Of a stretch of DNA of 64,000 nucleotides, positions 1 through 64,000 are shown piece after piece. Position numbers and translations under genes: made by a program. Under the pieces are notes generated by a model, which saw only the letters and a list, made by a program, of their open reading frames with translations, was not told the DNA's origin and ran no database searches. The stretch's first letter is position 1. Every line of letters begins with the position of its first letter. Source of the stretch: Methanomassiliicoccus sp. (lineage in GTDB: Archaea > Thermoplasmatota > Thermoplasmata > Methanomassiliicoccales > Methanomassiliicoccaceae); assembly GCA_016109435.1 (NCBI GenBank), contig JAEILR010000020.1:124001-188000 (forward strand), in the 5' to 3' direction.

Positions 1-109
1 TCAGGGAGGGAGTTCATGAGGGCTGAGAGCACGCCTCGGTATTTTTTCCTTTCCTGCCGGACAGGACCATCATGGCAAACGATTAACTAAGCGGCGGGGA
101 TGGAGGACC

Positions 110-637
110 GTGAAGAAGGGTCCCACGTACAAGGCCAAACGGGCCGTTCTGATCCTATTCACCGCATGGCTCCTGGCCGTGATGGTCGCTCCGTTGTCCC
201 TGCCACCGGGCACCGTCGGCGGGCTGGGCGGACTTCCTGGAACGGTGGACGATGCCTCTTCGTTCGAGGGGATGAACCTCTTCGCCCGGGCCGTCTATCT
301 GATCGGGGACGCCAATTGCCATCAACTTCCGGACCGTTCGCTCTTCATCAACGATAACCAGATGCCTTTCTGCGCCCGGGACGTGGGGATCTTCATCGGC
401 CTCGTCCTGGGGATGTTGACCGTCCTTCTGTGGTCGCCCCGGTTCTCCTGGATCGTTCTGGCGGCTCTCGTTCTCCCGATCCTGATCGACGGCGGGGTCC
501 AGTACCTCGGGGGGCATGAATCGAACAATGTCCTGAGGCTTATCACTGGGGCCCTGGGAGGCGCCGGAGCGTCCTACTTCCTCGGTCATTTCGCCGAACG
601 GTACGTCGGCAAGGACACCAGCTCCATTGAACGGTGA
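110..637 (+). CDS. DUF2085 family membrane protein
   Basis: A 175-residue integral membrane protein. It carries the DUF2085 signature: a Cys-His pair in GDANCHQLPDRSLF (about residue 68) and a second motif QMPFCARD (about residue 84). One hydrophobic segment lies near the N terminus (about 10-30) and three follow the CARD motif (about 92-160). The GTG start at 110 is chosen because GGAGG sits four bases upstream. The conserved Cys, His, Arg and Asp suggest metal or redox chemistry at the membrane, but the family has no established function. It stands alone before a 393-base gap. Confidence 0.85.
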   Translation: MKKGPTYKAKRAVLILFTAWLLAVMVAPLSLPPGTVGGLGGLPGTVDDASSFEGMNLFARAVYLIGDANCHQLPDRSLFINDNQMPFCARDVGIFIGLVLGMLTVLLWSPRFSWIVLAALVLPILIDGGVQYLGGHESNNVLRLITGALGGAGASYFLGHFAERYVGKDTSSIER

Positions 638-1030
638 GAATAAGGGCGAGACAGGCAGGCACGGGAAGTCCTGACGCGAAGCCATCCATATTTCCGTTTT
701 GGAGCACACGTTCAGAGTAGTGCGTGTACAGGAGTGGTCTTATACGCTACCTGTCCCGGTTCTTAGACCTACCTTGCCTGATTTATACCTATTGACAGGA
801 ATTTCAAAAACGCGACCTTGACTGGCATGGGGTGTTAAGTCTGTGAAAGGTCGTACGATCGGATAACGCTCCACGGCATCGTGTTCTGATGCGAAGATCC
901 GGCGTCCAGCGGCCTTCCGTCATCGTGTCCAGATTACCAATTTGGACAAGTTTTATATATGCCCGTCTTCATTGGAGAAGATAGGAAGATTAAAATCCAT
1001 CTTTTAACCGATTTTATGGGTTGATGGTCA
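638..1030. other. Intergenic region upstream of psmB
   Basis: No credible gene is visible in these 393 bases. The right end holds the proteasome promoter. A weak imperfect hairpin with ACACG and CGTGT arms lies at about 705-726. The composition is more AT-rich than the flanking genes. Confidence 0.6.
948..960 (+). promoter_or_regulatory. TATA box of psmB
   Basis: TTTTATATAT at 951-960 is a strong archaeal TATA element. Transcription would start near 985, leaving a leader of about 45 bases before the ATG at 1031. Confidence 0.65.
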
Positions 1031-1693
1031 ATGACTAATAATGAATTGAAGACGGGAACTACCACCATCGGCATCGTATTCAAGGATGGTGTCGTAATGG
1101 CAACTGAACACCGGGCCACCATGGGAAACATCATCGCCCACAAGGACGTCCGAAAACTGTTCAAGATCGATGACAACCTCGGTCTCACCGTGGCGGGCCT
1201 TGTAGGCGACGCCCAGCTTCTCGCCAGGTACATAAAGGCGGAGGTCGAGCTCTACAAGATGAAGAAGGGTACGCCCATGTCGGTCAACTCCGCCGCGACG
1301 CTTCTCTCCAACATCATGAGGGGAGGGGGCGGTTCTTACGGCTTCTACTATGTCGGCCTTATAATGGGCGGCCTCGATACCACCGGTGGACACGTGTACG
1401 CCCTGGACGCCGCGGGCGGGTCCATAAGGGACGAGTACGTATCTATCGGCTCTGGATCATCCTTCGCGTACGGTGTCCTTGAGGACCACTACAAGCTGGG
1501 GATGACCGAGGATGAGGCCATCAACCTAGCCATCAGGGGCCTCAACGCCGCCATGAGGCGGGATTCGGCCAGCGGCGACGGTTACGCCATCGCCGTCATC
1601 AACAAGGACGGTTTCAAGGAGCTTTCCGCCGACGAAACTCTGGAACGGGCCAACAAGATGAAGCTGTTGGTCGGTTACGCCAAACACCTCTAA
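1031..1693 (+). CDS. psmB: Proteasome beta subunit
   Basis: Catalytic subunit of the archaeal 20S proteasome, an N-terminal-nucleophile threonine protease. A nine-residue propeptide ends in Gly9; autocleavage would expose Thr10 of GTTTIG. The other active-site residues of the Thermoplasma enzyme are present: Glu26 (mature Glu17), Lys42 (mature Lys33) and the downstream DSASG motif. Length (220 residues) is normal. The ATG at 1031 is used because it leaves the short propeptide typical of the family. An overlapping ATG at 1024 is in another frame and stops at once. It has its own promoter and lies just upstream of aCPSF1. Confidence 0.97.
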
Positions 1694-1751
1694 ACCTTTT
1701 CCAAATCTTCATTTATTGACAGTATTTAACTTACAAAAGCGGGAATAATTC

Positions 1752-3662
1752 ATGAGCGCAGAGAGAATTTTAGAGGACGCGAGGGAACAGATCCGGAAGA
1801 TCGCTCCTTCCGATGTGAATATTTCGGCCATCGAGTTCGAGGGCCCGGTAGTGGTGATCTACACAAGGGACATGGAGAAGTTCGCCTCCAACAATGATAT
1901 CGTGAGGCAGCTTGCTCAGGGTCTCAGACGCAGGGTGGCCATTCGGCCTGACCCATCCATGCTCGCCGACCCCTCGGTGGTGGAGAAGCGGATCCGGGAG
2001 ATAATCCCGGAGGAAGCACAGATAACTGACATATATTTCGAGGACGACACCGGAGAGGTGACCATCGAGGCGATAGCCCCTGGCCTGGTCATCGGCAAGC
2101 ACGGAAGCATCCTCAATGAGATCAAGAAGGAGGTCGGCTGGGCGCCCAAGGTCGTCCGCGCGCCTCCCCTCGCCTCCAAGACCGTATCGGACATCAGGAG
2201 CTACCTGCGTCAGATCTCCGACGAGAGGAAGACCTTCCTGAAGAAGGTCGGGAGGAGACTGGCCAGACCGCGCATCGAGGGCGAGTCCTGGGTGCGCATG
2301 ACCGCCCTGGGCGGTTACCGCGAGGTGGGCCGCAGCGCGACCCTCCTGAGCACCAGGGAGAGCAAGGTCCTTATCGACTGTGGCGTGGACCCGTCGGACC
2401 GCGAGGGCGCCACCCCGTACTTCAACGCCCCCGAGATCCAGCCGCTGGAGAACCTCGACGCGGTAGTCATAACCCACGCGCACCTGGACCACTGCGCCCT
2501 GCTGCCCGCGCTGTACAAGTATGGTTTCGACGGCCCGGTGTACTGCACTCCCCCTACCCGGGACCTGATGTCGCTCATGCAGCTCGATTACATCAAGGTC
2601 TCGTTCGGGGAGGGGAAGCGCGCTCCTTACGACTCCTCACACGTCCGCGAGCTGGTGGCCCACTGCATCCCCCTCAAGTACGGGGAGACCACCGACATCG
2701 CGCCCGACATCCGGCTGACGTTCCAGAACGCCGGCCACATCCTCGGCTCGGCGGTATGCCATTTCCACATCGGCGACGGTCTCTACAACGTCGCGTTCAC
2801 CGGGGACATGAAGTTCGAGAGGACCTGGCTCTTCAACCCCACGGCCAACAAGTTCCCCCGGCTGGAGACCCTGGTCATCGAGTCCACGTATGGCGGATAC
2901 CGCGACTTCCAGCCTTCCCGGGTGGACGCGGGTAACGCCCTTAAGGCGGTGGTCGAGAGGACGCTGTCCCACGGAGGGAAGACCCTAATCCCGGTGTTCG
3001 CCGTCGGCCGTTCACAGGAGGTCATGCTGGTGCTCGAGGAGCTGATGCGCACCAGCAAGCTCCCCAACGTCCCCATCTACCTTGACGGGATGATCTGGGA
3101 GGCCACCGCTATCCATACTGCCTATCCCGAGTACCTTAACTCCCAGCTGCGCACTCAGATCTTCCAGATGGGGCAGAACCCCTTCCTCTCGCCCATCTTC
3201 AAGCGGGTGGAGACATCGGAGATGAGGGAGCGCATCTGCAACGACATCGAGCCGTGCATCGTGCTGGCGACGAGCGGCATGATGAACGGCGGCCCGGTGC
3301 TGGAGTACCTGAAGTCGTGGGCCGACGATCCCAAGAACTCCCTGGTGTTCGTCGGCTACCAGGCCGAGGGGACCCTGGGGAACAAGCTTCAGAAGGGATG
3401 GAGCGAGCTGCAGCTCAGCGAGCGGGGGAAGCCCATCAACGTCAAGGTCAAGCTCAACGTGGAGAACGCCGAAGGGTTCTCCGGCCACAGCGACCGCCGG
3501 CAGCTGATGTCCTACATCGCCTCCCTGGACCCCAAGCCGGAGAGGATCATCATCGGCCATGGCGACGAGCACAAGTGCTCCGACCTGGCGTCGGCCATCT
3601 ACAAGAAGTTCAACGTGGAGACCAGGGCCCCCATGAACTTGGAGACCATCCGGATGAAGTGA
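1752..3662 (+). CDS. aCPSF1/FttA, KH-domain beta-CASP ribonuclease (transcription termination factor)
   Basis: A 636-residue archaeal cleavage-and-polyadenylation-specificity-factor homologue. The N-terminal third (about 1-180) holds KH-type RNA-binding sequence with the loop VIGKHG near residue 117. A metallo-beta-lactamase domain follows, with the zinc motif THAHLDH near residue 240, then a beta-CASP insert and the C-terminal motif GFSGHSDRRQ. In archaea this factor cleaves nascent RNA at U-rich sites and triggers termination by RNA polymerase. Length matches the family. An AT-rich stretch with TATTTAAC precedes the gene, so it probably has its own promoter. The GNAT gene begins three bases after its stop. 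Confidence 0.96.
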   Translation: MSAERILEDAREQIRKIAPSDVNISAIEFEGPVVVIYTRDMEKFASNNDIVRQLAQGLRRRVAIRPDPSMLADPSVVEKRIREIIPEEAQITDIYFEDDTGEVTIEAIAPGLVIGKHGSILNEIKKEVGWAPKVVRAPPLASKTVSDIRSYLRQISDERKTFLKKVGRRLARPRIEGESWVRMTALGGYREVGRSATLLSTRESKVLIDCGVDPSDREGATPYFNAPEIQPLENLDAVVITHAHLDHCALLPALYKYGFDGPVYCTPPTRDLMSLMQLDYIKVSFGEGKRAPYDSSHVRELVAHCIPLKYGETTDIAPDIRLTFQNAGHILGSAVCHFHIGDGLYNVAFTGDMKFERTWLFNPTANKFPRLETLVIESTYGGYRDFQPSRVDAGNALKAVVERTLSHGGKTLIPVFAVGRSQEVMLVLEELMRTSKLPNVPIYLDGMIWEATAIHTAYPEYLNSQLRTQIFQMGQNPFLSPIFKRVETSEMRERICNDIEPCIVLATSGMMNGGPVLEYLKSWADDPKNSLVFVGYQAEGTLGNKLQKGWSELQLSERGKPINVKVKLNVENAEGFSGHSDRRQLMSYIASLDPKPERIIIGHGDEHKCSDLASAIYKKFNVETRAPMNLETIRMK

Positions 3663-3665
3663 CCC

Positions 3666-4151
3666 ATGGACGGCGTCACTTTCACTGATTTCGAGGACAG
3701 GGACACCGAGTGGGTGCTGGGCGCGATAGTGGCCGGCGCCCGCGCCACTTTGACCCCGGAGCGGTCCGGGGACCAGAGCGAGGCCATGCTACTGGAGCGG
3801 GCCCGCTCGGACTTCGACCGCTATCACCACCAGGCCAAGGGCAAGGACCGGGTCATCCTGGCATGGCACCAGGGAAAGAGGGTCGGAATGGTGTGGATAA
3901 CCATGGAGATGCTCTACCAGAACCCCGGCGGCGCGTGGCTGCTGGAGGTCTTCGTCGAACCTCCATACCGGCGGCAGGGATTGGCCGGTGAACTGATGGC
4001 GCAGGCCGAGGGCTGGGCCCGAGAGCAAGGGGCCGGGGAGATCTGGCTCAACGTCGGGGGCGGCAACCGGAAGGCACTCGGCCTCTATGAGTCGCAGGGC
4101 TTCGAGGTGGAGACTATGCACCTCTGCAAACGATTGTCCCCCGGATCATAG
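3666..4151 (+). CDS. GNAT family N-acetyltransferase
   Basis: A 161-residue acetyl-CoA-dependent acetyltransferase. The acetyl-CoA binding motif A is clear: EVFVEPPYRRQGLAGELM near residues 96-113, with the Q/R-x-x-G-x-G/A pyrophosphate loop. It is followed by the motif-B region NRKALGLYESQGF. The substrate cannot be told from sequence. It begins three bases after the aCPSF1 stop and is probably co-transcribed with it. Its 3' end overlaps the convergent Taw1 gene by six bases. Confidence 0.9.
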   Translation: MDGVTFTDFEDRDTEWVLGAIVAGARATLTPERSGDQSEAMLLERARSDFDRYHHQAKGKDRVILAWHQGKRVGMVWITMEMLYQNPGGAWLLEVFVEPPYRRQGLAGELMAQAEGWAREQGAGEIWLNVGGGNRKALGLYESQGFEVETMHLCKRLSPGS

Positions 4152-5075
4152 GCCAGGGATCCGCAGCTCCTTTTCGTCCTCACCCAGCACCAGCACCCGG
4201 CTGTCCTTCCTTTCCTTCAGGATGTTCATCCCCACGCGCTCGCCGAGCTTGGCGGAGAACTCCCTTATCTCCGCGAACGAGGGCATGTTGCTCATGCTCA
4301 TCCTGCGCCGTGAATCACCGACGAACACGTAGCCCTTCGGCTCGATGAAGGTGGGATCGGCGATCGAGTCCAACTTCGCGTAGTCGTCCTCCCATCCGAT
4401 GTTCCAGTCCTTGACCAGGGTGTGGCGGACCACCTTCCGGGTATCGAGCGAGGGGAAGAGCTCCAGGGTGCGCATGAGCCGCTCCCAGCCGTCGGGGATG
4501 CGGGGCACGCACAACCGCTTGTACACTTCAGGGTTCGGGGCGGCCACGGTCACGTAGAGTTGTGTGGGCAGGGGGTCCAGCTGCTCCAGCACCTCGGGCA
4601 GCGTGCCGTTGGTCACCAGGAAGGTGGTCATTCCCCTTCGGTGGCACAAGGCGATGAGGTCACCGAGATACGGGTACATCGTCGGCTCACCGGACAGCGA
4701 GATGGCGACCTGCTTGGGCTCGCGGGACTCGTTCCACATCTCCTTATTGCACCGAGGATCGCCCTTGAACCCGGAGACCAGCTTGCGCTGCTCAGCGATG
4801 CACGCGTCGAGGATCTCCTCGGGCTCCCTCCAATCCTCCTCCTTTCGGTCAAAGCCCTGCACCCGCCAGCAGAACAGGCAATTGTGGGTGCACTGGTCGA
4901 CCACGGGGGTCATCTGCAGGCATCGGTGGGACCGTATGCCGTAGAACTCCTGCTTGTAGCACGGGCGGTCCTTGAGCAGCGATTGTTGCATCCAGTGGCA
5001 CAGCTTCACCGCGGCGTGCCCTCCGTGCATCTTATACTGCTGCTTCTCCCGGGCCCGGTTGAGATCGGTGGTCAT
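4146..5075 (-). CDS. taw1: tRNA wyosine synthase TYW1/Taw1 (radical SAM)
   Basis: Archaeal 4-demethylwyosine synthase. It condenses N1-methylguanosine at position 37 of tRNA-Phe with pyruvate to make the tricyclic wyosine base. The radical SAM cluster motif is C62-x3-C66-x2-C69, in CTHNCLFCW. Three further cysteines at 26, 39 and 52 match the positions that hold the second iron-sulfur cluster of archaeal TYW1. The length of 309 residues is usual for archaeal enzymes, which lack the flavodoxin domain of the eukaryotic protein. It is six bases downstream of rfcL on the same strand and probably shares its mRNA. Confidence 0.96.
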   Translation of the reverse strand: MTTDLNRAREKQQYKMHGGHAAVKLCHWMQQSLLKDRPCYKQEFYGIRSHRCLQMTPVVDQCTHNCLFCWRVQGFDRKEEDWREPEEILDACIAEQRKLVSGFKGDPRCNKEMWNESREPKQVAISLSGEPTMYPYLGDLIALCHRRGMTTFLVTNGTLPEVLEQLDPLPTQLYVTVAAPNPEVYKRLCVPRIPDGWERLMRTLELFPSLDTRKVVRHTLVKDWNIGWEDDYAKLDSIADPTFIEPKGYVFVGDSRRRMSMSNMPSFAEIREFSAKLGERVGMNILKERKDSRVLVLGEDEKELRIPGL

Positions 5076-5081
5076 GAGGCC

Positions 5082-6506
5082 TCAGAACAGGGTCCGCTGG
5101 TTGGTCGACGGCTGGGGCTTCGGCTCCACCGGCGGGTCGTCCTCTTTCACCTTGGGAAGGCGTTCCATGGCCCGGTCCATCTTCTGCTCCTTCGCCTCCA
5201 CCACCCGCTTCACGTCGGACATGACGTGCTTCACGGCGTTGGAGTCCAGCTTCTCCTCCAGCAGGAAGGCCACCTCCTCGTCCTCCAGCCCCAGGTCGAT
5301 GGCCATCCGGATGCGGAACTCCTGGTCCTTCTGGAACAGCCACTTGAAGTAGGGCAGGAGGTCCTGGCGGACCTGTCGGGCCGACAGATGGGTCACTTCC
5401 CCGATCTTCCCGCAGACCTCGGACTGGATGGTCCTGGCGCTCTTGCTGCGGGACATCTTCATCAGGTAGGAGGGGAACGCGTAGCGGACGTATCCGCGCA
5501 CCTCCTTGCGCTTCGCCGCGCACACCCCGAACGAGAGATGGTCGCCGACATAGCTCCAGAACCCGTAATGCTGCCGACGATATACTCGTCCCAGGAAGGT
5601 GCTGGCCCGGGCCACCTCCATCATTCCCCGGTACAGGTCAAGATGGTCGCGGTAGGCCACCGGCAGGTTCTCCTCGATCCACAGCAGCTTGGTGTCCGGG
5701 GACTCGTCGACCTCGGCCATCTTCCGCCGGGCGCCCGCCGGATCGGTGGACCTGAACACATCGTCCATGGCCCCGTACATCGTCTTCTCCACCTCCCGCG
5801 CGGAGACCACGGTGGTATTGACCTCGCTGACCTCCACGCGGCCCAAGGCCACCGCCTGGAGGTCCCTAATGGCCGATCGCAGGTCTCCTCCGGAGCCTTC
5901 GGCCAGCAGCTCAAGGGCGCGGTCGGAGACACCCACCCCCTGGTCCCGGGCGATCTTGCGGAGCAACCCCCTGACGGTCACCGCCTTGATTCGAGCGAAC
6001 TTGACCTGGAGGGTCTGCGTCTTGAGGACCGTGCTCTTCTTGCTGAGCGCGTACCAATCGTTGACGATCAGGATGATCGGCTGCTTGGTGCTGCGCACGA
6101 CCTCGACGATGGCCGGCACCCCGCCCCGGTCCTCCTTCCCGCTGATGTTGTCCGCCTCGTCCAGGATGATCAGCTTGAGCTTTCCCTGCTTGGTGGAGAG
6201 ATAGTCCCCGGAGGAGGAGAAGGTCTGCCCCAGCGCCCCCCGCAGGGCCACCGCCTTGATGGCGTCGGCGTTCCGCTGGTCCGACGCGTTCATCTCCACC
6301 ACGTCCCAGCCGTAGTCCTGGGCCAGGGCCAGGGCCGCGCTGGTCTTGCCGGTCCCCGGCGTCCCGATGAGCACAGCGGCCCGCTTGGCCGGCCTCCCGC
6401 TCTCCCAAGCGTCCGCCCATGCCTTCAGCTCCTCGACGGCCTTGGGGTTGCCCACGACCTCGCTGAGCCCCTTGGGGCGGTAGGTCTCGGTCCAATCATC
6501 GCTCAT
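5082..6506 (-). CDS. rfcL: Replication factor C large subunit
   Basis: AAA+ clamp loader subunit that, with RFC small subunits, loads PCNA onto DNA. Walker A is GTPGTGKT (residues 48-55) and Walker B is LIILDEADN near residue 120. The lysine-rich C terminus ends in QRTLF, a PCNA-interacting PIP-type box. The ATG at 6506 is preferred over one at 6542: the conserved start of the family (WTETYRPK) follows it directly, and TATTTATCT at about 6530-6540 lies at the right distance for a leaderless mRNA. This gives 474 residues. Confidence 0.96.
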   Translation of the reverse strand: MSDDWTETYRPKGLSEVVGNPKAVEELKAWADAWESGRPAKRAAVLIGTPGTGKTSAALALAQDYGWDVVEMNASDQRNADAIKAVALRGALGQTFSSSGDYLSTKQGKLKLIILDEADNISGKEDRGGVPAIVEVVRSTKQPIILIVNDWYALSKKSTVLKTQTLQVKFARIKAVTVRGLLRKIARDQGVGVSDRALELLAEGSGGDLRSAIRDLQAVALGRVEVSEVNTTVVSAREVEKTMYGAMDDVFRSTDPAGARRKMAEVDESPDTKLLWIEENLPVAYRDHLDLYRGMMEVARASTFLGRVYRRQHYGFWSYVGDHLSFGVCAAKRKEVRGYVRYAFPSYLMKMSRSKSARTIQSEVCGKIGEVTHLSARQVRQDLLPYFKWLFQKDQEFRIRMAIDLGLEDEEVAFLLEEKLDSNAVKHVMSDVKRVVEAKEQKMDRAMERLPKVKEDDPPVEPKPQPSTNQRTLF

Positions 6507-6618
6507 GCGGTCCGAAAAAACGCCGAGGGGAGATAAATACATACCCCCGGGAAGGCCGGACGATGCGTTCCTGTTCCCTCACTTGGAAACCGCATGGCCG
6601 GGCAGGGCCATCATGCCC

Positions 6619-6966
6619 TTATGACAGTTTCCCGATCTCACTGTAGGACAACACCTTGACCTCCCTGCCGACCTCTTCGCGGAGCGTGGCCTCGGCCCTC
6701 AGCCTCTCCTCGTCCGGAACGATCACGGTGACGGAGATGCCGTCCTCGAGCGTTTCCGCGTACTCCTCCACCGCATCTGGATCGAACCACAGATCCTCCG
6801 GCTCGATGAACTCCAGCCCGACCACCTCCCCCTGCCGGTCGGTGATCCGGATCAGCCCCCTGGTCCCGCACTCGGTCTCCATGTGGTCATCCTCGTACGA
6901 GGAGCCGTCGCCGCGTGACCTGAGCGCCTCCAGACGCTTCTTAACGATGCCTTCTACGATGTCCAT
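6619..6966 (-). CDS. Hypothetical acidic protein, 115 residues
   Basis: Not recognised. The protein is soluble and acidic, with a helical N terminus (about 1-18), a central stretch likely to form beta strands (RGLIRITDRQGEVVGLEFI, about 36-55), and a C-terminal VTVIVPDEERLRAEATLREE region. There are no cysteine pairs, membrane segments or catalytic motifs. It is read in the same direction as rfcL but lies upstream of it, separated by 112 bases. Coding quality is supported by the high third-position GC and the plain amphipathic pattern. Confidence 0.6.
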   Translation of the reverse strand: MDIVEGIVKKRLEALRSRGDGSSYEDDHMETECGTRGLIRITDRQGEVVGLEFIEPEDLWFDPDAVEEYAETLEDGISVTVIVPDEERLRAEATLREEVGREVKVLSYSEIGKLS

Positions 6967-7106
6967 GATGGACCGGACGAACCTGATGGCTTATTAGCGC
7001 TTCGTTGCCTGCCGTGCTCAGATCATCGTCCGGAGGAAGCGCGGTGATCCCGGCCGGCTCCTTGGCCCGCGGAGATGGCGTACGACAGTGTAGCGCCCGC
7101 TCCAGC

Positions 7107-8318
7107 CTATTCCTGGTCGAGCAGCCTCTTCTCCCCCTCCAGCTGTCGGATCCCGGTGACGTCCTGGACGACCTCGAGCACCCCCTTGTATCGTCCAGCC
7201 TTGTCCCACAGAGGGAAGTACCGGATGTGCACGAACCTCCCCTGGGCCTCCAGCCAGAACTCGGCGTCGGACCGCTTACCGGCCCTGAAGTCATCGATGA
7301 TGCGTTGTACCGCCTGAACGCTTTTCTGAGGATGGCAGTTCTGGACCTTCCGGCCGATGGATGCCGGGGCACGCACGAAGATCCGCTCCGGGGAGCCGGA
7401 GTAGAAGCGCAGGCGGTCCTCCTCGTCGACGTAGGAGAAGTCCATCGGCAGGGCGCTCAGCACCATCTCCAGCTGTTCGACGGTGAAGCTGCCGGTGGGG
7501 AGAATTATCGCTTCCGCTGGCGAGGTGGGCCGCACCTCCACGGTCTCGAACTCCAGCGGCGCATGCGATTCCACGAAATTGCATGGGCCGATGTCCTGGA
7601 ACTGCCGCCGGGCATCGTTCCACTCATGCACGTCCAGCAATCGGATGGCCATCGGGAACAGGACGTGGTTCTCCTTGTGGAAATGAGCGTTGAGGAGGGA
7701 GAGGAGGATCGAGGACCGGCATTCCAGATCGGCCAGGAACTCCTCGCGGTCCATGAACCTCTGGCGGGCGATGAGGGAGATCAGCTCCCTCTCGTTGGCC
7801 CTCAGCACCTCATGCTCCGACCACATGGCCGCCGGAGGTCCCTCCACCCCGTGCTTCTCCATGTACGGGAAGAGGACGTTCTCCTCCATCTGAAAATGCT
7901 TCTGCGCCTCCCTGATGAACGGCTCCACCTCATCAATGGTCACCTTCCTGCCCCCCTTGGGCACGATCCCCGAGCGCAGCTCCCGGGCCATGTCCCTCAC
8001 CCCGGTCATGAACAGCAATATCTGGCGATGCTCCTCCATCAGGGTGTGGACAGGGTGTCCGGGCCGCTCCAGGATGGTCTCGTCGATCTCCTCCGCCCAG
8101 GTGAACAGCTCGCTCCGGGCGTCGCACAGCAAAAGCAGGTCGTCCCTGGTAACGCCCCCCTGCAGAAGCTCTTCCTCCGCGCTCTCGATGAGGAACGGAT
8201 CGGTCCCCTCCAGCGCCTCCATCACATCCTTTTCCGCCTTCCCCTCCCTCAAGCTGGCGATGATCTCAAGAACACGCTCCCTGAGAGGTGGCCCGGTCAC
8301 GATGAATTGCCTGTCCAT
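7107..8318 (-). CDS. DUF438 - hemerythrin HHE - PAS domain protein
   Basis: A 403-residue probable sensor. Domains in order are DUF438 (about 10-80, with REGKAEKDVMEALEG), a hemerythrin-like HHE four-helix bundle (about 95-240, with MEEHRQI, MEENVLFPYMEKH, SEHEVLRANERELI and HFHKENHVLFPMA giving the His/Glu di-iron ligands), and a C-terminal PAS domain (about 285-400, with YVDEEDRLRFYSGSPERIF). Families of this build are linked to sensing oxygen or nitric oxide. The ATG at 8318 (MDRQFIV) is chosen because the open frame further upstream has no homology and runs over the neighbouring gene. Confidence 0.88.
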   Translation of the reverse strand: MDRQFIVTGPPLRERVLEIIASLREGKAEKDVMEALEGTDPFLIESAEEELLQGGVTRDDLLLLCDARSELFTWAEEIDETILERPGHPVHTLMEEHRQILLFMTGVRDMARELRSGIVPKGGRKVTIDEVEPFIREAQKHFQMEENVLFPYMEKHGVEGPPAAMWSEHEVLRANERELISLIARQRFMDREEFLADLECRSSILLSLLNAHFHKENHVLFPMAIRLLDVHEWNDARRQFQDIGPCNFVESHAPLEFETVEVRPTSPAEAIILPTGSFTVEQLEMVLSALPMDFSYVDEEDRLRFYSGSPERIFVRAPASIGRKVQNCHPQKSVQAVQRIIDDFRAGKRSDAEFWLEAQGRFVHIRYFPLWDKAGRYKGVLEVVQDVTGIRQLEGEKRLLDQE

Positions 8319-8361
8319 GATGTTGTATTGGACGCGGGAGGGTGATACCTTTTGCTGTCCG

Positions 8362-8838
8362 TTACTGCGGACCATTGTCGTAAATCGCCAGTGCCCCCGC
8401 CAGCTCCAGAAGTCCCTCGAATATCGAAAGCAGTCGGGCGTCCAGCGAGGGGTTGGACACATCGATGCGCTCCAGATCGTACAGCCCGTCCCGCAGTTCC
8501 TCGAACCTCTCGGTAAGGTACTGATCATCGGTCTCCTCGACAGGGGGGCACAGCATGTTGACCAGCAGATGGGAGGCCCCGGTCGCCCGCAGGTGCTTCT
8601 CAACGGCCCCCTCCCCTTCCCGGACGAAGGCCACCGAGCTCCTGACGAGCCGCTCACGGAACAGGTCGGCATCGTCTCGGCGTTCCGGAGGCAGGAATCT
8701 ATGGACCTGTTCCAGAAGCATGTTGGCTCGGTCCAAGGCGTCGTCTCCGGCCTGCTCCTCCAGACCGCAGGTGAGCCGCTCCCTGAGCACCGAGATCGGT
8801 CCGGGGGAGGGATGCCCGCCTATCTCCCTTCCTGCCAT
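8362..8838 (-). CDS. Hypothetical helical protein, 158 residues
   Basis: Not recognised. It looks almost wholly alpha-helical and soluble, with charged amphipathic stretches and no zinc or membrane motif. It ends 43 bases before the start of the DUF438-hemerythrin-PAS gene on the same strand, so the two are probably transcribed together and it may work with that sensor. The start codon is uncertain. Confidence 0.6.
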   Translation of the reverse strand: MAGREIGGHPSPGPISVLRERLTCGLEEQAGDDALDRANMLLEQVHRFLPPERRDDADLFRERLVRSSVAFVREGEGAVEKHLRATGASHLLVNMLCPPVEETDDQYLTERFEELRDGLYDLERIDVSNPSLDARLLSIFEGLLELAGALAIYDNGPQ

Positions 8839-8907
8839 ATCGTCCCCTCCCTATCAAGGACAGAGCGGCGGGCTTAAAGAAGTAGGGGTCCTCTGAACGA
8901 CGCGGCG

Positions 8908-9474
8908 TCACGCTTCCTGGGAGGAGGGCGGACCGCTGACCGCCACGGGCTCCTTGGCCCAGGCATGTGCGGGAGAGAAGGTCGGGGCGCTCTTAGGAGT
9001 GAACCCTTTCAGCACCCGACGATAGTGCTCGTAGGTCATGGATGCCTCCTCGTTGAAGACCCCGCTGTCGACGACCTCTCCCAGGAACACGGTATGGGTG
9101 GCCGCTTCCACCGAGGCCATGACCCTCGCCTCCACGAACCCATTGGTATGCAGGGTGACGATAGGGGCGCCGCTGACCAGCATCCGGTAGGGGACGGCAT
9201 TGAACTTGTCGTACTCCCCGCCGTGGCGGAAGCCGAATACGCTGATAAGTTCCATGGGGGCGGTTATGTCAAGGATCGACACGGAGAACCTGCCGCTGCG
9301 GGCGATCATCCCGTGGGTGACGTTCTGCCGGTTGACGCATACCGAGATTATCGGGGGCTCGGAAGCCACTTGGAACACCGTGTTCGAAAGCTGACCGTTC
9401 ATCCTGTCACCGTCCTTGGCGCTGACGATGTACATTCCGTAGGTGAACTTCTGCAGGGGCCGCCGGTCGATCAT
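8908..9474 (-). CDS. Flavin reductase-like domain protein (FMN-binding)
   Basis: A 188-residue protein of the flavin reductase/DIM6-NTAB fold. Typical features are the N-terminal LQKFTYGMYIVSA, the FMN-phosphate contact region NGQLSNTVFQVASEPP (about 27-42), VCVNRQNVTHGMI, and HTVFLGEVVDSGVF near residue 130. Many archaeal relatives carry a C-terminal rubredoxin domain; this one instead ends in a short Pro/Ser-rich tail without cysteine pairs. It probably reduces flavin or accepts electrons through bound FMN; its partner is unknown. It stands 70 bases upstream of the 158-residue hypothetical gene. Confidence 0.85.
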   Translation of the reverse strand: MIDRRPLQKFTYGMYIVSAKDGDRMNGQLSNTVFQVASEPPIISVCVNRQNVTHGMIARSGRFSVSILDITAPMELISVFGFRHGGEYDKFNAVPYRMLVSGAPIVTLHTNGFVEARVMASVEAATHTVFLGEVVDSGVFNEEASMTYEHYRRVLKGFTPKSAPTFSPAHAWAKEPVAVSGPPSSQEA

Positions 9475-9547
9475 GATGGCCCCGGAACGGGCTCGTGATG
9501 CTTGAACCCTGTGTTCATGGAATTGGAAAGAGGAAAGGGGTTTGGGC

Positions 9548-12496
9548 TCACTCGAACCTCAGGACCGAGGCCGGGGAGACCTTGCTCGCGCCCCGGGCGG
9601 CAGGATACACGCTCAGCAGGGTGGCCAGGAAGGCCAGGCCGCCGACCATCAGGATGGGCCACCAGGGGATGAGGAACCCGATGCCCATGTCCTGGAAGCC
9701 GGAGTCCCACAACTGGTAGCCGACGATGATGCCCAGCACCGAACCGATGAGTATTCCCAGCACGGACACGAACGCCGATTCTAAGGCGAAATTGACCACC
9801 ACCATCCTCTTGGTGTAGCCGATCGCCCGCATCATCCCTATCTCGATGCTCCTCTCCTTGATGGAACGGATGGTGATGATGCCCAGGCCGGTGATGCCGA
9901 TGATCAGGCCGAGCGCCAGGAAGGCCTTGATGAGGTTGAAGATGCCATCGATCTGACTGACCGCCTGCTGGGCCAGGGCCTTCATGGAGATGGTGAACAT
10001 CCCCACCTCCCAGAACTGGTTCTGGATCAGGGTGGCCTGCCGGTCGGCATCGACGTCCTCGGCGAGCTTGATGAGGAACAGGTTGGTGCCGTTGACGCCT
10101 AGGTCATCGTTCACGTACTCGTTGTTCATGAACATCCCGCTGAAGGAGCTCTGCTTGGTTATCCCGATGACCGTCACGGTGCTGTTCGCCCCGGTCGGGG
10201 TGGTCAGCTGGACGGTTTCCCCCACCATCGTCCCGGCGAACCCGCTGCTTCCCATAGACATCCCGAACTGACCGGTGCTCTCCCCGGCGGTGCCGTCCAG
10301 GATGACCAGGGAGGGATCGTCGCGGGCCGCCTCCCAGACCTCGTTCTCATCGCCGTACAGCGTGCGGTTCCAGTCCTTCAGGGGATAGTGTCCTTCGGTG
10401 TACAGCCGTTGATCGATGCCGATGACCCCGTAGGTGAACTGCACCTGCCCCACGATATTGGTGGTCGGATCGGTACGGTTCAGGGTGACCAGGGCGCCGC
10501 CATGGCTGAGCTGCACGACATTGGTCACGTTGCTCCCGTCGACCAGGCCGGAGGTGGAATTGATGGCGCCCCACATGTCCACCGGCGCGGCGGAGAAGGC
10601 CACGATGTCGAAGCCCCCGGAGGTCTCCTCCACAATATGGGGTATGCCCACGGCGAGCATCCCGGACATCATCGACAGGGTGGTGACGGTGAAAATGACC
10701 AGACCAAAGATGAAGATGCTGAGCGCGGTGCGCATCTTGGCCCTCAGAGGATAGGATATGGCGGTCATGACCACCGCCTTGTATCCTCCCCGGGGCCTCA
10801 GGACCTTGGTGAACAGGCGGACGATGCTGTCGGAATTGAACATGACCACGATCAGCAGGGAGATGACCATGAACACCCCGGAGATGACGAACATCTCGAT
10901 GTTCCCAGGATAGGGGAAGATCTCGAACCCCTTGGGCAGCCACACGAACAAGGTCGCCAGTCCCGCGATGTTCCAGGCGATTCGATCGCCGAGGAACCGC
11001 CGGAGCAGCAGCCCGGAGGACAGGGTCATCATCGACAGGCCGCTGGCCGCGGGGGCCAGGCTCTCGAGCGCGATGCCCAGGACCATGACCGCCGCTCCGG
11101 CGATGAGCAGGACGGCGCCCATGCGGAACAGCCCCTTGTCATCCCGTGACCGCAGGGGCTCGGGAATGTTCCGAACCGCGCGGACGATGTTCATCTTGGA
11201 TATCCGGTAAGTGACCGCGTAGATGGTGACCAGGGTCAGGGCGAAGCCGGCCAGGTAGGCGGCCGCCAGGGACAGCGGGGTGAAGGCAAAGTAATCGCTG
11301 ATGACCACGCCCCCGGCGGGTATGACCGCACCAGCGCCAAGGATGAGAGCGTACGCCAGGACCAATCCCACCGCGGTTCCGATGGCCGCGGCCACCGCCG
11401 CGTACAGCAAACCTTCATAGGTGAACAGTTTCCGCAGATGCTCGCGCTTCATCCCCACAGCCCGGGCGACCCCCATCTCACCCTTCCGTTCCTCACCCAG
11501 CATGGTGAAGATGTTGATGATCAGAGCAATGCCGGCGATGATGGAGAACGAGCCGAACACGAAGAACATGGAGGTGAACATGGAAATCGTAGAACGGCCC
11601 TCGGCGATGTTCTCGGCGCGGTCGCGGGTGATCTCTAGATCGAGACCTGCGAACGATGTCACCGTTGCGTTAAGAGCTTCCCGAGCGGGGACGATGTCGC
11701 CCCTGCCCTGTTCGTCCATGCCGACCACCAGGGTGCTGACCATCTCCTCGCCCATCAGCTGCTGGGCGGTGGCCAGGTCGATGAAGATGCTGGTGCCGGT
11801 GCGGGCCAGCACATCGTTCTTGACTATTACGGCGGTAAGGGTCGCGATGTGCTCGGGGTCCCTGGCCAGCAGGATCATGCTGCCATCGGTTATGTCCAGC
11901 AGGTCCGCCAGATTCTCGTTGATGTAGGCCTGCCCGGGCTCGGGCAGAACGTTCAGGGCGGCGCCGTCACGGGCATAGAAGCCGCCGAACGAGGAAATCG
12001 TGCCTTCGGTCATGCCCAGGACCTGGACCGACGGCTGGGTCAGTCCGGAGCTTAGTGATCTTATGCTGGAGGGCATTTCCAACACCCATTCCGCCCCGTC
12101 CACATGGTCGATGGCGAGAACGTCGTCGCGGACCGCGGAAACGTTGTTCAGGCTGTACAGCCCGGATCTGTTCTCCCCGGGACCCCCCACGGTGAAGTCG
12201 ATTTCGCCGAACGATGATGTCATCTCACCGACGATCATATTGTCCAGCGTGTCCCCTACCACCAGGGAGGCGGAGATGATGGCCGTTCCTACCATCAAAC
12301 CGCCGAGAACCAGCGCGGTGGTGGACGGACGGCGGAGCACGTTGCGGACGGACATCTTGAACAGCACCCGGTTGCCCAGGGCGTCCAACAGGATGAAGAG
12401 CACCACCAGCCCGATGACCGCGAGAATGGCCAGAGTGGTGGGAAGAAGCAGCAGGGAGGCGATAATGAGGACCACCGCTGCTGCCCCGATCAGCAC
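9548..12496 (-). CDS. ABC transporter permease, FtsX/MacB type (two FtsX domains)
   Basis: A 982-residue integral membrane permease. It opens with two hydrophobic segments (about 1-35), then a further helix beginning a MacB-like extracytoplasmic region (about 70-290) and an FtsX domain whose helix follows SIIAGIALIINIFTML. A second half repeats this plan: several helices (about 430-570), a second extracytoplasmic region (about 600-840), and a C-terminal FtsX domain with GLGIITIRSIKERSIEIG. Permeases of this class act by mechanotransmission or export rather than solute import. The GTG start at 12496 is 20 bases after the ATPase stop and no better start is visible. Confidence 0.92.
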   Translation of the reverse strand: MLIGAAAVVLIIASLLLLPTTLAILAVIGLVVLFILLDALGNRVLFKMSVRNVLRRPSTTALVLGGLMVGTAIISASLVVGDTLDNMIVGEMTSSFGEIDFTVGGPGENRSGLYSLNNVSAVRDDVLAIDHVDGAEWVLEMPSSIRSLSSGLTQPSVQVLGMTEGTISSFGGFYARDGAALNVLPEPGQAYINENLADLLDITDGSMILLARDPEHIATLTAVIVKNDVLARTGTSIFIDLATAQQLMGEEMVSTLVVGMDEQGRGDIVPAREALNATVTSFAGLDLEITRDRAENIAEGRSTISMFTSMFFVFGSFSIIAGIALIINIFTMLGEERKGEMGVARAVGMKREHLRKLFTYEGLLYAAVAAAIGTAVGLVLAYALILGAGAVIPAGGVVISDYFAFTPLSLAAAYLAGFALTLVTIYAVTYRISKMNIVRAVRNIPEPLRSRDDKGLFRMGAVLLIAGAAVMVLGIALESLAPAASGLSMMTLSSGLLLRRFLGDRIAWNIAGLATLFVWLPKGFEIFPYPGNIEMFVISGVFMVISLLIVVMFNSDSIVRLFTKVLRPRGGYKAVVMTAISYPLRAKMRTALSIFIFGLVIFTVTTLSMMSGMLAVGIPHIVEETSGGFDIVAFSAAPVDMWGAINSTSGLVDGSNVTNVVQLSHGGALVTLNRTDPTTNIVGQVQFTYGVIGIDQRLYTEGHYPLKDWNRTLYGDENEVWEAARDDPSLVILDGTAGESTGQFGMSMGSSGFAGTMVGETVQLTTPTGANSTVTVIGITKQSSFSGMFMNNEYVNDDLGVNGTNLFLIKLAEDVDADRQATLIQNQFWEVGMFTISMKALAQQAVSQIDGIFNLIKAFLALGLIIGITGLGIITIRSIKERSIEIGMMRAIGYTKRMVVVNFALESAFVSVLGILIGSVLGIIVGYQLWDSGFQDMGIGFLIPWWPILMVGGLAFLATLLSVYPAARGASKVSPASVLRFE

Positions 12497-12515
12497 CGTT
12501 CTTGCGTTCAGGCGA

Positions 12516-13235
12516 TCACCCCAGCTGCTTGATCTCTTCGGATATGTGCCTCACATTACCGTTGGTGGTGACCACGTTGCCGTCCCTCATGTGGATGATG
12601 CGGTCGCACTTGGCTCCCACCTCGGGATCGTGGGTGACGATGACGAACGTCTGCCCGTTCTCCTTGTTCAGCCTACGCATCAGGGCCACCACTTCGTCCG
12701 ATGTCTTAACGTCCAGGTCGCCGGTCGGCTCATCGGCCCACACGATGGCGGGGGTGTTTGATAGGGCCCGGGCGATGGTGACCCTCTGCCGCTCGCCCCC
12801 GGAAAGGGCATTGGGGCGCAAGGCGGCACGCTGGGACAAGCCCACCGCGTCGAGCAGTTCCAACGCCTTCTTCCTGGCTTCCTTGGGATCGGTCCCGGCG
12901 ATGAGCAGGGGAAGCTCCACGTTCTCGGTCGCGGTCAGCACCGGAAGGAGATTGTAGAACTGGAAGACGAAACCCATGCGCTTGGCCCGGAACCCCGTCT
13001 TTGCGTTGTCGTTCATGGAGGTCAGCTCCTGGTCCTCGATGTAGATCTTGCCGGAGGTGACCTCATCGATGCCTGATAGGCAGTTCAGCAGCGTGGTCTT
13101 GCCGCATCCCGAGGGACCCATCACCGCGACCATCTCCCCTTTCTCGATCTCCATGGAGATCCCTTTCAGGGCCTGTACGGTGATGTTCCCGGTAACGTAT
13201 GTTTTGGTGACTTCTTGGCATCGAATGATGGAGAT
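12516..13235 (-). CDS. ABC transporter ATP-binding protein, LolD/MacB type, with a non-standard start codon
   Basis: ATPase partner of the FtsX permease. Walker A is GPSGCGKTT, the signature is LSGGERQ, and Walker B is IVWADEP followed by TGDLD. Homology to the family begins before the first in-frame ATG (13154): the same frame upstream reads VTKTYVTGN and then VQALKGIS, the usual first strand with the A-loop tyrosine. Back to the stop at 13293 there is no ATG, GTG or TTG. AGGAGG at 13244-13249 lies eight bases before an ATC codon at 13235, used here as a provisional start (239 residues). Starting at 13154 would remove a structural strand. The frame itself is certain; the start is not. Confidence 0.85.
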
Positions 13236-13455
13236 TAGGGCATCCTCCTGAACGTTTGACCACCGGGTGTAACATAGTGCTATTAATGAACTTTATGAAC
13301 AAGCAATTCTGAGCGACAACAGGCGAGGGGCGCGTACTGCTCTCAGGCATGTCGGTCGTCGATAGCCACGATCAGCCGTTCAACCGAGGTCGGAGGTAAA
13401 AGGAAAAGAAGGGAAGGGTGAGGCTTCGGCCTCAGTTCTCGGCCTGCGGTCCGGC

Positions 13456-14556
13456 TCACAACATCTCTTTGTCCGGCTTGCCCGACCCCAGTGCTCCCAG
13501 GGCCTCGGCCTCGGCCTTCTCTTTGGACATGGCATCCTCAAGGGCCTTGAGGTCGGCCCGGAGCTCGGCCTGGGAGGGTATGGGGCCGAGGATGTCCTCG
13601 GGCCTGCCCACTGCCTTCTCGATAGCGGCCTGGTCGCTGACATCTCTGGTGGGGGTCTGGCGGGAGACACCGAGGAACTCCGACATGCCCTCCAGGACCT
13701 TGGTGACCTCGAACGGCAGGATCCACTTGGTGGACTGGGAGGCTCCCAGGCTCTGCATCGTCTGCATGGACAGCACCGCCAGGGCCTTGGAGTCCAGGGG
13801 GCTTGCGCCGACCGACAGGATGCGCAGCTTCTGGGCCTCACCCTGGCTCTGCAGTATGATGGCCAGTCTTTCACCCTCGGCCTCCAGAACCTTGGACTGC
13901 CGGATACCTTCTGCCTGCAGGATTCGGGACCGCTTGGAACCTTCCGCGCTGAGGATGGCCGCGCGCTTCTCACCGTCGGCACGAAGGATGGCCGCCCTCC
14001 TCAGACGCTCGGAGGAGGTCTGCTCTTCCATGGCCTGCTTGACCTTGGGAGCGGGGTCGACCTCACGGATCTCCACGGCCTCGGCCCGGACGCCCCACTT
14101 GTCGGTGGCGTCATCGAGGATGTCCCTGAGCCTCAGGTTGATCTTCTCCCTGGACGACAGGATCTCGTCCAGTTCCATGTCGCCGATGATGGCCCTTAGA
14201 GTGGTCTGGGCGAGGTAGACCGTCGCCGCCCGGTAGTTGGTGACCTGGAAATAGGCCTTCTTGGGATCGATGACCTTGATGTAGATGATGGCGTCCACGT
14301 TGGTGGGCGAGTTGTCCTTGGTGATAACCTCCTGGCTGGGAACCTCCAGCACCTGCGTTCTAAGGTCCAGCTTGACGACCTCGCTTATCAACGGGACCAC
14401 GTAGTTGAACCCTGGATTCAAAGTACGCTTGTACGTGCCGAGCAGGATATAGATCGCCTGCTCGTACGGCTTGACGATGCGTATACCGGTGATCAGGATC
14501 AGTACCGCGGCGACGATCGCCAGGACCAATAATGCGACTGTGATAACATCGACCAT
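13456..14556 (-). CDS. Stomatin/slipin-like SPFH (Band 7) protein
   Basis: A 366-residue membrane scaffold protein. An N-terminal hydrophobic anchor (about 5-25) is followed by the SPFH domain (about 28-190) with IVKPYEQAIYILLGTYKRTLNPGF-like start and the motif VEIREVDPAPKV. Then comes a long coiled coil (about 190-260) of RAAIL and AEG repeats, typical of prokaryotic stomatins. The C-terminal part is Ala/Glu-rich. Such proteins oligomerise at membrane microdomains and are often encoded beside NfeD, as here: the NfeD stop is nine bases upstream. Confidence 0.93.
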   Translation of the reverse strand: MVDVITVALLVLAIVAAVLILITGIRIVKPYEQAIYILLGTYKRTLNPGFNYVVPLISEVVKLDLRTQVLEVPSQEVITKDNSPTNVDAIIYIKVIDPKKAYFQVTNYRAATVYLAQTTLRAIIGDMELDEILSSREKINLRLRDILDDATDKWGVRAEAVEIREVDPAPKVKQAMEEQTSSERLRRAAILRADGEKRAAILSAEGSKRSRILQAEGIRQSKVLEAEGERLAIILQSQGEAQKLRILSVGASPLDSKALAVLSMQTMQSLGASQSTKWILPFEVTKVLEGMSEFLGVSRQTPTRDVSDQAAIEKAVGRPEDILGPIPSQAELRADLKALEDAMSKEKAEAEALGALGSGKPDKEML

Positions 14557-14565
14557 ACTAACACC

Positions 14566-15045
14566 TTACTTGCACTCTGCTATCGGAGCGTCGCCGATCG
14601 GTTCCACCTTGACGTGGACGCCTTCACTGTTGATCACCTTGACCCGGTAACCGATCGGGATGGGGCGGGTGGAGGTGGCGCTCCATGTATCGTTCTCTAT
14701 CTTGACCTTGCCCCTGATGTTGTTCGGGCAGACGTCGGTGACCACCACGCCCTCCATGCCGATAAGCGACGTCGCCACCGTAGTGGTCGGGGGCATAGGC
14801 GGGGAGAGCTTCTGATAGAGCTTTACGGTCAGCATGAACACCGGGACCCCGATGGCAATGGCGATGATCGGGGACCACACGCTCAGAAGCAGATCGGGAG
14901 CGAGCATACCGATCGCTCCCAACACCAAAAGGACCGTTGCCGGGACTACCAGGAACGCTCCAGGCGTCACCGCCTCGGCCAACAGCATGATCACTCCTAT
15001 GATGATGAAGATCAGACCCAGGTCCGCACCGGTGATGACGACCAT
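14566..15045 (-). CDS. NfeD family membrane protein
   Basis: A 159-residue short NfeD (NfeD1b-like, without the protease domain). Three hydrophobic segments (about 5-75) carry the LLAEAVTPGAF motif, and a C-terminal OB-fold follows (about 95-155, with LIGMEGVVVTDVCPNNIRGKVKI). These proteins pair with stomatin or flotillin partners at the membrane. The ATG at 15045 places the first helix at the N terminus; a GTG at 15093 would add 16 residues and cannot be excluded. A TATA-like element at 15125-15135 suggests the NfeD-stomatin pair has its own promoter within the larger locus. Confidence 0.88.
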   Translation of the reverse strand: MVVITGADLGLIFIIIGVIMLLAEAVTPGAFLVVPATVLLVLGAIGMLAPDLLLSVWSPIIAIAIGVPVFMLTVKLYQKLSPPMPPTTTVATSLIGMEGVVVTDVCPNNIRGKVKIENDTWSATSTRPIPIGYRVKVINSEGVHVKVEPIGDAPIAECK

Positions 15046-15124
15046 GATAATATGATAACGGGTGACCACAAATAGGTATGCCTGGTGCGTCACCCCAGCG
15101 AGGCAAAAACCTCCGGTTGTTATC

Positions 15125-15135
15125 CTGTTTATACC
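15125..15135 (-). promoter_or_regulatory. TATA-like element upstream of NfeD-stomatin
   Basis: On the minus strand this reads GGTATAAACAG, in the gap between the zinc-ribbon gene ending at 15158 and the NfeD gene. It would start transcription near 15107, allowing either candidate NfeD start. Confidence 0.45.
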
Positions 15136-15157
15136 AGCCCTCGCCCATATGGGCAGC

Positions 15158-15745
15158 TCACAGGGCCAGTCCCGGACCGCCGGAGGTATTGATGAAGGGG
15201 AGATAGACGAGCATCGCCTCCTGGACCTTCAGTTCGTAATCCAGGTATTGCAGGGTCCCCGGCTTCTCCGCCTCCAGGGTGACGGCGACGAAATCGGCCA
15301 TCTCCACCGCCTCGTCATGGGTCATGGCAGTGGGCACCCTTTCAGCACCGTTGAAGTCCTTCCTCGCCCCGTAGCGGGGAGGCGAGGTCGTCAGGGAGAC
15401 CGCAAGCCTCCTGAAGGTCTGGGTGTCCATCTCCGAAGCGGGAACGAAGATGTACAGCATCCCCCCGTTGTCCCCTCCCCGGAAGGAGGCGGACAGCTTA
15501 TGGAGGAAGCCTCCCTCCACGTTGCGGGAGCGGATGTTGAAGTGACATTGCAGCCGCCAGAACGGGAGGTAATACCGCTGGCCGGCAGAGGGTGGGCTGT
15601 CGGCGATCTCATACGGCACCTTGTGGGGCCCGCTGGCATCGCGAAAGTGGATCGTGCCGCAGTTCTGGCACAGGAACATGGGGTCCTTCTGTTTTTGATA
15701 GATGATCTGCTCGCAGTTCGGACACTTGACCTGGACCACCTTCAC
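15158..15745 (-). CDS. Zinc-ribbon protein, third member of the YdjG/YdjH-like set
   Basis: A 195-residue protein with an N-terminal zinc ribbon (CPNCEQ and CQNCGT, about residues 8-32). The body contains RYYLPFWRLQCHF (about 58-70). This Tyr-x-Pro-Phe-Trp element also occurs in the two genes upstream, which suggests common descent. It has no membrane segment, unlike its two relatives. The start overlaps the stop of the 333-residue gene by four bases, so translation is coupled. Function is unknown; it is probably a soluble subunit of the same membrane complex. Confidence 0.82.
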   Translation of the reverse strand: MKVVQVKCPNCEQIIYQKQKDPMFLCQNCGTIHFRDASGPHKVPYEIADSPPSAGQRYYLPFWRLQCHFNIRSRNVEGGFLHKLSASFRGGDNGGMLYIFVPASEMDTQTFRRLAVSLTTSPPRYGARKDFNGAERVPTAMTHDEAVEMADFVAVTLEAEKPGTLQYLDYELKVQEAMLVYLPFINTSGGPGLAL

Positions 15746-16743
15746 CGGTACGCACCTCCGATCATCTTTCCTATCTGACCAACCTGATTGAGGTCCAGTT
15801 TCTTCTGCCGGTCGGCGAAATCACCCTCGATGATCTCCGAACCGTGGCGGAAGAAGTAATAGGTGGCGGCAAGGAGGATGACCCCGAAGATCACTCCGGC
15901 GATGCCCACCTCCGACTCCGCGGCGATCGTGACCAGCACCCCGCCGGCCGCGACCAGCCCTCCGATGGAGGTACCGGCGGTGACCGCCAGGCTCTGGAAG
16001 AGCGGATCTCCCGGGGCGCGGCCTGACAGCACCTGTCCAGTGACCCCGTCGACGGTCAGAATGTACATGCGGTCATGATAGTTATAGCGGACCACCCACA
16101 CCGGGTAGTAGATAATCGAGGTCTTCTTGATCAGGGTGTGGAGGTTCTCGAACGTGACATGGGGGACATGCGCCGCGCTCCTCCCCCGGGAGATGGCGTC
16201 GTCCCGGGCGTGGGCGTTGGCGTCGTCCCGGCTGGTCGTCGACTCGAAGGTGGGGATCATGTCCAGGTCCTCGAAGGACGACTCTCCGGAGAAGTTGCGG
16301 AGCGACCTCAGCCCAAGGTCGCCGGGGTCACAAGCGATCTCCGAATATGAGAGGTCCATCAGCACCATCTCCTCTTTGTATATCCTCTCGTTGGTGGTGT
16401 GGCCCTTCGAATCGGAACGCGTCCGCTCCTCGTACCCGCAGACCCACCCGGCCACCCTGGTGCCGATGCTCCAGAAAGGAAGGTAAATCGGATATACCTC
16501 GGTGACCGCTCCGGTCTTGCGCAGGTCCCGGGCCTTGAGGCCCTTTCTCCACCATGCCTGGGCGGCGTTGATGGCCGTACTCTCGCTCATCTTGTTCTTG
16601 AAGGCGATGGTGAGAACGCCCTTGTCGCCTTCCACGTACAGCGTGGAGCCGCAATAGGTGCAGTTTACCACGCTCTCTCCCTCGACTATGGTGATGGCCC
16701 CACCGCAGGACGGGCAGTTGAGCCCGACGGTTATGTCGCTCAT
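15742..16743 (-). CDS. Membrane-anchored zinc-ribbon protein (YdjG/YdjH-like)
   Basis: A 333-residue protein. A TFIIB-type zinc ribbon opens it (CPSCGG and CTYCGS, about residues 10-33). A body with YPIYLPFWSIG (about 88-98) and YYPVWVVRYNYHD (about 220-232) follows, then two transmembrane helices (about 255-300) and a short charged tail. The same plan is found in the next gene upstream and in bacterial YdjG/YdjH, which recruit PspA to the membrane in Bacillus. One base separates it from the upstream gene and four bases overlap the downstream one. Confidence 0.82.
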   Translation of the reverse strand: MSDITVGLNCPSCGGAITIVEGESVVNCTYCGSTLYVEGDKGVLTIAFKNKMSESTAINAAQAWWRKGLKARDLRKTGAVTEVYPIYLPFWSIGTRVAGWVCGYEERTRSDSKGHTTNERIYKEEMVLMDLSYSEIACDPGDLGLRSLRNFSGESSFEDLDMIPTFESTTSRDDANAHARDDAISRGRSAAHVPHVTFENLHTLIKKTSIIYYPVWVVRYNYHDRMYILTVDGVTGQVLSGRAPGDPLFQSLAVTAGTSIGGLVAAGGVLVTIAAESEVGIAGVIFGVILLAATYYFFRHGSEIIEGDFADRQKKLDLNQVGQIGKMIGGAYR

Positions 16744-16744
16744 A

Positions 16745-17488
16745 TCACATCCTCCTGGCCACGGTAAGGGAGAGGAAGAACACTGCGATCACCGTAACGG
16801 CCATGAGGATAAGGGCGGGGACGAGGTACACTGTTGCCAGGAAGCCTAGGGCCAGGAAGGCGATGAACCCCGCCACGGCCACCAGGATGTAGGCGGCGGA
16901 GCTCCGCGTGGGGAAGATGGAAGCGAACACCTCCGATGAGGAGGCGTCCACCACCACCTGGTATTGCGTTCCGTTGAAGGTGTACTCGATCGTCCATATG
17001 GGGAAGTACACCAGGGCCTGTTCCTTTCCCGTGCCGGGCAGCTTGTCGAGATAGTGCAGCATCTCGATGTCCGGCTTGATCAGCTCCGCGCCGTTGGTAT
17101 CGAACGACGCGTCGAACATCTTGAGGTCACCGCCCGGCACCTTGAGACTGTGCAGCCCCGGCAGGATGGTGGAGCCTGCCGGTTCCACTATGACTTCCTC
17201 CTTCCCGTTGATGTTGCGACGGAAGAGGTATACCGGGAAGTACTTCTTCGTGACCGAGGTGATGTTTGCAAGGCGGTCGAGGTCCTTGGCCTTGGTGGAC
17301 CCCCCGGCCCAGCGCCGGAACGTGCCGATGGCATCGTTCTGGTTGAGCTTGAAGGGTATGGCATAGTAGAACCCCGCGCCGCTCCGGTCGAAGAAGATCA
17401 GGGAACCGCAGTAGCTGCACTTGGCGAACTTGTTGCCGGTGTCCAGCACTATCGGCGCCGCACATTTGGGACAGTTGACCTGGGCCAT
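16745..17488 (-). CDS. Membrane-anchored zinc-ribbon protein (YdjG/YdjH-like)
   Basis: A 247-residue protein. The N-terminal zinc ribbon uses CPKCAA and CSYCGS (about residues 6-28). The body carries KKYFPVYLFRRN (about 82-92) and ALVYFPIWTIEYTFNG (about 157-172), the aromatic-Pro-aromatic elements shared with its neighbours. Two hydrophobic helices end the protein (about 193-243). It starts nine bases after the SPFH-zinc-ribbon gene. Inferred role: membrane anchor or adaptor for the SPFH and coiled-coil partners. Confidence 0.82.
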   Translation of the reverse strand: MAQVNCPKCAAPIVLDTGNKFAKCSYCGSLIFFDRSGAGFYYAIPFKLNQNDAIGTFRRWAGGSTKAKDLDRLANITSVTKKYFPVYLFRRNINGKEEVIVEPAGSTILPGLHSLKVPGGDLKMFDASFDTNGAELIKPDIEMLHYLDKLPGTGKEQALVYFPIWTIEYTFNGTQYQVVVDASSSEVFASIFPTRSSAAYILVAVAGFIAFLALGFLATVYLVPALILMAVTVIAVFFLSLTVARRM

Positions 17489-17497
17489 TCGGTGACC

Positions 17498-18661
17498 TCA
17501 CTGGATCGGCTTGCCGCATTCGGGGCAGAACTTTGTACCCGCGGGGACCTCCGCACCGCAGTTGGCGCACTTCTTGGACCCCATGGGATTCCCGCATTCA
17601 GGGCAGAACTTAGAGCCTCCCGGAACGTTGGAACCGCATTTGGGGCACTTCTTGTCTTCCTCGAACTTGGTGCCGCACTCCGAGCAGAACTTGTTCCCCG
17701 GCGGGTTCATGGCTCCGCACTTGGGGCACTTCAGGGTGTTGCCGAAGGCCGGCGCGGCCCCGCCCTGCTGCGGTCCCGAGGCCGGCTGCTGCCTCATCTG
17801 GTCCACCATGGTGTAGCCCATCCCGATGCCGGCTCCGACCCCCACGCCCACTCCGGCGGCCCCGCCGGAGGGGTTCTGGGCCGCCTCGCGCATGGCCTGC
17901 CCGGTCTGATAGCCCATGTAGTTCGTTCCGAGCACCTGCATCGATGCCCGGGTGTCCACCGCCTTCTGGACCTCCTCGGGGAGGGATATGTACAGTCCGG
18001 AGATCTTGTCGACCAGGATGCCGTACAGGTCGAAGTGGTCGGCCGCCTTGTCCAGCACGCCCTGCTCGATGTTCATCAGGCTGGAGGCCAGGTCGGCCAC
18101 GCCCATGCCCTGGTTCTTCATCTCCCCGACGACGCTGTAGATGAGGATCACCATCTGCTCCTTGATCCTCTCCTCGATCTCGGCGGAGGTTGCGAGGTCC
18201 AGGGTGCCGACGAACTGGTTGACGAAGTTCTCCGGCTGTCCGACCTTGTATCGGAACTCCCCGAACACCCTCAGGTTGACGACCCCGAAGTCCTTGTCCC
18301 GGAACTGGTAGGGTTGCTTGGAACCGAACTTACCGTCGAACGCGCGCTTCTGGAGGTAGATGACCTCGGCCTGCTGCACCACGCCGGAGAGCGCCTTCAC
18401 TATGGTCCCGACGATGGGAGCGTTGATGCTGGTGAGAGCATAGCGGTCAGGGCGATCGAAATAGGTGAGGGCCTTGCCGTCACGGTAGAAGACCGCGATC
18501 TCATCCTCTCTCACCACTATGTTGTCGTTGAACCTGATGAGACGCTTCACGCGGTACATGATGTTGTTCCGCTTCTCCGCGTCGTCCCAGCTGAAGGTGG
18601 CCGAGCCGATCAGGCTATCCTTCAGCGCCCCGCCCCCGCTGGGGTCCGTTACCTTTGCCAT
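17498..18661 (-). CDS. SPFH-domain protein with three C-terminal zinc-ribbon modules (YdjI-like)
   Basis: A 387-residue protein of the SPFH group sometimes labelled virion core protein-like and represented by Bacillus YdjI. The SPFH region covers about residues 15-230, with VVREDEIAVFYRDGKAL and the YIQK-like YLQKRAFDGKFG. A Gly/Ala-rich linker follows (about 255-305). Three zinc-ribbon modules end it (residues 308-387), each with CxxCG, a Pro-Gly turn, and FCxECG. There is no obvious transmembrane helix. Two bases separate it from the coiled-coil gene upstream. SPFH plus repeated zinc ribbons suggests a scaffold that assembles under the membrane. Confidence 0.87.
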   Translation of the reverse strand: MAKVTDPSGGGALKDSLIGSATFSWDDAEKRNNIMYRVKRLIRFNDNIVVREDEIAVFYRDGKALTYFDRPDRYALTSINAPIVGTIVKALSGVVQQAEVIYLQKRAFDGKFGSKQPYQFRDKDFGVVNLRVFGEFRYKVGQPENFVNQFVGTLDLATSAEIEERIKEQMVILIYSVVGEMKNQGMGVADLASSLMNIEQGVLDKAADHFDLYGILVDKISGLYISLPEEVQKAVDTRASMQVLGTNYMGYQTGQAMREAAQNPSGGAAGVGVGVGAGIGMGYTMVDQMRQQPASGPQQGGAAPAFGNTLKCPKCGAMNPPGNKFCSECGTKFEEDKKCPKCGSNVPGGSKFCPECGNPMGSKKCANCGAEVPAGTKFCPECGKPIQ

Positions 18662-18663
18662 GT

Positions 18664-19194
18664 TTAGACCTCCGTGCCCTGTATAACATTGATGCGTCGC
18701 TTGAACTGCTCCTCGAAGTTGTCTATCAGTAGCCTCAGCTGGTCGATCTGGTCCTGGGCCGCCAGGCCTTCGTTGGCGGTGAGGGACACCCTCATCTGTT
18801 CGATGGCCTGGGCCATGGAAGCCAGACCGTCGATCATCGAGGCATCGTACTCATAGAGCCGGGAGATCTCGTCCTGCTTGAACTGGATGTCCGCGGAAAT
18901 ACCAGAATAGCCGGGCGAGGAGTGGGATACCAGACCCTCCACTTTCTTGTACTTGCTGATAACTCCTCCCATGAGCTCCAGCTCCGGGGAGTTGTAGGAA
19001 TTGGTCACCAGGCGGCGGGACCGTTCGATCTGCTTGCGCTGAAGTGACAGCTTCTTGGCGAGCTGGTCCCTCAGCATCCGATCGGCGTCCCTGAGGTCCT
19101 CCTTCTGACGGTAACCCCGGAAGCCTGGCACGAACATCTGGATCTTTTTCAGGATACCCTGATCTTCCTTGACCCGTTCCCTAATGTCTGGCAT
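18664..19194 (-). CDS. Coiled-coil protein, first gene of the SPFH/zinc-ribbon operon
   Basis: A 176-residue, mostly helical protein. It has the motif PGFRGYRQKEDLRDADRML (about 24-42), long heptad-like helices (about 40-70), GYSGISADI and ISRLYEYDAS (about 95-118), and a further helix to the end. The pattern of PG-x-GY-x-x-KE, then LYEYDAS, resembles unnamed bacterial proteins encoded beside YdjI-like SPFH genes, where PspA-type coiled coils also occur. That likeness is from memory and needs a profile search. It starts after a good Shine-Dalgarno (AAGGGGG) and a TATA box, so it leads the operon. Confidence 0.75.
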   Translation of the reverse strand: MPDIRERVKEDQGILKKIQMFVPGFRGYRQKEDLRDADRMLRDQLAKKLSLQRKQIERSRRLVTNSYNSPELELMGGVISKYKKVEGLVSHSSPGYSGISADIQFKQDEISRLYEYDASMIDGLASMAQAIEQMRVSLTANEGLAAQDQIDQLRLLIDNFEEQFKRRINVIQGTEV

Positions 19195-19200
19195 CTTGAA

Positions 19201-19245
19201 CCCCCTTTTTGACGAAAAACAACCCTTCAGGGTATAATAGTATCG
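19201..19245 (-). promoter_or_regulatory. Promoter and palindrome of the SPFH/zinc-ribbon operon
   Basis: On the minus strand CTATTATACC (19232-19241) is a TATA box that would start transcription near 19210. The palindrome ACCCT-TC-AGGGT (19222-19233) lies just downstream and overlaps the end of the TATA box, where a repressor could act. A Shine-Dalgarno (AAAGGGGG) sits at 19201-19208. Confidence 0.5.
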
Positions 19246-19450
19246 TAACGGGCATCATTATCGATGCGTCATTATTCATGTCCCCCGCCAGGCCCCTGGG
19301 GGCCCCAGCCGACCCCGGTCCAGGACATGACGGGATTAGGGCCGAGGCGGGACCGGAAGCGAGCATGGTATTGAATCTCTGAGATTTCTAGCAATCTTAT
19401 TATAGGTGAAAAATACGGTGATGCCTCAACCCGGTGAAGGCAGGACCAAC

Positions 19451-20524
19451 ATGACCGACATCTCGTTCAGAACGGCCGATCGGAAGGATGCCCCAGCGAT
19501 CGTAGATCTCATGACCGGGAGCATGGATTGGCCCGGCTTCCGCCATGAAGGGACCAAAATGGACTTCTGGAACTGGAGGTATTCCAGCAATCCTCATGGC
19601 TTCACCAACGAGGTCATCGCGGAATCGGATGGGAGGATCGACGCCCACGCCGCCAGTCTACCGACCGGTCTGGTCATCAGGGGTAGGAAAAGGTCAGGTG
19701 CTCAGTATTCCGACCTTCTGACCCGCGAAAGCAGGAGGGGACAGGGCATCATGGAGCGGGCGGTGGCCCGCCTGTTGGAGCGGGACAGGGAGAAGGGCAT
19801 CGAGCTGGAGCTCGCGTTCCCTTCCATCTCCGGAGAGGTCGTGGTGAGGAAGGCCGGGTTCGTAGAGTTGCCGGTGCAGATGAGCCATTACGAGCTTATC
19901 GCCGATCCTGACGCCTTCTTCGCGGATATGAAGATGGGGTCCTTCAAGAAGCTTGCCTACGGCGGGCTCAGGATGCTTAAGGGCAACAAGGCGGTCGAGG
20001 ACCCCGTGGTGGGAGTCAGAGAGGTTGCCGACATACCGGGGGACATCGAGGACCTGATCGGGCGGTTCCAGACGGCCTTCGACCTCGTCCTGAGCAGGGA
20101 CGCGGGCTATCTGAAGTGGAGATATGCGGAGCCGAGGGGAGGGCATTTCCGCATCGTGATCGCCAGCAAGGGAGGCTCGACCACCGGGTACATGGTCCTG
20201 CGACCGTACGTGATCGATGGCCGCGCCTACATTGACGTGGCCGATCTGGTCGCCGAGGTGGGCGACGGAGCCACCATAACTGCCTTGGTGGCTATGGGTG
20301 CCAGGATATGCAAGGAGGAGGGTGCGAGCATCATGCAGATCTGGCTGCCGGCAGACCATCCTTTTCTGCCCGACCTCGGACGGTCGGGGTTCCTGCTGAG
20401 GCACCCCGGCCCGGGAGAACGCAAGATGAAGCTCATGTGCCGACCGCTGGCCAAGGATCTCGAAGAGGAACTGTCGGGAGAGCTGAGATGCCATCTGGTC
20501 CTCGGGGACACCGACTGGATCTGA
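19451..20524 (+). CDS. GNAT family acetyltransferase, probable tandem-domain
   Basis: A 357-residue protein. The first GNAT domain (about 5-150) has a clear motif A, SDLLTRESRRGQGIMERAV (about 83-101). The second half (about 180-345), with LKWRYAEPRGGHF and YIDVADLVAE, looks like a second, degenerate GNAT domain of the kind seen in Eis-like proteins. The substrate is unknown. The ATG at 19451 gives the standard N terminus (TDISFRTADRKD); earlier starts at 19406 (GTG) and 19421 (ATG) are possible. A TATA-like CTTATTATA at 19396-19404 drives it, divergent from the zinc-ribbon operon. Confidence 0.8.
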   Translation: MTDISFRTADRKDAPAIVDLMTGSMDWPGFRHEGTKMDFWNWRYSSNPHGFTNEVIAESDGRIDAHAASLPTGLVIRGRKRSGAQYSDLLTRESRRGQGIMERAVARLLERDREKGIELELAFPSISGEVVVRKAGFVELPVQMSHYELIADPDAFFADMKMGSFKKLAYGGLRMLKGNKAVEDPVVGVREVADIPGDIEDLIGRFQTAFDLVLSRDAGYLKWRYAEPRGGHFRIVIASKGGSTTGYMVLRPYVIDGRAYIDVADLVAEVGDGATITALVAMGARICKEEGASIMQIWLPADHPFLPDLGRSGFLLRHPGPGERKMKLMCRPLAKDLEEELSGELRCHLVLGDTDWI

Positions 20525-20881
20525 TCGCGATGGCATTGAAGGACCGGGACGCCGGGATTCGGCGGTAACTGTGTTGATCGATCCTCCCGCCCCATCGGTC
20601 GGTCATAACTGAGGAACACGGGCCGCGCCTCGGCCACCATATGGTCGCTGCTCCACGAACGGGCCGGACGAGGTCGCCTGGGGCCCCTCCTCTTCGCAAT
20701 GGTGTTCTCGTACTCGACATCATCTTTTACCACCACGTAAGGCGGATTATCGCGTGCCATGCTCCGACCGGGTCAGCGTAATGAACCCAGCGCTGGTTAG
20801 AAAAACTCTGACGCGCTCTTTGCTCCGAAATTGCTCCCAGCGAGCAAAGGTACATCAGTGGGTAGATGAAAATAATCGGCC
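20525..20881. other. Intergenic region with an inverted repeat
   Basis: These 357 bases show no credible gene on either strand. The right end contains an 8-bp inverted repeat and then the start of the secreted membrane protein gene. No strong TATA box is visible. Confidence 0.55.
20818..20849. repeat. Inverted repeat CTTTGCTC ... GAGCAAAG
   Basis: Perfect 8-bp arms at 20818-20825 and 20842-20849 with a 16-base spacer, 33 bases before the next gene. It could be an operator or an RNA stem. There is no T-run after it, so a terminator is unlikely. Confidence 0.5.
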
Positions 20882-21940
20882 ATGACACGCGGCGCGGCCG
20901 TCGCCATTGTCCTGATGATCCTCCTGGTCGCTCTGAACGTGCCCGTCGAGGCCCACGTTCCGGAGTTCCCTGAGGGAGGCGAGAGCCTGGAGAAGGCCGT
21001 GCGGATCGAGGACCCCACCAAATCATGGGTCGTCTACTCCGACCTCCATGGGGGCGGAAGCCCGCACTACTACCTGCTCACCATGAAGCAGGGCGAGAGA
21101 CTGTTCGTATCGCTCACGGTCCCCCAGCACTATATCGAGCGGGGTTTCCAGCCCTCGATGGCGCTCATCGGCCCGAGTATCGAGGATAACGGAACTCTCC
21201 CGTCCTATGTGCAGGTCCCCGAGGGCTCCGGGGCTATGGTACTGACCGGACCCCTTCCCGACAGGCCGGAGTACGAGCCGTTCTCCCCCAGCGCCTTCTA
21301 TGAGCTGGGAGAGATCGTCCTGGAGGCTCCCCAGGACGGTGATTACTATATCGCGGTGTTCGATGAGGGGACCGGCGGCAACTACGCGCTCGCGGTGGGC
21401 TCCCGGGAGAGCTTCACTGCCAAGGAGTGGCTGCTGGTGCCGATCAGTTCGGTATCGATCTACCTGTGGGAGGGGCAGGACCTGCTGATGGTCCTCGCCC
21501 CGTCGGTCCTGACCTTTGGGGTCGGGCTTGCCGCCATGCTCGGGACTTCGCGCCGCCGGATCCAGCCAGTGGACGTCCTGTGGGTCCTGGCCACCGGAGC
21601 CGGATTGCTGATGCTGGCCTCAGCTGCCTCCTTCATCTACCAGATGCTATGGTCGCTCTCCCAGACCGGAGCGGAGGTCACGGCGGCGGTGACCGTCATC
21701 TTCGCCGTCCTCGCCATTGTGCTCGGCCTGTCGGCCCTGAGGGTCGCCCACCGCGAGAGGCCGATGGGCAAGGTGCCTACGAGCTCAAGGATCATACTGT
21801 TGGCCATCGGAGGCTTTGGTCTCCTGCTGTGGGCCGGCTGGGTGATCGGACCGGTCATCGCGATCGTCACCGCGGTCCTGCCCGGCGGCCTGCTCACCCG
21901 CCAGCTGGGGAGGACCAGACCGGCGCGTGATGCTCGCTAA
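20882..21940 (+). CDS. Secreted/membrane protein with N-terminal extracytoplasmic domain and five C-terminal helices
   Basis: A 352-residue protein, not recognised at family level. A signal peptide (about 1-24, hydrophobic core then EAHVPE) precedes an extracytoplasmic beta-rich domain (about 25-185). This domain recalls pre-peptidase C-terminal (PPC-like) folds in the stretches HYYLLTMKQGERLFVSLTVP and DGDYYIAVFDEGTGGNYALAVG. About five transmembrane helices follow (about 200-345). The ATG at 20882 places the signal peptide correctly. It overlaps the radical SAM gene by 14 bases, so the two are translationally linked. Confidence 0.75.
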   Translation: MTRGAAVAIVLMILLVALNVPVEAHVPEFPEGGESLEKAVRIEDPTKSWVVYSDLHGGGSPHYYLLTMKQGERLFVSLTVPQHYIERGFQPSMALIGPSIEDNGTLPSYVQVPEGSGAMVLTGPLPDRPEYEPFSPSAFYELGEIVLEAPQDGDYYIAVFDEGTGGNYALAVGSRESFTAKEWLLVPISSVSIYLWEGQDLLMVLAPSVLTFGVGLAAMLGTSRRRIQPVDVLWVLATGAGLLMLASAASFIYQMLWSLSQTGAEVTAAVTVIFAVLAIVLGLSALRVAHRERPMGKVPTSSRIILLAIGGFGLLLWAGWVIGPVIAIVTAVLPGGLLTRQLGRTRPARDAR

Positions 21941-22901
21941 ACATAAATACGGCCGGGATGTTCATTCGCTCATGCCCCAGGCGAGCACGTTCCGCCAGTA
22001 TTCTTACTATGCAGGCTGGTTCATTAGGTCCAAACTAGGGATGAAACGCCCTCTCGTCAACACCATGATCATCCACTACGCGTGCAACCTCCGCTGCAAG
22101 CACTGCGCGATCGCCGCCAACGCGGACCAGATCCCGGAGGGCAATTCCCTGACCTTCGATGCCGCGTCCAGGGAGATGAAGGCCGAATTTGACAAGGGGG
22201 CGAAGATCCTGTTCTTCGAGGGCGGGGAGCCCACCATATGGAAGGACGGCGAGCGGGGGCTGGGGGACCTGATCGCCGAGGGGCGGCGCATCGGGTACTA
22301 CGTCATCGGCTACACCACCAACGGCACCGGCAGGATCTTCGAGGAGAGCGATGTGCTCTCCATCAGCCTGGACGGTCCCCGGGAGGTTCACGACCAGATC
22401 CGCGGCCCGGGGGTCTACGACCAGCTGATGGCCAATCTGGAGAAGACCGATCATCCCAACATTTTCGCCAACATGGTGGTCATGAAGCCGAACCTGGACA
22501 AGATAAGGGAGACGGCGGAGATCGTCAAGGCCAACGGGAAGATCAGAGGACTGATGCTCAACTTCCTGACCCCGCCCCCGTACGACATCACCCTCAGCCA
22601 TGAGGAGAAGGTGCAGGTGGTCAACGACGCGCTCCAGTGGCGCAAGCAGAAGCTGCCCATACTCAATACCGAAAGGGCGCTCAAGGAGCTGCTTATCGAG
22701 GACTATTCGGAGAAGTGTCCTTACTGGGTCTCATCCTTTACCCTGCCCGACGGTTCCAAGCACGGAGGCTGCCCCATGCAGGGCACCGATTCTTGCAAGA
22801 ACTGTGGTTTCGATGCTGTCAGGGAGTACCGTCTGATCCTGGCGGGCAACGTCCAGACCATCACAAAGATGTCCAGACGGTTCGCGCTATCAAAGCGATG
22901 A
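21927..22901 (+). CDS. Radical SAM protein with C-terminal cysteine cluster
   Basis: A 324-residue radical SAM enzyme. The cluster motif is C53-x3-C57-x2-C60 (CNLRCKHC), followed by the GGEPT motif FFEGGEPTIW (about 98-107) and SISLDGP (about 145). The C terminus has several further cysteines in CPYW, GGCPMQ and DSCKNCGF (about 262-300), a SPASM-like arrangement that may bind auxiliary clusters. Substrate unknown. The start is GTG 21927 or ATG 21930, inside the end of the preceding membrane-protein gene. Its 3' end overlaps the convergent UbiA-like gene by 41 bases. Confidence 0.88.
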   Translation: MMLAKHKYGRDVHSLMPQASTFRQYSYYAGWFIRSKLGMKRPLVNTMIIHYACNLRCKHCAIAANADQIPEGNSLTFDAASREMKAEFDKGAKILFFEGGEPTIWKDGERGLGDLIAEGRRIGYYVIGYTTNGTGRIFEESDVLSISLDGPREVHDQIRGPGVYDQLMANLEKTDHPNIFANMVVMKPNLDKIRETAEIVKANGKIRGLMLNFLTPPPYDITLSHEEKVQVVNDALQWRKQKLPILNTERALKELLIEDYSEKCPYWVSSFTLPDGSKHGGCPMQGTDSCKNCGFDAVREYRLILAGNVQTITKMSRRFALSKR

Positions 22902-23823
22902 TGGCCAGGACCTCCAGTCCGACGGTCATCTTGAGATACTGGGGGATCGGCCTCCACAGCCGGATGCGGTCATCGATCTTCAGCATCCTGAGCGCGCGCA
23001 GCGCCAATGGCAGGGTGAGGAACAACAGGACCAGGAACGGTTCGAAGAATGCCGCGAGCAGCACACATGCGTAGATGAACACGACCATCATGGTCTCTAT
23101 CTTCGCGATGTTGTGCAGGCCGAACCGCACCAGCATGTTCTTCTCCCCCTTCTGGACGTGCGACGGATAGCCCGGTGCCTCATCGGACACGCGCATCACC
23201 ATCGCCCCCCCGCCGATGGCGAGGGAAACGAACAGCACCGGCCAGCTGAACTCCTGAACTATGACAAAGTAGGAGAAGAAGGCGATCATGGTGAAGGAGA
23301 TGAACACATTGACCTCACCCAGTCCCCGTGCTCCCAGGTTAACCGGCGGGGCGGTATAGAAGAACGCCAGCGCCAGGGCGATCAGGCCCAGGAGCACCAC
23401 GATCCATCCGGCCAGCAGAATGATGGGGATGGAGATGATGATCGCCGCTATCGCCAGCAGGACCATCAGTCTCCTGCCCTGCGTTTCGGTTATGATCCCC
23501 CGGTCCAGGGAATTGCCGGACCAGAACACCTTCTGGTTGAACAGCTTGGCGATCTCCTCGCGCAGCTCGGGGTCGTCATCATAATAGCTGAACCGTAGAC
23601 TGTCCACCCCGCTCTTGTGGTCGAAGTAGTCGTTGGAGAAGTTGACGAACAGGGCCAGGAACAGAACGTCCAGGGGGATGAGCAGGGCCAGCAAGTACTG
23701 GTCGGTGACGGTGAGGGCGAACGCGACACCGACCACCGATGCCAGAACGAACGGCAGGGTGTAGGCGATCCTGAGAACCTCTTTTATCTTTCCCCAACTA
23801 GTGTAAGCGACCGGCTGTTCCAT
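22861..23823 (-). CDS. UbiA family prenyltransferase-like membrane protein
   Basis: A 320-residue protein with about eight transmembrane helices. The first Asp-rich motif is intact (NFSNDYFDHKSGVD, about 62-75), as is the FFYTAPPVNLGARGLGE loop. The second motif reads SDEAPGYPSHVQKGEKN; where relatives normally have further aspartates it has Gly and His. UbiA enzymes join a polyprenyl diphosphate to an aromatic or lipid acceptor. The acceptor here is not known, and the changed second motif leaves activity uncertain. The ATG at 23823 (MEQPVAYTS) fits better than one eight codons upstream. Confidence 0.83.
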   Translation of the reverse strand: MEQPVAYTSWGKIKEVLRIAYTLPFVLASVVGVAFALTVTDQYLLALLIPLDVLFLALFVNFSNDYFDHKSGVDSLRFSYYDDDPELREEIAKLFNQKVFWSGNSLDRGIITETQGRRLMVLLAIAAIIISIPIILLAGWIVVLLGLIALALAFFYTAPPVNLGARGLGEVNVFISFTMIAFFSYFVIVQEFSWPVLFVSLAIGGGAMVMRVSDEAPGYPSHVQKGEKNMLVRFGLHNIAKIETMMVVFIYACVLLAAFFEPFLVLLFLTLPLALRALRMLKIDDRIRLWRPIPQYLKMTVGLEVLAIIALIARTVWTSL

Positions 23824-23929
23824 AGCAATTCCCGAGGGAGACCACAACCAGAAAGGCCGTTTTAAGATTTCTTATTGTTTTATGCCCCTCGGTTATGAAA
23901 AAGGGAAATGGTTTGGAAGGTCGCCCTTC

Positions 23930-24208
23930 TTACTTCGCTTGTCTCTTCTTATCCCTCGCGTGGTATTTGGCCAGCACCCTGCCGATGTAGATGATGGCGA
24001 TGACCGCGATGACGGTCACGATGATAGCATAGACGAACACTCCGGTCAGATCGCCGGGGGTGTCGAACACCTCCGCCAGGGCGGCCTGTATCGCGGTGTT
24101 CCATGCCAACGCGGCTACGAACGCGAACGCCGCGCTCATCAGTCCCGCGATCGTTTCGATGACCAGCGTGCCGGTGCTCTTGCCATCCTCTTCTTTTATT
24201 TCAACCAA
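23930..24208 (-). CDS. Small two-helix membrane protein, DUF5654-like
   Basis: A 92-residue protein with a charged N terminus, a first membrane segment containing AAFAFVAALAWNTAIQ (about 26-44), a second helix (about 57-78), and a basic tail. The AFVAALAWN signature matches a small archaeal family (DUF5654, as I recall it) of unknown function. It stands alone between the UbiA-like gene and the ABC-2 exporter. Confidence 0.7.
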   Translation of the reverse strand: MVEIKEEDGKSTGTLVIETIAGLMSAAFAFVAALAWNTAIQAALAEVFDTPGDLTGVFVYAIIVTVIAVIAIIYIGRVLAKYHARDKKRQAK

Positions 24209-24265
24209 TTTATCCCTCGTGGAGGGGGAAGATTATCAAATGTAAATAATTGCTCACGACATTCC

Positions 24266-24979
24266 TCAGTCCGGTATTGTGGTGACGATCTTCTCCTTAT
24301 CTAGCGTCCTCGACATCCTGAACGAGATGGAGAACAGGACAGCGGCGACCCCCAGCAGTACGAGCACGACCTGGGTCACCAGGGAGGCGTCCGCCTGGAC
24401 CGCTCCGGAGGAGATCGACAGCCCCATGATCAGAACGACGAACACCCCCATGCTGATCAAGCGGTTCTCCCTCATCCCTTTAGCCAGCTGCACATATCCC
24501 ACCAGTCCGATGGCCGAGGTGATGAACAGGGGAGCGACCACTGCCAGATGGAGGGCCACCAGCAGGACGGGCACGGTCACCTGGGGAGACATCACCACGC
24601 TCAGCGCGACCAACGCTCCCGCCGACATGAGGCTCAGAAGATAGGACGGGATGGCCACCCCCAGGACCTTGCCCAGCCAGATGGACCGCAGGCTTAGGGG
24701 AGTGCATAGCAGGGTTTCGATGACCCCGCTCTGCTTCTCCCGGAAGAACACCGTTCCGCAAAGGACGAAGCCGGAGAAGGTTCCTACGAACAGAGAGAGA
24801 TAGATGATCGGCCAGCCGAGGGGGACCGCATCCCCCTGCTCCGCCGCGGACATGAGCGGGGCGATGTTCGTGAACAGGAAGAAGGAGGAGAATACCACTG
24901 CGGTGACAAGTGTCCCCTTGTTGGTGGCTATCTCCCTCAGCTCTTTGCGGGCGACGATCTTGATGTGGTCCATGTTCAT
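24266..24979 (-). CDS. ABC-2 type transporter permease
   Basis: A 237-residue permease with about six transmembrane helices, beginning with an amphipathic cytoplasmic stretch (IVARKELREIATNKG) typical of ABC-2/NatB-type exporters. The cytosolic coupling motif FFREKQSGVIETLLCTPLS (about 73-91) is characteristic of this class. It overlaps the upstream ATPase gene by four bases. Likely substrates of such small pairs are lipids, drugs or ions; none can be assigned. Confidence 0.9.
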   Translation of the reverse strand: MNMDHIKIVARKELREIATNKGTLVTAVVFSSFFLFTNIAPLMSAAEQGDAVPLGWPIIYLSLFVGTFSGFVLCGTVFFREKQSGVIETLLCTPLSLRSIWLGKVLGVAIPSYLLSLMSAGALVALSVVMSPQVTVPVLLVALHLAVVAPLFITSAIGLVGYVQLAKGMRENRLISMGVFVVLIMGLSISSGAVQADASLVTQVVLVLLGVAAVLFSISFRMSRTLDKEKIVTTIPD

Positions 24980-25905
24980 CCCACCACCTCCTGCTCCTTC
25001 ACCAGGTCGATGTAAACGTCCTCGAGGGAACGGGAGGTCTTGCTGGCCTCCTCGATGCCGATCCCGGCCCGGAAGATCGACGCGAGTATGGCGGATGAGC
25101 TTTCCTCACCGTGGGCGATGGTCAGCCGGGGACCGTCCTGGCGGACGGCGATGATCGAGGATGAGGACCTCAGGACCTCGATGGCCGCAGTGGCGTCCGC
25201 CTCCTTGGAGAGCGTCACCGCCAGGGTATGGCCGCCCCTCCCTTCCCTAAGGTTCTCCACCGTGTCATAGGCGCGGATCTCTCCGTTCTTGATGACCGCT
25301 ACCCTGGTGCATATCTTCTCCACCTCGTCGAGGTTGTGGGAGCTGAGCATGACAGTCATTCCCTCTCTCCGGGAGAGGTCGGTGATCGAACCCCTCACCA
25401 TCCTCTGGGCCTCTGGGTCCAGCCCTGATGTGGGCTCATCGAGGAACAGTATCTCAGGATCATGGATGATGGAACGGGCGATGCCCAGTTTCCTCCTCAT
25501 CCCCTTGGAGAAGGTGTAAACCTTGTCTCCTCGGCGCGCGGACAGACCGAAGGTTTCCAGAAGTTCTGCTGTGCGCTCCTCGCGGTCCTTGACGCCGTAC
25601 AGTCTTCCATAATAGTCAAGGTTCTGCCAGGCGGAGAGACGGTCGTAGAGGCCGTCGTTCTCCATCAGGACCCCGACCGAATGCCTGACCTCGTCGTTCG
25701 CATGGAGATCGGCCCCCTTTACCAAGGCCGTGCCCGAGGTCGGACGGAGCAAGCCGAGGAGAACCCTCATCGTAGTGGTCTTGCCGGCACCGTTGGGACC
25801 AAGATAGCCGAACACCTCTCCTGCATCCACGGAGAAGGACACGTTCCTGAGCACCCAACGTCCGTCGAACGACTTGCTGAGGTTCTCGATCTCAATAGCT
25901 TTCAT
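24976..25905 (-). CDS. ABC transporter ATP-binding protein (ABC-2 exporter)
   Basis: A 309-residue ATPase with Walker A GPNGAGKTT (about 37-45), signature FSKGMRRKLGIARSI (about 135-149), Walker B EILFLDEPTSGLDP, and the switch histidine in MLSSHNLDE. A C-terminal regulatory extension (about 215-309) follows, as in NatA/DrrA-type ATPases. On the minus strand CTTATATGTC at about 25955-25964 is a plausible TATA box. It forms an operon with the permease downstream. Confidence 0.93.
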   Translation of the reverse strand: MKAIEIENLSKSFDGRWVLRNVSFSVDAGEVFGYLGPNGAGKTTTMRVLLGLLRPTSGTALVKGADLHANDEVRHSVGVLMENDGLYDRLSAWQNLDYYGRLYGVKDREERTAELLETFGLSARRGDKVYTFSKGMRRKLGIARSIIHDPEILFLDEPTSGLDPEAQRMVRGSITDLSRREGMTVMLSSHNLDEVEKICTRVAVIKNGEIRAYDTVENLREGRGGHTLAVTLSKEADATAAIEVLRSSSSIIAVRQDGPRLTIAHGEESSSAILASIFRAGIGIEEASKTSRSLEDVYIDLVKEQEVVG

Positions 25906-26280
25906 ACAGATCCACCGCCTGGGGCGTCGTTCCGCGCCATTATTTCTAAGACATATAAGCGTTTCATCGCCCCCGTTCCTGCCCTCAGCTTAGAAATTCG
26001 TCATTCGTTCACAAATTGCCAAAATATTGACCATTTTATCAATGTTTTAATTAATAGACAACAGTTCGTCTAAGAGGTGTTATTTGCTGATATGTCTATT
26101 GAAATATGTATAAAATGTACAATCGATTATTGTAATGAGATGATATAGCCTATTTCGTCATATTATAAACATAATAATAGATATTTGCTACATCATGCCA
26201 GAGGGATAACGATTATTAATGGGGCTACCATACCCCATCCCATAGCAGGTCACGGATTTTTCCGATTCGAGGATGATGCT
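25906..26280. other. AT-rich divergent promoter region
   Basis: About 375 bases of markedly low GC between the ABC-2 ATPase (minus) and the glutamate-synthase-like gene (plus). It holds TATA-like elements facing both ways: minus-strand CTTATATGTC near 25960 and plus-strand ATATTATAAAC near 26160. The plus leader contains a small hairpin, ATGGGG/CCCCAT (26219-26224 and 26233-26238). No gene is visible. Confidence 0.55.
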
Positions 26281-27894
26281 ATGATATCGATCGAGAACGC
26301 TAGATCAACAACCGGAACGAGAACGAGAGTGGAGGACATTAGCCCGGTATCGGGAATGTGCCCGCTTTGCATCGAGGAATGCCCCGCGGTCTGTGAGGTC
26401 GGCAAGTCCGCCTTCCGTGGGAGAGAGGTACTTTATCCCAGCAACGAGTACTTCGGACAGAGCACTGCCGCGTCCAACAAGGATTTCCATCTTGACTGGT
26501 CGCACTTCCAGATCCTGGCAGAGCTGATAGGGGCCTACGGTGTGGAACCGAACCCGGACAAGGCGTTCTTCGAGAACGCCGATGTCACCACCACCGTGGC
26601 CACCCGCTCCAAGAAGCCCATCAGGCTCAAGGTCCCCCTGGTGATCCCCGGTCTGGGGTCCACCGATGTGGCCAAGAGGAACTGGGACGGACTGGCGAAG
26701 GGGTCGGCGATGTCCGGAATCATCGAGACGGTCGGCGAGAACGTCTGCGGCATGGACCATGACTCCACCTATTCGAATGGAAAGGTGGTCAGGTCTCCGG
26801 ACATGGAGTTCAGGATCTCATCGTTCCGCCAGTTGTGGGACGGCAAGTTCGGCGGCATAGCTGTCCAGACCAACGTCGAGGACATAAGGGCCGGCGTGGA
26901 CGAGTACGCCATCTCCAAGCTTGAGGTGGACATCCTCGAACGCAAGTGGGGCCAGGGGGCCAAGGCCATCGGCGGAGAGGTCAGGCTCACGACGCTGGAG
27001 CGGGCCCTCGAGCTGAAGAAGCGGGGCTATCTCGTTCTTCCGGACCCGGAGGATGCCGCGGTCCAGAAGGCGTTCAAGGCCGGAGCCTTCAGAACCTTCG
27101 AGAGGCACAGCAGGGTCGGGTTCCCCGAGCACAAGTCCTTCGTCGAGGACGTTGAGAACCTCAGGAAGATGGGCGCCAAGTATGTGTTCCTGAAGACCGG
27201 CGCGTACCGGCCCGAGGTCGTGGCGTTCACCATGAAGGCCGCCTCCGAGGCCAAGGTCGATATGCTGACCTTCGACGGCGCTGGCGGCGGTACCGGGATG
27301 TCCCCTGTTCCCATGATGAACGAGATGTCCACTCCCACCGTCCACCTCGAGGCCCAGGTGCTGGCATGCGCCAGGATCCTCAAGGCCCAGGGTAGGTTCG
27401 TCCCCGACCTCGTGTTCGCCGGCGGCTACACCAATGAGAGCCAGATCTACAAGTCCATCGCCATGAGCAACCTTGGCGATGGACCTCTAATCAAGGCCAT
27501 CGGCATGGCCCGCGCTCCCATCCTCGCGGTCATGAAGTCGGAGTACTTCGCCCGCCTGGCAGAGACCCACAAGCTGCCCAAGTCGTTCTCCGACCAGTAC
27601 ACCCACGACCCCGCCACCTTCTTCGCCCGGGCCCCGGACTACCAGGCCAGGTACCCCGGTCTGAAGCTGGGGAAGGACATCCCGTGGGGCGCGATCGGTC
27701 TGACCACCTACATGGAGGACCGCATCGGAGAAGGCCTGAAGCAGCTGATGGCCGGTTCCCGGAAGTTCAAGCTGGAGTTCCTGAAGCGGGACGACATAGC
27801 ATCGCTCTCGGAGTACGCCGCCAAGGTCACCGGGATCGAGACCTTCGATCAGATGGCCGACCGGACCATGGCCGGGATCCTCCAGAACTGGTGA
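26281..27894 (+). CDS. FMN-binding glutamate synthase family protein
   Basis: A 537-residue protein matching the central FMN/glutamate-synthase domain of GltB. The N terminus has a cysteine cluster, [18 protein letters not shown] (about 25-42), which may bind iron-sulfur. The catalytic barrel includes [20 protein letters not shown] (about 321-340) and [24 protein letters not shown] (about 376-399). It lacks the glutaminase domain, as in archaeal stand-alone forms, so ammonia donation would need another subunit; whether it makes glutamate or does a related flavin reaction is open. The ATG at 26281 follows GAGGA by about eight bases and begins the conserved part; an ATG at 26185 would add an unsupported AT-rich segment. 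Confidence 0.9.
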
Positions 27895-27930
27895 GCCTCC
27901 GGCCCGCCGAGATAAACCCCTTAACGAATC

Positions 27931-27940
27931 ATTTTTTTTA
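27931..27940 (+). terminator. T-run after the glutamate-synthase-like gene
   Basis: Eight consecutive T (27932-27939) lie 37 bases after the stop codon. U-tracts are sufficient for archaeal termination with aCPSF1. Confidence 0.5.
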
Positions 27941-27984
27941 CAACCGGGAGATACCGTTAAATATCCCGGCCAGAGATGGCTTAC

Positions 27985-28091
27985 CCGGAGAGTACGTGGT
28001 AAGGGAGGCTTACCCTCCCGACCACGAGAGGAGGAGAAAACACCGGGGATTGAGGCGTTCCTGCGCCTTCAATCCCCCACTTCGCATTTTT
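27985..28091 (+). ncRNA. Candidate structured RNA with two hairpins
   Basis: A TATA-like GTTAAATAT at 27956-27964 would start transcription near 27985. Hairpin 1 (27996-28025) pairs GTGGT with ACCAC and GGGAGG with CCTCCC. Hairpin 2 (28045-28077) pairs GGGGATTGA with TCAATCCCC and GGCG with CGCC around a TTCCTG loop. Five T follow at 28087-28091. The next coding gene has its own TATA box and appears leaderless, so this is not its leader. GGTAAG (27998-28003) could also pair with CTTACC at either 27980-27985 or 28009-28014. I do not recognise the family. Confidence 0.4.
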
Positions 28092-28142
28092 CATCCGGTC
28101 CCACCTTCAGCTTTAACTAATTCCCGGCCCCATGTGATATCC

Positions 28143-30205
<2,063 letters not shown>

Positions 30206-30209
<4 letters not shown>

Positions 30210-30790
30210 AGCAGGGCCAGGGCCGCGGCCAGGGCCCCTTCCTCGGCCTGCTGCAGGTCGGCCGATGTGCCGATGATGATGACATCGCCGTCGGTGAGGT
30301 CGAACAGGCGGCGGATGGCCCCGGCGATCTCCGGCCGATCGGTGTCCAGATCATAGTCCACCGGGACGGTGAGCTTCTCCCCCTTGACCACGATGGTCGT
30401 CGCCCCGTCGGCGCCGGCCTTGATGGCCTGATCACGCTGTTCCATGCCCGAGCCGATGCGGGAGGCCGCACCCTTGACCTGGACCGCCACCGAACACTGT
30501 CCCAGGGTGATGTCCGGGGCATCCAGCACGTATACCTGCAATGGGAATTGGCCGATGAACTCCTGCCCTTTCTTGCTGATCTTGATCCCGGTCTGCTTGA
30601 TGTCGACCAGGCCCTCCTCGCGAAGGTGATCGAGGATGGTCCTCATGCTCCCCTCGCCCACGCCGATGCGGTCGGCCACCTGCTTGCGTCCCTTCCGCCG
30701 GCCATCGGACAGGACGGATAGAGCCTTGTACACATGATAATCGCCGAACCGGAACAACGGGCCGTACTTCGGCCGATCTATGAGCTTCAC
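30206..30790 (-). CDS. DUF4443 family winged-helix protein
   Basis: A 194-residue protein. The N-terminal winged helix-turn-helix (about 15-80) has [39 protein letters not shown] followed by a wing. The C-terminal domain (about 90-194), with [38 protein letters not shown] and [21 protein letters not shown], looks like the DUF2111-type ligand domain. It is an archaeal family of presumed regulators. It starts three bases after the SAM synthetase stop, so the two are one operon; a role sensing a SAM-linked metabolite is only a guess. Confidence 0.8.
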
Positions 30791-30793
30791 GGC

Positions 30794-32074
30794 TCAGAAT
30801 ACTGCGATATGCCCATAAACAATTTGTTGTGTCAGTCCGCCGATGTCCTCCAGTTCTAGAGCGGTCAGCTCCGCCGCCCGCCCTTTCCACCGTTCGTACG
30901 CGGCATCATCGGCGGCGCACAGCTCCACGCTGGCCATCGCCGGCCTCTCGATAGGGCTGCCGATCTGGGAAAGGAGGCGGACCCGGACCTCGGAGATGTC
31001 AGTGCCCGCCTCGGTCGATATCCGGCAGGCGATGCGGTTGGCCAGGACGTTGTACAGCTTGCCCACGTGGCTGACGGGGTTCTTCCCCGCGGCGGCCTCC
31101 AGGCTCATCGGGCGGTAGGGGGTGATGAGCCCGTTCACGCGGTTCCCCCGGCCGACCGAGCCGTCATCGCCGTTCTCCATGGATAGCCCGGTCACGGTGA
31201 CATAGTGGTCGGTGACGTTGTCGCTCCCACCTACGTCGGCATGGTTTATCACCACCTCGACCTCGTGTTCGGTAAGTCCCGCGGCCTCTTGTTCCAGGAG
31301 GCCGACCATCTGCTCCATCAAGACGCGGTACTCCGCCGCGCTGGAAACGCGGGAGGCGATCATGGCGCAGGCCACGGTGAGCGTGATCCGGTCCCCGTCG
31401 CGGGCGGCCATCACCTTGATGTCCTTCCCCGCCGCGGTGATGCCGTCGCGGGTGCGCATGCCTCCCTCCATGTAGTGCCCTATCTCTCTGACCAGCCGCT
31501 CGGTGGGGGTCAGGGGGGCGAACCCCAGACCGAAGGAGGTGTCGTTGGCCGGGCGGGAGGGATGGGGCCCGGAAAGGCCGGCGTCCCTCTGGTAATTGCG
31601 CAGCAGGTCCTGGCTGCCCTTCCCCGTGCGGCAGTCGATGATGGTGTCGGAGCTGACGTCGAAGCCGGTGTCCCGTACCAGGGCCGGGTCGTGAAAGTTC
31701 TCTTTCAGGTACTCCCTGGCCGCCCTCACCGCGACCTGGCGGACCGGCAGCCTGACCCTGTGGCCGTCCCGGAACACCGCCTCGTCCACCGCCCGGCCCA
31801 GCAGGAGGATGTACGGAGGTTCCAGGACCTCCCCGCCCCCGAACCATACCACCGACTGGCCTCCGGACACCTCGTTCTGGTCGACATTATGGTGGAGGAT
31901 CTCCCCGCCGCACTCCTCCATGTACCGCCTGGACAGGGCTCGGGACACCGCCTCGGCAATGCCGTCGGCGATGCTGTCCGGATGCCCGATCCCCTTGCGC
32001 TCCACCAGCTCCGTTCTCCCGCTGGCTGTGGGAGGCCCGGGCATCCGCTCCACGATGACGTTCCTGTCGCGCAT
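30794..32074 (-). CDS. mat: S-adenosylmethionine synthetase, archaeal type
   Basis: Makes S-adenosylmethionine from methionine and ATP. The archaeal type is recognised by VERKGIGHPDSIADGIAE (about 27-44), HHNVDQNEVSGGQSVVWFGGGE and the later NHADVGGSDNVTDHYVTVTG. The length of 426 residues is slightly above the usual 400-405. The ATG at 32074 is preceded by GGAGGAAGTT with good spacing; an ATG seven codons upstream is less likely. RNase Z lies 26 bases upstream and DUF4443 three bases downstream. Confidence 0.95.
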   Translation of the reverse strand: MRDRNVIVERMPGPPTASGRTELVERKGIGHPDSIADGIAEAVSRALSRRYMEECGGEILHHNVDQNEVSGGQSVVWFGGGEVLEPPYILLLGRAVDEAVFRDGHRVRLPVRQVAVRAAREYLKENFHDPALVRDTGFDVSSDTIIDCRTGKGSQDLLRNYQRDAGLSGPHPSRPANDTSFGLGFAPLTPTERLVREIGHYMEGGMRTRDGITAAGKDIKVMAARDGDRITLTVACAMIASRVSSAAEYRVLMEQMVGLLEQEAAGLTEHEVEVVINHADVGGSDNVTDHYVTVTGLSMENGDDGSVGRGNRVNGLITPYRPMSLEAAAGKNPVSHVGKLYNVLANRIACRISTEAGTDISEVRVRLLSQIGSPIERPAMASVELCAADDAAYERWKGRAAELTALELEDIGGLTQQIVYGHIAVF

Positions 32075-32100
32075 AACTTCCTCCCTTCGGAGCACCGGGC

Positions 32101-33027
32101 CTATAATCCTTCCATCTCGTCCTTCGGGAACGGCACCGGGATGGTCATCAGGTCATACGCCGCGACCACGCGGGGGAAGACTTCCCTGGCCTCGGTCTCC
32201 AGCACCGAGGCGTTCTCGTAGCGGCTGGAGATGTGCGTAAGGACGAGAAGCCCGACCTTGGCGGCCCTGGCCACCTGCCCGGCCTCCAGGGCGGTGGAGT
32301 GCCCGTAGCTCCTCGCCCCCTCGATGAGGCTCGCGTCCAGAGTGGCCTCGTGCACCAGCACCGAGGCCCCCGCCGCCGCTTCGGTGAGACGGGCGTTGGG
32401 CCGGGTGTCCCCGGAGATGACCACTTTGCGGCCCTTCCGGGGAGAGCCCATGACCATCGTCGGCTCGATTATCAGCTCCCCGATCCTGACCTCCCGGCCA
32501 GCCTGCAGCTCCCCGAAGAGCGGCCCCGGGGGGACCCCCAGCTCCTTGGCCCGGTCGGCCTTGAACCTGCCCCTGCGCTCCCTCTCCTCGATGACGAACG
32601 ACAGCGCGGGAACAGTATGTTCGACCTCCAGCGCGGTGACGCGGAGCGCCCCGACGTCCGCCCCGTCCCCGTCGGTCATCTCCCCGGCGGTGATGTCGAA
32701 GCCCAGGGTGAAGTGGCCGAGGGAGATCAGATCCTTGGCCAGGTCGATCATGCCCGGGGGGCCGAAGATCGCCAGGGGCGCCTTCCTCCCGGAGAAGTTC
32801 ATCGACTGGATGAGGCCTGGCAACCCAAGGAAGTGATCACCATGGAAGTGGGTGATGAAGATGGCCGCCACCTTCATGAAGGAGACCGTGGAGAGCATGA
32901 ACTGCCGCTGGGTGCCCTCCCCGCAATCGAACAACAATACCTCCCCGCCGAACTGGAGGGCGATGGCGCTCACCCCCCGGGAGGGCGATGGCATGCCTCC
33001 CCCGGTGCCGAGGAAGGTCAATTGCAT
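32101..33027 (-). CDS. rnz: Ribonuclease Z (tRNA 3' endonuclease)
   Basis: Removes 3' trailers from tRNA precursors. It is a 308-residue metallo-beta-lactamase enzyme with the zinc motif THFHGDHFLG (H60, H62, D64, H65), the DCGEGTQRQ motif (about 34-42), and later ISGDTRPN and LVHEATLD. The short archaeal/bacterial tRNase Z length fits. The ATG at 33027 (MQLTFLGTGG) is the standard N terminus; the open frame upstream is spurious. Its product would be needed for tRNA-Leu and tRNA-Arg in this window. It heads the SAM synthetase operon or shares it with the 64-residue gene upstream. Confidence 0.95.
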   Translation of the reverse strand: MQLTFLGTGGGMPSPSRGVSAIALQFGGEVLLFDCGEGTQRQFMLSTVSFMKVAAIFITHFHGDHFLGLPGLIQSMNFSGRKAPLAIFGPPGMIDLAKDLISLGHFTLGFDITAGEMTDGDGADVGALRVTALEVEHTVPALSFVIEERERRGRFKADRAKELGVPPGPLFGELQAGREVRIGELIIEPTMVMGSPRKGRKVVISGDTRPNARLTEAAAGASVLVHEATLDASLIEGARSYGHSTALEAGQVARAAKVGLLVLTHISSRYENASVLETEAREVFPRVVAAYDLMTIPVPFPKDEMEGL

Positions 33028-33097
33028 GTCCCTGCTCACCTGCCAGCCTCCATCGGTCCGCCCTCCGGCCACGGGACGGCGCAAGTCGCCGGGAGGG

Positions 33098-33292
33098 TCA
33101 CCGCCCCAGGTTCTCCAGCTTGCGCTCGTCCTTGGTGACCTTCTTGTACTGCTTGTTATGCTCCTTGCACAGCTGCATCCGCTTGTTCTTCTCGTCCGCT
33201 GCCTTAAGGCCCGCCTTCTCCACCGCTTCCCGGGAGTATGACTTGACCGCCGGCTCGCTGCAACCGGCCACACCGCACTTGTCCTCGGCCAT
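33098..33292 (-). CDS. Small Cys/His protein, 64 residues
   Basis: A very basic, small protein with CGVAGCSEP near the N terminus (C6, C11) and LCKEHNKQYKK (C42, H45) later, so a C-x4-C...C-x2-H metal site is likely. The rest is Lys/Arg-rich, consistent with nucleic-acid binding. It is encoded 70 bases upstream of RNase Z in the same direction. The ATG at 33292 starts the conserved-looking portion (MAEDKCG); earlier in-frame ATGs would add a hydrophobic, unlikely N terminus. Confidence 0.7.
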   Translation of the reverse strand: MAEDKCGVAGCSEPAVKSYSREAVEKAGLKAADEKNKRMQLCKEHNKQYKKVTKDERKLENLGR

Positions 33293-33385
33293 GGTCCCCA
33301 ATCCGAACGAACTGCTAAAAAGGTTTTCCAGTGGCTCCATCGGCATCATTATCTCCATGAGGCTTAGATTATTATTAAAGAGAAC

Positions 33386-33805
33386 ATGACGGAATTCAAG
33401 AAGATCTTGTTGGCCATCGACGGCTCCGAGGGCTCGTACAAGGCTGCCAGCTTTGCCGCCGATCTCGCCGCCCGGCTGGGAGCCAAGGTCACCCTGCTCT
33501 ATGTGGCCTCGGACAAGGATACCGACGGCTTCATCGCCAAGCCCACCTACGTCACCGGGGAGAACGTTCTGATCGCCCACAGGTTCGACCGGGCCAAGAA
33601 GTACCTTGAAGAGGTGGGGGCGTCCTACGATACCCTTCTGGAGCTGGGTGACCCGGCGGACATGATCGTGACCATCGGGGACAAGGGGTATGACGCGATC
33701 GTCGTAGGCAGCCGCGGGCTGAGCGGCCTCAGGGAGCTGGTCCTGGGATCGGTGTCCCAAAAGGTGGTGCAGACCTCCAGGATACCGGTGCTGGTCGTGC
33801 CCTAA
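33386..33805 (+). CDS. Universal stress protein (UspA family)
   Basis: A 139-residue USP with the alpha/beta nucleotide-binding fold. It starts KKILLAIDGSEGS (about 5-17) and has the ATP-binding signature GSRG-x9-GS near residues 109-123, followed by SRIPVLVVP. The signature suggests that it binds ATP. AT-rich ATTATTATTAAAG precedes the ATG. Rpe starts 33 bases downstream and may be on the same transcript. Confidence 0.93.
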   Translation: MTEFKKILLAIDGSEGSYKAASFAADLAARLGAKVTLLYVASDKDTDGFIAKPTYVTGENVLIAHRFDRAKKYLEEVGASYDTLLELGDPADMIVTIGDKGYDAIVVGSRGLSGLRELVLGSVSQKVVQTSRIPVLVVP

Positions 33806-33838
33806 ATCTTAAGTGGGGGCAGAACCTTCGTCGGCGGG

Positions 33839-34504
33839 ATGATCAAGATAGCTCCGTCCATCCTATCCGCCGACTTCGGCCGCCTCGGTGATGAAGTTCG
33901 CCGGCTCGAGAAGGAGAGCGCCGACTGGGTCCACGTGGACGTGATGGACGGGGTGTTCGTCCCCAACATCACCATCGGCCCCGGGGTCATCAGCGCCATC
34001 CGACCGTACACCACCCTCCCCTTCGACGTCCACCTCATGATCGTCGAACCAGGAAGGTATATCGAGCAGTTCGCCGAGGCCGGGGCGGACTACATCACCG
34101 TGCATGTGGAGGCCACGGACGACATCCGGGACACCATCGCCAAGGTCCATTCCCTGGGCAAGAAGGCCGGCCTGTCGCTGAACCCGGAGACCCCGTTCGA
34201 GGACCTGCTGCCCTACCTCGACGATATCGACCTCCTGCTCATCATGACCGTCCATCCGGGGTTCGGAGGCCAATCCTTCATGTCCGAGTGCGTTTCCAAG
34301 ATCGCCCAGGCCAGGGAGTATTTTGATTCCACCGGTTCGGACGCCGAGATCGAGGTGGACGGCGGGATCAACCGGCGGACCGCCAAGGTGTGCGTGGAGG
34401 CTGGCGCTACCGTGCTGGCCGCTGGCAGCTCGCTCTTCAAGGCCGCCAGCATGGAGGGGGAGATAGAGGAATGGAGGAAGTTCACGTTCCCAGGCGATGG
34501 GTGA
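33839..34504 (+). CDS. rpe: Ribulose-phosphate 3-epimerase
   Basis: Interconverts ribulose 5-phosphate and xylulose 5-phosphate. This 221-residue TIM barrel has all family marks: IAPSILSADFGRL (about 4-16), VHVDVMDGVFVPNITIGP (metal-binding His/Asp, about 31-48), DVHLMIVEP, MTVHPGFGGQSF (about 136-147) and EVDGGINRRTA (about 179-189). It lies between a universal stress protein and a small membrane protein. In archaea lacking the oxidative pentose phosphate pathway it serves ribose synthesis. Confidence 0.96.
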   Translation: MIKIAPSILSADFGRLGDEVRRLEKESADWVHVDVMDGVFVPNITIGPGVISAIRPYTTLPFDVHLMIVEPGRYIEQFAEAGADYITVHVEATDDIRDTIAKVHSLGKKAGLSLNPETPFEDLLPYLDDIDLLLIMTVHPGFGGQSFMSECVSKIAQAREYFDSTGSDAEIEVDGGINRRTAKVCVEAGATVLAAGSSLFKAASMEGEIEEWRKFTFPGDG

Positions 34505-34550
34505 GCTCGGAAAGGTTCTTAAACGGGCCATATCATCCCCTCATGTTCCC

Positions 34551-34727
34551 ATGAACTTCGATTTCATCGGCAAGAGATGGTTCCTGCTGTTCATCACCAT
34601 AGTGCTCCCGCTCCTCCTGGTGGTCCTGCTCCTGCTGCTAAGCGCCAACATCTGCTGGATCATGGTGCTGTTGGTCTGGTTAGGCCTGGGCCTGATGATG
34701 TTCTACCTGCCCAAGGCCCAGAAGTAG
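34551..34727 (+). CDS. Small two-helix membrane protein, 58 residues
   Basis: Two adjoining hydrophobic stretches, LLFITIVLPLLLVVLLLLL (about 11-29) and WIMVLLVWLGLGLMMFYL (about 35-52), with a lysine-rich C-terminal end. The ATG at 34551 is chosen: TTCTTAAAC at 34516-34524 would act as a TATA box and start transcription about at this codon. An upstream ATG at 34497 would overlap rpe and put charged residues before the first helix. Function unknown. Confidence 0.65.
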   Translation: MNFDFIGKRWFLLFITIVLPLLLVVLLLLLSANICWIMVLLVWLGLGLMMFYLPKAQK

Positions 34728-34769
34728 CGCGGGCAAACCTTATTACCCCGGCCCCCGTTCTTTTTTCCG

Positions 34770-35813
34770 ATGGGAGTCAACCTGTCGGACATCGTACCGG
34801 TGGAGCGTAAGGAGCTGGAGGACCTCTCCGGTCAGACCCTGGCCATCGACGCTTACAATGCCATATATCAGTTCTTGTCGATAATACGCGGACCGGACGG
34901 GACGCCTCTCAAGGATTCCCGGGGCCGGGTCACCTCGCACCTGACCGGGCTCCTCTACCGCAACGTCAACCTCCTGGAGGCGGGCATCCGTCCGGCCTAC
35001 GTCTTTGACGGGCACCCCCACGTCATGAAGGCCCAGACCCTGGCGGAGCGGTCGGAACGGAGGTCCAAGGCCCACGAGGAATGGAAGGAAGCGGTGTCGG
35101 AAGGGGACATCGAGCGGGCGCGGAGCAAGGCCACCCAGTCGGCGCGTATCAGCAACGACATCGTCGGAACATCGCGCATCCTGCTTACCTACATGGGCAT
35201 CCCGGTGGTGCAAGCGCCCGAGGAAGGGGAGGCCCAGGCCGCGTACATGGCTTCCCGGGGAGACGTGTGGGCGGCGTCCTCGCAGGACTATGACTCCCTT
35301 CTTTTCGGGGCGCCAAAGCTGGTCCGCAACCTTAACATCAGCGGCCGGAGGAAGATGCCCGGCAGCAAGGAGTACCGCGACATCTCCATCGAGGTGGTGG
35401 AGCTTCCCAAGGTCCTGGAGGCCAACGGGCTGAGGGACCGGGAACAGCTCATCGACCTGTGCATCCTCATGGGCACCGATTACAACCGGGGCATCAGAGG
35501 CATAGGGCCGAAGAAGGGACTGAAGCTCATCCGGGAGCAGGGCACCCTCAAGAGCGCGCTGGAAGCGATCAACGGGGACATCCCCGACGTCGAGGTGGTG
35601 AAGGAGATCTTCCTGCGCGCCGAGCACATCGATGAGTACAAGCTGGAATGGGCGACCCCCCAGAGGGACCGAATCATCGAGTTCATGTGCGGGGAGCACG
35701 AATTCTCGGAGGCGAGGGTCGCGGCGGCCCTGGACCGCCTCGAGAAGAAGAGGCCGGCCAAGAAGGCGGAGGTCCTGCCCAGTTCCCAAGCGAGCCTCGA
35801 CCGGTGGGGCTAG
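34770..35813 (+). CDS. fen: Flap endonuclease 1
   Basis: Structure-specific 5' nuclease that removes RNA primers and flaps in lagging-strand synthesis and repair. The 347-residue protein has the N-terminal GVNLSDI start, LAIDAYNA (D27), YVFDGHP, the EEGEAQAAYM acidic pair (about 151-160), DYDSLLFG and MGTDYN (about 235). The C-terminal QASLDRWG is a PIP-like box for PCNA, ending in Gly where many relatives have Phe. TTATTA at about 34741 is a probable TATA element. Confidence 0.96.
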   Translation: MGVNLSDIVPVERKELEDLSGQTLAIDAYNAIYQFLSIIRGPDGTPLKDSRGRVTSHLTGLLYRNVNLLEAGIRPAYVFDGHPHVMKAQTLAERSERRSKAHEEWKEAVSEGDIERARSKATQSARISNDIVGTSRILLTYMGIPVVQAPEEGEAQAAYMASRGDVWAASSQDYDSLLFGAPKLVRNLNISGRRKMPGSKEYRDISIEVVELPKVLEANGLRDREQLIDLCILMGTDYNRGIRGIGPKKGLKLIREQGTLKSALEAINGDIPDVEVVKEIFLRAEHIDEYKLEWATPQRDRIIEFMCGEHEFSEARVAAALDRLEKKRPAKKAEVLPSSQASLDRWG

Positions 35814-35912
35814 GACCGTTCTGCCATATTGGAATTGTGGTTATCCAGCATACCTTCGCATACCATCACTGTTAAGAAGGGTAAGGGCTTTACACGGTCG
35901 AAAGGGACTGCG

Positions 35913-38900
35913 ATGATAAAGCAGGTTCAAGCGAATTATAATCCCCCCGACCTCGAGAAGCGGGTGCAGAAGTTCTGGAACGATACCGACGCCTACAAGA
36001 AGATGAAGGCGTTCCGCGCTAGCGGGGCGGACTTTTACTTCGTGGACGGTCCGCCGTACACCACCGGCTACATTCACCTGGGCACCGCCCTGAACAAGAC
36101 CATCAAGGATACGGTGGTCCGGTACAAGCGGATGCAGCGGTTCAACGTGCGCGATCAGCCGGGCTACGACATGCACGGCCTCCCCATAGAGGTCAAGGTC
36201 GAGCAGGCCATCGGCATCAAGAGCAAGAAGGACATCGAGAGCTACGGGATGGAGAGGTTCGTCAACACCTGCAAGGAGTTCGCCCTTAACTTCCAGAGCA
36301 AGATGACCGAGCAGTTCAAGGAGCTGGGAGTATGGATGGACTGGGAGCGCCCATATATGACCATCGCCCCCGAGTACATCGAGGCGGCATGGTGGACCCT
36401 CAAGAGGGCCCACGAGAAGGACCTGCTGGTCTCGGCCAACCGGGTCATCTCCTGGTGCCCGCGCTGCGAAACGGCGCTGGCTGAAGCAGAGATCGAATAC
36501 TCGGAGGTCAAGGACCCCTCCATCTATGTCAAGTTCCCGTTGAAGGGAGAGACCGGGGTCTCGCTGCTCATATGGACGACGACGCCGTGGACGCTGCCGG
36601 CCAACATGGCGGTGGCCGCCCACCCCGACTTCCGATACGCCATGGTCAGGTACGTTAAGGGAGGGAACTCCGACACCGTGGTGGTCCTTGAATCGCTGAT
36701 AGACCAGATCGGTCAGCTCGAAGGCTGGGAGGAGTACGAGGTCATCAGGCTCATCGAGGGCGACGATCTGGTGGGCATGGAGTACGTGCCCCCGCTGCTG
36801 GACGAGGTGGAATCGCAGCGCGGCATGCAGGGGAAGTGGGTCCACAAGGTCATACCCTCCAAGACCGTGGAGGCGGACATGACCGGCCTGGTGCACATCG
36901 CCCCCGGCCACGGCCCCGAGGACTTCGAGCTGGGCAGGGAGTTCGGCCTGGAGCCGTACTGTCCGGTGGACGAGGGTGGGCGGTTCACCCCCGACGTCGG
37001 CCAGAGATACCGGGGGATGCACGTCAAGAAGGCCAACCCCCAGATCATGCAGGACCTGACGGACAAGGGCCTGATGTTCCATCAGGGGACCGTCGAACAC
37101 CGGTACGGCCACTGCTGGAGGTGCAACTCCGGGATCCTTTTCCGCAACACCAACCAATGGTATCTCCGGATCACCCAGGTCAAGGACCTCATGCTCGACG
37201 AGATCGCCAAGGTGCGGTGGACGCCGGAGTGGGCCGGCTCGTCCCGGGAATACGACTGGACGATGAACGCCCGGGACTGGTGCATCTCTCGCCAGCGGTA
37301 TTGGGGCATCCCCCTGCCAGTATGGACCTGCGAGAGCGGGCACATGAAGGTGGTCGGTTCGACCGATGAGCTGAAGGCCGGGGAGGGCTACAAGGAAGGA
37401 ATGGACCTCCACCGCCCGTGGATCGACGGGGTCACCTTCACCTGCGAGAAGTGCGGCCAGAAGATGAAGAGGGTAGGGGACGTTCTGGACGTGTGGTTCG
37501 ATGCCGGGGTGTGCTCGTGGGCCCAATTGGGCTACCCCCGGGAGAAGAAGGAGTTCGACCGGTGGTGGCCGGCCAGGTTCATCACCGAAGCTCACGATCA
37601 GACCCGCGGCTGGTTCTATTCCCAGCTCGGCTCCTCGGTGATCTCCTTCGGCCACGCGCCGTACGACAACGTGCTGATGCACGGATGGATGCTCGACCCC
37701 CAGGGGCAGCCGATGTCCAAGAGCAAGGGTAACGTCATCGAGCCGGTCAAGGTCATCTCCGAGTTCGGGGCCGACGCCATGAGGTTCTACTTCATGCGGG
37801 TGTCCGCTCCTTGGGAGGACATCTCGTTCCAGCACGAGGGGGTGAAGAACGCCCGCAAGATGCTCAACATCCTGTGGAACGTGGTGAACTTCGCCTCCAC
37901 CTACATGTCCATCGACAAGTTCGAACGGCTGACCGTCGATCCCCAGGCGGTGCGCTCCGCCCTCCGGCCGGAGGATCGCTGGCTCATGTCCCGCAGCGAG
38001 AAGCTCAAGCTCGAGGTCACCAAGGACCTGGAGTCCTACGACCTGCACAAGGCCTGCAGGGCGCTGGAGGAGTTCATCTTAGAGGATATGTCCCGGTGGT
38101 ACGTTAGGTTGATCCGTGACCGCATGTGGACCGAGTCCACGGACATGGACAAGGTCGCCGCGTACGTGACCCTGTACGATGCCCTCATGTCATCGGTGAA
38201 GCTGCTGGCCCCGTTCTGTCCGCACATCACCGAGGAGATCTACCAGGCCCTCGACGGTTCTCTGGGATCGGTCCACATGACCGACTGGCCGGCCGCCGAC
38301 ATCTCCCTGATCGACGACACATTGGAAGCGTCCATGGCCACGATGCAGGAGCTGGTGGAGGAGATCACCAAGGAGCGCCAAAAGAAGAACGTGAAGCTCC
38401 GCTGGCCGCTGAAGCGCATCGTCATCCAGCCCCGGAGCAAGGAAACCCTGGACCTCCTCCGGCCGATGGAAGAGGTCCTGCTGTCCCAGGCCAACGTGAA
38501 GATCGTGGAGTACGTTCCTCCCGGACAAACGTGGCACGAACTGGAGCTGGAGGTCGTTCCGAACCCCAACGCCATAGGGAAGGTCTACCGGCAGTGGTCG
38601 GCCAAGATCGCGGTGATGCTGAAAAGCCGCCCCGCGGCGAAGGTTAAGGAGGCCATCGAGAACGGGGAATGCTCACTGGGCATCGAGGGCCAAATGGTGA
38701 GGATCGAACCTTCGATGGTGTCGTTCAGCACCACCCTGCCCGAGGACGTGGTGGATGTCGAGTTCGCCGACGGCGAGCTGTTCATCGACTTCAACATCAC
38801 CCCCGAGATAGAGGCCGAAGGCTACACCCGCGAACTGATCCGCCGCATCCAGCAGATGCGCAAGGACATGAAACTGGACGTGGAGGAGTTCGTCAGAGTG

Positions 38901-40088
38901 GAGGTCAAGGCACCCTCTCCCATCGAGGGGTACCTCCAGGCGTGGAGGGAGCACATAAAGAAGGAGACCAGGTCGCTGCACCTCGACTTCGTGGCCGATC
39001 CCCAAGGAGAGAGGGTCGCCAGCTGGGAGGTCGAGAAACATGACCTGGTCGTCGCGGTCTCCTCCCTCCGCCTCAAGGAGGGGGTCAAGAACTTCAGCGT
39101 GGTCCCCGGACTGTCCCAGGACGCCTCCCTCGCTCTGCTGAAGGCTGGCAAGGGCTCGGTGGACGACTTGAAGGGGATGGACGAGGCCTCGCTGTCGGCC
39201 ATCGAAGGGATAAGCAAGGCCGACGCCCGCAATCTGGTCAACTATCTCAACCGCCGCGGCCTGCCGGAGAAACAGGAGGCCAAGGTGTCCCCGCCCGACG
39301 ACCGGGCGAAGGTCATCTCCTACCTCATGCGGGTGCCGCGGATGAACCAATTGAAGGCGGAGATGCTGTACGACGCCGGGTATGACAGCGTGGACAAGAT
39401 CTCCCGCGCCTCGGCCGACGACCTGCGGTCCGTAAGCGGTCTGGGGGCCAAGACCGTCCAGGGGATCATGGACCATGCCGCCGCGGGAGGGTTCACCCGG
39501 GTAACGCAGTGCGGCCAGTGCAAGCACGCCATACAGCCGTATGAGGCGGAATGCCCGTCCTGCCACTGTCCGGTGGAGGTGGAGAGGGAGCCCGCCAAGG
39601 AGGAGGAGGAGGAGCCCCGGAAGCCGGGTACCGGCTCCACCCTGGAGCCGACCCTCACCTACCTCATCAAGGAGGAGAAGGGGGACCGCTCCTACCGCCT
39701 GTTCACCGAAGCGCTAAGCAACGGGATGAAGGGGTTCTGCGTCACCCGCGATTATCCTCTGAAGATACGCTCCAAGTACAGCCTGGGCGACACGCCAATG
39801 ATCTGGCTGAGCAACATCGGCAAGGAGAACAGCCTGCGGCCCAAGGACCTTGAAAAGCTCAGCTTCTCGCTGGAGCAGTTCCTGTCCAACCAGGGCGGCA
39901 TCATCCTGCTGGACGGCCTGGAGTACCTCATCACCAACAACAACTTCCTGACCGTGCTGAGGTTCATCCAGTCGCTGAGGGACCAGGTGGCCATCAACAA
40001 GTCCATCCTGATGCTGGCGGTGAACCCGTCGACCCTCGACCCCCACGAGCTGAACCTCCTGGAGAAGGAAGTGGACGTGGCCTTCTAG
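35913..40088 (+). CDS. ileS: Isoleucyl-tRNA synthetase with C-terminal HhH, zinc-ribbon and DUF835 domains
   Basis: Charges tRNA-Ile. The 1391-residue protein is about 340 residues longer than usual. The core is a normal class I IleRS: FVDGPPYTTGYIHLGTA carries the HIGH motif (HLGT), CP1 editing motifs WTTTPWTLPAN are present, and KMSKS reads PMSKSKGN near residue 610. After the anticodon-binding region (to about 1050) come helix-hairpin-helix-like repeats (about 1060-1190, with IEGISKADARNLVNYL and VSGLGAKTVQGIM), a zinc ribbon (CGQC and CPSC, about 1198-1220), a Glu-rich linker, and a DUF835 domain (about 1247-1391, with YPLKIRSKYSL, WLSNIG, LLDGLEYLI and VNPSTLD). The frame is continuous. 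The ATG at 35913 gives the family N terminus (MIKQVQANYNPPDLE). Confidence 0.96.
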   Translation: MIKQVQANYNPPDLEKRVQKFWNDTDAYKKMKAFRASGADFYFVDGPPYTTGYIHLGTALNKTIKDTVVRYKRMQRFNVRDQPGYDMHGLPIEVKVEQAIGIKSKKDIESYGMERFVNTCKEFALNFQSKMTEQFKELGVWMDWERPYMTIAPEYIEAAWWTLKRAHEKDLLVSANRVISWCPRCETALAEAEIEYSEVKDPSIYVKFPLKGETGVSLLIWTTTPWTLPANMAVAAHPDFRYAMVRYVKGGNSDTVVVLESLIDQIGQLEGWEEYEVIRLIEGDDLVGMEYVPPLLDEVESQRGMQGKWVHKVIPSKTVEADMTGLVHIAPGHGPEDFELGREFGLEPYCPVDEGGRFTPDVGQRYRGMHVKKANPQIMQDLTDKGLMFHQGTVEHRYGHCWRCNSGILFRNTNQWYLRITQVKDLMLDEIAKVRWTPEWAGSSREYDWTMNARDWCISRQRYWGIPLPVWTCESGHMKVVGSTDELKAGEGYKEGMDLHRPWIDGVTFTCEKCGQKMKRVGDVLDVWFDAGVCSWAQLGYPREKKEFDRWWPARFITEAHDQTRGWFYSQLGSSVISFGHAPYDNVLMHGWMLDPQGQPMSKSKGNVIEPVKVISEFGADAMRFYFMRVSAPWEDISFQHEGVKNARKMLNILWNVVNFASTYMSIDKFERLTVDPQAVRSALRPEDRWLMSRSEKLKLEVTKDLESYDLHKACRALEEFILEDMSRWYVRLIRDRMWTESTDMDKVAAYVTLYDALMSSVKLLAPFCPHITEEIYQALDGSLGSVHMTDWPAADISLIDDTLEASMATMQELVEEITKERQKKNVKLRWPLKRIVIQPRSKETLDLLRPMEEVLLSQANVKIVEYVPPGQTWHELELEVVPNPNAIGKVYRQWSAKIAVMLKSRPAAKVKEAIENGECSLGIEGQMVRIEPSMVSFSTTLPEDVVDVEFADGELFIDFNITPEIEAEGYTRELIRRIQQMRKDMKLDVEEFVRVEVKAPSPIEGYLQAWREHIKKETRSLHLDFVADPQGERVASWEVEKHDLVVAVSSLRLKEGVKNFSVVPGLSQDASLALLKAGKGSVDDLKGMDEASLSAIEGISKADARNLVNYLNRRGLPEKQEAKVSPPDDRAKVISYLMRVPRMNQLKAEMLYDAGYDSVDKISRASADDLRSVSGLGAKTVQGIMDHAAAGGFTRVTQCGQCKHAIQPYEAECPSCHCPVEVEREPAKEEEEEPRKPGTGSTLEPTLTYLIKEEKGDRSYRLFTEALSNGMKGFCVTRDYPLKIRSKYSLGDTPMIWLSNIGKENSLRPKDLEKLSFSLEQFLSNQGGIILLDGLEYLITNNNFLTVLRFIQSLRDQVAINKSILMLAVNPSTLDPHELNLLEKEVDVAF

Positions 40089-40855
40089 AGCAGGTCGCGG
40101 ACGATCTCCACCAGACCGGGGACGGTCTGGAAACCCTTCATCTCCTCGGGGCGCACCCAGCAATGCTCGGTGTGCTCCCAGTCGATGATCACCTGCCGGT
40201 CGCCGGCCAGGAACAGGTAGGGATGGATATGCCAGATGTTGTCCCCGTCGCGGACGGTGAGCGGCACCCCCTCCCTGGCGATCGGCAGCTCCATGCCCGT
40301 TTCCTCCCGCAGCTCCTTGCAGGCCGCCTCACTGGACGACTCCCCCTCCTCCACATACCCGCTGACGGCGGCCCAGTACCCCTGGAAGGTCCCTACCTTT
40401 TCACTCCTCTTGAGAAGCAGCAACTCCTCGCCGTGCTGCACCACGCAGCTGACCACGTGGACCTCCCGGACCTCCGGGAGCTCGACCGTACCCTCGTTGC
40501 CGTCGACCACCGCCCGGTCGCCGGTACGGAGGAGGGAGAGATCGATGCGATCGACCAGGGGGACCCCGGCCATCACCGCGCCGGTGGCCACGATCGGTTC
40601 GGTGGAGGCGTTGATCAGGGCCGCGGGCAGCGTGCCCTGCCTCCTCATCTCCAGGAGCACATAGGAACCAACGGTGCTCCCTTTCCCCCGGGGGAAGGCG
40701 AAGACCCTGCTCTTGATGGACGCCCCGTCACCGGAGGGAATGTTCAGTCTGCCGGTCGCTGGATCGACCCCGCCCAAAAAGGACACCGGGCTCTGGTCGA
40801 GGACGATCTCCCCCTCCCCCACGCCCTTGGATATGCCCCTTCCGCGCAGGATCAC
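40085..40855 (-). CDS. Phosphomevalonate dehydratase small subunit (DUF126) fused to a Nudix hydrolase domain
   Basis: A 256-residue fusion. Residues 1-125 are the aconitase X swivel domain, the small subunit of archaeal phosphomevalonate dehydratase (with GRGISKGVGEGEIVL, GSTVGSYVLLEM, and APLVD-like VPLVDRIDL). Residues 128-256 form a Nudix domain with GYVEEGESSSEAACKELREE and TGM; Lys replaces the usual Arg of the REUxEE segment. The dehydratase converts 5-phosphomevalonate to trans-anhydromevalonate 5-phosphate in the modified mevalonate pathway. The GTG start at 40855 overlaps the large-subunit stop in GTGA. The role of the Nudix domain is not known; it may hydrolyse a pathway diphosphate. 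Confidence 0.9.
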   Translation of the reverse strand: MILRGRGISKGVGEGEIVLDQSPVSFLGGVDPATGRLNIPSGDGASIKSRVFAFPRGKGSTVGSYVLLEMRRQGTLPAALINASTEPIVATGAVMAGVPLVDRIDLSLLRTGDRAVVDGNEGTVELPEVREVHVVSCVVQHGEELLLLKRSEKVGTFQGYWAAVSGYVEEGESSSEAACKELREETGMELPIAREGVPLTVRDGDNIWHIHPYLFLAGDRQVIIDWEHTEHCWVRPEEMKGFQTVPGLVEIVRDLL

Positions 40856-42015
40856 GATATCATCTCCAACAGCCCCTCGGTGGTGCGGTAAACGACCTTC
40901 TGGGAGCACAATGTGGGGAGGTAGTTGCAGGCCTTCCCGGAGTTGGTGGCGGTGACCCGGAACCGCTCCTCGATAGGGGTCACCACCATGCAGGTGTCGC
41001 ACACCACGTGGCCGAACCTGGACAGCACCTCCAGTTCGCGGGGGCAGCTGGCGGCGGTGCATCTGGAGGTGCAGAACCATACCTCGGCGTCCCCTTTTCT
41101 CTTCTTGCCCTTCAACCGTGCCGCCAGGTCCCGGACCTCTTCCACCGAGAGGTGGGGGCAGCCGAGAGCTATGAGCTCGGGGTCCTTGCCGGTGTCCAGC
41201 TTGTTCCTCGCCGACTCGATCTCCGCCCTGCCGATGGGCAGGCGTTCCAGGCCCCTCGGGTCGTGCTCGCCGGACTCCGGGGTGATCCCCTCAACATGGA
41301 ACAGCGCCACCGAACCGGCGGCCGCCATTGCCGCGGCCAGGGTCTTCAGCTGGTCCACGGTCGGACGTATCCCCCGGTAGTAGGGGATGCGGCCTCCGAC
41401 GACCGAGCCGACGGCCTGCCCCAGCAATGAGTAGTCGACCTCGTCAAGTTCGACCTCCACGAGCATCGACGGCCTCCTGTTGTCGTCCAGGTGAAGCCCG
41501 TACTCCGGTGTCCGGCCGGTGATGGCCGCGGCCAGAGCGCCGGGGCCCCCTTCCCGGTTGGTCCTCGCCCCCACCACCGAGTTGGCGAAGGAGAGGGCGT
41601 TCGATTCGGCCCACGCCAGGGTCTGCCCCCTCTTCGGCACGTTGGTGTTGAGATATGGCGTGCAGGAGCAGTCGGTGTTCACCCCCAGGCGCTCGTAGCA
41701 TTCGATGATATGCTGCTGGCGATCGGCGAAACGGGGCGATATTCCCATCTCCCGCCACTTCCTGCGATCCATGCCCGCCGGGTTCAGGGTGGTGGGCACG
41801 CATACCCTGGCGTCCCCTGACAACCGCTCCAGGAACTCGATGCCCCCCTCCCCGATGGTCTTGTACGATACCCCGGACAGATGGGCCGAGGCTATGGGCA
41901 CCAGCCTCTTCGCGTCGTAGATACCGCCGAGCGCGACAAGGAGCTCCATCGCCGTCCTCGCTCCCTCGCCCTTCTCACCGGCCAGCATGGCCTCCTCATC
42001 CCTGGTCAGGAACAT
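40852..42015 (-). CDS. Phosphomevalonate dehydratase large subunit (aconitase X, DUF521)
   Basis: A 387-residue catalytic subunit of the AcnX family, an iron-sulfur dehydratase of the archaeal mevalonate pathway. Supporting features: MFLTRDEEAMLAGEKG at the start, PIASAHLSGVSYKTIGE (about 41-57), GVNTDCSCTPYL with cysteines (about 108-118), ESNALSFANSVVGARTNREGG (about 136-156), and LGCPHLSVEEV. The ATG at 42015 is favoured over one at 42111 because homology starts there and TCTTTATC at about 42040-42050 fits a leaderless promoter. It is translationally coupled to the small subunit. Confidence 0.94.
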   Translation of the reverse strand: MFLTRDEEAMLAGEKGEGARTAMELLVALGGIYDAKRLVPIASAHLSGVSYKTIGEGGIEFLERLSGDARVCVPTTLNPAGMDRRKWREMGISPRFADRQQHIIECYERLGVNTDCSCTPYLNTNVPKRGQTLAWAESNALSFANSVVGARTNREGGPGALAAAITGRTPEYGLHLDDNRRPSMLVEVELDEVDYSLLGQAVGSVVGGRIPYYRGIRPTVDQLKTLAAAMAAAGSVALFHVEGITPESGEHDPRGLERLPIGRAEIESARNKLDTGKDPELIALGCPHLSVEEVRDLAARLKGKKRKGDAEVWFCTSRCTAASCPRELEVLSRFGHVVCDTCMVVTPIEERFRVTATNSGKACNYLPTLCSQKVVYRTTEGLLEMIS

Positions 42016-42147
42016 GGTGGCCAGCACTAGGCCGTCGTTCGATAAAGACCTTACGCAGACCGGAGCGATGGCGCCTTGGATCTTGCCTCGAGGCCGCCTT
42101 GCCGCGCCCAATGCGCATGGCCGCCACGGACATGCTCGTGTGAGAAT

Positions 42148-42181
42148 CTATAAATATATCATCAAACTTGACCGACGGTCA
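42148..42181 (+). promoter_or_regulatory. TATA box and TetR-type operator
   Basis: CTATAAATATA (42148-42158) is a strong TATA box that would start transcription near 42179. A perfect palindrome TGACCG-A-CGGTCA (42169-42181) covers that start. The form is classical for TetR repressors, so autorepression is likely. Confidence 0.7.
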
Positions 42182-42190
42182 GTCAGTTCC

Positions 42191-42817
42191 ATGAGCAAAG
42201 ATGTCAGATCTCCCCAGGACCGCAAGAACGAGTTCATCGAGGCAGCCGAGGCCCTGTTCAACGAGAAAGGATATGAGAACACCTCCATCGACGACATCGT
42301 GGCCCGAATGGGGGTGGCCAAGGGGCTGTTCTACTATTACTTCAACTCCAAGGAGGATCTTCTGGACATCCTTTTCGACCGGCTGGTCGGCAAGCTCGAA
42401 TCGACCATCACTGCAGCTGTCCACAAAGAGGGGCTCACCGCCGTCGAACGGCTGAACGAGCTGCTGTCGACCGACCGGGACATCGCCTGCCGCTCATCGA
42501 CCTTGATCGCATACTTCCGCAAGGAGCGGAACCAGGCCCTCCACCTGACGATGGAGGACCGGGCGATGACCTTCACCAACGGCATCATGGAGGAGATCAT
42601 CAGACAAGGGATGGAGGAGGGCGTCTTCCACGTCGACCATCCCCGGGAGACGGCCATCGGACTGGTGGGCATGATCAGAGGTCTCGTGCGCAGCTTTGCC
42701 GAGGAGCGGACGGAGGAACGGACGGAAGAGATCGCCGAGATCGTACAGGGCCTCGTCGAAAGGGTCCTGGGAATGACGCCAGGCACATTTGTGATCAGGA
42801 GAGCCCTGCCCCGGTAG
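42191..42817 (+). CDS. TetR family transcriptional regulator
   Basis: A 208-residue repressor. The N-terminal helix-turn-helix (about 12-60) reads FIEAAEALFNEKGYENTSIDDIVARMGVAKG with the typical YYYFNSKEDLL. The C-terminal helical ligand domain (about 70-205) has no recognisable ligand. A perfect palindromic site overlaps its own promoter. The MFS exporter gene starts 36 bases downstream without another palindrome, so the repressor probably controls its own gene and the exporter together, in the style of drug-efflux systems. The ATG at 42191 gives a leader of about 12 bases. Confidence 0.93.
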   Translation: MSKDVRSPQDRKNEFIEAAEALFNEKGYENTSIDDIVARMGVAKGLFYYYFNSKEDLLDILFDRLVGKLESTITAAVHKEGLTAVERLNELLSTDRDIACRSSTLIAYFRKERNQALHLTMEDRAMTFTNGIMEEIIRQGMEEGVFHVDHPRETAIGLVGMIRGLVRSFAEERTEERTEEIAEIVQGLVERVLGMTPGTFVIRRALPR

Positions 42818-44512
<1,695 letters not shown>

Positions 44513-44567
44513 GCCTAGCGTCCTCGCGACCGAACCTAGCATCTACTCAGCAAAGGATACGGTGGGG

Positions 44568-45014
44568 ATGATGCCCCTTTACAAGAAGATCCTGGTCCCC
44601 ACCGATGGCAGCAAGAACGCCCAGTCCGCCGCCGTCCTCGGCCTGGAGATGGCGAAGATGATGAATGCCGAGGTAACGGTCATCAGCATAGTGGACGTCA
44701 AGGCGACGGTCAGCCTGCAGCAGGGGCTGGGAGTGCCGGACCAGTACGCCTACCAGCAGGGAGCGGCGGATGCCGCGGCGGAGGCGGTCATGAAGGTGGC
44801 AGGGGACATGACCGTCAAGGCCACAGCGGTGGTCAAGAGAGGCTCACCGGCCTTCGACATAATCGAGGCGTCCAAAGACCACGACCTGGTGATCATGGCC
44901 ACCAAGGGGCTGACCGGGGTGAAGCATTTCCTGATGGGCAGCGTCGCCGAGAAAGTGGTCCGGTTCGCGGAGTGCCCGGTGTTGGTCATCAAGACGCTGG
45001 AGCACGAGGATTAG
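44568..45014 (+). CDS. Universal stress protein (UspA family)
   Basis: A 148-residue USP. It begins YKKILVPTDGSKNAQSA and has the ATP-binding signature MATKG-x9-GS followed by VAEKVV and CPVLVIKT (about 115-142). Start is ATG 44568 or the adjacent ATG 44571; GGTGGGG lies just upstream. It follows the MFS exporter by 55 bases. It differs in sequence from the other universal stress protein at 33386. Confidence 0.92.
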   Translation: MMPLYKKILVPTDGSKNAQSAAVLGLEMAKMMNAEVTVISIVDVKATVSLQQGLGVPDQYAYQQGAADAAAEAVMKVAGDMTVKATAVVKRGSPAFDIIEASKDHDLVIMATKGLTGVKHFLMGSVAEKVVRFAECPVLVIKTLEHED

Positions 45015-45105
45015 GCGGGCTGGGCGAGTGGCGACCCTCTCCTAGTTCATGCCATCATTTTTATTCCCGGAGATGGTATATACCGAATAGGGCAAGGGGG
45101 CTCGC

Positions 45106-46173
45106 TTGAAGTTCGCCGTCAGCAGGTCGTTGGTCATCGTTCTGGTGGTCATCGGGTTCGTAGGCAGCACGTGCTTCACCACCATGGACGCGTCGGCGGC
45201 GTGGGATGCCTCCGGGGAGCATTTTCCGTCATCGGCTTATCCGGGAGAGACCGTCGATTTCCAGTTCAACCTGACCAACACCGGCGACAGGCAGATGGAG
45301 GTTTCCAGGATCACCCTGGAGATCGACTGGGGCGGACCGACGACCGAAGAGCGGATGTCCGGCGATACCTCGCTCAATGCCGGGGACACCTCGACCTTCA
45401 CCTGCACCTTCACCACGCCGGAGGTGGAGGTAGGGACATATGCCGGGACGATCACCGTGACGGCCAAAGGCAAGGGCGACTGGTTCACTTCGGACAATCC
45501 GTACAACGTGCCGTTCACCATCCTTGCCGTTCCCGAGATGGATGTGACCATCGAGGCCTCTTCGACCGCTGGACCGGCTCCCCTGGAGGTGACATTCACC
45601 CCGACCGTGACCGGAGGGATCGGACCGTACGCCTACGCCTGGTCATCAGGGGATGGGGCCTACGGCAGCGATGTCACCTTCACCCACAGGTACGCTGCCA
45701 GCGGGGAGTACACGGCCACCCTGGCGGTGACCGATGAGCGAGGCACCACCGTCGAAGGCCAACTGGCCGTGCATGTGCGTAGCGTTCCTATGACCGTGAC
45801 GATCCAGTCGAGCGTGATCAGAGGCGATGTGCCGCTGGTGACCGACCTGTCAGCATCGATCACCGGAGGCACCGGCCCATACGAGTACTCGTGGACCACC
45901 GGCGACGGGGGGCGCTTCAACGGCCCCATCTTCACCCATCAGTACGCGAAGGCCGGCACGTACGTCGTCGAGCTGACCGTGACCGATCCCAGCGGGGCCA
46001 GTGGTTATGATCGGACCACTATCACCGTCACATCGTCCTCCAGCGGACTTGACATCGGAAGCACCATCGATGGCGACCAATTGCTGGCCGTCGGATATGT
46101 CAGCGTGTTCATCGCCGCCTCGGCCATCGTGGTCGGCCTGATGATCCGGCGCAACCGAAATAGGCCGTATTGA
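45106..46173 (+). CDS. PKD-domain surface protein with signal peptide and C-terminal membrane anchor
   Basis: A 355-residue cell-surface protein. A signal peptide (about 1-32) precedes a COG1470/CARDB-like beta domain (about 35-140), with PGETVDFQFNLTNTGDRQMEVSRITL. Two PKD domains follow (about 148-228 and 232-310), each with GPYAYAWSSGDG- or GPYEYSWTTGDG-type motifs and FTHxYAxxGxY. A helix (about 327-347) and a basic tail anchor it. The start is TTG at 45106, with a GGGGG Shine-Dalgarno at about 45096; TATA-like sequences lie at 45056 and 45076. Adhesion or envelope function is inferred. Confidence 0.88.
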   Translation: MKFAVSRSLVIVLVVIGFVGSTCFTTMDASAAWDASGEHFPSSAYPGETVDFQFNLTNTGDRQMEVSRITLEIDWGGPTTEERMSGDTSLNAGDTSTFTCTFTTPEVEVGTYAGTITVTAKGKGDWFTSDNPYNVPFTILAVPEMDVTIEASSTAGPAPLEVTFTPTVTGGIGPYAYAWSSGDGAYGSDVTFTHRYAASGEYTATLAVTDERGTTVEGQLAVHVRSVPMTVTIQSSVIRGDVPLVTDLSASITGGTGPYEYSWTTGDGGRFNGPIFTHQYAKAGTYVVELTVTDPSGASGYDRTTITVTSSSSGLDIGSTIDGDQLLAVGYVSVFIAASAIVVGLMIRRNRNRPY

Positions 46174-46268
46174 AGCGGGGAAGCGTTCCGGACCAGAAGG
46201 CGATCGAGTAGCGCGGCATGAGTGCGGGAAACGGTGGTCGAGAAGGTCAGAACATGGGAGAAGAAAGG

Positions 46269-46364
46269 CGGACCCGGGGGGATTCGAACCCCCGTTCGAG
46301 GCTTTCCCTGGACCGTGATGGTCCACCGGAGGCCTCAGTGATATCCAAGCTACACTACGAGTCC
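46269..46364 (-). tRNA. tRNA-Arg (anticodon CCG) with a 22-nt intron
   Basis: The acceptor stem pairs GGACTCG with CGGGTCC, with discriminator G at 46269. The D arm carries GTG/CAC and A20, an Arg identity base. The anticodon stem is GAGGC/GCCTC and the T arm is GGGGG-TTCGAAT-CCCCC. The anticodon loop is split after position 37: the loop reads CT-CCG-G, then a 22-nt intron folding on GGACC/GGTCC, then A38. This forms a near-canonical bulge-helix-bulge with one C-A mismatch. The 3' CCA is not fully encoded. GCTTTATTACC at about 46387-46397 is the likely TATA box. Confidence 0.88.
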
Positions 46365-46423
46365 CATATGTGGGATGGGAAAGATGGTAATAAAGCTTGC
46401 CTGACCAGACGCTGCCGGCCGAG

Positions 46424-47248
46424 CTAGCGGCCCCGCCCGGGCTCGGAGTCCAGGGACGCCCTCACCGTTTCCCTCTTTCGCCTCGTGGCCTCGAACATCC
46501 GCTCGAAGGTCGGCGGAAGTTCGTTCTCCAGGACGGCTATCCCCTGTTCGGTGATCCCGCCCCGGGTGGCCACCCGGCACTTCAGCTCGCTCGGCGTGGT
46601 GCCGCCGGCCAGCATCAGGGCGGTCCCCAGCATGGTCTCCGCCACCATGTCCATGGCCTCTCTGAACTCCAGCCCCCCGGCCCTGGCACCGGTCCGGGCG
46701 AACTCGGCCATCATCTCCGCCAGCAACCCGGGGCCGCAACTGGTGAGGTCGGTGGCGGCCTCCAGCTGTTCCTCGGGAACGACCATGACCCTGCTGGACC
46801 TCGAGAAGAGAGCTTCCAGCGATCTCGCCCGCTCTACCGGAACGGCGGCGCCGTGGGTCATCAGGATTATCCCGCGTCCGGTAGCCAGGGTGATCGATGG
46901 TATGACCTTGCTGATCGGACCGTCATGGTAACGGGCGAGATCATCGATGCGGACCCCGCCGTTGAGGACCAGCAGATGCGTGTTCGCGGTCAACGCCTCT
47001 CGGATCTCGTCGACGACCTCCGGCACAGAGTGGCTGTGCACGCAAACGAACACCGCGTCCGCCTTCCTAGCCGCCTCCGCCGGGGATGAAGCGATGGCGA
47101 CCCCGGGATGATCGCGCTTCAGTCCCTCCAGTCGGGCAGGGGTGCGGTTGTATACCACGATATCCTGCTCCCTGAGCGATCCGTCCCCCAGCAGGGCGAG
47201 GGTGACCGCGCTGCCCATGCTGCCATAACCGATGAGACCGTACCTCAT
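46424..47248 (-). CDS. proC: Pyrroline-5-carboxylate reductase-like protein
   Basis: A 274-residue NAD(P)-dependent reductase, last step of proline synthesis. The Rossmann glycine motif is YGLIGYGSMGSAV (about 3-15). The C-terminal dimer domain has DLTSCGPGLLAEMM, where relatives have GSGPA, and AGGTTPSELKCRVATRGGITEQGIAVLE, close to the family signature TPxxLRxxVTSPGGTT. Slight departures from the signature allow another member of the family. It is downstream of S27ae on the same strand but 93 bases away, and upstream of tRNA-Arg. Confidence 0.87.
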   Translation of the reverse strand: MRYGLIGYGSMGSAVTLALLGDGSLREQDIVVYNRTPARLEGLKRDHPGVAIASSPAEAARKADAVFVCVHSHSVPEVVDEIREALTANTHLLVLNGGVRIDDLARYHDGPISKVIPSITLATGRGIILMTHGAAVPVERARSLEALFSRSSRVMVVPEEQLEAATDLTSCGPGLLAEMMAEFARTGARAGGLEFREAMDMVAETMLGTALMLAGGTTPSELKCRVATRGGITEQGIAVLENELPPTFERMFEATRRKRETVRASLDSEPGRGR

Positions 47249-47341
47249 GTCCGTTCCGCCGGCATGAGCCGTTCCGGGTATTTATGGTTGATTTTTAGAG
47301 AAATAGGAAAGGGGTTGTTGGAAGGGGTTGGAAAGGGATTT

Positions 47342-47584
47342 TCACTTCTTGGTCTTGAACTCGGTATAGCCGCACTTGCCGCAGGTGTTGCGGTCCTTGT
47401 GCTCGGCCAGGAAGACACCGGGACCGCACTTGGGGCAGTTCCTTCCCTTCCTCTCGAGCTTCCCGCCCTCCACGGAGTAGTGGTCCTTCTTGGAGGTGGT
47501 ACCCTTCTTCTCTTCGCCCTTCTTTCCAGCGGCGGGCTTTCCGCCCTTCTTGTCCGCTCCTCCGGCCTTCGCGTCCTTCGCCAT
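47342..47584 (-). CDS. rps27ae: Ribosomal protein S27ae
   Basis: An 80-residue small-subunit protein. The C-terminal zinc ribbon (about 50-73) contains [20 protein letters not shown] and then KCG, exactly as in archaeal S27ae. The first 35 residues are a Lys/Gly/Ala-rich extension, longer than in many archaea. It is ten bases downstream of S24e and belongs to the operon that starts with RpoE. Confidence 0.95.
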
Positions 47585-47594
47585 CTAGCTCACC

Positions 47595-47933
47595 TCACTT
47601 CGCCTTCTTCTTCTTGGCCGTGGCCACGGTCTTGACCCTCTTCGGCTTCTTCTCGGCCAATCCGTTGCGGACCAGGATATAGTTCTTCTCCGTCTTCTTG
47701 GCGCTCTCCGCGGAGGTGTATACCTTGGCATATCCGCCGCTGGAGCCGATACCGTACTCGGAGGCCATTTCATCCACGATGACCCGCTCTTTCTGGACCC
47801 CCATGGCGCTGGCCAGGGAGTTGCGCACGGCATCGCGGTTGGGGGACGGTTCCCCGATGTGCTCGGTCCGGAAATGGACATCGATCCGGTCCATGGACTT
47901 GTTCTCGTTCTTGCTGACGATCTCTAGCTTCAA
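47595..47933 (-). CDS. rps24e: Ribosomal protein S24e
   Basis: A 112-residue small-subunit protein. Family features are EIVSKNENKSMDRIDVHF at the start, HIGEPSPNRDAVRNSLA (about 25-41), VIVDEMASEYGIGSSGGYAKVYTS (about 52-75), and a basic tail. It overlaps the end of the dephospho-CoA kinase gene by four bases. Confidence 0.95.
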   Translation of the reverse strand: MKLEIVSKNENKSMDRIDVHFRTEHIGEPSPNRDAVRNSLASAMGVQKERVIVDEMASEYGIGSSGGYAKVYTSAESAKKTEKNYILVRNGLAEKKPKRVKTVATAKKKKAK

Positions 47934-48487
47934 TTCAATTCCTCCATTGAATATATCATCGATCTGGCCTGACCCGAGACATCCTGATCGATCCTGAGCA
48001 GGGCCATGCCCTTTCCGGGCACCCCGTACATCAGGCAGGAGCCGGGAGGAGCCATGGCCGCGCAGACCAGTGCGGCCAGGTCCTCCTCGCCCTCGACCAG
48101 GAGCTTCGTTGGAACGTTCCGTTCAAGAGCTAGCGCGATCTCCCGCACCAGCTCGGTTGTTATCTGCCCCGCTGGGTTGCTGACCTTGGCACTGACGCCA
48201 TCCATCTCGTCGAGCTTGGCCGCAAGAGAGGCGTACGGCCTGCGCTCGGTCTTCAGGTCATAGATGACAAGGTCCGGTCTGATACCGTTGTCCAGCAGAG
48301 TGAATGATACCATATCGCCCACGGCCATGAGGGACCGACAGCCTTCAAGCTCCGAGGGCAGGTCCTTTTCCAGGACAAGCTCTCCGAACCCGACCGCCAG
48401 CCGTTCCCTCATATTCTCAGGTAACGACCATCCTCTGCGGGGGCACCGCAGATCAGCGCACCTTGAGGGCGAACTTTCCGTTGACAT
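47930..48487 (-). CDS. GTP-dependent dephospho-CoA kinase (DUF359)
   Basis: Archaeal DPCK, which phosphorylates dephospho-CoA with GTP to give coenzyme A. The protein has LPENMRERLAVGFGELV, MAVGDMVSFTLLDNGIRPDLVIYDLKTERRP (about 54-85), VSNPAGQITTELV, and VEGEEDLAALVCAAMAPPGSCLMYG (about 131-155), all typical of DUF359. The start is unsure: ATG 48487 overlaps the end of spt4 by 35 bases but keeps the conserved LPEN; ATG 48412 would cut into it. It sits in the conserved order rpoE - spt4 - DPCK - S24e - S27ae. Confidence 0.9.
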   Translation of the reverse strand: MSTESSPSRCADLRCPRRGWSLPENMRERLAVGFGELVLEKDLPSELEGCRSLMAVGDMVSFTLLDNGIRPDLVIYDLKTERRPYASLAAKLDEMDGVSAKVSNPAGQITTELVREIALALERNVPTKLLVEGEEDLAALVCAAMAPPGSCLMYGVPGKGMALLRIDQDVSGQARSMIYSMEELN

Positions 48488-48638
48488 TTATTCCCATCCG
48501 CTTGGCGATCTCTGACCGGGAGTGGTCCACGATAATTACGTAGCCCTGCCAGTCCTTAGAGGTCTGGTTGCCGCAGAGCGGGCAGTTTTCTTCATCGGTG
48601 ATGAAGCTGCAGTGCTTGCACGCTTTCTGGACCTTCAT
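48453..48638 (-). CDS. spt4: Transcription elongation factor Spt4 (RNA polymerase subunit E2)
   Basis: A 61-residue zinc protein that pairs with Spt5 to form the processivity clamp on RNA polymerase. The zinc ligands are ACKHCSFI and ENCPLCGN (about 6-22), followed by DWQGYVIIVDHSRSEIAKRMGI. The ATG at 48638 overlaps the rpoE stop by four bases (ATGA), so they are coupled. Confidence 0.95.
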   Translation of the reverse strand: MKVQKACKHCSFITDEENCPLCGNQTSKDWQGYVIIVDHSRSEIAKRMGINVNGKFALKVR

Positions 48639-49201
48639 GCCGCACCACCGCTGGTCTTCTTCCTTTCCTCCTCGATCCACTCGATCTTTCCCAGGCCGGG
48701 CTGCCTCATGGTGAGGCCGATCTTGGACTCGCGGGGGCTTCTCTCGTTCAGGCTGAGGGCCACGATCCTGGCCCGCACCTTGTCGCCGACCTTGAGGTCA
48801 CGCTTGGTGTCCTTTCCCAGCAGTCTGCCATTGTCGGAATCGATATCGATGCGGTCGTCCATTATCTGGCTGATGTGAAGCAACCCGTCAAGAGGCCCGA
48901 ACCGGACGAAGGCCCCGAACTTCAGGACCTCCACCACGACACCTTCGATGACCTCCTGCAGCTGGGGACGGAACACCAGGCTGTCGTACTTTACCTTCTG
49001 GTACACCGCTCCGTCCCCGTGGACGATACGGCCCTGACCCACCGGTTCGACGTGGGACACCATAAGAGTGAGCGAGTCCGAGCCTTCGATCTTTCCCTCG
49101 AAAGATTCCCAGCTCAGCTGGTTAATAACGTCAGTGAGGTCCTCGCCCAGCCGTTCCGGCGGGATGCGAACGACCTTCTCCTTCGTTGTCAATAGATACA
49201 T
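48635..49201 (-). CDS. rpoE1: DNA-directed RNA polymerase subunit E1 (Rpo7)
   Basis: A 188-residue RNA polymerase stalk subunit. The N-terminal RNP-like domain (about 1-80) starts MYLLTTKEKVVRIPPERLGED. The C-terminal S1 domain (about 83-165) has EGVVVEVLKFGAFVRFGPLDGLLHISQIMDD. The ATG at 49201 is used: it begins the family sequence and a strong TATA box lies about 45 bases upstream. The open frame extends further upstream but through the promoter. It is the first gene of the operon. Confidence 0.96.
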   Translation of the reverse strand: MYLLTTKEKVVRIPPERLGEDLTDVINQLSWESFEGKIEGSDSLTLMVSHVEPVGQGRIVHGDGAVYQKVKYDSLVFRPQLQEVIEGVVVEVLKFGAFVRFGPLDGLLHISQIMDDRIDIDSDNGRLLGKDTKRDLKVGDKVRARIVALSLNERSPRESKIGLTMRQPGLGKIEWIEEERKKTSGGAA

Positions 49202-49240
49202 AGAGTGGCCTCTGAACGATGATTGTGGGATAAGACAACT

Positions 49241-49253
49241 CGTATATAAACCT
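49241..49253 (-). promoter_or_regulatory. TATA box of the rpoE-spt4-DPCK-rps24e-rps27ae operon
   Basis: On the minus strand this reads AGGTTTATATACG. Transcription would begin near 49222, giving a leader of about 20 bases before rpoE. Confidence 0.65.
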
Positions 49254-49323
49254 AAGGTTTCGCGATAAAAAGGAAAAAAGATACTGGATGAAAGGAAAAG
49301 GAAAGGGGTTGGATCCAATCGCC

Positions 49324-51507
49324 TCACAGGACGATGAACAGCCCGGCGAAGACCAGGGTGATGGTGGAGAGCAGCTTCACCAGCACGTGCAGGGACGGAC
49401 CGGCGGTGTCCTTGAAGGGGTCACCGACAGTGTCACCGACGACCGCGGCGGCGTGAGCGGGGCTCTTCTTTCCACCGTGGTGTCCGGTCTCGACGTATTT
49501 CTTAGCGTTGTCCCAGGCCCCACCAGCATTGTTCAGCACGGTCGCCATGAGGATACCGGCGATGGTAGCGACCATCAGGAACCCGCCGACGGCCATGACC
49601 CCGATGTCGTTCTCAGGGTAGGCGTAGCGCATGAACAGGCCCAGGGCGATGGGGACCACGACCGGCAGGATGCCCGGCAGGATCATGGCCTTCAGGGCGC
49701 CCTTGGTCGAGATGTCCACGCACAGAGCGTAGTCGGGCTTCTCGGTCCCGGCGAGGATGCCGGGCTTCTCCCGGAACTGCCTGCGGACCTCGTTGATCAT
49801 GTCGTAGGCGGCCTTGCCGACTGCGCGGATGGTCAGCGAGGTGAATACGAAGACCAGCATCGCGCCGATGAGGGCGGCGATGAACACCGGGGGCTGGGCA
49901 ATGTCCACCTTGAACACATCGATGAGGAGCATGTTCTTCTTGACCGCTACCTCCTGGAAGTAAGCGGCGAACAGCAGGTACGCGGCCAGTGCCGCGGAGC
50001 CCATTGCATACCCCTTGGTGAGGGCCTTGGTGGTGTTCCCCACGGCGTCCAGCTTGTCGGTCCTGACCCGGATGTCATCGGGCTGCTTGGACATCTCCAC
50101 GATCCCACCGGCGTTGTCGGTGATGGGGCCAAAGGTGTCCATGGCCAGCACGAACGCGGCGGTGGCCAGCATACCCATGGTGGCGACGGCGGTACCGAAC
50201 AGACCGAACACGAAGCTGTCGTTGGCAGTAACGTTGGCGGCACCAACGATGGTGGCGGCTGCGTCCTGGCCCAGAGCATAGGAGCCGAGCAGGGCGACGG
50301 ATATGGCTATGATCGGCAGCAGGGTGGTCTCCAGTCCGATGGAGAAACCGGTGATGATGTTGGTCGCCGGACCGGTCTCCGATGCCTTGGCGATCTCACG
50401 GACGGGCCTGTACTCGCCGGCAGTGTAGTATTGCGTGATGTACACGATGGCGATGGACAGGACGATGCCGATGACACCGCAGACGAAGAACTGCCAGGCG
50501 CCAAGCATGTAGTGGGAGATGAAGTAGAACCCGATCGCGCCCAGGATGGCGGAAACGTAGTATCCGCGGTTCAGGGCCTTCATGGGCTCCTCGTCCTCCG
50601 ACCTCAGCTTCACGACCATGATGCCCACAAGGGATGCGAGCAGACCGAACGCACGAACGACCAGGGGGAAGAACACCCAGTCGATGTTGCCGGTGATGCC
50701 GAATATGGCAGCGCCGAGGATCATCGCACCGATGTTCTCGGCAGCGGTGGACTCGAATAGGTCCGCGCCACGACCGGCGCAGTCGCCCACGTTGTCGCCC
50801 ACCAGGTCAGCGATGACCGCGGGGTTGCGGGGGTCGTCCTCGGGGATGCCGGCCTCGACCTTGCCGACCAGGTCAGCACCTACGTCGGCGGCCTTGGTGT
50901 AAATACCGCCGCCCAGTTGAGCGAACAGCGCGGCGAAGGACGCACCGAAGGCGTACCCGACGGCCAGGCTGAGGGTCTCGACCACGTGCCAGGACTCCAC
51001 ATCGTATCCCAGGGGGACAGAGGCGGGGTCGGGGGAGCCGACGATGAAGAACAGGTACAGGAAGAATATCCCGGCCACACCCAGAAGGCTGAGGACGACG
51101 ACAGTGATACCGGAAACGGCGCCACCGCGGAAGGATATCTGGAGAGCCTCGTTCAGGTTCCTCCTCGCGCCGCTGGCGGTCCGGATGTTGCTCTTGACGG
51201 AGACATACATGCCGATATAACCGGACAGGGCTGAGAAGAACGCACCAAGCAAGAAGGCGATACCGACTTCCCATCTCAATCCTATAGCGATGATGATACC
51301 AAGTATCACGCTGATAATTGCGATCGTTTTGTACTGGCGGGCCAGATATGCCATGGCCCCTTCACGTATGGCATCCCCGATGGCTTGCATCTCCGGGGTG
51401 CCGGTGTCCTTCCTGAATATGCTTCTTGTCAGGAGGTACGCTACGAGAAGACCGATTGCGCCAGCGATTGGTATTAGATATACCCAGGCGTCGATTTCTA
51501 TAGCCAT
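49324..51507 (-). CDS. hppA: Membrane-bound proton-translocating pyrophosphatase, K+-independent type
   Basis: A 727-residue, roughly 16-helix pump that couples pyrophosphate hydrolysis to ion transport. The active-site motifs are intact: DVGADLVGKVE (about 209-219), EDDPRNPAVIADLVGDNVGDCAGRGADLFES (about 224-254), and a C-terminal DNAKKYVETG. The diagnostic GNTTKA near residue 489 has Lys, which marks the K+-independent proton-pumping subfamily. GTATATATTG at about 51551 on the opposite strand supplies a minus-strand TATA box, and GAGG lies before the ATG. It recovers energy from pyrophosphate released in biosynthesis. Confidence 0.96.
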   Translation of the reverse strand: MAIEIDAWVYLIPIAGAIGLLVAYLLTRSIFRKDTGTPEMQAIGDAIREGAMAYLARQYKTIAIISVILGIIIAIGLRWEVGIAFLLGAFFSALSGYIGMYVSVKSNIRTASGARRNLNEALQISFRGGAVSGITVVVLSLLGVAGIFFLYLFFIVGSPDPASVPLGYDVESWHVVETLSLAVGYAFGASFAALFAQLGGGIYTKAADVGADLVGKVEAGIPEDDPRNPAVIADLVGDNVGDCAGRGADLFESTAAENIGAMILGAAIFGITGNIDWVFFPLVVRAFGLLASLVGIMVVKLRSEDEEPMKALNRGYYVSAILGAIGFYFISHYMLGAWQFFVCGVIGIVLSIAIVYITQYYTAGEYRPVREIAKASETGPATNIITGFSIGLETTLLPIIAISVALLGSYALGQDAAATIVGAANVTANDSFVFGLFGTAVATMGMLATAAFVLAMDTFGPITDNAGGIVEMSKQPDDIRVRTDKLDAVGNTTKALTKGYAMGSAALAAYLLFAAYFQEVAVKKNMLLIDVFKVDIAQPPVFIAALIGAMLVFVFTSLTIRAVGKAAYDMINEVRRQFREKPGILAGTEKPDYALCVDISTKGALKAMILPGILPVVVPIALGLFMRYAYPENDIGVMAVGGFLMVATIAGILMATVLNNAGGAWDNAKKYVETGHHGGKKSPAHAAAVVGDTVGDPFKDTAGPSLHVLVKLLSTITLVFAGLFIVL

Positions 51508-51638
51508 AATCAGAACCTCTTTCAGGTTTGGGCCCTTAATAAGGATTCATGTATATATTGTTTCTTCAAATGAGAAAAAGGTTAAATGGCCTACTGGACG
51601 GTCGGTTATCGAGGCACTATTATCGATTCTCGAAAACA

Positions 51639-53093
51639 TTAATCTAACGCGTCGTTGACCGCATCCGCTATCCTCTTGATGGTCTCCACCCGCGCATAGT
51701 TCTTGTCGTTGGACGGTATGACGGCCCATGGCGCATAGGGGGTCGAGGTCCGCTCCAGCATGTCGTCGATGGCCTCCGTGTACCGGTCCCACCTCTCCCT
51801 TGCCGACCAGTCGTCGGCGGTGATCTTCCAGGTCTTCCTGGGATCGTCCACCCTCTCGATGAACCGTTCCAGCTGGGTCTTCTTGTCCACTTCCAGCCAT
51901 AGCTTCACCACAACGATGTCGTTGTCGACCATCCAACGCTCGAAATCGTTGATCTCGCGGTACGCCCTCTTCCATTCGGCCTCGGTGGCCAGGGAGCTGA
52001 CCCTTTCCACCAGGACCCGGCCGTACCAGGAGCGGTCGAAGATGCTCATGTGGCCGGGAAGGGGCATCCTCCTGATGAACCTCCAGAGGTAGTGGTGCGC
52101 CAGCTCCATGTCGTCGGGCGCTCCGGTAGGCACCACCTGATAGGTACGGGGATTGAGAGTCTGGGTGAGACGGTTGATGTTCCCGCCCTTGCCGGACGCG
52201 TCCCGGCCCTCGAACACCACCACCAGCCTCTTCTTGCGGTTGAACAGCTCGCACTGCACCCCCCTCATCCGCCCCTGCTGCTTTTCCAGCTGGCCCTTGT
52301 AATCCCCGTCCTGCAGCTTCAGGGAGAGGTCCACATCCGGCCGGGGGGACGTGACCTTTGGACCGGCGGCCATGGTGTCCGGGCGATATGGGCCCCTCAC
52401 CGCCGTTTCCAGCCGGTCGATGACCGTTCGGGCGACCTTGACCTCGGCATACTCGAGGTCGTCCGCCTCCACGATGACCCATGGCGCGTTGCTTGCGTCG
52501 GTCCGCTCCATGATCTTCTCCAGCAGGGGCAGGTGCTTGCGATACAAGCGGTCGGAGTCCAGGTCCTCCATGAGCAGGCCGCAGGCCTCCGGAGCGACAC
52601 CTTTCCGGTCCGGCCTCTTCTCTCCACCTTTGCTGGTGTGGAGGAACAGCTTGATGATGACCGTCCCGTCATCGGCCAGGAGGCTCTCGAACCGGTTGAT
52701 GTCATCGATGACCTCCTGGGGGATGGCCTTGCACTTGCCTCCGTCCAGGCACTCGGCGACCGCCCGGGTGTACCATGAACGGTCGAAGACGGCGATGTTG
52801 CCCTTCCAGGGGGCCCTCGTCCAGAACCGCCACATGAACGGCATCCGTTCCTCCAGGAGCTCCGGGGAGGTGATGTCATGATAGGAGAAGCCCCTGGGGT
52901 CAAGGGGGAGCATGAACCTGTTGATGACGCCCGCCATGCTCATGGGGTCCCACCCTTCGAACACGATGATGACCGGGACCCCGGCCTCGTGGACCTCCCT
53001 CTGGAGTTCACCCAGCCGTTCCTTCAGCGGGGGCATGAGGCCCTTGTGCTCTTCCTTCTTCATCTTCTTGCTGAGATCGATCTTGGCGAACAT
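51639..53093 (-). CDS. pap: Two-domain PPK2 family polyphosphate:AMP phosphotransferase
   Basis: A 484-residue protein of two tandem PPK2 domains. Such class II enzymes make ADP from AMP and polyphosphate. The C-terminal domain (about 255-484) has an intact Walker A, FEGRDASGKGG, plus TGAPDDMELAHHYLWRF and SIFDRSWYGRVLVERV. In the N-terminal domain (about 20-235) the P-loop reads FEGWDPMSMAG (about 45-55): the Lys and Gly of the loop are lost, so it is probably not catalytic, although FDRSWYTRAV is kept. It is followed three bases later by the DUF47 gene upstream in the strand order. Confidence 0.92.
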   Translation of the reverse strand: MFAKIDLSKKMKKEEHKGLMPPLKERLGELQREVHEAGVPVIIVFEGWDPMSMAGVINRFMLPLDPRGFSYHDITSPELLEERMPFMWRFWTRAPWKGNIAVFDRSWYTRAVAECLDGGKCKAIPQEVIDDINRFESLLADDGTVIIKLFLHTSKGGEKRPDRKGVAPEACGLLMEDLDSDRLYRKHLPLLEKIMERTDASNAPWVIVEADDLEYAEVKVARTVIDRLETAVRGPYRPDTMAAGPKVTSPRPDVDLSLKLQDGDYKGQLEKQQGRMRGVQCELFNRKKRLVVVFEGRDASGKGGNINRLTQTLNPRTYQVVPTGAPDDMELAHHYLWRFIRRMPLPGHMSIFDRSWYGRVLVERVSSLATEAEWKRAYREINDFERWMVDNDIVVVKLWLEVDKKTQLERFIERVDDPRKTWKITADDWSARERWDRYTEAIDDMLERTSTPYAPWAVIPSNDKNYARVETIKRIADAVNDALD

Positions 53094-53095
53094 GA

Positions 53096-53740
53096 CTAGA
53101 CCAGCTCCACGATGATGCGGTGCAGGATATCTATGGTGATGCTCAGCGCCCTCCCTGCGTCCTTCAGGTGGTGGTATACTTCCCGCTTCTTCATAATCTC
53201 CACCACGTCGGGAGAGTCGAAAAGGACGATGAGGCCCGACACGTAGCTCTTCTCGATACCATGCTCTGCCTGCCTCATTTCCACGATCATCCTCTCCGCC
53301 CGAGGCGGATCGCGGGACATCACCCTAACGGCATCTAAGACCATCTGGGTACCCTTCTCCAGAATGGAGGCCATCTCGATTATGCTGGCGTCCGGGCGCA
53401 CTCCGAAGGCCCTCATCTCGATGGCGGTGGACATGCAGAAGTTCAGGATATGGTCCATCTGCCTGGAGAGCGAGTAGATGTCCTGGCGGTCGAAGGGGGT
53501 GGAGAACGCTTCCAGCAGCATCCCCTCCATTCGCAGACGGGTATCGTCGGCCCGCTGCTCGATGACCGCCACCTCCTTCGGCTCCAGCCCCAGATTGTTC
53601 CTGGCCAGCCAGTCGTTGAGCGCCCTTACCCCGTCCCGGGTCAGTTCGGCCTGGGTCAGGAGCATCCCCATGAAATCGTACCTGGGCGGGAAGATGTTGC
53701 CCAGGATGCCCCCCTTCGCTTTGCTCTTTCCGTTCTGCAA
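53096..53740 (-). CDS. DUF47 (PhoU-like) protein, probable PiT partner
   Basis: A 214-residue all-helical protein. Features are GILGNIFPPRYDFMGMLLTQAELT near the start, EVAVIEQRADDTRLRMEGMLLEAFSTPFDRQDIYSLSRQMDHI (about 57-100), and MKKREVYHHLKDAGRAL near the end. The sequence EQRADDTR-F-PFDREDI is characteristic of DUF47 proteins, which are usually encoded beside PiT phosphate transporters and thought to regulate them. It lies eight bases after the PiT stop and two bases before the phosphotransferase start. Confidence 0.93.
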   Translation of the reverse strand: MQNGKSKAKGGILGNIFPPRYDFMGMLLTQAELTRDGVRALNDWLARNNLGLEPKEVAVIEQRADDTRLRMEGMLLEAFSTPFDRQDIYSLSRQMDHILNFCMSTAIEMRAFGVRPDASIIEMASILEKGTQMVLDAVRVMSRDPPRAERMIVEMRQAEHGIEKSYVSGLIVLFDSPDVVEIMKKREVYHHLKDAGRALSITIDILHRIIVELV

Positions 53741-53748
53741 GTGCCGCC

Positions 53749-54765
53749 TCAGAACAGCAAGAGCGGTCTGAGAATATTAAACAGGAGCGCTGAAAGCGCC
53801 GCCGAAGCGGGGATGGTCAGCAGCCATGATATCATCATGTGCTTGCCCACGGACCATTGCACCAGCCTGACCCTCTCCGCCGCCCCCACCCCCATGACGC
53901 TAGAGGCCACTACCTGGGTGGAGGAGACGGGAGCGCCGGCCGCGGTCGATAGCAGGATCGTTCCCGATGAGGCGATCTGAGAATCCAGGCTGTCGATCGG
54001 CTTGATGGGGAATATCTTCCGCCCCAGCGTGCGCATGATCTTCCATCCCCCTCCGATGGTCCCCAGGCCGATGGCCACGGCGACCGCCACCCTGACCCAC
54101 GCTGGTATCTCCTGCACCGCGATCACCCCTCCGGCGACCAGGGCGATGGTGATTATTCCCATCTGCTTCTGCCCATCGTTGGCCCCGTGGGAGAACGCCA
54201 GCACGGCCGTGGTGAGGAACTGCACCCGGCGAATGGGGCGGTTGATGGAACGCTTGGCCCCGCGCAGAACGACCATGCTGAACTTCTTCATCATGTAACC
54301 GCCCAGGAAGCCGATGGCCACTGACAGCATCAGGAACAGGAGGACCTTGGTCAGTCCTACCAGCTCGCCGGAGGCCAGCGCGTCCAGCCCCCAATCTATG
54401 CTCCCCGTCCCGGCCGCGGCGATGCCCCCGCCCACCAGCCCTCCGACGAGCGCGTGGGTGGAGGAGGACGGCAGACCGAACCACCAGGTGATAAGGTTCC
54501 ACATCGACGCACTGAGCACCGCTGCCAGCATCACCTGGACCATGAGGGTCGGTGATCCGATGAGCACCAGGCCCTCGATGGTGAAGGCTACGGCGCTCCC
54601 TCCCAGGATGGCCCCCAGGAATCCGAAGGCCGCGGAATACAGCACCCCCGCCTTGGGAGTAGCGGCCCGGCACGCGATCATGGTGGCCACGGTGGCGCTG
54701 GAATCCTGGAAGCCGTTGGTGAAGGCAAAGAACAAAGATATCGCCACCACCGCCATGGAGAGCAC
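53749..54765 (-). CDS. PiT family inorganic phosphate transporter
   Basis: A 338-residue carrier with about ten transmembrane helices in two repeats. The repeat signatures are FAFTNGFQDSSATVATMIACRA (about 13-34) and AFSHGANDGQKQMGI (about 192-206); Gln replaces the usual Asn-Asp pair of the first motif (GFQD rather than GxND). The central GLPSSSTHALVGG (about 97-109) and C-terminal GAPVSSTQVVAS are also typical. The GTG at 54765 follows a TATA-like GGTAAAATACG (minus strand, near 54813-54822). With DUF47 and the phosphotransferase it forms a phosphate operon. Confidence 0.93.
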   Translation of the reverse strand: MLSMAVVAISLFFAFTNGFQDSSATVATMIACRAATPKAGVLYSAAFGFLGAILGGSAVAFTIEGLVLIGSPTLMVQVMLAAVLSASMWNLITWWFGLPSSSTHALVGGLVGGGIAAAGTGSIDWGLDALASGELVGLTKVLLFLMLSVAIGFLGGYMMKKFSMVVLRGAKRSINRPIRRVQFLTTAVLAFSHGANDGQKQMGIITIALVAGGVIAVQEIPAWVRVAVAVAIGLGTIGGGWKIMRTLGRKIFPIKPIDSLDSQIASSGTILLSTAAGAPVSSTQVVASSVMGVGAAERVRLVQWSVGKHMMISWLLTIPASAALSALLFNILRPLLLF

Positions 54766-54937
54766 GGTCAGGTCGATCAGGGAGCCACCGTCCCGGACAT
54801 GCCACGGAGCGTATTTTACCCCTTGCAGCCCACCAGCGGGACGACGGAAAGGGTCACGGGCCCTGGAAACTAAGCCGAGAAGGAGATGTCGTGAGCCGAT
54901 AAAATATAACTACTGAAGATAGTTCTCCGCGTTGGTC

Positions 54938-55666
54938 ATGGTGAGCACGGGCGACATAATCGGACTGGTATTGGTTTACACCTATGTCGCGGTGGTCATC
55001 GCGGTGGCGACCCTATCCAAGAAGCGATTTCCCGGGACCGGATATCGAAAGGTCATCCACATCCTGGTGGGGAACATAGTTTTCCTGTGGTGGGTCTTCG
55101 ACTCCCGGTACATCATGGCCTTCCTGGCAGCCCTGCCGTTCGTGGTTCTGCTCCTTCTGGTGACCCCCAAGTCCCCGGTTCGCAGGCTCAACAACTCCTT
55201 CCTGCAGATGGCCAGCGCCGACGGTCACGGATATGGATTGGTGTACTATGCCATCTCCTGGACCCTGCTGGCCCTGTTCCTTTTCGACGACCGCCTGGTG
55301 GCCAGCATCGCCATTGTGGCGATGTCCTATGGCGACGGTGTCGGCGGGCTGATAGGCAAGAAGTACGGCCGGAAGAAGCTGTGGAAGGAGAAGAGCTACG
55401 TGGGCACCTCCGCGGTGGCCTGCGGCACGTTCCTGGCGACCCTGGCGGTCATCGGCTTCTACACATTCCTCAGCGGGTACCTCCCGGACCTCAACGTTCA
55501 TGCGTTCACCCTCATGGGGGCGGTCGGGGTCGCGGCCATCGTCGGCGTTTTCGTCGCCGGGGTGGAACTGGTCTCCCCGGGAGAATATGACAATCTTATC
55601 GTGCCGTTCATGACCGTGGCCCTCGTCCTGACCATGCAGTGGCTCCTCCTAGGGGGGGTGCCGTGA
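54938..55666 (+). CDS. CTP-dependent polyprenol/diacylglycerol kinase-like membrane protein
   Basis: A 242-residue protein with about seven transmembrane helices of the dolichol/phytol/SEC59-type kinase family. Typical parts are GTGYRKVIHILVGNIVFL (about 34-51, conserved Arg-Lys-x-x-His), SADGHGYGLVYYAIS, AMSYGDGVGGLIGKKYGRKK (about 131-150, nucleotide site), and KSYVGTSAVACGTF. It would phosphorylate a lipid alcohol with CTP; the acceptor is unknown. TATA-like AAAATATAAC at about 54900-54910 supports the ATG at 54938 with a very short leader. It overlaps the next gene in GTGA. Confidence 0.85.
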   Translation: MVSTGDIIGLVLVYTYVAVVIAVATLSKKRFPGTGYRKVIHILVGNIVFLWWVFDSRYIMAFLAALPFVVLLLLVTPKSPVRRLNNSFLQMASADGHGYGLVYYAISWTLLALFLFDDRLVASIAIVAMSYGDGVGGLIGKKYGRKKLWKEKSYVGTSAVACGTFLATLAVIGFYTFLSGYLPDLNVHAFTLMGAVGVAAIVGVFVAGVELVSPGEYDNLIVPFMTVALVLTMQWLLLGGVP

Positions 55667-56298
55667 AGCGCTGGATCGTGGTGGACGGCCTCGACGGTTC
55701 GGGCAAGAGCTCGGTGGCGAGGTGGATAACAGATCACTACGAGGCCATGGGCGACAGGGTCATTGTCCAGGTGCATCCCTCGGACCGCCGTGCGGGAAGG
55801 ATATCCCGCCGGGCCCTGCAGAGCAAGGGGAAGATCATGTTCCTCATCTCCACCGCCTTCTATGTGGTCGACGTTCTCGTATCGGTGTCCAAGTTGAAAG
55901 GCGAGTTCCAGAAGTACGATGATGTGGTATTCGTCCGCTACCTCATGGGCACCGCTTACCTCCCGAAGCGGTTCGCCCGGCTGGGTTATGAGATGTTCGC
56001 CAAGGTGCTCCCCGTCCCCGAGCGGCTGGTCCTCGTCGATGTATCCCCGGAGACCGCTCTGCACCGCATCGCCGCCCGGGACGACAAGGTGGAGATGTTC
56101 GAGAACCTGCCCTCGTTGGTCAAGGGAAGGGAGAAGGTCCTCATGCTCTCGGAAGGGTGGGTCGTCTTGGACAACAACGGCGATGAGGCCGCCACCAAGC
56201 GGAAGCTGACCCGGGAGCTGGAGAACTGGGACCGCGCGTCCGGTCCCGTCCAGGAGGATCATGCCACTTCGCCACTGACCGCCCGCGATGGATACTGA
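55663..56298 (+). CDS. Thymidylate kinase-like P-loop kinase
   Basis: A 211-residue kinase with the P-loop VDGLDGSGKSS (about 7-17), which is close to dTMP kinases (DGLDGSGKST). The rest differs: a long hydrophobic stretch (KIMFLISTAFYVVDVLVSVS, about 60-79), and VLVDVSPETALHRIAARDDKVEMFE (about 125-149) in place of the usual LID. The GTG start at 55663 overlaps the stop of the polyprenol-kinase-like gene by four bases. It may be a true thymidylate kinase or a kinase for another phosphate or lipid phosphate; the coupling favours the second. Confidence 0.78.
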   Translation: MKRWIVVDGLDGSGKSSVARWITDHYEAMGDRVIVQVHPSDRRAGRISRRALQSKGKIMFLISTAFYVVDVLVSVSKLKGEFQKYDDVVFVRYLMGTAYLPKRFARLGYEMFAKVLPVPERLVLVDVSPETALHRIAARDDKVEMFENLPSLVKGREKVLMLSEGWVVLDNNGDEAATKRKLTRELENWDRASGPVQEDHATSPLTARDGY

Positions 56299-56361
56299 CC
56301 TCGAAAATGCCAACTTATTTTTAGCTCCACGGGGTTGCTTTCACCTCTTTAGGTGATATTC

Positions 56362-57303
56362 ATGAAGGCAAGAAGGCCGGTCAAAGATCTGAAGTTCGAA
56401 GCGGGAATGACGGTCGACGCGCTCATGGTCCAGCTCAGGCAGTCCGGTGGGTTCACGGGGAGGAAGCTGTCCGAGGCCGTGGACATCATGGAAAAGATTG
56501 TCCGCAGGGAGGGCTGCACCACCTTCCTCTCCTTCCCGGCCTGCATCATGGCTACCGGGACCCGGGGGGCCATCGTGGAACTCGTCAAGCGTGGCCTGGT
56601 GGACGCCATCATCACCACCTGCGGCACCATGGACCATGACCTCGCGCGCACCTGGAAGAGCTATTACCACGGCGACTTCCTTATGGACGACGTCAAGCTC
56701 CACCAGCAGGGGATGAACCGGCTGGGCAATGTGCTGGTCCCCAATACCAGCTACGGCATCGTGCTGGAGAGGAAGCTGGCCCCCATGTTCAGGGAGATCC
56801 TGAAGGACAGGGATTCCATCTCCACCCGGGAGCTGATCGACCAGGTCGGGGCGAGACTGGACGACGAGGCCTCGCTGGCGTACTGGTGCCACCGCAACAA
56901 GGTACCCATGTTCGTCCCGGGCATCACCGACGGCTCCTTTGGTAGCCAGTTATGGATGTATTGGCAGGACCACCGCAAGTTCAAGGTGGACCTGTTCCAG
57001 GACGAGCAGGACCTCATGGACATGGTGTTCGACGCCAAGGAGAGCGGCGCCCTCATGATCGGTGGGGGGATATCGAAACACCATACCATCTGGTGGAACC
57101 AGTTCCGAGGGGGCTTGGACCGCGCGGTATACCTCACCACGGCGGTGGAGTACGACGGATCGCTCTCCGGCGCTCAGGTCCGGGAGGCGGTGTCCTGGGG
57201 AAAGGTCAAGGAGAACGCCGAGCATGTCACGGTCGAGGGGGACGCCACCATTTCCCTGCCGTTCATCGTGGCCAGCCTCGTCGAGCGGCTGGACAGGCGA
57301 TGA
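56362..57303 (+). CDS. dys: Deoxyhypusine synthase
   Basis: Transfers the aminobutyl group of spermidine to a lysine of translation factor aIF5A. The 313-residue NAD-dependent enzyme has SEAVDIMEKIVRREGCTTFLSFPACIMATGTRG (about 38-70), TTCGTMDHDLART (about 89-101), VPGITDGSFGSQLWMY (about 186-201), and the active lysine in GGGISKHHTIWWN (near residue 238). AGGTGAT precedes the ATG at 56362 at good spacing. Its stop overlaps the start of the dehydrogenase gene. Confidence 0.96.
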   Translation: MKARRPVKDLKFEAGMTVDALMVQLRQSGGFTGRKLSEAVDIMEKIVRREGCTTFLSFPACIMATGTRGAIVELVKRGLVDAIITTCGTMDHDLARTWKSYYHGDFLMDDVKLHQQGMNRLGNVLVPNTSYGIVLERKLAPMFREILKDRDSISTRELIDQVGARLDDEASLAYWCHRNKVPMFVPGITDGSFGSQLWMYWQDHRKFKVDLFQDEQDLMDMVFDAKESGALMIGGGISKHHTIWWNQFRGGLDRAVYLTTAVEYDGSLSGAQVREAVSWGKVKENAEHVTVEGDATISLPFIVASLVERLDRR

Positions 57304-58298
57304 GGAAGGTCACCGTGATCCCCGGGGACGGCATCGGCCCCGAGGTCATAGGCTCGGCGCTGGAGGTCCTGCGGGCGGTGGACGCCCCCCTGGAGGTCCA
57401 TCGGGCGGACATGGGGCTTGCCTGTTACCAGAGGACCGGTTCCTACCTGCCGCAGGAGACCCTCGATCTCCTGGAGGAGAGCGATGCCGCGCTCTTCGGG
57501 GCCATCACCTCGCCCACCACCTACGATCCCGACTACCGCTCTCCCCTCCTCCGCCTGAGAAAGGCCTTCGACCTGTACGCCAACGTCCGGCCGGTGCGCA
57601 GGCCCCACCCCACCGTCGGCCTGGTGGCCCTGGACGTGGTCATCGTCAGGGAGAACACCGAGGGCATGTACACCGGAGTGGAGAGGGATGTGCCTGGAGG
57701 AGTGATCACCGAGCGCTTGGTGACCAGGAAGGCGTGCGAGAGGATCGTCGACCGGGCGTTGTCGATCTGTCGGGAAGAAGGGAGGAAGAGCGTCACCTGT
57801 GTTCACAAGAGCAACGTTCTCAGGCGGTCCGACGGCCTTTTCCGAGAGGTGTTCTGGGAGCGGGTCCGCGGCAGCGGCATCGAGGGACGCGAGCTGCTGG
57901 TGGACGCCGCGGCGGCCGCACTGGTGCAGAGGCCGGAGAGCCTGGAATGTCTGGTGACGCTGAACCTCTACGGTGACATCCTGTCCGATGAGGCTGCGGC
58001 CCTGGCCGGGGGACTGGGGTTCGCCCCATCGGTCAACCTAGGGGAGAGCTTCGCGCTGTTCGAGCCGACCCATGGTTCCGCGCCAGACATCGCAGGCAAG
58101 GACCGGGCCAACCCGGTCGCGGCGATCCTCTCGGCGGCGATGATGCTCCGCTACCTGGAGATGGACGAGAAGGCGGTTAGGATCGAGCGGACGGTCACCG
58201 AGGCCATCGGCCGCGGGATCAGGACCGCCGACGCCGGCGGCCGGATGGGTACCGCGGAGTTCACGAAGAGGTTCCTCGAGCTATTATCCTCCGCCTGA
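57300..58298 (+). CDS. Isocitrate/isopropylmalate dehydrogenase family enzyme (LeuB or AksF-like)
   Basis: A 332-residue NAD(P)-dependent beta-decarboxylating dehydrogenase. It has VIPGDGIGPEVI (about 5-16), the substrate-selecting SPLLRLRKAFDLYANVRPVRR (about 80-100), VIVRENTEGMYTGVE (about 116-130), and FEPTHGSAPDIAGKDRANPVA (about 257-277). The LRKAFDLYAN-R pattern fits isopropylmalate, homoisocitrate or isohomocitrate dehydrogenases; sequence alone does not choose between leucine synthesis and coenzyme B-type chain extension. The ATG at 57300 overlaps the dys stop in ATGA. Its 3' end overlaps the convergent membrane-hydrolase gene by 38 bases. Confidence 0.9.
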   Translation: MRKVTVIPGDGIGPEVIGSALEVLRAVDAPLEVHRADMGLACYQRTGSYLPQETLDLLEESDAALFGAITSPTTYDPDYRSPLLRLRKAFDLYANVRPVRRPHPTVGLVALDVVIVRENTEGMYTGVERDVPGGVITERLVTRKACERIVDRALSICREEGRKSVTCVHKSNVLRRSDGLFREVFWERVRGSGIEGRELLVDAAAAALVQRPESLECLVTLNLYGDILSDEAAALAGGLGFAPSVNLGESFALFEPTHGSAPDIAGKDRANPVAAILSAAMMLRYLEMDEKAVRIERTVTEAIGRGIRTADAGGRMGTAEFTKRFLELLSSA

Positions 58299-58803
58299 TA
58301 GAGCGGATGCCCGGGAGGTCGCCGGCCCATAGCGCGATGCGGTCCCGCTCCCATATCAGGAACCCTCTCACCTTGGTATCCGGGACGTCATGACGGCGCA
58401 GCCGCAGCTCGGAATAGAACAGGACGGCGAGGAGCAGGCCCAGGAACAGGAACTCCGGACCGGACATTATTCCCAGCATGTTCTGCTGCACATAGTCCAT
58501 GGCCAGGTGGGCGGCCCATGCGATCAGGGGCGCGGCCAGACGATAGCTCACCGCGACAGGGGCCACCAGCAAGGCCGCTTCCGGGCTGTGGAAGAGGCTC
58601 TTCCACTGGATGTTGGAAGCCAGGGCCGCATCGATGCTGAAGGAGTTGCGCAACCCCTCCTGGGACACGAACTCGACCAAGCCGAAGGCATGATCAAGGT
58701 CGATGAACACCCCAAAGAGGAGGACCGCGAAAGCCTGATTCCGGTCCAATCGCAATATAGAGATAAGCAGGAGCGCGAAGATCAGGTGAGTGACCGCTAA
58801 CAT
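58261..58803 (-). CDS. Membrane-bound YdjM-like (metal-dependent hydrolase) protein
   Basis: A 180-residue membrane protein with about four helices. Possible metal ligands lie at the membrane faces: H6 in VTHLIFALLL, FIDLDHAFG (about 33-41), LFHSPEAALL (about 70-79), and AAHLAMDYVQQN (about 96-107). This His/Asp pattern matches the YdjM/DUF457-type predicted metal-dependent hydrolases, whose substrate is unknown. It converges on, and overlaps, the dehydrogenase gene. Confidence 0.78.
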   Translation of the reverse strand: MLAVTHLIFALLLISILRLDRNQAFAVLLFGVFIDLDHAFGLVEFVSQEGLRNSFSIDAALASNIQWKSLFHSPEAALLVAPVAVSYRLAAPLIAWAAHLAMDYVQQNMLGIMSGPEFLFLGLLLAVLFYSELRLRRHDVPDTKVRGFLIWERDRIALWAGDLPGIRSIRRRIIARGTSS

Positions 58804-58958
58804 TATCAGATTGGTCTACATTGAATGCGGTAATTAACATTTTCTGAACAATATCACTATCGATATCAGATGCAAAGACGGCAGCCACAGGCCCGGGGAG
58901 CGCTGATGGCACACTTTGAAATTAAATACTGGTGGATAAAGTATTCTGAACTGATCGG

Positions 58959-60401
58959 ATGAAAAAGGGCTCACGTATCATACTGATGTCCAACAGGGAA
59001 CCCTATATCCACGAGAGGACCAAGAAGGGGGTGAAGTGCAGAGTGCCCACCGGCGGGTTGGTCTCCGCCCTCGATCCGGTCATGCAGGCCGCCGGAGGCA
59101 CGTGGATCGCCTGGGGCAGCGGAAGTTCGGACATGGAGGTAAGCGATGCGGCCGGGAGGATCGCCGTGCCCCCCGGAGACCCCAGATATGTTCTCCGGAG
59201 GGTGTGGCTCTCCACCAAAGAGGTGTCTGACTATTACTACGGCTTCTGTAACCGGATCATATGGCCAGTATGTCACATGTTCCAGGAGAACGCGCAGTTC
59301 GGCCGGGAGTACTGGGATACGTACAAGAAGGTCAACGAGAAGTTCGCCAGCGTGGCCGTTGAGGAACTGGAGGGCGGAGGCGACCTGTGGATCCAGGATG
59401 TTCACTACTGCCTGGTCCCCGCCATCGTCCGGGAACAGGTCCCTGACGCCAACATCGCCCTGTTCTGGCACATACCGTTCCCTGCCCATGAGACCTTCTC
59501 CTGCATCCCCTGGCGAAAGGAGCTGCTGAAGGGCATGCTGGGGTGTGACCTGATCGGGTTCCATACCACCGGGTACGTCAACAATTTCCTGCGTTCCGTG
59601 GCCAAGGAGGTCCCGGAGGCCGTGACCACCGACTCGGCGGTGGAGCTTGATGGGCATGTCACCAAGGTCAAACCTTTCCCCCTAGGGATCGACTTCGACA
59701 CCTATAGGGCGAGGGGGGACGCGGAGAGCATCAGGCGCAGGGCGGTCCGGCTAAGGAAGAGGATGGGCATAGACAATGTGATATTGGGGGTCGACCGCCT
59801 CGATTATACCAAAGGCATCCTGAATCGGTTCCTGGCCTTCGAGCGATTCCTGGAGAGCAACCCCAAGTTCCTGGGAAAGGTGACCTTCATCCAAGTGGCC
59901 TCGCCCACCAGGGGAATAATCAGCGAGTATCGCGAGATGAAGAAACAGGTCGAGGAGACCGTAGGAAGGGTCAACGGCCGGTTCCAGCAGCTTAACTGGA
60001 CGCCCATCGTCTACATGCACCGGACGGTGACCGACAGCGATCTGCTGGTCCTGTACGTCCTGGCCGATGTGGCCATGATCACCCCGGTGATCGACGGGAT
60101 GAACCTGGTGGCCAAGGAGTATGTGGCGGTGAACGATCAAGGGGTCCTGATACTCAGCGAGTTCGCCGGTGCGAGCGAGGAGATGGGGGACGCGCTTATC
60201 GTCAATCCCTACGACGTGGAGATGAGCGCGCGGGCCATCCTGCAGGCCCTGACCATGCCTCCGGAGGAGCGCGGTAGGCATATACAGGCTCTGAGATCGG
60301 TGGTGAAAGAACATGACGTGTACTGGTGGCTGGACGCATTCCTGGGAGAGTGGGGAGTGGAAGCGAGGGCCCCTAAACCCTCCGGCGGGCCGACCTCCTG
60401 A
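58959..60401 (+). CDS. otsA: Trehalose-6-phosphate synthase (GT20)
   Basis: A 480-residue retaining glycosyltransferase that makes trehalose 6-phosphate from UDP- or ADP-glucose and glucose 6-phosphate. The motifs are VPTGGLVSAL (about 29-38), WIQDVHYCLVPAIVRE, LFWHIPFPAHETF (about 168-180), GFHTTGYVNNFL (about 205), GVDRLDYTKGI (about 280-290), and TPVIDGMNLVAKEYV (about 371-385). No trehalose-6-phosphatase gene is beside it. GGATAAAGTATTC at about 58930-58942 could serve as a TATA element. Confidence 0.94.
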   Translation: MKKGSRIILMSNREPYIHERTKKGVKCRVPTGGLVSALDPVMQAAGGTWIAWGSGSSDMEVSDAAGRIAVPPGDPRYVLRRVWLSTKEVSDYYYGFCNRIIWPVCHMFQENAQFGREYWDTYKKVNEKFASVAVEELEGGGDLWIQDVHYCLVPAIVREQVPDANIALFWHIPFPAHETFSCIPWRKELLKGMLGCDLIGFHTTGYVNNFLRSVAKEVPEAVTTDSAVELDGHVTKVKPFPLGIDFDTYRARGDAESIRRRAVRLRKRMGIDNVILGVDRLDYTKGILNRFLAFERFLESNPKFLGKVTFIQVASPTRGIISEYREMKKQVEETVGRVNGRFQQLNWTPIVYMHRTVTDSDLLVLYVLADVAMITPVIDGMNLVAKEYVAVNDQGVLILSEFAGASEEMGDALIVNPYDVEMSARAILQALTMPPEERGRHIQALRSVVKEHDVYWWLDAFLGEWGVEARAPKPSGGPTS

Positions 60402-60492
60402 GCGTCCCCTGCCCTCGTCATCTCCGCCCGTCCCGGTGCGGATCGGTACTTTTTTTATAGTCCTGGTTCGGAACGTGCCACCGGTGACCTCG

Positions 60493-60657
60493 ATGCCACC
60501 ACGCGGAGTCAAGGACCCCAAGATGGAACGGATGTACGAGCACGTCAAGGAGTCGGAGTTGAAGGAGGGACGTTCGGAGGATGAGGCCGAGCGCATCGCG
60601 GCGGCGACGGTCAACAAGCACCGGAAGGAGCAGGGCAGGACCAAGGACCTGGGCTGA
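60493..60657 (+). CDS. Small charged protein, 54 residues
   Basis: A very hydrophilic, helical protein starting MPPRGVKDPKMERMYEHVK, then SELKEGRSEDEAERIAAATVNKHRKEQGRTK. Similar short proteins in bacteria and haloarchaea are labelled plasmid-stabilisation-like, without firm evidence of function. CTTTTTTTATAG at about 60449-60460 is a TATA-like element; start is ATG 60493 or GTG 60484. I recognise the pattern but not a role. Confidence 0.7.
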   Translation: MPPRGVKDPKMERMYEHVKESELKEGRSEDEAERIAAATVNKHRKEQGRTKDLG

Positions 60658-60760
60658 GCTACGGAAAGGTCGCTCGGAGAAGGCGATGGATATTTCCTTC
60701 ATCCTTGACCCTACTGCGAAAGGTTCAAACATCAAACCGGACCATGGGGGGATGAGCACC

Positions 60761-61210
60761 ATGTCCGAAGCGAACGACAGAACCTCTTATTGCGGCCTGT
60801 ACTGCGGAGACTGCATCCCCCATGACAAGCGGGTGTTCCTCGCCGTCGAGGAGCTGAAGAAAGCTCTCGACGAGGTACAGTTCGATCAGTACGCCTACTT
60901 GCGATCCCAGGCCTATGGCAAGCTGCTGGACTATCCCATATTCATTCGGGTCCTCGACGAGATCGAGGCCATCGAATGCAAGGGTCCGTGCGCCGCCGGC
61001 GGAGGAAAGAAGGTGTGCATCATCCGTGACTGCGTTAAGATGAAAGGGTTCCGCGGTTGCTGGGAATGCCAGGACAGCGGTCCGTGCATGAAGCTGGCGG
61101 CCCTTAAGCGGTTCCATGGGAAGACCATAGAACATAATCATGAGATGATCCGCATTCACGGCCTGGAGAAATGGGCCAGCGAGCGGGAGAAGCACTATCC
61201 GTGGCGATGA
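60761..61210 (+). CDS. DUF3795 cysteine-rich protein
   Basis: A 149-residue protein rich in cysteine. It has RTSYCGLYCGDCIPHD near the N terminus (about 8-23) and CIIRDCVKMKGFRGCWECQD then GPCMKLAALKRFHG in the second half (about 87-120), the cysteine pattern of DUF3795. A metal or iron-sulfur site is likely; function unknown. The ATG at 60761 has GGGGG at suitable distance; ATG 60752 would add three residues. Confidence 0.82.
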   Translation: MSEANDRTSYCGLYCGDCIPHDKRVFLAVEELKKALDEVQFDQYAYLRSQAYGKLLDYPIFIRVLDEIEAIECKGPCAAGGGKKVCIIRDCVKMKGFRGCWECQDSGPCMKLAALKRFHGKTIEHNHEMIRIHGLEKWASEREKHYPWR

Positions 61211-61215
61211 TGGGG

Positions 61216-61623
61216 TCAACGCTTTCGCGGAATTGAGCCTCCGTCCTTGGACTGGATGAGGGCCACGTCCTTGCTCTTGGTGAGGATCTGGAACTTGGTC
61301 AGCCCTCTCGGAAGAAGCAGGAGGTCCACGTCACGGATGCTCTTCACATGCTGGCTAAAGGTAGGCCAGTCCACCGATTCATCGAACTCCAGCATATCGA
61401 TGTCGGTCAGTGTGACCGGCCCGTCCAGCGACTCGAGGTCCGTCCGGGAGACCACCAAGGCGTTCACATCCCCGATGCGGTAGCTGGGCCCGCTGGTTTC
61501 ATTGATGAGCGACCTCATCGCCTCCGTGGTCAGCTCCCCTATGGACACGCCGCGCTTTTTTGCCTCGGCGGCGAACCGGGAATAGGTCTCGTCGTCGATC
61601 CCCCTAATGGTCACATCGGTCAT
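61216..61623 (-). CDS. Ribbon-helix-helix protein with a C-terminal domain of unknown type
   Basis: A 135-residue protein. The N-terminal 45 residues read VTIRGIDDETYSRFAAEAKKRG then SIGELTTEAMRSLI, a clear ribbon-helix-helix DNA-binding module like those of FitA/VapB antitoxins. The C-terminal 90 residues form a beta-rich part (DVNALVVSRTDLESLDGPVTL, DVDLLLLPRGLTKFQIL) that I do not recognise. No PIN toxin is beside it. Its start overlaps the end of the upstream membrane-protein gene by 20 bases, so the two are coupled. Confidence 0.75.
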   Translation of the reverse strand: MTDVTIRGIDDETYSRFAAEAKKRGVSIGELTTEAMRSLINETSGPSYRIGDVNALVVSRTDLESLDGPVTLTDIDMLEFDESVDWPTFSQHVKSIRDVDLLLLPRGLTKFQILTKSKDVALIQSKDGGSIPRKR

Positions 61624-61984
61624 GGACGATCCTCGATCTCTCCGTACCGTGGTTAAGCGCTGCGACGATTATAAAACCACCAGCCACCACCAGACCGAGC
61701 GATATGAACGCGGACCAGGGTACGACGAAACCAAGGATGCTCAGGGTCCACACGCTCCCTGCCACCGCCAGGGCCGAACCGACGAGCAGCCGGGGCCAGT
61801 CAATCCTTTTCGGTCTGGGGCGCCGCCTCGACATGGACGGGAGGACCGAAGCCCTGTCACCGCCGGAGAACATCGGGCGGTCCATCACCATGTTCTCCCG
61901 GACCGCCCTTTCCCTCTCCTGGACATTGCATCGCAGGTCATGGTAGGACCAGGCCTCGATCATGCTCGGCTGACTTGGCATCAT
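61604..61984 (-). CDS. Small two-helix membrane protein
   Basis: A 126-residue protein. A polar, Arg-rich N-terminal half (about 1-65) is followed by two hydrophobic helices, LLVGSALAVAGSVWTLSILGF (about 66-86) and FISLGLVVAGGFIIVAAL (about 92-109), and a short charged tail. TTTTATATGC on the minus strand at about 62022-62031 is a good TATA box. It overlaps the ribbon-helix-helix gene by 20 bases. Function unknown. Confidence 0.65.
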   Translation of the reverse strand: MMPSQPSMIEAWSYHDLRCNVQERERAVRENMVMDRPMFSGGDRASVLPSMSRRRPRPKRIDWPRLLVGSALAVAGSVWTLSILGFVVPWSAFISLGLVVAGGFIIVAALNHGTERSRIVHDRCDH

Positions 61985-62138
61985 CGTAATCTATATCACC
62001 ACTATCACCATAAGCATACTAAGCATATAAAATTATTTTGCCTAGCTATCGCTGCTGCTCCTCAAGATGACAAGCCCCTGCCCCGCCAGTGCTGGTCCGG
62101 TCAGCCCCTGCAGCACGATGGCCAGGGCGATATCATGG

Positions 62139-62173
62139 GAAAAAAGGAACGATCACCGAGACCGCCGGTGATC
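62139..62173 (-). terminator. Intrinsic-type terminator of the C2H2 gene
   Basis: On the minus strand an 8-bp perfect stem GATCACCG/CGGTGATC (arms at 62166-62173 and 62151-62158) is followed by CCTTTTTT. It begins eight bases after the stop of the 50-residue gene. Confidence 0.65.
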
Positions 62174-62180
62174 CGGCAGA

Positions 62181-62333
62181 TCACTTCTTCTTTGCCTTCT
62201 TGGGCTTCTTGCGCGGTATGGCACGCTTATGCGACATGATCCCGTGCTCATCTTCCATGTGCTCATCCAGCTCGAATAGCGTCTCGAACTGGGCCCCACA
62301 TTTGTCACACTCGGTGTTTATTCTGTTGTTCAT
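62181..62333 (-). CDS. C2H2 zinc finger miniprotein, 50 residues
   Basis: A tiny basic protein. Residues 9-30 make one C2H2 finger: CDKCGAQF, then LDEHMEDEHG (C9, C12, H25, H30). The tail (about 35-50) is PRKKPKKAKKK, strongly basic, so it should bind nucleic acid. The ATG at 62333 starts the clean finger; the open frame continues upstream to a stop near 62400 without ATG, though GTG 62339 could add two residues. A hairpin terminator follows the stop. The presence of a terminator and a TATA-like ACTATAAAG at about 62437-62447 supports it as a real gene. Confidence 0.75.
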   Translation of the reverse strand: MNNRINTECDKCGAQFETLFELDEHMEDEHGIMSHKRAIPRKKPKKAKKK

Positions 62334-62530
62334 TTTCACATCTCGTCTTGTTAAGTCCAGGCGGTTCAGCTCCTCCTCATCGTTGATCTGATGTTGACTT
62401 TACGCGCGGACACTAACACCATCATGCCCTCTTTACTTTATAGTATTGGTACGAACGGTCGCCATCGGCCCCTCGCCGAGAACGATGCTGCCCCCTCCGG
62501 GACAACGACCGGCACGGCGATAGGCATCGA

Positions 62531-62540
62531 TATTATATAT
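62531..62540 (+). promoter_or_regulatory. TATA box of the CxxC-x17-CxxC gene
   Basis: TATTATATAT lies 75 bases before the ATG at 62615. Transcription would start near 62563, giving a leader of about 50 bases. Confidence 0.6.
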
Positions 62541-62614
62541 GAGAAAAACCTAGACACTTCTGTCCGAAGGGGTCTGAAAGGATCTACCAGGGCGAACCAA
62601 CAGCAGGTATAGTA

Positions 62615-62785
62615 ATGTACGGAAACAAGAGACAGGGCGGCTACAGCCGCGAACCCCGCGAAATGCATGATGTAAAGTGCTCCGACTGTGGAGCCCAGAC
62701 CCAGGTACCGTTCAAGCCCACCGAGGGTAGGCCGGTCTACTGCAGGGACTGCTTCCAGAAGCACAAGCCGAAGGACAGGTACTAA
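62615..62785 (+). CDS. CxxC-x17-CxxC zinc-binding miniprotein, 56 residues
   Basis: A small basic protein with CSDC at residues 22-25 and CRDC at 43-46, separated by exactly 17 residues. This spacing defines a named small archaeal/bacterial zinc-domain family (CxxC-x17-CxxC, TIGR04272 as I recall it). The N terminus is Gly/Arg/Tyr-rich (MYGNKRQGGYSREPRE), which recalls RNA-binding tails. The ATG is preceded by a strong TATA box and a 50-base leader, and high expression is plausible. Function unknown. Confidence 0.82.
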   Translation: MYGNKRQGGYSREPREMHDVKCSDCGAQTQVPFKPTEGRPVYCRDCFQKHKPKDRY

Positions 62786-62954
62786 ACCCATCCTTCAAAC
62801 CTTTTTTACTTCTTCACTATTCTAACTTTCAACATCCTCGGCGGAGCTTGCCGCGGTTGTCATGCATCGGGCATCGTTGAACGTTCTCCTCCGACCCGAC
62901 CCGGAGGTGCCTCCGGGCTCAACTGTCATATATCCAATTCACTGATTCAATGTC

Positions 62955-63359
62955 ATGGCAAAGCTAACGCCCGAGATGCAGGAATTGTTCAAGTCGACCA
63001 AGTATTTTCCGCTGGCCACCGCGTCCAAGGACGGCGAGCCGAACGTCGTACCGGTCGGTTCGGTGTTCCTGATGGATCCGGAGACCATCTGGATAGGCAA
63101 TCAGTTCATGGATACCACCCTAAAGAACGTCATCGATAACCCCCGCGCTTCCCTCTACGTGTGGACCCAGGGAGTGAAGGGCTGCCTCAAGATCAAGGGC
63201 GATGTGACGGTCATGACGGAGGGAGAGGACTACGCCAGGATGAAGGGGTTCGTGAGCGCGCGAAAGGCCGAGCTGAAGTGCCGTTCCCTTCTGATCCTTA
63301 ACATAACCGAGGTTTACGAGTGCTCCTCCGGGGCTGATGCCGGTAAGAGGCTCATCTAG
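62955..63359 (+). CDS. Pyridoxamine 5'-phosphate oxidase family flavoprotein
   Basis: A 134-residue split-barrel protein. KYFPLATASKDGEPNVVPVGSVF (about 16-38) and IWIGNQFMDTTLKNVIDNPRASLYVW (about 45-70) are typical of the PNPOx-like FMN or F420 binding fold. The length is that of small single-domain members; the true substrate is uncertain. GTCATATATC at about 62926 is a likely TATA element. Confidence 0.88.
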   Translation: MAKLTPEMQELFKSTKYFPLATASKDGEPNVVPVGSVFLMDPETIWIGNQFMDTTLKNVIDNPRASLYVWTQGVKGCLKIKGDVTVMTEGEDYARMKGFVSARKAELKCRSLLILNITEVYECSSGADAGKRLI

Positions 63360-63443
63360 GCGATGGGCCCACGGAACCAAAAGGCGGCGGGCCCTCCCGT
63401 CCGCCGGTCCCACCAGCGGCTGAAAAACCCCCTCCCAGGACAA

Positions 63444-63453
63444 TCTTTATATT
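63444..63453 (+). promoter_or_regulatory. TATA box of tRNA-Leu
   Basis: CTTTATATTC lies about 30 bases before the mature 5' end of tRNA-Leu, at the right distance for a start just upstream of the tRNA. Confidence 0.6.
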
Positions 63454-63480
63454 CGGCACCAGTATAAGGTGGACCTACAA

Positions 63481-63567
63481 GCAGGGGTAGCCAAGCTTGG
63501 CCAACGGCGCAAGGTTGAGGGCCTTGTCCTTAGTGGTTCCTGTGTTCAAATCGCAGCCCCTGCACCA
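63481..63567 (+). tRNA. tRNA-Leu (anticodon GAG)
   Basis: The acceptor stem pairs GCAGGGG with CCCCTGC, with discriminator A. The anticodon stem CAAGG/CCTTG encloses TTGAGGG, giving anticodon GAG. A long variable arm (TCCTTAGTGGTTCC-type) marks class II tRNA-Leu. The T arm contains GTTCAAATC. CCA is encoded at 63565-63567. No intron is present. Confidence 0.93.
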
Positions 63568-63684
63568 ACTTTTCCCAATATTGCCTTCTAAAGCGGTCCC
63601 GCTCGAAATTTATTGACCTGTCCGGATGCGGCCAGGCCTCCACCGTTCCGGTGATGCCATCGGATATGCTGGCATGCCCGCCTC

Positions 63685-64000
63685 TTAGGCTCCGGCCCCG
63701 CACTTGTCCATGCCGATCGGTAAGCTGAAGAAAAAGGTCGAACCCTTGTCGACCGTCGACCTCACCCATATCCGGCCTCTATGTCTCTCCACAATCTTCT
63801 TGGCGATGGCCAGCCCCATGCCGGTGCCCGGATGGTCCTCCCTCGTATGCTGCCTCTGGAACATGAGAAAGATCCGCTCCTGTTGATCCTCAGGAATGCC
63901 GATGCCGTTGTCCTGGACTGAGAACACCCACTCACCCCTGTCCCTCACCGCGGAGATGTGGACCCTCGGCGCCTCCTCCCTACAGTACTTGATGGCATTG
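63685..64000 (-). CDS. Sensor histidine kinase, C-terminal ATPase domain (partial)
   Basis: The 5' end runs off the window. What is visible is the end of a HATPase_c domain: the N-box side NAIKYC at the edge, then the G1 box [16 protein letters not shown], the F-box FQRQH, and the G2 box [22 protein letters not shown]. It ends FSLPIG and a short tail. Archaeal kinases of this kind usually have N-terminal PAS or GAF domains; these cannot be seen here. Confidence 0.92.

Follow-up and report, generated by a model that had tools for sequence, protein, structure and literature searches.

A conserved operon pairing a helical-bundle protein with a YdjI-type SPFH protein in Methanomassiliicoccus, a candidate PspA-independent membrane-surveillance platform

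Does a tightly packed run of SPFH and zinc-ribbon genes in Methanomassiliicoccus sp. encode an archaeal counterpart of pspA-ydjG-ydjH-ydjI, a membrane-stress operon of Bacillus subtilis? In Bacillus, YdjG and YdjH bring YdjI and PspA to the membrane, and YdjI, YdjG and YdjH are needed for the formation of PspA membrane foci (PMC8581546). In this study, we examined a window of 64,000 nucleotides, the whole stretch of DNA analysed, from a genome of 2.2 Mb. Seven minus-strand open reading frames were confirmed between 19194 and 13456, in the order CC, SPFH, ZnM1, ZnM2, ZnS, NfeD and stomatin (Table 1). The first five are separated by 2, 9 and 1 bp and, at the last junction, overlap by 4 bp, bearing out the tight five-gene run (19194-15158) described in the initial annotation; a further 112 bp lie between ZnS and the likely NfeD ATG. 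In several members of the genus, GGCATACC followed by a T/A-rich stretch forms a candidate signal some 30-40 bp upstream of NfeD, and a separate second promoter predicted at this place is plausible. We read the operon as a PspA-independent archaeal variant of a YdjGHI-type membrane-surveillance platform, with a probability of about 0.5. Its parts and gene order are well supported, and we infer its mechanism from gene context and homology.

Table 1 Genes and candidate promoter of the locus, by position in the window
Feature	Position	Strand	Evidence
CC: 176-aa helical-bundle protein, first gene; LKKIQxxVPGFRGYR motif and GYSG loop conserved	18664..19194	minus	ORF, NF047596 match, AlphaFold model
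SPFH/Band_7_1 (YdjI-type) protein with three C-terminal zinc-ribbon pairs, without TM	17498..18661	minus	PF13421 (Pfam) 6.9e-32; DZR, Zn_Ribbon_1
ZnM1: N-terminal zinc ribbon, YdjG-like domain, C-terminal TM segments	16745..17488	minus	Hydropathy, profile comparison
ZnM2: N-terminal zinc ribbon, YdjG-like domain (weak PepSY/YPEB match), TM hairpin	15742..16743	minus	Profiles, AlphaFold
ZnS: soluble zinc-ribbon protein; kinship to ZnM1/2 mainly in the ribbon	15158..15745	minus	hhalign
NfeD, lineage-specific attachment	14566..15093, likely start ATG at 15045	minus	PF01957 9.2e-14; start from orthologue lengths
Stomatin/HflK-like SPFH protein with N-terminal TM, lineage-specific attachment	13456..14556	minus	PF01145 2.3e-41
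Candidate promoter, TACGATACTATTATA	19195..19260, ~50 bp upstream of CC start	minus	Similar in genus members

A count of genomes bore out the expectation that the gene order extends beyond this one: it is kept across many genera and two phyla, far more than chance would give. At the level of the order, 14 of 20 genomes, from three families (f1, f3 and f6), have the arrangement CC-SPFH-ZnM1-ZnM2-ZnS, and family f2 has a variant composed of a zinc-ribbon protein of about 512 aa, a 4-TM protein, CC and SPFH. SPFH with its zinc ribbons and CC are conserved as immediate neighbours. The CC gene was found in 83 of 293 Thermoplasmatota genomes, and a PF13421 SPFH gene lies directly downstream and on the same strand in 74 of 84 cases, the exceptions being mostly weak CC matches or genes at contig ends. 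Among 247 genomes of Halobacteriota the strong CC genes and the strong PF13421 genes number 16 each, all paired as neighbours (16/16). The full five-gene operon is present there in Methanoperedens BLZ2 and ANME-2; Methanocorpusculum and Methanomicrobium mobile have a permuted form, in which CC-SPFH comes after ZnM1-ZnM2-ZnS and a 4-TM gene usually stands between the two. CC was found in neither viral contigs nor plasmids, and PADLOC returned no convincing match to an anti-phage system.

The relation of the SPFH protein to YdjI, proposed from the sequence, is confirmed by its membership of PF13421, a family that also matches in B. subtilis; the protein contains three double-CxxC ribbons (six CxxC). 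ZnM1 and ZnM2 each have a single N-terminal CxxC-CxxC ribbon, and hydropathy identifies two TM segments in the former and one in the latter. The AlphaFold model of ZnM2 contains a two-helix hairpin (residues 247-275 and 279-300), and a search of its fold against solved structures gave no significant match, only low probabilities. With the ribbon removed, ZnM1 and ZnM2 align to each other in hhalign at 97.7%. Outside its ribbon, ZnS reaches 62% to ZnM2 over 42 columns, 11% to ZnM1 and 3.9% to the bacterial proxy proteins introduced below. The initial annotation took the last three proteins of the run to be paralogues, and this stands for ZnM1 and ZnM2; ZnS has no convincing likeness outside the ribbon, and we rejected full paralogy of all three since its similarity lies mainly in that module.

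For comparison with YdjG, whose architecture in Bacillus is a double ribbon plus TM (PMC11237479), we used as proxies the double-ribbon TM proteins whose genes immediately follow those of PF13421 SPFH proteins in Vibrio, Paracoccus, Comamonas, Tsukamurella and Enterococcus. The ribbonless ZnM1/ZnM2 profile scored 30-54 bits against these proteins, where the best of 1000 shuffled decoys scored 9.1 bits, and hhalign gave 94-99%. These values support homology of ZnM1 and ZnM2 to YdjG-type proteins beyond the ribbon, by way of the bacterial proxies and not of B. subtilis YdjG directly. YdjH, on the other hand, is a TPM-domain protein, and YdjG is the only zinc-ribbon membrane protein in Bacillus (PMC11237479), so that the earlier description of two such proteins in Bacillus was mistaken. 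Neither the open reading frames nor Pfam revealed a TPM gene in the window operon, which cannot then be called the complete set it was taken for. A LemA-TPM pair is found on another contig of the same genome, and in the sister family f3 the CC-SPFH-ZnM operon itself ends in LemA-TPM, with the TPM gene terminal (Pfam confirmed). The comparison with the Bacillus operon is partly supported: the window operon has a YdjI-type SPFH and, by proxy, YdjG-type ZnM proteins, and it has neither TPM (YdjH) nor PspA.

Set beside B. subtilis, then, the archaeal operon shares a TM-less PF13421 SPFH protein, a protein combining zinc ribbon, YdjG-like domain and TM, a helical protein encoded first and, in the sister family, a TPM gene within the operon. 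It differs in having CC in place of PspA, a duplicated single-ribbon ZnM plus ZnS, no TPM gene in the window, and SPFH in second rather than last position. A bacterial operon lacking PspA offers a second comparison: in an Enterococcus gallinarum plasmid operon (L222) the homologous SPFH and ZnM-type genes are adjacent and TPM is third (SPFH, YdjG-like, TPM, that is, YdjI-YdjG-YdjH without PspA), but both ribbons are in one protein there and CC is missing as well.

The initial annotation had a different coiled coil filling the PspA slot, and a different helical protein is indeed what we find. The PspA_IM30 profile (PF04012) did not match CC, no PspA was among its PDB profile matches, and a profile search found PF04012 absent from the window genome; only two of the 61 relatives had a match above the cut-off, and there the gene adjoins a separate large TPM-domain protein. 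CC does match NF047596 (the LIMLP_15305 family of Leptospira) over nearly its whole length, at 5.2e-13 and 49.2 bits, far below the curated equivalog cut-off of 210 bits, and so does each of the 14 CC proteins aligned first (best 2e-20, in a relative). Judged by this profile, CC is a distant homologue of the family and not an equivalog. The AlphaFold model of CC is confident (pLDDT 85.5, pTM 0.83) and has five helices of 18, 34, 21, 33 and 30 residues. Foldseek gave no significant match to it in the PDB; PspA, Vipp1 and ESCRT-III were missing from the 50 best matches, and the best TM-scores, about 0.5, were to IncA and designed repeats. The long helix 1-2 hairpin of an ESCRT-III-like fold is not seen in the model, which is a bundle of short helices. 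On profile, genome and fold evidence we reject homology of CC to PspA or ESCRT-III. Because CC has no sequence or fold relation to either, we infer from gene position only that it occupies an effector slot like that of Bacillus PspA. In Methanoperedens this operon occurs alongside separate PspA genes, and CC is therefore not simply a PspA replacement.

How might such a platform work? Since the SPFH protein has no TM segment of its own, ZnM1 and ZnM2 would be expected to bring it to the cytosolic face of the membrane, where it would oligomerise. In other lineages, the small 4-TM protein encoded just before CC probably recruits it instead. This gene precedes CC in many lineages whose zinc-ribbon protein has no TM segments; some (L109, Methanocorpusculum) have both the 4-TM gene and TM segments in the zinc-ribbon protein, and in family f9 (L103-L105) an anchor is not obvious, as a 4-TM gene is missing and no TM hairpin stands out clearly. 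Conservation in CC is highest in residues 4-30, which include the motif given in Table 1 and may constitute a docking surface. Through its invariant N-terminal PGFRGYR at residues 22-30, CC would dock and serve as a helical adaptor or effector in the role that PspA has in Bacillus, recruited by SPFH and ZnM by analogy with YdjG and YdjH. The zinc ribbons, of which ZnM-type proteins carry two in other lineages and one each in the window, would most simply serve as protein-docking modules. The platform would probably serve to stabilise the ether-lipid membrane and the proteins in it, or to control their quality, during stress.

The genes attached to this core bear on an alternative reading. The annotated second SPFH/NfeD module is present, its NfeD domain adjoining a stomatin-like SPFH protein (which matches the HflK model at 1.7e-26, below cut-off), but it is lineage-specific and not part of the core: NfeD-stomatin follows the operon in several genomes of the Methanomassiliicoccus group and in f6, and at locus L131 it precedes 4TM-CC-SPFH. 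It is a recurrent but optional module, with TPM or NfeD-stomatin attaching in different lineages. As in known NfeD/stomatin operons, NfeD and an SPFH protein are neighbours, in the window 9 bp apart (13456-15093), the difference being that they are here appended to a CC-SPFH-ZnM operon. These attachments, together with that of LemA-TPM in the sister family, the HflK-like nature of the second SPFH protein and the chaperone-like role proposed for band-7 and TPM partners (PMC11237479), would fit a chaperone-like platform for the assembly and turnover of membrane proteins, not devoted primarily to stress or lipid repair. An SPFH ring would enclose or gate membrane proteins, as in HflK/HflC and stomatin/NfeD; ZnM, TPM and LemA would be assembly factors, and CC a lid or adaptor. 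However, the conserved operon contains no protease or AAA+ gene, and NfeD-stomatin and TPM are attached in some lineages only; we consider this reading rather unlikely.

Less probable again is a scaffold for cell division, vesicles or membrane domains unrelated to stress. Archaeal Meth_adaptin ESCRT loci encode an SPFH protein that bears a coiled coil and a zinc ribbon, and the parallel to YdjI-PspA has been noted for them (PMC11188069). Those loci, however, also encode Vps4 and ESCRT-III; here Vps4, ESCRT-III and adaptin-like genes were not recognised as recurrent neighbours on inspection of the loci read, and CC matches no ESCRT-III structure. That the many zinc ribbons (as many as six CxxC pairs in SPFH, with a single ribbon each in ZnM1, ZnM2 and ZnS, conserved across phyla) form a metal or redox switch joining the scaffold, as first speculated for metal or thiol state, goes unsupported and seems very improbable, since the families that the ribbons match (DZR, Zn_Ribbon_1) are generic structural or docking ones, the number of ribbons is variable (SPFH of some Methanocorpusculum and Methanomicrobium has four CxxC) and redox or metal genes do not recur nearby.

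Returning to a PspA-independent surveillance platform, a broader proposal can be made tentatively, at somewhat less than even odds: CC would be a helical partner of SPFH-zinc-ribbon platforms that lies outside ESCRT-III and has so far escaped recognition, and many Thermoplasmatota and several Halobacteriota would have CC-SPFH-ZnM as their main system of membrane surveillance independent of PspA, its TPM/LemA or NfeD/stomatin modules being exchangeable. We found no description of a CC-SPFH-ZnM operon in the literature searched, most of it outside subscription journals. More than half of archaeal genomes are without any Psp domain (PMC9239133), and an operon shared by two phyla is a concrete candidate for the way in which PspA-less archaea protect their membranes. 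Methanocorpusculum parvum and Methanomicrobium mobile, both named isolates, carry it and make the idea open to testing. That SPFH and YdjG-type parts recur with another helical partner suggests that SPFH-ZnR-YdjG is the conserved core and PspA one of several interchangeable effectors, and that many archaea may own their version of a membrane-surveillance machine.

Downstream of the operon, the ABC ATPase and FtsX/MacB-like permease that follow stomatin (HflK-like) are conserved in several same-family genomes (L039, L042, L045, L196, L199). In a variant arrangement, upstream of the genes for the helical protein (CC) and the YdjI-type SPFH protein, a 512-530-aa zinc-ribbon protein and a small four-TM-segment protein are encoded in loci L052, L055, L058 and L121, the last three of which also encode a CxxC protein of ~310-330 aa there. 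CC proteins of family f7 (L106-L108) carry an extra zinc ribbon at the N-terminus.

Only part of the genus carries a distinct locus, found in two genomes, where a gene weakly matching PspA_IM30 adjoins one for a TPM-domain protein of 770-810 aa.

In bacteria, the SPFH and YdjG-like (zinc-ribbon TM) genes are directly preceded by TelA-type 'toxic anion resistance' and DUF2927 genes on a Paracoccus plasmid (L225), and opposite-strand TIR-domain and TRAFs-binding-domain genes adjoin the pair on a Vibrio coralliilyticus plasmid (L220).

Coordinates of neighbouring and separate loci
Feature	Sequence	Position	Remark
ABC ATPase + FtsX/MacB-like permease	Window	9548-13154	Permease 982 aa; directly downstream of stomatin
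PspA_IM30-TPM locus	L060	6583-9660	
PspA_IM30-TPM locus	L061	6183-9339
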